Positions 1 to 26,671 of a stretch of 26,671 nucleotides of DNA are shown piece by piece. The stretch covers positions 1 to 26,671 of IMG/VR virus record IMGVR_UViG_3300024346_011932; one strand, 5' to 3'. The translations under genes and the position numbers were made by a program. This DNA comes from a virus. A model generated the notes under the pieces. That model had not been told where the DNA came from. It saw only the letters and a list, made by a program, of their open reading frames with translations, and did not search any database. The first letter of the stretch is position 1. Every line of letters starts with the position of its first letter.

Positions 1-417
1 TCAGCTCTCGGCCGAGCTCTTCGTAAAATTTGCCCAGTCATTGATGTGGGCAGCAACCTGGGCGGCAATGAACCCGATCGAAGGGTCGGCATAGGCCTTG
101 CGGAACAGGTCCTGGCCTTCGAGGCCAGCGGCCGGTGGATAGGCAAAGCCGTTGAAGCTGACTGTGCAGGCGGCGAGGAATTCCGCCTGTTCGGCAAGCT
201 TCTCCTCGGCGGTCTGGTCCATCTTCCCGCGCTTCTTGATCTTGTCCATCAGCTGGTTCTGCTGACGCTGCTGGGCGCGCTGATAGACCTTGGTGCCTGG
301 GCCGTAGACCGTGATCGTCAGCCGCTTGCCCTTGTCGTCATAGAGCGGGGCATCATCGCCGCCGACGAGCTCGACGATCGAGGTCTCGGTGGCGGCAAGC
401 TTGGTGATATCAAACAT
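1..417 (-). CDS. Tail assembly chaperone (gpG-like)
   Basis: The 138-aa product sits immediately after the tail tube gene, where siphophages encode the chaperone that coats the tape measure protein during tail assembly. It is mostly polar and helical, with a Lys/Gln-rich centre (about residues 46-75) and a short C-terminal helix, which suits this role. The ATG is preceded by GGAG seven bases upstream. The best support is translational: near the 3' end the reading frame contains A AAT TTT, a canonical -1 slippery heptamer, and the -1 frame is open to the window edge, as in lambda G/GT-type genes. Function is inferred from position, size and the slippery site; I recognise no strong domain signature. 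Confidence 0.75.
   Translation of the reverse strand: MFDITKLAATETSIVELVGGDDAPLYDDKGKRLTITVYGPGTKVYQRAQQRQQNQLMDKIKKRGKMDQTAEEKLAEQAEFLAACTVSFNGFAYPPAAGLEGQDLFRKAYADPSIGFIAAQVAAHINDWANFTKSSAES
25..31 (-). promoter_or_regulatory. Candidate -1 ribosomal frameshift site
   Basis: On the minus strand the heptamer AAATTTT lies in the chaperone frame as A AAT TTT, the X XXY YYZ pattern, eight sense codons before the stop. After a -1 slip the frame reads Tyr-Glu-Glu-Leu-Gly-Arg-Glu-Leu and has no stop before base 1. The continuation is outside the window. Confidence 0.6.
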
Positions 418-444
418 GAGATTTCTCCGTCAGGGTGTCAGGGA

Positions 445-906
445 TCAGGGCGCGAGAACTTCGACGATGCCCACACCAGCGGAGTTGGTGGTGAGTTCGA
501 GGGTCACAGAGGCGGTGGTGATCTGGTCGACCGAACCGACATTGACCTTGAAGCTCATGACCTGCGCCTGGAAGTAGTACTTGTCGCCGTTCTGGGTGGT
601 GACGAGGAAGCTGTGGTCGCTGTCCGAGAGGGAGGCGGACTTCAGCAGGATCTGACCGGCATCGTCGGTATCGAGGCCGAGTTGAATGGTCATCGTGCCC
701 TGGTTGAAGCTGCCCTTCTTCTTGACCACGCCGCGGCTGCCGACAGGGTTGAAGGTGACGAGATTGAACTCGCGGCCGAACTCACCAAGGTCGGAGACTT
801 CGCCGACCACTGTCATGGTGAGCGCGTTGTAGCCGGTGGCATCGAAGGTCGCAGGGGTAGAGGCCGACACCTTCAAGGTGGTGCCGGCGGAAGTCCGAAC
901 GGTCAT
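445..906 (-). CDS. Major tail tube protein
   Basis: A 153-aa protein rich in beta-strand-forming, Thr/Ser/Val/Gly-rich segments, with motifs such as GEVSDLGEFGREFN (34-47) and VTLELTTN near the C-terminus. This fits the tail tube fold that stacks as hexameric rings to form a siphophage tail. It has no Cys and no signal peptide. It lies between the tail terminator gene and the tail chaperone gene, the standard order. The short gaps on both sides suggest its own strong translation, as expected for an abundant structural protein. Confident from size, composition and neighbours rather than from an exact family match. Confidence 0.82.
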   Translation of the reverse strand: MTVRTSAGTTLKVSASTPATFDATGYNALTMTVVGEVSDLGEFGREFNLVTFNPVGSRGVVKKKGSFNQGTMTIQLGLDTDDAGQILLKSASLSDSDHSFLVTTQNGDKYYFQAQVMSFKVNVGSVDQITTASVTLELTTNSAGVGIVEVLAP

Positions 907-934
907 GGCATTAGGTCCTTATGAAGGTGAGGCT

Positions 935-1339
935 TCAACGCGCCTCGTTGAATGAGACGCGGAAGTCCTGCGCCTGCATGTGGATGCCGGTCTCCTCGTC
1001 GAGGAAATCAGGACCGGCGGAATCTGTGTGAACAGTGACATCGCTGAGCCCGTCGATTTGGGGCATGCGATCCGCAGCAGCCGCGCGGACAGCGGCGATT
1101 ATGGTTTTGGCTTCCGGATAGGCCCGCGCCAGCACGGTCACCTGCACCCGTTCGGACACCCGGCGCTTCGGCCCCGGAGACGGCACGTTCCGGTCGACGC
1201 TGCCGATGCTCATCAGGGCGATGGCGGGGAGCACAGTGCCCTGCGGAAGGGTGCCTGCGGCAATTCTCTCGCGCGGCACAAGCGCTGTGACGCGCAAGTC
1301 TCCCACCAGGAGACTGCGGACCGCAATCACGCCGTTCAT
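935..1339 (-). CDS. Tail terminator / completion protein (DUF3168-like)
   Basis: A 134-aa protein. The N-terminal helix (GVIAVRSLLVGDLRVTALVP), the central strand AIALMSIGSV and the segment RVQVTVLARAYPEAKTI follow the DUF3168 pattern (HK97 gp10-downstream, lambda gpU-like). Such proteins cap the tail tube and set where it joins the head. The start overlaps the stop of the HK97 gp10-like gene by ATGA, so the two are translationally coupled. The next gene is the tail tube. Assigned from pattern and synteny. Confidence 0.75.
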   Translation of the reverse strand: MNGVIAVRSLLVGDLRVTALVPRERIAAGTLPQGTVLPAIALMSIGSVDRNVPSPGPKRRVSERVQVTVLARAYPEAKTIIAAVRAAAADRMPQIDGLSDVTVHTDSAGPDFLDEETGIHMQAQDFRVSFNEAR

Positions 1340-1899
1340 TCGTCATCGACCTCGAGAGCTGGGGCCTTGAGATCGCCGATCTGCACCCGGTGCGCGATGT
1401 AGGCACCCATGGCGGTGACGGCTTCCTCGGCTTTCTGCTCCAAAGCAGGGCGCAGGAAGGGTTTGGCGGCGTGCCCCGGGTGCATGACCACAGGACCGAC
1501 GAAGTTCTCGCCGATCTTGAGGCTGCCGCGCTTCAGCATCTTGTTCATCGTGCCGATGCTGACCTTGCGCGGGCCGTGGCGGGTTTCACGAACCGGCGTA
1601 TCGGCGTCCGACACCGAGATCAGGTGGGGCGCGACGCCATATTCGATAAAGAGCCCGAGATAGGAGCCTTTTCCCCGCAGCTTGGCGGAAGAAGAGAGCT
1701 TCGCGCCGTCCGTCCGGGTGCCGATCCCGATCGCACGCTTCAGCTGCCCGGTCTTCACCGGCACATTGGCCTTGGCCTGCTGCTGGATCACCTTTGCGCC
1801 TGCACGCAATCCGCCCCGGATGACGTTGCGTTCGAGGTTTTTGGGAAGCTGATCGAGGAGCTGCAGCAGTTCGGGGCCGCCTTTGAGCCTGAAGGTCAT
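1336..1899 (-). CDS. HK97 gp10-like head-tail joining protein
   Basis: A 187-aa basic protein. The N-terminal half has the HK97-gp10/tail-component layout: KNLERNVIRGGLRAGAKVIQ, followed by AKANVPVKTGQLKRAI, the hallmark 'P-x-x-T-G-x-L-x-x-A' segment at about residues 45-55. The C-terminal part contains YLGLFIEYG and HPGHAAKPFLRPAL, also typical. These proteins act at the neck between head and tail. It overlaps the gene on each side by four bases (ATGA) and is therefore part of a coupled chain. Confidence 0.85.
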   Translation of the reverse strand: MTFRLKGGPELLQLLDQLPKNLERNVIRGGLRAGAKVIQQQAKANVPVKTGQLKRAIGIGTRTDGAKLSSSAKLRGKGSYLGLFIEYGVAPHLISVSDADTPVRETRHGPRKVSIGTMNKMLKRGSLKIGENFVGPVVMHPGHAAKPFLRPALEQKAEEAVTAMGAYIAHRVQIGDLKAPALEVDDE

Positions 1900-2243
1900 G
1901 GCGCGGCTCCTTCACTTGAGAGTTCTTCGACCATCAGCTCGATGGCTTCACGCCGCCCCAGCATCGAGGGGCCGGCGATGATCTGGTGGATGCGATTGTC
2001 GATGATCACCCGCATGTCAGGCGTGATGCCGGCAAGGTAGCGAATGCGGATCCGGGCCGGTCGGCGCGCAATCTGAATCTGTTCGGCCATGCGCTCGGCG
2101 CGCGAGGGCAGGATGTCCTTCACCTCGGCCCAGACACAGGCAAACGGCACCCATGTCACGGCCTCGGCCCCATATTGGGGGTCATGCGTGACAGATTTGC
2201 GCTCGATCCGAATCCGGACCGAGAGCTTGGAGGCTAGATCCAT
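1896..2243 (-). CDS. Head closure / head-tail adaptor protein
   Basis: A 115-aa beta-rich protein beginning with KLSVRIRIERKSVTHDPQYGAE, then WVPFACVWAEVKDI, and later RIRYLAGITPDMRVIIDNRIHQI. This is the usual outline of the SPP1 gp16-like head closure family: an N-terminal strand describing 'x-x-R-I-x-I-E-R', then a W-A-x-V segment, then 'G-I-T-x-x-x-R-V'. It would close the portal channel after packaging and join the tail. The gene overlaps the connector gene upstream by ten bases and the gp10-like gene downstream by four. Confidence 0.82.
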   Translation of the reverse strand: MDLASKLSVRIRIERKSVTHDPQYGAEAVTWVPFACVWAEVKDILPSRAERMAEQIQIARRPARIRIRYLAGITPDMRVIIDNRIHQIIAGPSMLGRREAIELMVEELSSEGAAP

Positions 2244-2776
2244 CGGGACTGGAGCTGGGCGACCAGCGTGTCGAAGGCGAGACAGGCCGCACCTTCCCGG
2301 TTTTCGAACATTGAGGCGGTTTTGACGAGGATGGCTGCCCTTGCGATTGCAAGATCGGGGTCATTCTCCGCGAACCCGGCCGACAGCGTCACCTGGATCA
2401 GACCATCTGGCCCAAGTTCGGGCCATGACTTGCCCGATGCCGGGCGGATGCGGGTGAACCCATGCCTTTTGCGGGCAACATAGTGGCTTTCGGGCAGAAT
2501 GATGGTCCCGCCATTGGCCGCCGTGTAGCGGATCTCGGCAACACTGCAGGGCCTGACCGGCACGTTGATCTCAGGGCTCCAGCATTCCAGCTGCAATTCG
2601 AGGGTCTGTTCGCACAGCTTCAGGCCTGTCCGTTGCTCGAGTTCGGCTTGCGCCGCATCGAGCTTGGCCCCGAGCAGAAGATCCTCGTCATGGCCATCGA
2701 GGCGGAGTTGCTGGCGGGCTTCCTCGAGCGTCACGGCTCGATCCTGTGGCGGTTCTACCGTGACGATCTCGGACAT
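2234..2776 (-). CDS. Head-tail connector protein (gp6-like)
   Basis: A 180-aa protein. Its N-terminus, VTLEEARQQLRLDG followed by DLLLGAKLDAAQAELEQRTGL, is the standard helical signature of the phage connector family (HK97 gp6 / phiE125 gp8-like). These proteins form a ring below the portal. The middle WSPEINVPVRPCSVAEIRYT and the C-terminal helices (ARAAILVKTASMFENREG) also fit. It is downstream of the capsid gene and overlaps the small gene at 2776 by one base. Confidence 0.85.
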   Translation of the reverse strand: MSEIVTVEPPQDRAVTLEEARQQLRLDGHDEDLLLGAKLDAAQAELEQRTGLKLCEQTLELQLECWSPEINVPVRPCSVAEIRYTAANGGTIILPESHYVARKRHGFTRIRPASGKSWPELGPDGLIQVTLSAGFAENDPDLAIARAAILVKTASMFENREGAACLAFDTLVAQLQSRWI

Positions 2777-3006
2777 TATTCGGCCTTTGTGCGATGGGCA
2801 GATCCCGATTTGCGGGTCACGGCAGTCTCATCAGGAGCTGCGGGCTCGGCGGCGGCAGGTTCTTTCAGGGCGTCGACCTCGATGGCGAGGCCGCGCTCAA
2901 TCAGACTGCGACCGGCCTGGTCATCGACCTCGAAGGTCTGGCCGGTTGCGATATTATTCGAGCTCACCGAGCTCACATGGACAGTGTCCAGGGCTTTGAC
3001 GATCAT
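2776..3006 (-). CDS. Small phage protein of unknown function
   Basis: A 76-aa protein. The first half (about residues 1-45) contains GQTFEVDDQAGRSLIERGLAIEV, a motif common in small proteins encoded between capsid and connector genes in HK97-type phages. The second half is a low-complexity Ala/Glu/Pro-rich tail ending in Lys/Arg. The role is unknown; a head-joining or scaffold-like accessory is possible from position only. A good Shine-Dalgarno (GGAGG) precedes the ATG, just after a strong hairpin that follows the capsid gene. Confidence 0.7.
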   Translation of the reverse strand: MIVKALDTVHVSSVSSNNIATGQTFEVDDQAGRSLIERGLAIEVDALKEPAAAEPAAPDETAVTRKSGSAHRTKAE

Positions 3007-3026
3007 AGCGTCCCTCCAAAGGAAAT

Positions 3027-3050
3027 GGGGCCAGCCCTCAGGCCGGCCCC
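3027..3050 (-). terminator. Hairpin after the capsid gene (possible partial terminator)
   Basis: Between the capsid stop and the next start, the minus strand reads GGGGCCGGCC-TGAG-GGCTGGCCCC. This is a ten-base-pair stem with one G-U pair and a four-base loop. The following bases (ATTTCCTTT) are only moderately T-rich, so it may be a leaky terminator or an mRNA 3'-end stabiliser that gives capsid a higher dose than the joining proteins. Confidence 0.5.
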
Positions 3051-3056
3051 GTCAGA

Positions 3057-4322
3057 TCAGACCTTGGTCGCGGCGGTCGCCGCAGCCGAGAAGTCACCCT
3101 TCACGAAGGCCTCAGGGCGGTAGACCGCGAGCGCGAGGCGCTCTTCGGCGAGCACCGTCACGAGGTTCTTGCGGAAGTTCTGGTCGTCCTCGGTCGAGAT
3201 CTCGACCACGGCGTCCATGCGATCGAAGATCTGCGCCCCCAGCTGGAAGGCGCCGGTCAGGAACTTGCCCGTGGCCATCGACTGGGTGGAGACGACCGGC
3301 TGGCCCCAGAGCGTCGGCGACAGGTTGCCCTGCGGATTGCCGATGATGAACTGGCCGGTGGTGTCCTTGAGCAGTTCGATGCTGGCCCAGTCGGCCGGGT
3401 GCAGCACAAGGCCCGTAGACATGAGTTCGGAGAGCGCGGTCTGCAGCATGGCCAGACGCAGGACGTCGATCTTGGTCACCGGCGCCGGAATGGTGATCGG
3501 CGGGGTGAAGGCGGTCGCCTGCGTGTAGATGCCGTTGAGGTCCGTCCCTGTACCGCCGCCATTCAGCAGCTGGTTTTCCTCGACCAGCGCCAGACCATAG
3601 GTCAGGCGGCCATCGATGTAGGACTGGAGCATCGGCACGTCGTCGAGGATCTGGCGGGTGGCCAGAACCCAGTGGGCGATCGTGGTGACGCTACTGGTGA
3701 CGACATCGAACTTGATGTCGGTCTGCGGCTTGGTGGCGCCGGCCGTTTCCGAGACGGTTGCCGCTGCGTTGGTGAAGCCGGTTTCCTTCACATACTGCAC
3801 CGCGTTGCTGGCAGTCCGGCCCGGGGTGAGCAGATCGCGCACCGTCAGACGGCGCTGGCCCGGTGCGATAACGCCCGGAATACGGTCCGGCACGATCAGG
3901 TCGCCCGCCGAGCCATTGGCATCGGTGGTGAGCGAGGAGATGATCGACTTCACCTCGACGCTGGCACGCCCGCGCGCGGTCTTGCTGTTCAGGAACGGCA
4001 GGATTGCTTCGTTGGAGACGACCTGTTCACCGAGCGTGCGCGGCTCGTGACGTTCATCGTCCTGCTTCTTGCGGGCAAGCTTCTGCTCGACCTCGTCGAG
4101 GCGGGCCTTGGCTTCATTGAGCGCGGTCAGCGCCTCATCGGCCAGCTGCTTGGTGGATGCAGAGAGCTCTTCGCCCTTTGCGGCCTTGCCGAGGGCTTCT
4201 TCGGCGAGCGCCTTGACCTCGTCATGGCGGGTATCGAAGTCCTTCTTTACGGCCTGCTGCTGCGCGTCAAACGCAGCTTTCACTTCGCCGGCAAGCTGCT
4301 CGGCGCTCTTGGTATCGGTCAT
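3057..4322 (-). CDS. Major capsid protein, HK97 fold
   Basis: A 421-aa protein. Residues 1 to about 95 are a charged coiled coil (repeated KALAEEA, LNEAKARLDEVEQKLA), the delta domain that acts as an internal scaffold. The mature shell protein follows, with typical segments: GSAGDLIVPDRIPGVI, RRLTVRDLLTPGRT, VQYVKETGFTNAAA, LNGGGTGTDLNGIYTQ and a C-terminal EERLALAVYRPEAFVKGDF. The scaffold is expected to be removed by the protease encoded just upstream, somewhere near residues 105-125. Size and order (portal, protease, capsid) are standard for HK97-type phages. Confidence 0.96.
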   Translation of the reverse strand: MTDTKSAEQLAGEVKAAFDAQQQAVKKDFDTRHDEVKALAEEALGKAAKGEELSASTKQLADEALTALNEAKARLDEVEQKLARKKQDDERHEPRTLGEQVVSNEAILPFLNSKTARGRASVEVKSIISSLTTDANGSAGDLIVPDRIPGVIAPGQRRLTVRDLLTPGRTASNAVQYVKETGFTNAAATVSETAGATKPQTDIKFDVVTSSVTTIAHWVLATRQILDDVPMLQSYIDGRLTYGLALVEENQLLNGGGTGTDLNGIYTQATAFTPPITIPAPVTKIDVLRLAMLQTALSELMSTGLVLHPADWASIELLKDTTGQFIIGNPQGNLSPTLWGQPVVSTQSMATGKFLTGAFQLGAQIFDRMDAVVEISTEDDQNFRKNLVTVLAEERLALAVYRPEAFVKGDFSAAATAATKV

Positions 4323-4346
4323 GGGGTAACTCCGTGCAAGTGAGGT

Positions 4347-5006
4347 TCAGCCGCGAATTTGCGCGGCGAGTGCCGACAGGAAGTCGGTGGAGGTCTCACT
4401 GCCGGACTCACTCCGGAGCAGTGATTTGAGGCCTTTGCCCGCGATTGCGGTGGCCTGGCTTTTCGAGAACCCTGCCTCGCGCAGGAAATTCTCAAAATCT
4501 GGGAGCGAAGGCAGGACCTGCCCGTCCGTCACAGTCTTGACCGCCGTTACCTTGGCCTCGGTATTCATGGGCATGGTGACGAGGCTGATTTCGCGAAGAT
4601 CGATCTTCTTGAGACGCAGGACGCCGGCCTTGTAGGGGTCGGGTGCGGCACCGCCCTTGGGGATGGTGTAGCCGATCGAGAGGCCCCCAAGCGCGCCGTG
4701 CTTCAGCTTGCCATAGGCACGCTGGGCGACCGGATCACCGTCGAGGATCAGCTGGCCGCGCACGAAGAGGCCGCGGTCATCCTCGAAGATGTCGCGCCAG
4801 ACGCCGATCGGTTCGCGCTGGTCGTGCTGCCAGAGCATCGGGATGCCCCAGCCTTCGGCGCGGGCCTTGGCGACGCTCTCCCGGAAAGCGCCCGGTTCGA
4901 TGAGATCGCCGCCCTGGTCGACATTGCCGAAGGTCGAGGCGTAGCCCTCGAACTGCCCGGTGTCCTGAAGGTCACTGGATTTGAGGGTCAGGGTGAGATG
5001 TTTCAT
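4347..5006 (-). CDS. Prohead maturation protease (HK97 family)
   Basis: A 219-aa serine protease of the HK97 prohead protease family. FEGYASTFGNVDQGGDLIEPGAF (19-41) is the family's N-terminal signature. The likely catalytic His is H61 in MLWQHD and the likely Ser is S110 in LGGLSIGY. DLREISLVTMPMN follows. It cleaves the capsid delta domain during head maturation. The start overlaps the portal stop (ATGA), and the capsid gene follows 24 bases later. The C-terminal 50 residues are variable, perhaps for prohead targeting. Confidence 0.94.
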   Translation of the reverse strand: MKHLTLTLKSSDLQDTGQFEGYASTFGNVDQGGDLIEPGAFRESVAKARAEGWGIPMLWQHDQREPIGVWRDIFEDDRGLFVRGQLILDGDPVAQRAYGKLKHGALGGLSIGYTIPKGGAAPDPYKAGVLRLKKIDLREISLVTMPMNTEAKVTAVKTVTDGQVLPSLPDFENFLREAGFSKSQATAIAGKGLKSLLRSESGSETSTDFLSALAAQIRG

Positions 5007-6250
5007 TTAGGGGGCTCCGATGGGGCAATCGCTCCGGTTGGCGGCAGCAATACTGCCTGACTGATGGGCACGTTTTGCATCTGCATGCGGGGGACATCGC
5101 CGCCTTCGACCGGCGGCAGGTTTTCAAGAGCGCGGACCTCGTTGATGGTCATCACGCCGCTTCCCAGCATCGACTGGTAGAAGGAGGCACGCGCCGCGCT
5201 GTCACCGCGCAGCAAACCTTCAAGGTTGAACTCAATCACGAGCCCCGCCTGCCGGTCAGCGGGCGAGAGCAGCTGTTTCGCGAGCGCCTGTTCGATGCGC
5301 TTCAAACGCCGACGCAGCGTGAACTTCTGGAACCCCAGCGTCTGTTGTTCGAGCCCGGTACCCCAGCTGGTGGTCTTCTCGGTGTGGCCGACCATGAACG
5401 GTGGCACACCGAAGAAGCGGCAGACCTCCTCGACCGAGAAGGCCCGGCTTTGCAGCATCTGCGCATCTTCCGGGCTGATCGAGAGCTGGACCCAGTCCAT
5501 GCCCCGGTCGAGCAGCATTGGCCGCCCGGCATTGATCGCGCCCGCAAACTTCTCCTGCAGCAGTTCTTCGGCCTGTTTGCGCTGGTCGAGGGTCAGGCTG
5601 TCGGCAGTCTTCAGCAGGCCGGAGGGCCGCACGCCATTGCGGAAGGTGTCGCCCGAGGCCCGCTCGATGGCCTGCGCCAATCCGAAGGTCTGACGGCCGA
5701 AGCTGAGGGTCGAAAGACCGCCCAGCGGGTTACCGCCGAAGCCCCGGATGTGGAACATGTTGTCCTGTTGGGCGATGGAGCGAACCCCATTGTCCGACCA
5801 CTCATATTCGAGGCTGCCATCGCGCAGACGACGGACCGTCATCAATTCCGGTGCGATGGGAACGCTCAGCGCCACCACCCGGCCATTGCTGCCCCGGATG
5901 ATCTCGGCATAGGCATTACCGTTCAGTTCAATCGAGGCGCAGATAAACTCCCAGAAGTCGACCGCGGTCTGGTCGGCGTTCGGGCTGTCATGCAGGATCC
6001 TGTAGAGCGGATGATCTGTTGCGACTGTCCGCGCTCCGCCTTTGGTCCGGTAGACCATGAGTGGCAGTGATGCGATGGTGCCGGCGAGCAAGTTGACGCA
6101 GGCCCAGGCTGAGGCGAGCCCGAGCACGGAGCTGGTCGATACCAGTTCACCGGTCGTGGTTGTACGGCCACCGACTGCCTGGACCAGCCGTGGATCCGTG
6201 AGGCCGATGGAGCGCGCGAGGTAGCCAATCGCCTTTTGAAATAGGTTCAT
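5003..6250 (-). CDS. Portal protein, HK97 family
   Basis: A 415-aa protein with clear portal features: SVLGLASAWACVNLLAGTIASLPL, HPLYRILHDSPN, FWEFICASIELNGNAYAEI, a Pro/Gly region GFGGNPLGGLSTLSF and the late motif FFGVPPFMVGH. Twelve copies would form the DNA entry channel. I place the start at the ATG at 6250, which overlaps the TerL stop as ATGA. A TTG six codons further upstream is possible but less likely. The C-terminus is a Pro-rich tail, normal for this family. Confidence 0.95.
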   Translation of the reverse strand: MNLFQKAIGYLARSIGLTDPRLVQAVGGRTTTTGELVSTSSVLGLASAWACVNLLAGTIASLPLMVYRTKGGARTVATDHPLYRILHDSPNADQTAVDFWEFICASIELNGNAYAEIIRGSNGRVVALSVPIAPELMTVRRLRDGSLEYEWSDNGVRSIAQQDNMFHIRGFGGNPLGGLSTLSFGRQTFGLAQAIERASGDTFRNGVRPSGLLKTADSLTLDQRKQAEELLQEKFAGAINAGRPMLLDRGMDWVQLSISPEDAQMLQSRAFSVEEVCRFFGVPPFMVGHTEKTTSWGTGLEQQTLGFQKFTLRRRLKRIEQALAKQLLSPADRQAGLVIEFNLEGLLRGDSAARASFYQSMLGSGVMTINEVRALENLPPVEGGDVPRMQMQNVPISQAVLLPPTGAIAPSEPPK

Positions 6251-8067
6251 GCGAGGCTCTTCAGCCAATCATCAATGGAACCGGAGGTGTCGCCTGCCAT
6301 CGCTGCCCCCACTGCCATGCACAGCGCCACCGCTGCGTCGATCTTGTTGATGGCCCGCTGTTTGGAGAGCCACTTGTTGTCCCAGCGGTCGGTCTCGGTA
6401 ACCGCCGACATCATTGCCGAGATGAGGACCGGATTGCGTTTGAGCCGGATGCGGCCCTCAAGGATCAGTTCTTCGAGATGTCGCAATGAGCCCGGCATCC
6501 AGAGGCCTTCGGTCATTTCGCCGGCCGGTTTGGCCCGCTTGGTGCCGCCCTGCGGGTGTTCGACAAACGCGAGGTCGAGCCCGAGTTCGGCGACCTCCAC
6601 TTCGAACCGCCTGAAAGCGTATCGGTCGTAGGCGACTGCCTCGACCCGGAAGTCCGAGGCCATCTCGGCGAGCGCCTGCGCCACATGACGAAAGCTGATG
6701 TTCTCGCCGGCAGGTGCATTCAGAAATCCATCCGCGACCCAGAGGTCGTAGGGCTGCTTGTCTCGCAGCACCCTGGCAGACAGCGTATCGCCCGGCGTCC
6801 AGACTTCGACCCATGCATCAAAGCAGGGTTTGCCGTCCTTCTCACCACTCCGCTGAACAGCGGCCAGCGCAGTCAAATCCCGGTTCTGGCTAAGGTCAAG
6901 ACCGAGCCAAACCGATTGGCCGACCTTGGGTTCGAATTCTGCCAATAGCGGCTCGAGCGTGGCCCGGGCCATCCAGGCGGTCTCAGCATCAGTCCACACA
7001 CAGAAGTGCAGGCGCAGGATGCCGTTCAATTGCCCCGGGATGGCCTTAGCCTGTGCCACTACTTCCGAGAGGTACTGCTCCGTGATCGTGACGCCCAGCA
7101 GCGGGTTCGCCTTAATCCAGCAGCTGGGGTCGGTCAGCGGGTCGTCGCCCTCGTCGAGCCCGCAAACATAGCTGAACGTTGTGTCGTCGAGGACCTGGCC
7201 CAGAAAGGTCGGGTCGGTCACCGCATCGGGATTGCCAGCCGCCACCCGGATGGCGTGTTCGTGTTCCTCCCATGCGACGGAATTGCGGTCCGAGCCGGAG
7301 TTCGTGATCATGAACAGCAACGGATCACGGCGGAACTTGAATCCGCGCTCCAGCATCTCGATGATCGAACGGTCCGGAAGCTCGTGGACCTCGTCCGCCA
7401 GCACGAAATAGGGCCTCGGGCCCGAGCCGGTCTTGCCGGTATCGCGCGACACCGGACGGAAGAAACTGCCCGAGGACAGATGCGCGATGTTGAACTCGCG
7501 CCCCGGTCCGCCCGAGAACTCCAACCGCCGTGCCAGCGCCGGCGATTGCCGGACCATCCGCACAGCGTCGCGAAACAGGATGTTGGCCTGTTCTTTCTTG
7601 GCCGCTGCCGCGTAAATTTGTGCGCCGGCTTCTTGGCAAGCGGTCATCCCGTAAATGCCAATCCCGCCAGCAACGGGCGATTTTCCGTTGCCCTTGCCTT
7701 GCTCGATGTAGGCGCGGCGGAAGCGGCGGCGACCGTCCCTGCGCTTCCAGCCGAACAGCGAGCCGACGATGAACGCCTGGCTTGGCTGGAGCTGGAACGG
7801 TTGGCCTTCGAACTGGCCTTCGGAAAGCTTCAGCACCTCCTCGAAGAAGGCGAAGGCATGATTGGCCGCATCGTGGTCGAACCAGATGCCGTCCTTGCGC
7901 TTCAGATCCGCAATGTGCCGTTTACAGGCATTGCGCACGTGCGGCCCGGCGACAATCTCGCCCGAGACCACCGTAGTCGCATAAGCTAGCGTCCGGTCAG
8001 GCGAAGAAGCGGTCGGCGGGGTCAGTGCCTTCTTCTGGCGGCTGGGCCGCGATCCTGCTCCTGGCAC
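6247..8067 (-). CDS. terL: Terminase large subunit (TerL)
   Basis: The ATPase and nuclease motor for DNA packaging. Numbering from the GTG at 8067 (606 aa), the Walker A motif GKGNGKS is at 124-130, Walker B FVLADEVHEL at 221-230 with D225/E226, and the coupling motif ITNSGS at 254-259. The RNase H-like nuclease starts at LGLDLSQNRDLTAL with D391, and a further acidic site is DAAVALCMAV near the C-terminus. The family signature DRTLAYA lies at 24-30, so translation must start upstream of it. No ATG is available there, hence the GTG start inside the TerS gene. It works with the P27-type TerS. Confidence 0.94.
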   Translation of the reverse strand: MPGAGSRPSRQKKALTPPTASSPDRTLAYATTVVSGEIVAGPHVRNACKRHIADLKRKDGIWFDHDAANHAFAFFEEVLKLSEGQFEGQPFQLQPSQAFIVGSLFGWKRRDGRRRFRRAYIEQGKGNGKSPVAGGIGIYGMTACQEAGAQIYAAAAKKEQANILFRDAVRMVRQSPALARRLEFSGGPGREFNIAHLSSGSFFRPVSRDTGKTGSGPRPYFVLADEVHELPDRSIIEMLERGFKFRRDPLLFMITNSGSDRNSVAWEEHEHAIRVAAGNPDAVTDPTFLGQVLDDTTFSYVCGLDEGDDPLTDPSCWIKANPLLGVTITEQYLSEVVAQAKAIPGQLNGILRLHFCVWTDAETAWMARATLEPLLAEFEPKVGQSVWLGLDLSQNRDLTALAAVQRSGEKDGKPCFDAWVEVWTPGDTLSARVLRDKQPYDLWVADGFLNAPAGENISFRHVAQALAEMASDFRVEAVAYDRYAFRRFEVEVAELGLDLAFVEHPQGGTKRAKPAGEMTEGLWMPGSLRHLEELILEGRIRLKRNPVLISAMMSAVTETDRWDNKWLSKQRAINKIDAAVALCMAVGAAMAGDTSGSIDDWLKSLA

Positions 8068-8479
8068 TCGGCGTCATCCCGAATTCTGCGGCGTAACGCA
8101 TCATGTCCGCCGCCGCCTTGTTGGCGGTGCCCACCAGCGGGTTCTGGACCGCGTTGCCGTTCGATGTCTTGATCATGAGGCCGCCGGTCAGCTGGTCCTT
8201 CTCGGCCATCTTCGCGATCGCGCGTTCAGCCTGGACCCAGCGGCCGTAAGCCATGGCGTAGGCAGCAAGGGCTGCCCGATCGATCTCGGAGAGGATCCCG
8301 AGGTTGTAGAGCTCGGTCGCCACCCGGTTCCATTCCTCGACCGCATCAGCGGTCAGATGGTGGGGAGGCATCGGAATAACGGCCTTAGTCTTGGCTTCCT
8401 TGCGATTGACCTGCCGTTTGCCGGGGTTGGACGTGACAAGCTTCAGCTGCGTGGGCTTCGGCTTTCTGCCGGTAATCAT
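7997..8479 (-). CDS. terS: Terminase small subunit, P27 family (TerS)
   Basis: A 160-aa DNA-recognition subunit. It begins with ITGRKPKPTQLKLVTSNPGKR, the classic P27 family opening. It ends with NPLVGTANKAAADMMRYAA and EFGMTPSARSRI, the family's C-terminal hallmark. The middle is helical with a WNRV segment. It would bind the packaging site and load TerL. The start overlaps the methyltransferase stop by ATGA, and its 3' end is overlapped by the TerL start region by about 70 bases. Confidence 0.94.
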   Translation of the reverse strand: MITGRKPKPTQLKLVTSNPGKRQVNRKEAKTKAVIPMPPHHLTADAVEEWNRVATELYNLGILSEIDRAALAAYAMAYGRWVQAERAIAKMAEKDQLTGGLMIKTSNGNAVQNPLVGTANKAAADMMRYAAEFGMTPSARSRIAAQPPEEGTDPADRFFA

Positions 8480-9729
8480 GCAGCCTCAGCTATTCTCCCG
8501 CCTGCAATCTCGTCAAAGGTCCGGCCGTCACCCTCGAGGGTCGCGGCTTTGCCCGTAAAATCTTGCCAGCGCTTCACGGCAACATCGATGTAAGCGGGAT
8601 TGAGCTCGATGGCGTGGACAGCGCGGCCGGTCATCTCACCGGCAATGATCGTGGTGCCCGAGCCCGAGAACGGCTCGTAGACCGCCTGACCCGGACTGGA
8701 GTTGTTCTCGATCGGGCGCTTCATGCACTCGACTGGCTTCTGGGTTCCGTGACCGGTCTCGTTCTTCTTGGGCTTGGCGATGTGCCAGACGGTAGTCTGC
8801 TTACGGTCACCGGCCCAGTGGCCCTTGGCTCCCTTCTTCACGGCATACCAACAGGGCTCATGCTCCCAGTGATAGTCGCCGCGCGACAGCACGAGCTGCC
8901 CCTTGTCCCAGATGATCTGGGAACGGAGCATCAAATCGCATGCCGCCAGGCTGTCGCCGACCACACCGGCATAAAGACCAGCGTGCCAGACATAGGCGAC
9001 GTCGCCTGGGAACAGTGCCCAGGCTTCGCGCCAGTCGGCCTTGTCGTCGTTGAGCACCTTGCCCTTGGCAGTGCCCGAAGCGGCCACGCCGGCCTTCTCA
9101 CGCCAGGCGGGGTCATACTCCACGCCGTATGGTGGATCAGTGACCATCAGGTGGGGTGAGACACCGTTCAGCGCCTTGGTGACGGTGTCGGCATCGGTGC
9201 TGTCGCCGCAGACCAGCCGGTGCTTGCCGAGCAGCCAGACGTCGCCGGGTTTGGCGATAGGGTCGATTGGCGCTTCCGGGATCTCATCGGGGTCAGTGTT
9301 GCCCTCGGTCTTTTCTGCCAGCAGCTTCGACAGTTCGTCGTCCGAGAAGCCGGTCAGCATCAGGTCGAAGTCAAACCCCTGCAGATCGCCAAGTTCGACG
9401 GCCAAGAGCTGAAGGTCCCAGCCGGCATTTAACGCCAGCTTGTTGTCGGCGATGACATAAGCCTTCTTCTGGGCTTCGCTCCAGCCTTTGGCGACCATGG
9501 TCGGGATCTGGGTCAGGCCTAGTTTGCGGGCGGCGAGCAAACGTCCGTGTCCTGCGATCAAACCGCCGTCTTCATCGACGAGGATCGGATTGGTCCAGCC
9601 CCATTCGCGGATCGAGGCGGCAATTTGCGCGACCTGCTCGTCCGAGTGCGTGCGGGAGTTGCGCGCATAGGGCGTGATCTTCTCTATCGGCCAGAGCTCG
9701 CTGCTCTGGGCCGGCCAGTTCTGATCCAT
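8476..9729 (-). CDS. DNA methyltransferase with N-terminal ParB-like domain
   Basis: A 417-aa fusion. Residues 1-100 form a ParB/Srx-like domain with the GHGR motif at 60-63. The remainder is an amino-methyltransferase of the beta order: the catalytic DPPYG is at 198-202, and the S-adenosylmethionine-binding FSGSGTT is at 354-360, followed by AIELNPAYID. The likely product is N6-adenine or N4-cytosine methylation of phage DNA, giving protection from host restriction or marking DNA for packaging. AAGGA lies five bases before the ATG. No partner restriction gene is nearby. Such fusions are common just upstream of terminase genes in alphaproteobacterial prophages. Target sequence unknown. Confidence 0.93.
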   Translation of the reverse strand: MDQNWPAQSSELWPIEKITPYARNSRTHSDEQVAQIAASIREWGWTNPILVDEDGGLIAGHGRLLAARKLGLTQIPTMVAKGWSEAQKKAYVIADNKLALNAGWDLQLLAVELGDLQGFDFDLMLTGFSDDELSKLLAEKTEGNTDPDEIPEAPIDPIAKPGDVWLLGKHRLVCGDSTDADTVTKALNGVSPHLMVTDPPYGVEYDPAWREKAGVAASGTAKGKVLNDDKADWREAWALFPGDVAYVWHAGLYAGVVGDSLAACDLMLRSQIIWDKGQLVLSRGDYHWEHEPCWYAVKKGAKGHWAGDRKQTTVWHIAKPKKNETGHGTQKPVECMKRPIENNSSPGQAVYEPFSGSGTTIIAGEMTGRAVHAIELNPAYIDVAVKRWQDFTGKAATLEGDGRTFDEIAGGRIAEAA

Positions 9730-9751
9730 AGATGTCCTTGAAGAGGGATTG

Positions 9752-9777
9752 GCCGCGGTAGCCTTTTGGCTCGCGGC
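9752..9777 (-). promoter_or_regulatory. Hairpin in the leader of the methyltransferase gene
   Basis: Arms GCCGCG and AGCC pair with GGCT and CGCGGC around an AAAA loop (minus strand), with a two-base bulge on one side. It ends 22 bases before the methyltransferase ATG and does not cover its AAGGA site. No T-run follows, so it is probably not a classical terminator; an RNA-processing or protein-binding site is possible. Confidence 0.45.
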
Positions 9778-9835
9778 AATGATTTGAAGGTCAGTAAATT
9801 TCGGCGGGCGGCTTTGAGTTATGCTGGGCCCACCA

Positions 9836-10300
9836 CTAGGCCAGACCGTCGTTGGTCAAAGTTACCTGCCAATATTGGGTTACACCGCCAACGGTACCGC
9901 TCACTGTCCAAGTCGACTCGCGAACGGTATAGCCATTGTTGGCCAATGAAAATGTGATCGAAGTTGCCGAGCCGCCCGACGCGACGCTGGCCGCCCCGTA
10001 AGTTCCGCTCCGCGAATGGACCCACACCGCTGCCTGACTGCAGAAAATGGTAACTTGTGCAGCGCCGCCACCGGACCGCCAGTCTGACAAGTAGACAGGC
10101 GAGGCACTGCTTGCTCCGCCTACAGGCGAAAACGTAACCGATGATTTCCCGTAAAGCTGTGATAGCGAAATCGCCCCGGTTGCGATGCCCGCCAAATTAC
10201 GAACCGCTGTCTCACCCAGAGAAATTGCACTGCCCGCTGCGCGGCCGATCTCAGCTGCCACGGCGCTGAGTGAGATCGCTCCGGTGGTCGGTAGCGGCAT
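9836..10300 (-). CDS. Putative virion surface/decoration protein
   Basis: A 154-aa protein with an N-terminal repeated motif: TGAISLS at 6-12 and again at 41-47, with a related SAISLG at 24-29, ending in QLYGKS. This arrangement recurs at the start of many phage tail or head appendage proteins. The rest is Ser/Gly/Thr-rich and probably all beta (SGTVGGVTQYWQVTLTNDG at the end), like a small Ig-like or jelly-roll domain. It lies far from the tail genes in this window, between accessory genes, so it may be an acquired virion decoration. AAGGA precedes the ATG by about nine bases. Confidence 0.55.
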   Translation of the reverse strand: MPLPTTGAISLSAVAAEIGRAAGSAISLGETAVRNLAGIATGAISLSQLYGKSSVTFSPVGGASSASPVYLSDWRSGGGAAQVTIFCSQAAVWVHSRSGTYGAASVASGGSATSITFSLANNGYTVRESTWTVSGTVGGVTQYWQVTLTNDGLA

Positions 10301-10323
10301 ACATGCTCATCCTTGGAAAAGAC

Positions 10324-10686
10324 CTAGGCAGCTTGTGCCTTCAGGCTGAAGTAGAGAACGAAGCCCTTCAGGTAGGGCAGCCCTTTGGGTATCGCGATCT
10401 CGCGTGCGGTTTCCCGGTCGATGGTCCATCCCATCCAGCGGGTTATCGCCGATTCAATAGCCACGCTTAAATCCAGCCCCGCATGCACGCCGTTGTGGAC
10501 GTCATCTGCGAAGTGGCGGCCATGGCGGCTGTCGAGAAAATCCCGAACCCCATCGGCTGTGCCATCAGTTGCCGCCAGCACCGCCGGGAAGGCGATCGTC
10601 CAGGCGTCCTCGGGATCCGCGAAGGCGCCGCAGGTGCCATAAAAGCCCCAGACTTCGTTGGCGGTTGGCAAGGTCGAGTTGGTCAT
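10324..10686 (-). CDS. Conserved hypothetical protein, mobile-element associated
   Basis: About 120 aa. The segments EVWGFYGTC, DAWTIAFPAVLAATDG, DFLDSRHGRHFADDVHNG and ITRWMGWTIDRET resemble, from memory, a family seen on plasmids and integrative elements of Proteobacteria with no known function. There are no membrane segments or signal peptide. I chose the second ATG (10686) because GGAG lies eight bases before it but only two before the first ATG (10692). Its neighbours are the HNH endonuclease and the decoration-like protein. Function unknown. Confidence 0.65.
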   Translation of the reverse strand: MTNSTLPTANEVWGFYGTCGAFADPEDAWTIAFPAVLAATDGTADGVRDFLDSRHGRHFADDVHNGVHAGLDLSVAIESAITRWMGWTIDRETAREIAIPKGLPYLKGFVLYFSLKAQAA

Positions 10687-10873
10687 TTGCATCGCTCCGT
10701 TTCCGTGATGCGACTACTGCTCTTATCGCGGCGACTATCCAGTCAATTCGACCGAATTCTGCGACTTTCTGCTTTCTGACCCCCGGTTCGAGTTTCGCGG
10801 TTGCGTGAAATTTGGGCCAAGCGCGGTGTCCCGCCTGAAACCGCCAGACTTTGCGATACCCCCCATGGGGCGG

Positions 10874-11140
10874 TCACCCGATCGGCCACCCGTCGGGTCC
10901 GATCCGCACCTTTCGGCGCAGCCCGAACTGTTCCGCAGTCCGTCTGATATGGCATTCGGCGCAAAGACAGCGGATGTTGCTGTCCTCGTCCGATCCGCCA
11001 TGAGCCAGCGGCACGATGTGGTCAGGGACGGTCGCCTCGCGGACAATCCCGACAGAAGCGCAATCACGGCAGAGGGGTTCCGCCCTTAATCGACGCAGGC
11101 GCTGCACCATGCCTTGGCGTCCCCGAAGTCGTTCAGCCAT
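10874..11140 (-). CDS. HNH endonuclease
   Basis: An 88-aa HNH nuclease. The core is DHIVPLAHGG, then SDEDSNIRCLCAECHIRRTA, with zinc-binding pairs C-x2-C (PLCRDC and CLCAEC). HNH proteins encoded next to terminase genes assist DNA packaging in HK97-like phages; here the methyltransferase and two other genes intervene. The reading frame is open further upstream to a TTG at 11245. The extension would cross a hairpin with a T-run and lacks a Shine-Dalgarno, so I choose the ATG at 11140 with GCAGG nine bases before it. It would be the first gene of the late operon. Confidence 0.85.
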   Translation of the reverse strand: MAERLRGRQGMVQRLRRLRAEPLCRDCASVGIVREATVPDHIVPLAHGGSDEDSNIRCLCAECHIRRTAEQFGLRRKVRIGPDGWPIG

Positions 11141-11154
11141 TGCGCAACGCCTGC

Positions 11155-11190
11155 AACGAGAAACGCCCGGAAGCTGGTAAGCCCCGGGCG
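11155..11190 (-). terminator. Rho-independent terminator before the late operon
   Basis: On the minus strand, CGCCCGG pairs with CCGGGCG, with a short inner GCT/AGC stem around a TACC loop. It is followed directly by TTTCTCGTT. It lies between the last early gene and the HNH endonuclease, 15 bases before the HNH start, and about 20 bases after the start point expected for the promoter at 11217-11245. Confidence 0.6.
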
Positions 11191-11216
11191 CAACTCGCAT
11201 CACTACATTTCGGAAA

Positions 11217-11245
11217 CATCTACAGTAGAGCAATGCTCCCGTCAA
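11217..11245 (-). promoter_or_regulatory. Candidate late promoter
   Basis: The minus strand shows TTGACG, a 17-base spacer, then TAGATG, preceded by an A/T-rich stretch (11246-11285) that could act as an UP element in an otherwise GC-rich region. The -35 match is good and the -10 match is weak (3 of 6). Transcription would start near 11210 and read toward the HNH and terminase genes. Confidence 0.45.
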
Positions 11246-11293
11246 TGCTGAATTGTATTTTTATCGTTGAATCACAGTTTGTTAGGTCAACCG

Positions 11294-11893
11294 CTAGGCG
11301 GACGATACTGGCAGCGAACTGTCCCTGTTGATACCGAACAGGGTGACCAGACCTTCGAGCCCGTGCGCCAGATTACGCAGGTCCGCGTCTCCCCAGCCTG
11401 CGGCATCCACCTCGTAGCAGACCACCGCGTGGACAAGCATGCTCGGTCGCCGACCGGTCGCGGCGATGGCATCGTGGTCAGCAGTCCGCAGCATCAGGAT
11501 GGCCGCCGCTGCCCGCTTGCGGATCTTCTCGACGTAGTCCGGATCGTACTCCGTGAGACTGCGGCCGAAGATCCCTTCATCGAGAAGCAAGCCGGTAGCG
11601 GAATGCGGGTGGATCGGCGGCAGTCCCATGACCGCCCGGTTGCGAGCCATGAGGTCACCATAGAGCTCCGCAGCTGCCAATTGCTCAGCCGTGATCTTGC
11701 CAGCGAATGCCAGCCGGCCGATCGCCGAGCCCAGACGCTCGTCCTTGGCCTGCCTTGCGGTGACGCCGTACTGACGCTGGCGGGCATCCAGAACGGTCGC
11801 CGTGACTTCCCGCATGGTCTCGGCTTTGCCCGGTTGCACCAGCTTGCCGCAGGGATGGCGGCGGCCCCCCTTGCGCTTACGACCGCGTGCCAC
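11294..11893 (-). CDS. Conserved phage protein of unknown function
   Basis: About 199 aa from a GTG that overlaps the end of the upstream gene. It opens with a basic tail (ARGRKRKGGRRHPCGKL), suggesting nucleic-acid contact. A helical region follows with TARQAKDERLGSAIGRLAFAGKITAEQLAAAELYGDL. No catalytic motif is visible. This type of protein is common at the end of the replication operon in alphaproteobacterial phages, but I know of no function. It is the last early gene; the promoter and terminator pair of the late operon follows. Confidence 0.75.
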   Translation of the reverse strand: MARGRKRKGGRRHPCGKLVQPGKAETMREVTATVLDARQRQYGVTARQAKDERLGSAIGRLAFAGKITAEQLAAAELYGDLMARNRAVMGLPPIHPHSATGLLLDEGIFGRSLTEYDPDYVEKIRKRAAAAILMLRTADHDAIAATGRRPSMLVHAVVCYEVDAAGWGDADLRNLAHGLEGLVTLFGINRDSSLPVSSA

Positions 11894-12146
11894 GGATGAT
11901 CTCCGGGATGAGCGCCGCATAGCCGATCACATCGATGGGCCCGTCTGCGTAGCTGGGGTCGTGCGCCAAGCGGGCAAGTTTCAGGTCAATCATGCACAGC
12001 GCCACCTGCTGGGCGGTGACAGGCGTGCCGAGGGTTATCGACCAGCGCCGAGCGATCGCATCCATCTGGGTCTTGGGATCGCCGTAGGTCGCACTGCGAT
12101 CCTCGAGCACTTGCGCCACGCGCTTCAGGAAACCGGCCGCGCTCAC
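11877..12146 (-). CDS. DUF6378-like phage protein
   Basis: An 89-aa protein. The order LEDRSATYGDP, then ITAQ-like QQVALCMIDLKLARLAHDPSYADGPIDVIGYAAL, matches the DUF6378 pattern as I remember it, found in many phages next to replication genes. The function is not established. The gene starts with GTG, overlapping the RuvC-like gene stop (GTGA). A DNA-metabolism accessory role is a guess from context. Confidence 0.75.
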   Translation of the reverse strand: MSAAGFLKRVAQVLEDRSATYGDPKTQMDAIARRWSITLGTPVTAQQVALCMIDLKLARLAHDPSYADGPIDVIGYAALIPEIIRGTRS

Positions 12147-12682
12147 CGGACACCTCCCCGGGTCTCGATGGCCCAGAGCAGGATCGCGATGGCATCAGCC
12201 TCGTTGTCGTCGGCCGGGGCAAAGCCCTTTGCCTGGACGGCCGCGATGACGGCCGCCTTGTCGGCATTGCCCTTGCCGGTGATGAACCGCTTGATCGTGC
12301 CGACCGGCACACCCTGATAGGCCACCAGCGTTTCCTCGCACCACGCGGTCAATATACCCAGCAGACCACCATAAACATGGGCGGCGTCGGTGCCGGCGTG
12401 CCGACGGACTTCCTCGAAGTAGACCGCTTCGATCGGCCCTGCATCGAGATCCAGCTGCTCGAGCCAGCGCCGGAAGCGCAGGTAGCGCATCCCACCACCG
12501 TCGTAGCGGGTGTGTTTCAGCGACACAGTCCCGGTGCTGATGTGGCCATCGGACAACTGGAGCGCCCAGCCGGCGCTGGTGCCAAGGTCGAGGGCAAGGA
12601 TGGCTCCGCGGCGGATCGTTCCGCCGACGTTGGCTTGAGCCGGATTGGGGCAGGCAACGGCCTGCATTTCAGGCAGGGTCAT
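12143..12682 (-). CDS. RuvC-like Holliday junction resolvase
   Basis: A 179-aa RNase H-fold nuclease. An Asp lies in ILALDLGTSAGW, a Glu in VYFEEVRRH, and a final acidic cluster in DDNEADAIAI; together these match the RuvC catalytic set. It would cut branched DNA made during replication and recombination, before packaging. I choose the ATG at 12682 because AGGAGG lies six bases upstream. The frame is open 43 codons further, but that part looks non-coding. It is followed directly by the DUF6378-like gene. Confidence 0.82.
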   Translation of the reverse strand: MTLPEMQAVACPNPAQANVGGTIRRGAILALDLGTSAGWALQLSDGHISTGTVSLKHTRYDGGGMRYLRFRRWLEQLDLDAGPIEAVYFEEVRRHAGTDAAHVYGGLLGILTAWCEETLVAYQGVPVGTIKRFITGKGNADKAAVIAAVQAKGFAPADDNEADAIAILLWAIETRGGVR

Positions 12683-12870
12683 GACGACCTCCTCTTCGTG
12701 TGGGGCGGTCGGGGCGAGGACTGGGCCGGTGAAGGCTGGCAGCTCGCCCGGACCCGAAGCGGGTCTGGTCAGGTCGTCATTCGGGCGGACACTGCCGCCG
12801 GAAATCTTCATGGGGTTTCAGCTGGGCCGATTGAAACATTGGAGCGCCCAACCCCTTGAGTAGGCTAGGG

Positions 12871-12904
12871 AATATATAATATTTCAATTATTATTATTTT
12901 TATA
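12871..12904. repeat. A+T tract, 33 of 34 bases
   Basis: Almost pure A/T sequence with one C, ending in a run of ATT units and TTTTTATA. It is very unlike the surrounding GC-rich DNA and adjoins the inverted repeat at 12904-12965. It could serve as an unwinding element. Confidence 0.6.
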
Positions 12905-12965
12905 GGGGTACGCCTCTCTATCTTTAAAACGCGCGCGTACGCGAGGGGATATATAAGGCACCCCT
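12904..12965. repeat. Long inverted repeat beside the AT tract
   Basis: The arm AGGGGTACGCCT at 12904-12915 matches the reverse complement of AGGCACCCCT at 12956-12965, except for two inserted bases. The 40-base interior holds the perfect palindrome CGCGTACGCG and a TATATA. It could form a cruciform or RNA hairpin. Confidence 0.5.
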
Positions 12966-13086
12966 TGAAAGATTGAGCTTTCTCCGAAATCCGATTTTAT
13001 TTCGTAAATCCATGCGCTTGGATGCCATAAAGCTGCTTTTGACGGATATTGGGCCATTGAAGGACCATCCAGAGGGGATGGATGCA

Positions 13087-15414
13087 TCACGATGGCCCTT
13101 GGTGGTGTGTGGCGACCTTTTGGCCACTCGCGTCCCGCCAATTACCCGACCAGCGCGCCAGTCTGTAGACCATGGCCTGCCTGGTGGCCGAACTGCGCAT
13201 GCCCGTCGTCACGTCTCCGCTCTCGATCAAGGTCTGGATGATATCGTCGCGGTCCCGGGATTTGAGCCACTGGGAGCTGCGGGTCAGTTCAGACTTGGTG
13301 ATGCCCTTGGCGCCGGCTGCCCGGATCAGTTCACGCAGCCGTTTCAGGTGAGCCTCGGTCTCGGTATCTGCGACATGGCGGTCCACCGCATCCATTGCCC
13401 GCTGGGCGTAGTGACGCACGAAGGCAATGGCCCAGTCCGCGTCATCGATCGTGATGACGGGAGCCACCGGATCATTGCCCACTGCCACGATCAGCGCGAG
13501 CTTCAGCGAGATCTCACCGATGCGCGCAAGGATGGCTGTAAAGGCGGTGCCTGCAGCCGCCCGCAATTCGTCGGTCAGCTCCCCGCTCAGCGACTTGAAA
13601 CGGGCACGCGCATCATCGGTCATCGGCACAGTGGCCAACACCACAGCGGTCTGCGGCCCCGAGGTCGTGCCGGCAAGATTGCCGCGTTGCTGGCCGGGAC
13701 CAGACGCCAGCAGTTGCAGGCCCGCGATCAGGTCCGGTGGCGGGGTGCGGAGCCCGACAGCGACGTTTTCGTCGGGGTAGTCCTCGTCACTGGGCAGGAT
13801 CAGGAAGCGGGCGAGCGAGCCGTCTACCACATTGGCCCCTTGCAGCGCGCCCCAGAAGTGCATGGGGGTCGTCGTGCCGTAAACGCAGAGGCAAGGCTGG
13901 ACGATGTCGCGCCGCTCCTTGGTGCCGTCGCGATTGGCATATTCCGCACCCAGGAAGATCCCACCGGCCGAGGTGTAAAGCTCGGTCATGTTGTCGAGGA
14001 TCTCGGTGATATGGCGCGGGCTGCGTTTGCGGTCTGCCGCTGCCGAGAGAAACATGCCGAACTCGTCAATCTGGAACAGGATCGCGGGCTGGCGATGCAA
14101 CGCGGTCAGCAGCCCCGCGCCGGACGCGATCTTGTTGCCGCCCAGATGATTGGCGAGCCCGGCCTCGAAAAGCACCTCGTTGATGATTTCGCGGGAGTGG
14201 TTCTTGCCCGAGCCACTGTCCGCAATGCCCACCACGTAGAGGTTCGACCTCAGGTTGCTTTCGGTACGGTAGAGCCGCCCCATCAGTGCGCCGATTGCGC
14301 AGAGGCTGGCGCCAAGCGAGAGCAGCGGCTGAGGCCGGCGAGCGGTCGATAGCATGTAATCAGTCAGCTTACCGACCAGTCCGCCCGGGATCGTCAGCGC
14401 AAATTTGGGCGGCGGCGCATCCTCAGTAGCCGGGGCCGTGGTATCGAGCCGGGCTAGCAGGCCAGATGCCGGGTGAATTTCATCCCCAGGCTGGCTGCCG
14501 TCGAGGACCAGGCCTGGATCCGGCTTCCAGCCCCGTTCCATGGCAAGGTGGTAGATCGAGCCAGCACCAATGCGGTCCGGGCGGAAACTGCCCCATGCCT
14601 TCTCGGTCGTAGCGGCGACGTTTTTCACAGCCTGATCAGACCAGCCCGTGAACAGGTCCTTCCCGTCATCGCCGAGCGCGCCCTTGATCGCCATGCCAAT
14701 CCGCACCCAGCTGTCGTAGTCGAGATCGCTGTTGGGCAGATACTGAAGCGCGGCGCGGATCGCGTCCTGTGTGCCGGCTTGCGCATGCGCCGGAACCGCC
14801 GGGGTGCTGGCAGAGACTGAGGTCAGACTGGATGGCCGCAGTTCAGGCGGGACCAGCGCCAGTGCCTCATCCATGAACGCCGCGGCCATCTCTGCATCGA
14901 TGACCGGCAGGCTATCGAGATCGAGTTCGGACAAGCCTTCCTCGGGCCAGGCGTAGGGCTGTCCGGTATCGGGATGATCAGCGTAAGCCACGAACTGCTG
15001 GCCAAGGCACAGCACCTCGAGCGGGGCCCGGCGAATGCCGCGAAACGGCGCACTTGTTCGGTAGACCAGCAGGCGTTTCGGCGCCCGGCCAATCCGCAGC
15101 GCCGGGGTGTCGCCCAGCCTGGTGCGGGCGAGCTGCTCAATCCGGAGCGCAAGGTCCGGGTCTGTCAGGATATCGATGTCGACGGCAGCCACGCCGCCGC
15201 CGACAATGCCAATGCCGCAGTCCGGCCATGCAGACCATGTGGAAACCTCGACCTCGGTCGTAGACCGCTCGGCATGACGGTTCCATTCGGGATAGTCGAC
15301 CCATGCGCCGCGTTGATACCGGCCCGGCTTCTTGCCGCCGGGCGCGATGGGCAGGATAGTATAGCCGTTGGCGAGAAGGCGCGAACCATGGCGCGCCATG
15401 AAGGACGTGTTCAT
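13087..15414 (-). CDS. Primase-polymerase / helicase replication protein
   Basis: A 775-aa protein combining two activities. The N-terminal bifunctional primase-polymerase domain (about 1-190) opens with ANGYTILPIAPGGKKP and has the metal-binding acidic motif DID at 79-81. A PriCT-type linker follows (QYLPNSDLDYDSWVRIGMAI, about 224-243). The C-terminal helicase-like ATPase has Walker A GIADSGSGKNHS at 396-407 and Walker B LFQIDE at 446-451, with a DUF3987-like overall shape. It would start and drive replication of phage DNA. The start is the ATG at 15414, overlapping the upstream stop (ATGA). The possible origin lies directly downstream. Confidence 0.88.
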   Translation of the reverse strand: MNTSFMARHGSRLLANGYTILPIAPGGKKPGRYQRGAWVDYPEWNRHAERSTTEVEVSTWSAWPDCGIGIVGGGVAAVDIDILTDPDLALRIEQLARTRLGDTPALRIGRAPKRLLVYRTSAPFRGIRRAPLEVLCLGQQFVAYADHPDTGQPYAWPEEGLSELDLDSLPVIDAEMAAAFMDEALALVPPELRPSSLTSVSASTPAVPAHAQAGTQDAIRAALQYLPNSDLDYDSWVRIGMAIKGALGDDGKDLFTGWSDQAVKNVAATTEKAWGSFRPDRIGAGSIYHLAMERGWKPDPGLVLDGSQPGDEIHPASGLLARLDTTAPATEDAPPPKFALTIPGGLVGKLTDYMLSTARRPQPLLSLGASLCAIGALMGRLYRTESNLRSNLYVVGIADSGSGKNHSREIINEVLFEAGLANHLGGNKIASGAGLLTALHRQPAILFQIDEFGMFLSAAADRKRSPRHITEILDNMTELYTSAGGIFLGAEYANRDGTKERRDIVQPCLCVYGTTTPMHFWGALQGANVVDGSLARFLILPSDEDYPDENVAVGLRTPPPDLIAGLQLLASGPGQQRGNLAGTTSGPQTAVVLATVPMTDDARARFKSLSGELTDELRAAAGTAFTAILARIGEISLKLALIVAVGNDPVAPVITIDDADWAIAFVRHYAQRAMDAVDRHVADTETEAHLKRLRELIRAAGAKGITKSELTRSSQWLKSRDRDDIIQTLIESGDVTTGMRSSATRQAMVYRLARWSGNWRDASGQKVATHHQGPS

Positions 15415-15776
15415 CAGAAGGGGCACTCCGACAGGTCGGCGGCAAGCTCGCGAAGGTGGTCGCAGTAACCGGTGATGAGATGCTCGACGAAGGCGGACCA
15501 CTCGGCGTCAGTCAGTGCCACAAGGTCGGTCTTGCCGATCTTTTCGAGATAGCGGCCACCGGCCTGGCCGCCTTTGACCATGGCGGCCTGTTCATTGCGG
15601 CTGGTGTTGATCATGCCCTGCCTCCGGTGACAGAGTTCCTGGCAGACACGGCTGCAAAGATACTTGCGGCTTTCGTCCCGGCGGGGATCGGAGACCCGGT
15701 AGTGCGGGACGAACCAGCCGAAGCCGCGGGGTTCGCGATGGCAGACCGAGCAGAGCCCGGGGTTGGCGTATGGCAT
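15414..15776 (-). CDS. Small Cys-containing phage protein (DUF6511-like)
   Basis: A 120-aa protein. Its N-terminus, CSVCHREPRGFGWF, and a second pair in YLCSRVCQELC suggest a small zinc-binding unit. GGQAGGRYLEKIGKTDLVALTDAEW then follows. This resembles DUF6511 as I remember it, a phage-specific family of unknown function. The gene begins inside the 3' end of the helicase gene, overlapping it by about 166 bases, and its stop overlaps the primase start. A helicase or primase accessory is plausible from position alone. Confidence 0.75.
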   Translation of the reverse strand: MPYANPGLCSVCHREPRGFGWFVPHYRVSDPRRDESRKYLCSRVCQELCHRRQGMINTSRNEQAAMVKGGQAGGRYLEKIGKTDLVALTDAEWSAFVEHLITGYCDHLRELAADLSECPF

Positions 15777-17356
15777 GTGTCGAACCTTGCCTTGGTGATT
15801 TCGGTGTAGTTGCCCGACGGGCGCACAGCGATGTGACTGGGGCGGCGCAGACGGTGGACCAGCTGGAGAGCCGCATAGACCGAGCGCGGCACAGGAATGC
15901 CCGGCGCCCGTTCACGCCACCATGCCTCGGCCTTGGTGCGGGGGTAGCCAGTGTGCTCGAGACAGATCCACTCGTGGTGCCAGCCAAGGCCGCACTGATA
16001 GGTGACCTTGAGCGAAGGGCGGCCACCCGGCTTTTCATGACGCTGGTAGGAGATGTTGGAGACCTGGAGCCATTGCGGCCCCTTGGGCTTACCGGACGAA
16101 AGCACGGCAAGTGTCGACGCGGTGGGCGCCAGCTTCACCTGGCGGGCCGGGAAGAGATAGCCACAATCCGGACATTCCAGCGCCGCAGCGGCGACGATGC
16201 TGTCGCAATCCGGACAGAGCTTGACCGGCGCGTCACCGTCGCCCGAGCCCGGCCGCTTCGGCTTCACGAGGTCGATCGGGCCGTGACGTTTCACGTTGCC
16301 GGCGAAGTCCATGACGAGGCAGTTGTCCTTGCCTTGCGCCAGCCGTGTGCCGCGCCCAGCCATCTGGACGTACAGTCCGGCCGACTTGGTCGGGCGCAGC
16401 ATGGCGATCAGGTCCACGGCCGGGGCGTTGCAGCCGGGCGTCAACACCCCCATCGATGCCAGCGCGCGGATCTTGCCGGCCTTGAAATCGGCGATGATGC
16501 GGTCACGCTCGTCCTTGGGGGTATCGCCGAAGATCGTGGCGCAACTGATCCCGCACCGGCGGAATTCTTCGGCAACGTGGGTCGCGTGACTGACGCCCGA
16601 GCAGAAGGCCAGCCACGACTTCCGGTCCTTTCCGTAGGCGATGATCTCACCGACGGCGGCCTTGGTGATTGCGTCCTGGTCGACGGCCTTTTCGAGATCG
16701 CGGGCGATGAACTCACCGCCGCGCGTGCCGACGCCGGTCACATCAAGTTTGGTCTTCGGCTGCTTGGACATCAGCGGACTGAGATAGCCCGCCATGATGA
16801 GGTCGCGGACCGACACCTCGTAGGCGATGTCGGTGAACAGCGCGTTCTCCCCTTCGTGGAGCATCCCGGAATCAAGACGGTACGGCGTGGCTGTCAGCCC
16901 GATCACCTTCAGCTTCGGGTTGATCGCCGTCATGGCGTCCAAAAAGCGGCGGTACATCGTGCTCGCCTTGCCCGGGATCAGATGGGCTTCGTCGATCAGG
17001 ATGAGATCGCAGTGGCCAATTTCGGCCGCGCGGCGGTGGATCGACTGGATCCCGGCGAACAAAATGCGCGCCTTGGCATCGCGGCGGCCAAGCCCGGCAG
17101 AATAGATGCCGGCGGGTGCGTCCGGCCAGAGGCCCAGCATCTCGGCATGGTTCTGGGCGATGAGTTCACGAACGTGGGTCACGACCAGAATGCGCTGGTC
17201 AGGCCAGGCCTTGAGAACCCCGTCGATGAACGAGGCCATGACCAGACTTTTGCCGCCAGCGGTCGGGATGACCACCAGGGGATTGCCTTTCTTATCTTCG
17301 AAGTAGCTGTAGATCGCGGCGATTGCCGACTGCTGATAGGGGCGGAGCTTAAGCAT
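15611..17356 (-). CDS. DEAD/DEAH-box helicase with zinc ribbon
   Basis: A 581-aa superfamily 2 helicase. Motif I PTAGGKS is at 31-37, motif II DEAH at 122-125, motif III TATP at 155-158, and motif VI QMAGRGTR at 331-338. A zinc ribbon, CPDC-x10-CPDC, lies at 381-398 (C381, C384, C395, C398). It would unwind DNA during replication or recombination beside the nuclease gene. Its start overlaps the nuclease stop by eight bases. The final 56 residues or so look unlike the rest, because they are read across the start of the next gene in another frame, so the true ancestral C-terminus may be near residue 525. Confidence 0.92.
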   Translation of the reverse strand: MLKLRPYQQSAIAAIYSYFEDKKGNPLVVIPTAGGKSLVMASFIDGVLKAWPDQRILVVTHVRELIAQNHAEMLGLWPDAPAGIYSAGLGRRDAKARILFAGIQSIHRRAAEIGHCDLILIDEAHLIPGKASTMYRRFLDAMTAINPKLKVIGLTATPYRLDSGMLHEGENALFTDIAYEVSVRDLIMAGYLSPLMSKQPKTKLDVTGVGTRGGEFIARDLEKAVDQDAITKAAVGEIIAYGKDRKSWLAFCSGVSHATHVAEEFRRCGISCATIFGDTPKDERDRIIADFKAGKIRALASMGVLTPGCNAPAVDLIAMLRPTKSAGLYVQMAGRGTRLAQGKDNCLVMDFAGNVKRHGPIDLVKPKRPGSGDGDAPVKLCPDCDSIVAAAALECPDCGYLFPARQVKLAPTASTLAVLSSGKPKGPQWLQVSNISYQRHEKPGGRPSLKVTYQCGLGWHHEWICLEHTGYPRTKAEAWWRERAPGIPVPRSVYAALQLVHRLRRPSHIAVRPSGNYTEITKARFDTCHTPTPGSARSAIANPAASAGSSRTTGSPIPAGTKAASIFAAVSARNSVTGGRA

Positions 17357-18293
17357 TTGCGGCCTCCTTCTGGCGCGCGTCGTTCAGCCAGTCGGAGCCG
17401 TCGGCCATGCGGTAGGCGACGAAATCCTCGCCGGCGTCGGTGACGGTTCCGGGGACGAGATCAGGAATGAAGAGATGGCGGGGGCAGGCGCGGCGCTGGT
17501 CCTGGGGATCAAGCTTGCGGTCATGACGGGCGCAGTGCCAGCCACCGTCGACCGGCGTGGAATGCAGGCAGGTCCTGCAGTTGACCGCTGCGGCCTCTCC
17601 GGCATGGCAGGCCGAGTGGTGCGAGCACATGCGGCACTCGAACCAGGTCGGATCATCGCTGATCCTGGCTGGGGGATGCTGGGCCTCAATGGTGCGTTTG
17701 GCCTTGTCGAGCAACCGGGTCGCCTCAGCAGGATCGGCTTCGATCCGTTCGATATGCAGCGCATCAGTGTCCTTGCAGACCGCGACGTACATGGCGCGGG
17801 TCAGCCCGGTCAGGTGCATGTAGATCTGCATCTGGGCCGCGTGCTGGGGTTTCGATTTCACGACACCCTTGGCAACGAGATCTGCAAAGCTTTTGACCGA
17901 ATGGGTCTTGAACTCGACCACGTGCCAGGTCTTCGGCGCTTCCAGCAGCCCAAGGGCAGCGCCATCAAGCGAACCGCCGAAATGGCCGCCATGGGCTTCG
18001 ACCCTGAACTGGCGACCGGTTTCGGGATCGACTTCCAGTACAGTGGCGCCGGTCGAGCGCAGATTGGCGACGATCCGGTCTTCTTCGCGCTGTCCGGTTT
18101 CGAACAGGCGAAGCATTCGGCCGGAAAAGCGCGAAGGCGTGACCCAGCGGAAATCGAACCACAGCGCGCGGCCGCAGGACTTGCCGATCAGAGATGCACC
18201 GAGGTGCTCACGGAAGCCGTCACCCTGGCGGTTTTCATAGGCCGAGTAGATCGCCGTCAGGGTCGGCGTCGGCGGGGCGGGAAGTTCTGCCAT
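17349..18293 (-). CDS. PD-(D/E)XK nuclease with Cas4/AddB-like Fe-S cysteines
   Basis: A 314-aa exonuclease-like protein. The catalytic set is D110 in GGSLDGAAL, E127/K129 in VVEFKTH and Q154 in AAQMQIYMHL. One Cys precedes the core (C40 in LIGKSCGRALWF), and a cluster C220-x2-C223-x5-C229 follows it. This is the 1+3 spacing that binds [4Fe-4S] in Cas4, AddB and Dna2. A further cysteine group (C239, C242, C254, C270) may bind zinc. With the Sak4-like ATPase and the DUF669 protein it would make single-stranded ends for annealing. The start is the ATG at 18293, overlapping the upstream stop. Confidence 0.85.
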   Translation of the reverse strand: MAELPAPPTPTLTAIYSAYENRQGDGFREHLGASLIGKSCGRALWFDFRWVTPSRFSGRMLRLFETGQREEDRIVANLRSTGATVLEVDPETGRQFRVEAHGGHFGGSLDGAALGLLEAPKTWHVVEFKTHSVKSFADLVAKGVVKSKPQHAAQMQIYMHLTGLTRAMYVAVCKDTDALHIERIEADPAEATRLLDKAKRTIEAQHPPARISDDPTWFECRMCSHHSACHAGEAAAVNCRTCLHSTPVDGGWHCARHDRKLDPQDQRRACPRHLFIPDLVPGTVTDAGEDFVAYRMADGSDWLNDARQKEAANA

Positions 18294-18655
18294 CACAGAT
18301 CCTCCGCTTCGCTGCGGGCACGCGCTTCGGCGAGAAGCTCGGCCCAGACCTCGGGATCATGGCGGGCGCGCAGGATGTCGATCAGCGCGTCCTTGACCTT
18401 GTTGCGGCGGTGCCAGCCGCTGCCGTCGGCGAGCAGTTCAGCCCGTTCCCGGTAGAGGTGGCGCTGCGCGGTACGAGCGCGGTTGAACCAGACGGGGTCG
18501 ATGGGTTTCCCATGCGTCTGGCGGGTCAGATCGGCGGTCGCGATTTGGGTGCGGATCTTGGCGATCGCGTCGTCGAGTTCGATCAGGCGGCGCTGTTTTT
18601 CAGGCAAGCCGGGGGCGTTCGCGGCCACAGGGGCCGCGTTGAGCGGTTCAGTCAT
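18293..18655 (-). CDS. Hypothetical protein in the recombination operon
   Basis: A 120-aa helical protein with many Arg, Glu and Ala residues (KQRRLIELDDAIAKIRTQIA, RARTAQRHLYRERAELLAD). It looks like a coiled-coil DNA-metabolism accessory, but no family is recognised. It lies between the DUF669 gene and the Fe-S nuclease and overlaps the latter by ATGA, so the two are made together. It has no Cys, signal peptide or membrane segment. Confidence 0.65.
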   Translation of the reverse strand: MTEPLNAAPVAANAPGLPEKQRRLIELDDAIAKIRTQIATADLTRQTHGKPIDPVWFNRARTAQRHLYRERAELLADGSGWHRRNKVKDALIDILRARHDPEVWAELLAEARARSEAEDL

Positions 18656-18678
18656 GGTCAGTCTCTTTGTCTGGCCGA

Positions 18679-18704
18679 GGCCGCCGCGATTTCCCGCAGC
18701 GGCC
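18679..18704 (-). promoter_or_regulatory. Intercistronic hairpin after the DUF669 gene
   Basis: The minus strand shows GGCCGCTGCG-GGAAAT-CGCGGCGGCC, a ten-base-pair stem with one G-U pair. It fills most of the 57-base gap between the DUF669 gene and the next gene. No T-run follows, so it more likely acts as an mRNA-stability or processing element that favours the upstream single-strand-binding product. Confidence 0.45.
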
Positions 18705-18712
18705 TGCAGAGG

Positions 18713-19204
18713 TCAGCCGTTACGGTTCCAGGGAGCAGCAGCCGGAGCGGCCGGAGTCTGCGAGGCCATGGGCGCGGCCTGATAGACAGGCGCCGCGGGC
18801 GTGGTCTTTTCCGGGACGAGGTAGCGGATCGTATTCTTTTCCGAGTAACCGTCCTTGGGCGGCTTCACCCCGACCTGGATCGTCATCGGCACCAGGTGCA
18901 GATCGACGCTGTCGTTGACCTGCAGCTTGCCGGTCGCGTGGCAGATGGCCGACAGCGTGCGCTGCGCAATCTCGACCGTCTGCGGGTTCGAGTTCACGAG
19001 GTTGAGCTGGTCGAACAACTTGCGTCCCTGGTACTGGCCCTCGATGATGTCGAGCATCAGCCAGAGGAACTGGCCCATGCCGTTGCGGGTCACGCGCATT
19101 TCGCTCTCGACGATCTGGGCGCGGTACTTGCCGGCGGGAAGAACATCGTAGCCGGTGGTGGGTTCGATGCCTGTCGCATCGAATGCGGTGTCAAAACGTG
19201 CCAT
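18713..19204 (-). CDS. DUF669-family protein, likely single-strand DNA binding
   Basis: A 163-aa protein with the DUF669 core: AGKYRAQIVESEM, then GQFLWLMLDIIEGQYQGRKLFDQLNL and AICHATGKLQ. The C-terminus is a flexible Pro/Ala-rich tail ending in WNRNG. DUF669 genes lie next to phage recombination ATPases and are thought to act as single-strand-binding partners. Here it follows the Sak4-like gene directly, with a separate Shine-Dalgarno. Unlike many SSBs, its last residues are not acidic, so its partner contacts may differ. Confidence 0.82.
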   Translation of the reverse strand: MARFDTAFDATGIEPTTGYDVLPAGKYRAQIVESEMRVTRNGMGQFLWLMLDIIEGQYQGRKLFDQLNLVNSNPQTVEIAQRTLSAICHATGKLQVNDSVDLHLVPMTIQVGVKPPKDGYSEKNTIRYLVPEKTTPAAPVYQAAPMASQTPAAPAAAPWNRNG

Positions 19205-19219
19205 TGAGAAAACTCCGGA

Positions 19220-19972
19220 TCAGGACTGTTCGGGCTGAGGCATGGCCGCGACGAAGGCCTTCCAGTCGAGCGGAAGGGTGTCGGGCAGGCCGTAGCGGTT
19301 CTTGGCGAGGAAGGCCGGACGCTCGGCGGTGTGCAGGACGCGCTCACCGGAGCCGAGGGCCCGAGCGACCTTCTTGTTAAAGCCAACGTCCGCCTTCGTG
19401 ATGGACATGCGGTAGTTGGCAAAAAGCACGACGTCGCAGTGCTCCTGCAGCAGGGCCGCAGCGCGGGCCTGGAGCTTGATGACGTAGCGGTCATAAGGCT
19501 CGTGCTCGGGGCTATCGAAGCGCTTGATGTCGGTGTGGGCGATCTGGACGACGGCCATGCCGCGGCGATCGCGCAGGGTGTTCAGGCGATCGAGATATTC
19601 GCGCCAGACCGTCAGCGCCTCGGCATAGCCCTTGCCGAAGCCGGGCGCTTCGATCGACGCCCAGCCGTTGCGGCGGCAGGTCTCGGCCCAGACCAGCGGT
19701 TCCAGCCAGTCGACGCTGTCGATGACCACCGTATGATAGGGGTGATCTTCGCTCAGCAGGGCGTCGAGCGCCTCGACGACATCCGCATAGCTCGTCGCTA
19801 GCGGAAAGTGCGGCACCTTGAGCATGCCAAGGCCGTCTTCGGTCATGATGACGACCGGGGCATCGGCGCCCGCTGCAAAGGTCGTCTTGCCGACGCCGTG
19901 CACGCCATGCATCAGGATACGGGGCGGACGCAGCGTGCTCGACGTCTGCAGGGAGGCAAGCGAGATAGCCAT
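19220..19972 (-). CDS. RecA-fold ATPase, Sak4-like recombinase
   Basis: A 250-aa P-loop ATPase. Walker A GVHGVGKTT is at 23-31 and Walker B TVVIDSVDWL at 81-90 with D85. Later segments such as GMAVVQIAHTDIK follow the order seen in phage Sak4/AAA_24 proteins. Sak4 proteins are single-strand annealing recombinases of the Rad51/RecA group. The start overlaps the previous stop by ATGA. Together with the DUF669, nuclease and helicase genes it forms a recombination-dependent replication module. Confidence 0.85.
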   Translation of the reverse strand: MAISLASLQTSSTLRPPRILMHGVHGVGKTTFAAGADAPVVIMTEDGLGMLKVPHFPLATSYADVVEALDALLSEDHPYHTVVIDSVDWLEPLVWAETCRRNGWASIEAPGFGKGYAEALTVWREYLDRLNTLRDRRGMAVVQIAHTDIKRFDSPEHEPYDRYVIKLQARAAALLQEHCDVVLFANYRMSITKADVGFNKKVARALGSGERVLHTAERPAFLAKNRYGLPDTLPLDWKAFVAAMPQPEQS

Positions 19973-20265
19973 CAGCTCGCACTCCCCTTGAGCGCCGACT
20001 TCACGGCCGGGTCGGTACCGATGGCGCCGGCCTCGCGGGCCATCTTGTAAAGGCGCTTCAGGGCCGAGGCGCGGTTCGAGGCAGCGATGCTTTCCTGGTC
20101 GGCAGCGACGATGGCGAAGGCGATATCATCGACGGTCGCATCTTCGAGCGGCAGCGGTTCATCGCTTTCGCGGGCCGGGTGCTTCGGGAAGGTGACTGCG
20201 TCAGGCAGGTCTTCGAGGGCGTAATGGGACTTGCGCAGACGCGCGATCGGGTTCGGGAACAACAT
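19972..20265 (-). CDS. Hypothetical early protein
   Basis: About 97 aa, with LFPNPIARLRKSHYALEDLPDA at the start and a helical C-terminal half (ASALKRLYKMAREAGAIG). No family is recognised. The ATG at 20265 has AGAGG seven bases upstream; an ATG at 20280 overlapping the previous stop is the alternative. The gene stops within the Sak4-like start (ATGA), so the two are probably co-translated and it may be a recombination accessory. Confidence 0.65.
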   Translation of the reverse strand: MLFPNPIARLRKSHYALEDLPDAVTFPKHPARESDEPLPLEDATVDDIAFAIVAADQESIAASNRASALKRLYKMAREAGAIGTDPAVKSALKGSAS

Positions 20266-20276
20266 GGCGAGACCTC

Positions 20277-20480
20277 TCATTCGGGGAAATCGCTGGCCTG
20301 GGCATCGACCTCAGGTTCGCTGGAGTAGACGGCCAACAGCGGGGTGCCGTCGGCGTGGGTGCCGGCTTCTTCGATGTGATACCGGCGCTGAACCTCGAAG
20401 ATTTCCGGCAACTCCCAGCGACGGTAGAGGCCGGGGATCCGCTTCAGAGGCTCAGTCGGGATGGCGGTGGTATGGCTCAT
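20277..20480 (-). CDS. Small hypothetical early protein
   Basis: A 67-aa protein (SHTTAIPTEPLKRIPGLYRRW at the start, acidic end QASDFPE). I choose the ATG at 20480 because AGGAAG lies nine bases before it. The frame is open to 20591, but that extension overlaps the sigma-like gene and looks non-coding. No function is recognised. It follows the sigma-like gene directly. Confidence 0.6.
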   Translation of the reverse strand: MSHTTAIPTEPLKRIPGLYRRWELPEIFEVQRRYHIEEAGTHADGTPLLAVYSSEPEVDAQASDFPE

Positions 20481-20565
20481 CAACTGGGACTTCCTGTGTT
20501 TGGATGGACGATCGGTGCGTCCGAATTTGAAAAGCCAACGGCACGCACCGGGCGGGACAGCGGGG

Positions 20566-21288
20566 TCAGGACTTTTGTTCGGCGTGGTCACGAAGCCGCT
20601 TCAGAGCGCGCTGGAACCGCTTGCGCGCGGCCGGTTCCGACAGGCCGATTTCTTTGCCGGCCTCGGCCTGGGTGTAGCCATCGATCACGACGCGCAGGAC
20701 CAGTTCTGCATCGACTCCGATGAGGTCGGTCAGCTCGGCAAGCAGGCGTTCCGGTGAAAGGTCGGGATCAACGAAATCTGCGATCCCGCCGTGCAGGTCA
20801 GTGTCGAACTCATCCTGTATGCCCTGGCGTGCGGCTTCCCGATTGTGCGACCGGAGGATGTCCCGTTCGACGTTCTTGATGATGGTCGCAGCAATCCAGT
20901 TGACCTTCGACAGATCAAGATCCCTGATCGCGGCCGTGGCACGCCCAAGAATCTCGGAGGCAAGTTCGTCAATCTGGCCGAGGCGTCGGGCGCGGGAACG
21001 CCGAAAGACGCCATCCAGTCCGGGCCAGAGCGCAAGCAGCACAAGGGTAAGAGCACAGTCCCCGGCACGGTCGTTCGATTTGGCGCTCTCGATCAGCCCA
21101 GTCAGGATGGTGTTCTTTTTGTCTGCGGGCGCATCGCCGCGATGGAGGTGATCCAGCAATGCCGCCGGATCCGGAAAACGGGTCAATGCGCCGTGGCTGG
21201 TACGGACCGTGGCGAAGCCGCGCTGGAAGTTGAGGGTGGAAGAAGAATGCATGAGATTCCCGTGGAAATCGTGCCACGTGAAGGACAT
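20566..21288 (-). CDS. Sigma-70-like transcription factor
   Basis: A 240-aa protein. The C-terminal helix-turn-helix GYTQAEAGKEIGLSEPAARK followed by RFQRALKRLRDH matches sigma region 4, which binds -35 boxes. The centre (RATAAIRDLDLSKVNWIAATIIKNVERDI) resembles region 2, and there is no full region 1 or 3, as in small alternative sigma factors. It could direct transcription of other phage genes. The ATG at 21288 or the one at 21252 (MHSSS) may be the start; neither Shine-Dalgarno is strong. Repeats lie directly upstream. Whether it acts as a true sigma factor is an inference. Confidence 0.75.
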   Translation of the reverse strand: MSFTWHDFHGNLMHSSSTLNFQRGFATVRTSHGALTRFPDPAALLDHLHRGDAPADKKNTILTGLIESAKSNDRAGDCALTLVLLALWPGLDGVFRRSRARRLGQIDELASEILGRATAAIRDLDLSKVNWIAATIIKNVERDILRSHNREAARQGIQDEFDTDLHGGIADFVDPDLSPERLLAELTDLIGVDAELVLRVVIDGYTQAEAGKEIGLSEPAARKRFQRALKRLRDHAEQKS

Positions 21289-21317
21289 TGGACGCCTGCC
21301 TTGCGGCCGGGCGTCCA
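21289..21317 (-). repeat. Perfect inverted repeat before the sigma-like gene
   Basis: TGGACGCC (21289-21296) and GGCGTCCA (21310-21317) are perfect complements with a 13-base loop. On the minus strand the hairpin ends exactly where the first ATG of the sigma-like gene begins, so an RNA form would affect its translation. Confidence 0.5.
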
Positions 21318-21355
21318 GCGCCTCCTTCCGGCCAGGTCAGGGCGTCGAGCGCCTC
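21309..21355. repeat. 16-base direct repeats upstream of the sigma-like gene
   Basis: GGGCGTCCAGCGCCTC (21309-21324) and GGGCGTCGAGCGCCTC (21340-21355) differ at one base and start 31 bases apart, about three helical turns. Each contains a GGCG...CGCC half-dyad. They lie in the 100-base gap between the Com-like and sigma-like genes, where an operator would be expected. Confidence 0.55.
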
Positions 21356-21388
21356 TGCGTTTTTGGGATTTTGGAGAGTGTTCGCGCC

Positions 21389-21631
21389 TCAGCGCAGCGC
21401 GGGACCGGTCACTGTGTTCAGCGAACCGCAACCGCGGCAGGTGGCCACCACAGGGAAGCCCACGAGGTATTCGTGGCCCCGCGCAAAGCGCAGGTGCATC
21501 TGGCTGTCACGGCAGACGCCGAGCAGCTTGGCGCAGCTGTTGCAGCGCCATTCACGTTGAGTGTTGGAAGGGGGCGTGCCGGCGTTGTGGCTCTGATTGG
21601 CCACGCGGCGGGAGAGGTAGGGAGTCGTCAT
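21389..21631 (-). CDS. Com-like zinc-ribbon protein
   Basis: An 80-aa protein. A first pair, WRCNSCAKLLG, and a second pair, VVATCRGCGSLN, give a C-x2-C ... C-x2-C zinc ribbon. The order resembles Mu Com, an RNA-binding protein that relieves a block on translation of the modification gene mom. The region between the pairs (MHLRFARGHEYLVGFP) is longer than in Com as I remember it. The ATG at 21631 has AGGAG seven bases before it; a GTG at 21673 is less likely. The Shine-Dalgarno lies in a hairpin. Com identity is an inference. Confidence 0.6.
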   Translation of the reverse strand: MTTPYLSRRVANQSHNAGTPPSNTQREWRCNSCAKLLGVCRDSQMHLRFARGHEYLVGFPVVATCRGCGSLNTVTGPALR

Positions 21632-21635
21632 CGGG

Positions 21636-21658
21636 GTGCTCCTCGTTTCAGGGAGCAC
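21636..21658 (-). promoter_or_regulatory. Hairpin covering the Com-like gene's ribosome binding site
   Basis: On the minus strand GTGCTCC-(9)-GGAGCAC is a perfect seven-base-pair stem. The 3' arm contains most of the AGGAG ribosome-binding site, and the ATG follows four bases after the stem (CCCG). Closed, it would block translation. Confidence 0.6.
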
Positions 21659-21674
21659 ACCCAATGACGTCACG

Positions 21675-21718
21675 AATCGGAGCTAGTCAGACCCCCCAAT
21701 CGGAGCCGGATCGGAGCC
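21675..21718. repeat. Three ATCGGAGC repeats, possible operator
   Basis: The core ATCGGAGCY occurs three times: 21675-21684, 21698-21707 and 21709-21718 (ten-base units). Start-to-start distances are 23 and 11 bases, about two turns and one turn, which places all copies on one face of the helix. They lie between the 734-aa gene and the Com-like gene, so they may bind an early regulator. Confidence 0.55.
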
Positions 21719-21723
21719 AGCCA

Positions 21724-23928
21724 TCAGATGGCGATCTCCCATTTCCCTTTTCCGGGGCTTCGGAGAAAGTTAGCTTTCAGCTTATCCCACAGTGGCTGCT
21801 TGAAAATGTTCGACAGAGACTGGTCCTCCGCGATTCCCTTGACGAGGCCTTCTGTTGCCATCGGCATTGGCCCTGCATTGTGGGCATCGACCAGCCGCTT
21901 GATGACCTCAATCCGGTTCTCGCCGGTGATGTCGATGCTGCCTTTCCCGGGAACGAACAGTGTCGCGATGCTTTCCCCGGCTCGGGTGAGTTCGACCGCC
22001 TGACCCCCGCGAGCCAAGATCCGGTGCCGTCGAAACACGGACCGGAGTTTGTCTGCGACGAGCGCGATTTCCGGCTGTTTACTGTCGATCTGATCGGCAA
22101 GCGGCGTCAGAACGTTAGCTGCCAGACACGGTCCCGGGGCGTTGCCGGCTTGCAGAACCAGTCCGATACCGAGATTGTGGCGCGCGCGAAGCTCAGTATC
22201 GATGGCAGACCTGACCTTTTCCCGGTCGAGGCCACGCGCGAGGTAGATCGGAACATCGCCGCCATCGACACCCAGTGTTCCGAGGTAGAGGAGATGGTCA
22301 GTCAGCTTTTCGATAGCGGGCGCATCGAGCGCTTGTTCAAGGCGTTCCTTCAGGTGTTGAGCAACCCAGTCGTCGCGCACCCGATAAATCCTGTAACGAT
22401 CCGGGTTGCCGGCAGGCGTCACATGTCCCTCGATAACCTTTAGGTCCGCTACCTTGTGAGCCTCACCCTCAGCATCTGCCTTTTCGACCCGGACAATCAC
22501 CTCGGCTGCAACCGGCCCTACCTCGTCTTCATCGTCGATCAGATCGTCGCCTTCCCAACCGGCGGGCACAAGAAAGCCCAGTTCGGTCAGGAGGCCTGGA
22601 TCGACACCACGATCCAGAAGCCATGCGCCGGTGACCTTGTCTGCCCCGATGTCCCAGATGGCCAGCAACGCTGGCAACACAGCCATGCCTTCCTCATCGC
22701 CTGGCGCGCGACCCTCCCGGAGGATATTCCAGTGTCTTAGCAGGCGATGGCCAAGAACCCGTTCAAAAGGGTCTTCGACGCTGAGAAGGCTGCTTGTGTT
22801 GCGGTCGGTAATCGTGAAGTCGAGAGTCTGGGCATATTCTCGCCCTGCACGGCGATATCGCACTGCGATCTCGATCAACCGGATCGCGATCGCCTGCTCG
22901 AAAATCTTCGGAAGGCCGGTTTGGCTTTCGATGACCGCTGAGATGTCCTGGCTGATGGTAGTGGAAAGCGAGAGACGGTTCGCGAGATTTCCGATGCTGA
23001 TGTCGGCGCGGATCACCTTCGCGCGCTCTATCACCACGTCGTCGAGTTCGGGCGGCACCAGGTCGAACCCCTTCAGGAACTGCGAGATGTCGTAGGCCTG
23101 AAAATCAACGGGCTGGTTCGAATAGGTCTGATCAAGAGCAGTCTCGATAAAGCGCTCGGCGATAGTATGCCTCAGCGTTCGGTTGCCCGCACGAACATGC
23201 ACCCGTCCGGTTGATGGGGTATAGACGATCATCGCCTCTCCAGGCGGTCGGAAATAGATGCTCGAACGATTGCCTTCGTCATCGATCTCCCGAACACTCG
23301 TGGGAGGATCGGGATGGAAAAGCAGGTACATTTCTGCAGCCGGTTCATCGCCGTCCGCTGGGATGTCGAATCTGTCGATGCTGTATCCGTCGCCGCGATT
23401 GAGACGCTTGTTCAGATCGGCAAGAAGCGCATCGAGTACTGCGCCGCCGGCATCCGGGCCGCCATCAACTGAAGGTTCGGCCATGAAGGTCTGGTAGTGC
23501 TTGTCATAACGGCGGTACAGCCGCATGTGCAGACTGTTTTCCGCCGCTTCAAAGACGCCGTGATGATGCACAAAAGCCCAGAGGCTTCGTGCGAGTTTGT
23601 CACGCTGATTGAGAAGCTTCTTGGCGTCTTCGGGTTCGAGCGAGGCGCTCGCCAGAGCTTGTAGGACGTACTCTCCACGGTCGCTGGCGATTGTGACAAT
23701 TCGCGCTGCTTCGGCCTCAAGCGGGCCCAGCCTGTCCTTCTTTTCCAGCTGCAGCATGTTTCTAGCAACGGACGGCCCGTCCGGGTTGTCCGGATCGAAC
23801 TTGTAGGTCGTAAGCCAGCTCAACCTCTCGAAAACCTTGCTTTCAAGAAAGCCGGACAGCAAACTAGGCTCTGCATCATCGAATAGCCGAGAAAGATTAG
23901 GGCAGGTTTTGGCCGGCGTGCGTACCAT
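21724..23928 (-). CDS. Large protein of unknown function (possible cargo or regulator)
   Basis: A 734-aa soluble protein with no signal peptide or membrane segments; I recognise no catalytic motif. Visible parts are a helical N-terminal region (1-150), an acidic patch GDDLIDDEDEV (460-470), and segments that look like strands around 225-260. The C-terminal region (about 670-734: NRIEVIKRLVDAHNAGPMP ... SLSNIFKQPLWDKLKANFL) has the look of a winged helix. GGAG lies seven bases before the ATG. It sits between the recombinase cassette and the early operon, where repressors or accessory defence genes are found. No function is claimed. Confidence 0.75.
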   Translation of the reverse strand: MVRTPAKTCPNLSRLFDDAEPSLLSGFLESKVFERLSWLTTYKFDPDNPDGPSVARNMLQLEKKDRLGPLEAEAARIVTIASDRGEYVLQALASASLEPEDAKKLLNQRDKLARSLWAFVHHHGVFEAAENSLHMRLYRRYDKHYQTFMAEPSVDGGPDAGGAVLDALLADLNKRLNRGDGYSIDRFDIPADGDEPAAEMYLLFHPDPPTSVREIDDEGNRSSIYFRPPGEAMIVYTPSTGRVHVRAGNRTLRHTIAERFIETALDQTYSNQPVDFQAYDISQFLKGFDLVPPELDDVVIERAKVIRADISIGNLANRLSLSTTISQDISAVIESQTGLPKIFEQAIAIRLIEIAVRYRRAGREYAQTLDFTITDRNTSSLLSVEDPFERVLGHRLLRHWNILREGRAPGDEEGMAVLPALLAIWDIGADKVTGAWLLDRGVDPGLLTELGFLVPAGWEGDDLIDDEDEVGPVAAEVIVRVEKADAEGEAHKVADLKVIEGHVTPAGNPDRYRIYRVRDDWVAQHLKERLEQALDAPAIEKLTDHLLYLGTLGVDGGDVPIYLARGLDREKVRSAIDTELRARHNLGIGLVLQAGNAPGPCLAANVLTPLADQIDSKQPEIALVADKLRSVFRRHRILARGGQAVELTRAGESIATLFVPGKGSIDITGENRIEVIKRLVDAHNAGPMPMATEGLVKGIAEDQSLSNIFKQPLWDKLKANFLRSPGKGKWEIAI

Positions 23929-24319
23929 ATAAGTCTCCGAAAATTCTGCCTTGGGCTATCGTTCGCAAATAGATCGTCCCATGCTCAGATATTGACGCTG
24001 TAAAGTTGGATGCGCGGATTGAGGAAAACCATTTCGCTCATTGGGCTAGGCTGCCTCGTTTCGGTCAGCGCTAGAACGCGGCGATCTGCAGAACTCGCTT
24101 TTCGTGACACGCGACCCCCATTCATCAAGCTAGGCTGATTACTTGATTCGCCAGCAATCATTGCCGCCACCGATACAGCGCGCAAGGGGCAATGTTCTGG
24201 ACTTGTTCACACCCTGTTGATTGCGCGGCTTGCGTCCTGTCCCGTTCCGCATGGCAAACTGGCTTTTCCGTCTCAGCACCATCGTTCGGCACAGCCAGAC
24301 GAGAGACGGAGACCCACAC
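23929..24319. other. Divergent non-coding gap between cargo gene and recombinase cassette
   Basis: A 391-base region separating the minus-strand 734-aa gene from the plus-strand cassette, so promoters for both should lie here; I find no convincing -35/-10 pair. A nine-base direct repeat, GCTAGGCTG, occurs at 24045-24053 and 24129-24137 (84 bases apart, eight turns). Short open frames here show no family resemblance. An attachment site could lie here but cannot be identified from one end. Confidence 0.5.
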
Positions 24320-24526
24320 GTGAAACGCCCGAATCCGCTGCCACCGAGCAACATGTCCCCCACCCAGCGACGGAATGAGCTGTGCGCCGTCCTCGGGCTT
24401 GGCCTCGCCCGCCTGCACCTCCGGAATGTCGGTCAATTATCTGAAGAGGATGGAGACTTTCCGCTACACTTCGCACCTGAACAGAGCGGTAGTGCACCTC
24501 CAACTCAGTGGAGCAACGCACAATGA
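24320..24526 (+). CDS. Small protein upstream of the DUF2924 gene
   Basis: A 68-aa protein from a GTG with GGAG eight bases upstream. The middle, SPTQRRNELCAVLGLGLARLHLR, and the end, FPLHFAPEQSGSAPP, match, from memory, small proteins that commonly precede DUF2924 and serine recombinase genes in Alphaproteobacteria. The stop overlaps the DUF2924 start by ATGA. An ATG at 24353 is an alternative start. The role is unknown; the tight coupling suggests it belongs to the recombination unit. Confidence 0.65.
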   Translation: MKRPNPLPPSNMSPTQRRNELCAVLGLGLARLHLRNVGQLSEEDGDFPLHFAPEQSGSAPPTQWSNAQ

Positions 24527-24972
24527 AACCCGATCCCGTACTTGCCCGCCTGGCCGCCATGAAGGCGGCTCCGGTCGCCGAGCTGAAGAAGCAGTGGCGC
24601 GAGCTGTTCAGCGAGGAACCGCCGGCCTTCAACCGGCGCTATCTTGAGAGCCGACTGGCCTATCGCATCCAGGAACTCGCCTACGGCGGCCTCAAGCAGG
24701 AAACAGTCAGGCGCCTGCAACAGATGGGGGAACAGCTCGACGGCGGCAACATCACCACCCGCCGCGTGCGGGCCGACCTCAAGCCGATCGTGGGAACCCG
24801 CCTGATCCGGGAGTGGCAAGGCGTCGAGCACACCGTGACCGTCACCCAGGACGGTTTCGAATGGCAGGGTCGTCCCTACCAGTCACTGTCCGCAATCGCC
24901 CGCGCCGTCACCGGCTCGCGCTGGAACGGCTGGATATTCTTCGGCCTCAAGGACCATCGGAGGGCCGCATGA
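24523..24972 (+). CDS. DUF2924 protein
   Basis: A 149-aa protein with the DUF2924 core: LARLAAMKAAPVAELKKQWRELF, then PPAFNRRYLESRLAYRIQELAYGGL (about 33-57). The end (YQSLSAIARAVTGSRWNGWIFFGL) contains a RAMA-like fold motif, often a DNA- or modification-reading unit. DUF2924 proteins are coupled to serine recombinases in alphaproteobacterial prophages and islands, possibly as directionality or DNA-binding helpers; the function is not established. The start at 24523 overlaps the previous stop and the end overlaps the recombinase start. Confidence 0.88.
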   Translation: MKPDPVLARLAAMKAAPVAELKKQWRELFSEEPPAFNRRYLESRLAYRIQELAYGGLKQETVRRLQQMGEQLDGGNITTRRVRADLKPIVGTRLIREWQGVEHTVTVTQDGFEWQGRPYQSLSAIARAVTGSRWNGWIFFGLKDHRRAA

Positions 24973-26279
24973 ACACGCCTATTACGCGCAAGCTGCGCTG
25001 CGCGGTCTACACGCGCAAATCTTCGGAAGAAGGGCTCGAGCAGGAGTTCAACTCGCTCCATGCCCAGCGAGAGGCCTGTGAGGCCTACATCACCAGCCAG
25101 CGCGCCGAAGGGTGGGTGCTGGTCCGTGACCAGTATGACGACGGCGGGATTTCCGGCGGCACCCTTGATCGCCCGGGACTGAAGCGCCTGCTTTCGGATA
25201 TCGAGGACGGGCTGGTCGACGTGGTGGTGGTCTACAAAATCGACCGCCTCTCGCGATCCCTGATGGACTTTGCCAAGCTGGTCGAAGTGTTCGACCGGAA
25301 CGACGTGACCTTCGTATCGGTGACGCAAGCGTTCAACACGACGACCAGCATGGGCCGGCTGACCCTTAACGTCCTGCTGTCCTTCGCCCAGTTCGAGCGC
25401 GAGGTAACCGCCGAGCGTATTCGCGACAAGTTCGCGGCCAGCCGCGCCAAGGGCATCTGGATGGGCGGTGTCCCGCCGCTGGGTTATGACGTGGTGTCCC
25501 GCAAACTGGTGGTGAATGAAAAGGCGGCGGCCAATGTCCGCTACATTTTCCAGCGGTTCCGCGATGTCGGATCGGCCACACTTCTGCTGCGGGAATTGCG
25601 GGAGCGAGGTATCACGACCCGCCAGGGCAAGACGATTACCAAGGGCTACCTGTACCGCCTGCTCGCCAACAAGGCCTACATCGGCGAGGCCGTCCACAAG
25701 GGCAACAGCTATCCCGGCGAACATGAGGCGATCATTGATCAGGAGCTCTGGGATGCCGTGCGCGCCATCACGAAGGAAAGCCCTCGGACCCGGGCAAACC
25801 GTGCGCGCGCCAATACGCCTGCCTTGCTGAAGGGACTACTCTGGGGTTCGGATGGCGGGGCGTTTTCACCGACCCACTCCTGCAAGAACGGCAAGCTCTA
25901 CCGCTACTATGTCAGCCAGACGCTACTCCGCCATGGAGCAGGCTCCACCACGGTCGGGCGCGTCCCCGCCGCCGAAATCGAAGGCGCGGTCGTCAATCAA
26001 CTGCGGGCCGTGTTCCGGCAGCCGGAAATCATCCTCGGCGCATGGAAGGAGGCCGTCAAACACGCGCCCGCATTGACCGAAGCTCAAGCGCGGGAAGCAC
26101 TGATCAATCTGGACCCAATGTGGGATGAACTATTCCCGGCCGAGCAGGCCCGGATCGTGCAGCTACTGATCGACCGGGTCATCGTTGGCAGCGCCGGGCT
26201 GGAACTGAAGCTGAGGGTGGACGGGCTCGATGCGCTGGCCCGGGAACTGCAGGTGCCGGAACTGGAGGAGGCAGCGTGA
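24969..26279 (+). CDS. Large serine recombinase (likely prophage integrase)
   Basis: A 436-aa serine recombinase. The catalytic Ser is S18 in VYTRKSSEEG, with R93/R96 in YKIDRLSRS and R130 in SMGRLTLN. The recombinase domain starts at GGVPPLGYDV. The C-terminal part has the recombinase DNA-binding layout (RQGKTITKGYLYRLLANKAYIG), but its ribbon region (WGSDGGAFSPTHSCKNGKLYRYYVS) has lost the usual CxxC pair. That is typical of this alphaproteobacterial group as I recall it. It would insert and excise the phage. The ATG overlaps the DUF2924 stop (ATGA); an in-frame start 52 codons earlier is unlikely. Confidence 0.93.
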   Translation: MNTPITRKLRCAVYTRKSSEEGLEQEFNSLHAQREACEAYITSQRAEGWVLVRDQYDDGGISGGTLDRPGLKRLLSDIEDGLVDVVVVYKIDRLSRSLMDFAKLVEVFDRNDVTFVSVTQAFNTTTSMGRLTLNVLLSFAQFEREVTAERIRDKFAASRAKGIWMGGVPPLGYDVVSRKLVVNEKAAANVRYIFQRFRDVGSATLLLRELRERGITTRQGKTITKGYLYRLLANKAYIGEAVHKGNSYPGEHEAIIDQELWDAVRAITKESPRTRANRARANTPALLKGLLWGSDGGAFSPTHSCKNGKLYRYYVSQTLLRHGAGSTTVGRVPAAEIEGAVVNQLRAVFRQPEIILGAWKEAVKHAPALTEAQAREALINLDPMWDELFPAEQARIVQLLIDRVIVGSAGLELKLRVDGLDALARELQVPELEEAA

Positions 26280-26671
26280 GCAAGGTCGTGACAATTCCCC
26301 AGACAGTGTCGATCCACATTCCTTTCCAGATCACCAAGCGCGGCGGCCGCAAGGAGATGGTTCTGCCAGCCGGAGCCCAGCTTCAGCGCCCGCGCACCGA
26401 CAACACGGTGGTGAAGGCCCTGGCCCGGGCTTTTCGTTGGAAACGCCTGCTGGAAACCGGAGCCTACACATCGGTGTCGGACCTCGCTGAGAAAGAAAAA
26501 ATCGGCCTGAGCTATCTGACCCGGGTCCTGCGCATGACGCTGCTGGCCCCTGACATCGTCGATGCAATTCTTGACGGCCGACAGGGCGACGGAATTGATC
26601 TTGCCACGCTGGCCGCGCCATTTCCTAATGAATGGAGCGCGCAGCGGCGACATTTTGGCTTCGACGCCTGA
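26276..26671 (+). CDS. ParB-like helix-turn-helix protein of the recombinase cassette
   Basis: A 131-aa protein that starts with GTG inside the recombinase stop (GTGA), so the two are coupled. Residues 60-100 (VSDLAEKEKIGLSYLTRVLRM, then APDIVDAILDGRQ) resemble the KorB/ParB helix-turn-helix. The end, FPNEWSAQRRHFGFDA, is characteristic of the family as I recall it. It has no nuclease motif. It could be a directionality or DNA-pairing factor for the recombinase. The stop is the last three bases of the window. Confidence 0.72.
   Translation: MSKVVTIPQTVSIHIPFQITKRGGRKEMVLPAGAQLQRPRTDNTVVKALARAFRWKRLLETGAYTSVSDLAEKEKIGLSYLTRVLRMTLLAPDIVDAILDGRQGDGIDLATLAAPFPNEWSAQRRHFGFDA

Follow-up and report, generated by a model that had tools for sequence, protein, structure and literature searches.

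A fused two-part protein as a candidate early switch protein in a predicted LexA-to-sigma circuit of temperate phages

We analysed a virus record of 26,671 bases (hereafter the window) and in particular its 734-aa protein, fam734. Our best explanation, to which we give a probability of about one half, is that fam734 serves a temperate phage as an immediate-early switch protein, one that binds DNA and belongs to a cascade leading from host LexA to a phage sigma factor. As fam734 heads a predicted operon with a LexA box and a phage sigma factor, its most likely role is to help wake the dormant virus, and a role as a defence gene is unlikely.

The fam734 reading frame is uninterrupted from its ATG at 23928 to its stop at 21724 on the minus strand. 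The original prediction had placed it between the integrase genes and the early genes and facing away from the integrase, and this is how it lies: the serine-integrase operon occupies 24320-26671 on the plus strand, and the early genes are on the minus strand. It had also been called the largest gene in the window, which is incorrect, as a primase of 804 aa exceeds it (Table 1). The gene is under purifying selection (dN/dS 0.11-0.12). Relatives at 54-100% identity were found in dozens of loci, mainly Rhodobacteraceae prophages, and more remote ones (~26-31% identity) occur in Acidithiobacillus phage AcaML1, in Shinella and elsewhere. The same prophage is present in a Sphingomonadales genome (L048), where the fam734 protein is 100% identical. 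A host sulfate-permease-like (STAS) gene in that genome (4688-5224) is apparently interrupted by the prophage, the truncated reading frame having been judged by eye. Copies of fam734 broken by a frameshift or stop were seen in L055, L060, L067, L309 and L310, in prophages that are otherwise recognisable.

Table 1. Coordinates of the features discussed, numbered along the window.
Feature	Position	Strand	Basis or remark
fam734	21724..23928	-	natural fusion of proteins A and B, from profile alignment
N-terminal half, residues 1-410, protein A (phrog_37634 family)	22699..23928	-	phrog_37634 E 3.3e-18; hhalign
C-terminal half, residues 411-734, protein B	21727..22698	-	hhalign
CENP-N/CENP-L/RdgC-like (TBP-like) predicted fold, residues 134-405	22714..23529	-	structure comparison
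Nuclease-like (PD-(D/E)XK) predicted arrangement, residues 407-633	22030..22710	-	Can2 Z 6.5, FokI Z 5.8
OmpR/PhoB-type predicted winged helix, residues 643-734	21727..22002	-	VanR Z 6.0-6.4, PmrA Z 5.7-5.9
Predicted LexA (SOS) box GTTCTGGACTTGTTC, the only one in the window	24194..24208	.	GTTCN7GTTC; host recA/lexA controls
Promoter-like -35 TTGCGC, 17 nt, -10 AATGAT, toward fam734	24157..24185	-	conserved in relatives
Small ORF, 41 aa, GTG start, between promoter and fam734	23985..24110	-	N-terminus conserved in relatives
94-aa protein with two CxxC pairs (Zn-ribbon)	21389..21673	-	between fam734 and sigma in nearly all fused-form loci
Phage sigma factor, 240 aa (Sigma70_r4_2)	20566..21288	-	26.9 bits vs cut-off 25.7; phrog_1740 E 9e-9
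Putative sigma-dependent promoter TGTCCC-N17-GGCTTTT, toward integrase operon	24238..24267	+	motif scan
Putative sigma-dependent promoter TGTCCC-N17-GGCTTTT, toward replication operon	20530..20559	-	motif scan
Small first ORF of integrase operon, 68 aa, VKRPNPLPP...	24320..24526	+	
DUF2924 protein, integrase operon	24508..24972	+	E 7.5e-53
Large serine recombinase (integrase)	24969..26279	+	
Small recombinase subunit (phrog_14161)	26276..26671	+	
Primase Prim-Pol/PriCT_2/DUF3987, 804 aa	13087-15501		larger than fam734

The original prediction could assign no function to the protein, and our family searches agree with this, as no curated family matches it. Searches of Pfam, NCBIfam, PADLOC and PDB sequences with fam734 returned no relative; the only Pfam match was a single sub-threshold one to T2SSK, and the RdgC profile was not matched. 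The XRE-type HTH plus S24 domain of CI/LexA-type repressors was absent in the family search, and no clear match to a known housekeeping or structural family appeared. The sole family match was to one PHROG without a function, phrog_37634, through the N-terminal half.

Profile comparisons indicate that fam734 is a natural fusion of two proteins that sister prophages encode separately. In a family-profile search, proteins A (~390 aa) and B (~315-330 aa) were found as separate adjacent genes in the same slot of these sister prophages, and stand-alone A matches phrog_37634 with an E of 5e-87. With hhalign, A aligns to fam734 residues 11-436 (probability 100, E 1.3e-59) and B to residues 416-734 (probability 99.4, E 5e-21), and MAFFT set the A rows and the B rows on the respective halves unprompted. 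Both halves of fam734 thus match the A-B two-gene family (phrog_37634) by profile. A sample of 398 Pseudomonadota genomes contained 32 with a match to the A family. Among split-form loci L156-L191, B drops to 31-40% while A stays 72-98% conserved in the same loci, which suggests that B is the variable, specificity-like half.

The AlphaFold2 model suggests that fam734 binds DNA and is not an enzyme. The model has several domains, with a mean pLDDT of 78 and a pTM of 0.48, and all of its fold matches have Z below 8, a level which the structure-comparison tool labels as possibly generic. Residues 134-405 resemble CENP-N and CENP-L (Foldseek E 3.7e-4, Z up to 7.9) and also match RnlA and, weakly, RdgC (Z 5.8 over 214 residues, rmsd 6.8); the best BFVD match of the model is a phage RdgC. 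Because the yeast orthologues of CENP-N and CENP-L resemble RdgC and TBP (PMC4080450), the CENP-N, CENP-L and RdgC matches form one coherent set. The likeness to these proteins is one of predicted fold with no sequence match, and fam734 differs from them in adding the B half. Profile searches of the PDB with A1-A3 gave chance matches or none.

The fold reading of the B half draws on VIA scores, which may be generic; Foldseek with this half alone gave no significant match. Residues 407-633 resemble a nuclease core in the model, at scores that may be generic, and the conserved D and (D/E)xK catalytic residues are absent from the fam734-family alignments. The original prediction that the protein may end in a winged helix is backed by the predicted structure, in which residues 643-734 match many OmpR-family effector domains (Z 5-6.4 over 81-84 residues, again possibly generic scores); Pfam Trans_reg_C was not matched. 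Of the folds that had been suggested for checking, a winged helix is suggested by the model, a nuclease-like core is suggested without its catalytic motif, and no ATPase motif was found, nor any nuclease or other enzymatic motif. Since the predicted folds are of DNA-binding types and carry no enzymatic motif, DNA binding is the natural reading of fam734.

The position of fam734 among its relatives was surveyed in non-redundant loci with enough flank; as these loci share ancestry, neither the slot counts nor the motif counts given below are independent events. In all fused-form loci, fam734 has the integrase operon on one side and the early genes on the other, and 47 of the 52 also carry the Zn-ribbon protein and the sigma factor, the five without sigma being the AcaML1 group. 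The pair of an XRE protein and an ImmA-like protease is absent in all 52. Split-form loci have XRE plus ImmA in 38 of 43 cases and sigma in none of the 43. Thus, ImmR/ImmA-type modules (XRE repressor plus M78 protease) share the immunity region with split A and B in sister prophages and are absent from all fused-form loci examined. As repressor and protease coexist with A-B in the split-form phages, A-B is not the repressor there.

When sigma-bearing phages were fetched independently of fam734, the slot was often filled by another protein: a repressor of S24/CI type together with a small divergent ORF in L361, HTH_36/DnaD-like proteins in some phages that lack fam734, and a 309-319-aa protein without a family in L351 (1760-2719), L354, L363 and L366. 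These alternative fillers argue most strongly for a control function of the slot. The survey of neighbours proposed in the original prediction finds a conserved early slot, in which mostly DNA-binding regulators substitute in sister phages. Since HTH_36 proteins are typed as replication initiators as well, the slot may not be purely regulatory.

This last point bears on the strongest rival to our reading, namely that fam734 is a replication or recombination mediator that binds the phage origin or single-strand or duplex DNA and helps the replication machinery by loading or protecting it, as an analogue of lambda O or RdgC, with LexA merely setting the timing. Two observations make it the strongest: in P4-like elements (L296, L311) A-B comes before primase genes, and HTH_36 proteins of the slot resemble replication initiators. 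In addition, DnaD- and O-like proteins take the same place in sister phages, fam734 heads the replication-side operon, and both its predicted fold and its best BFVD match point toward RdgC. We nevertheless consider it doubtful, as the fold match to RdgC is weak, the slot in L361 holds an S24 repressor, and no iterons or direct repeats were found upstream of fam734. An operator search in the same region gave two weak inverted repeats only, and no operator for fam734 was found.

The slot also exchanges its contents as a block. Loci L084 and L053 have flanks that are 87% and 94% identical in DNA, but their fam734 proteins are 27% identical, and the gene together with ~313 bp upstream has no DNA similarity. 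The same exchange is seen between L127 and L051; across both pairs the flanks are 86-87% and 93-94% identical and the swapped alleles 27-32%. Such cassettes inside near-identical flanks, the faster evolution of B than of A, and the place of fam734 as the first large gene of the early operon would suit an immediate-early inhibitor of a host defence or of another host protein, its alleles being swapped under host pressure. We regard this anti-defence or host-takeover role as unlikely, since the domains look DNA-binding, the exchanged cassettes take in the promoter region, and the alternatives in the slot are mostly DNA-binding regulators.

Upstream of fam734 stands the predicted LexA box. GTTCN7GTTC, a box of alphaproteobacterial type, is the LexA motif of Caulobacter (PMC12700426). 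In the host genome, the domain match to recA has three such boxes ~130-170 bp past its 5' end, and the one to lexA has two, ~40-70 bp past its own. An exact box was found in 35 of 64 distinct fused-form upstream regions, mostly near -301, where the expectation is 0.027 per region; the remaining 29 lack it, including several Paracoccus alleles and the swapped L084 and L127 alleles. It recurs beside highly divergent fam734 alleles (~30% identical; L151, L347, L350). The 74 split-form upstream regions contain three boxes, which is about background. Thus, a box of host type stands at the early promoter of fam734, as in a LexA-controlled prophage, and LexA binding to it is predicted. The early region that was scanned and the DNA to the right of the integrase yielded no repressor of the phage's own.

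Adjoining the box, 24 aligned loci keep a TTG, a gap of 17 nt and an AT-rich hexamer of -10 type directed toward fam734. A generic sigma-70 promoter scan did not flag this site, so that the -35/-10 call is based on conservation. Past the promoter come the 41-aa ORF, whose N-terminus is, for example, MARKATPIGPHVLEQIEDARVDL in L051, then a ribosome-binding site and then fam734. Because the only recognisable promoter of fam734 lies under the LexA box, the protein would be made mostly on induction or infection, which does not suit a repressor that holds lysogeny.

The next genes of the same strand encode the Zn-ribbon protein and the sigma factor, and we infer that they are co-transcribed with fam734 as one operon. 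A search of phage records returned no relative of the sigma factor. A candidate for its promoters is the motif TGTCCC-N17-GGCTTTT, which was first noticed as a conserved block beside the LexA box; the motif is a post hoc finding. When spacers of 10-24 were allowed, all 178 matches had a spacer of 17. The motif was present in 46 of 47 non-redundant sigma-bearing fused-form loci, compared with none of the 43 split-form loci, and in 24/24 loci fetched by the sigma protein alone. The 3.0 Mb host genome has just two copies, each of them inside this prophage. In a motif-only scan of viral contigs, 20 of the 21 loci with at least two copies had a sigma gene; most single-copy loci had none and are presumably chance matches. 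On these computed associations, the simplest reading is that TGTCCC-N17-GGCTTTT marks putative promoters of the phage sigma factor. In some relatives the motif also precedes a third unit, and many have a third copy ~0.6-0.7 kb before the helicase. The reverse form, AAAAGCC-N17-GGGACA, had been considered as an attachment core; this was dropped, as it is the reverse complement of the promoter-like motif before two to three operons.

Based on these findings, we propose a model of how the switch may work. In the lysogen, host LexA on 24194-24208 would keep the minus-strand operon (small ORF, fam734, Zn-ribbon protein, sigma) low. DNA damage that removes LexA, or entry into a new cell, would allow the operon to be transcribed. 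The phage sigma factor would then direct RNA polymerase to TGTCCC-N17-GGCTTTT, and the integrase and replication operons would fire. As for fam734, it may bind DNA of the control region and set the strength or direction of the switch, in a Cro-like or activator-like manner. Several points weigh against this model: the low Z values of the fold matches, the coexistence of split A-B with a separate repressor, the possible replication role of HTH_36 slot proteins, the 29 fused-form regions lacking an exact box, the absence of an operator for fam734 in the search, and the post hoc discovery of the motifs, the LexA box included.

Under this model fam734 would be scarce in an undamaged lysogen, which argues both against a maintenance repressor and against defence cargo. 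The original prediction had offered a new type of lysogeny regulator or a single-gene defence protein. The first idea holds in part: the slot is that of a switch (LexA box, sigma operon, S24 and HTH_36 substitutes) and the protein looks DNA-binding, but the LexA-box promoter speaks against a repressor that holds lysogeny. The second, in which fam734 would be single-gene defence or superinfection-exclusion cargo, draws on a function-less gene near an integrase and on distant A-B pairs near restriction-modification genes in P4-like elements (L296, L297). We consider it very improbable, as fam734 matched no PADLOC model of known anti-phage defence systems and has no catalytic motif, it shares an early operon under a LexA-box promoter with a phage sigma factor, and it is kept across many phages in a constant early slot, as one among several regulators and not as variable cargo.

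More tentatively, and with less conviction than the switch role itself, we suggest that the A-B proteins, fused or split, may form a new class of prophage switch proteins, which combine a domain of RdgC/CENP-N type with a dead nuclease core and a winged helix of OmpR type, in a hitherto undescribed two-step lysogeny circuit where LexA represses sigma and sigma activates the integrase and replication operons. LexA-controlled prophages and integrase genes controlled by alternative sigma factors are already known separately. In the open-access literature searched, we found no precedent for the combination of a LexA box over the gene of a phage sigma factor with promoters for that factor at the integrase and replication genes; this absence counts as weak evidence. 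If true, our model would describe a compact circuit by which a large group of alphaproteobacterial prophages is induced, make TGTCCC-N17-GGCTTTT usable for annotating them, and give a first functional frame to a large A protein family that lacks an assigned role.

Several known systems resemble parts of the model. In phage GIL01, host LexA and a small phage partner, gp7, are reported to hold lysogeny (PMC4551915). The likeness lies in a host LexA site at the lysogenic or early promoter and a phage accessory protein, LexA binding being predicted in our case. Unlike fam734, gp7 is small and binds LexA and not DNA, and the abstract describes no sigma cascade. By analogy with gp7, the 41-aa ORF could be an accessory factor. 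The int promoter of a staphylococcal prophage is read by host sigma-H (PMC2869324); here too an alternative sigma factor would read the integrase promoter, but its gene belongs to the phage and lies in the LexA-box operon. GafA-like regulation (PMC9638019) was set aside because GafA is a different type of protein. The AcaML1 homologue of fam734, gp6 (26% identity over 94%), also lies beside the large and small subunits of a serine recombinase. AcaML1 differs in that gp6, annotated as hypothetical, is read toward the integrase and in that there is no sigma gene or motif.

Two further observations concern neighbouring genes. In the P4-like elements (L296, L297, L311), the distant A-B pairs lie between tyrosine integrase or restriction-modification genes and primase, and their B proteins bear CxxC. 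In the window, a ParB-like domain fused to a DNA methyltransferase is encoded at 8476-9729 on the minus strand, adjoining the terminase genes.
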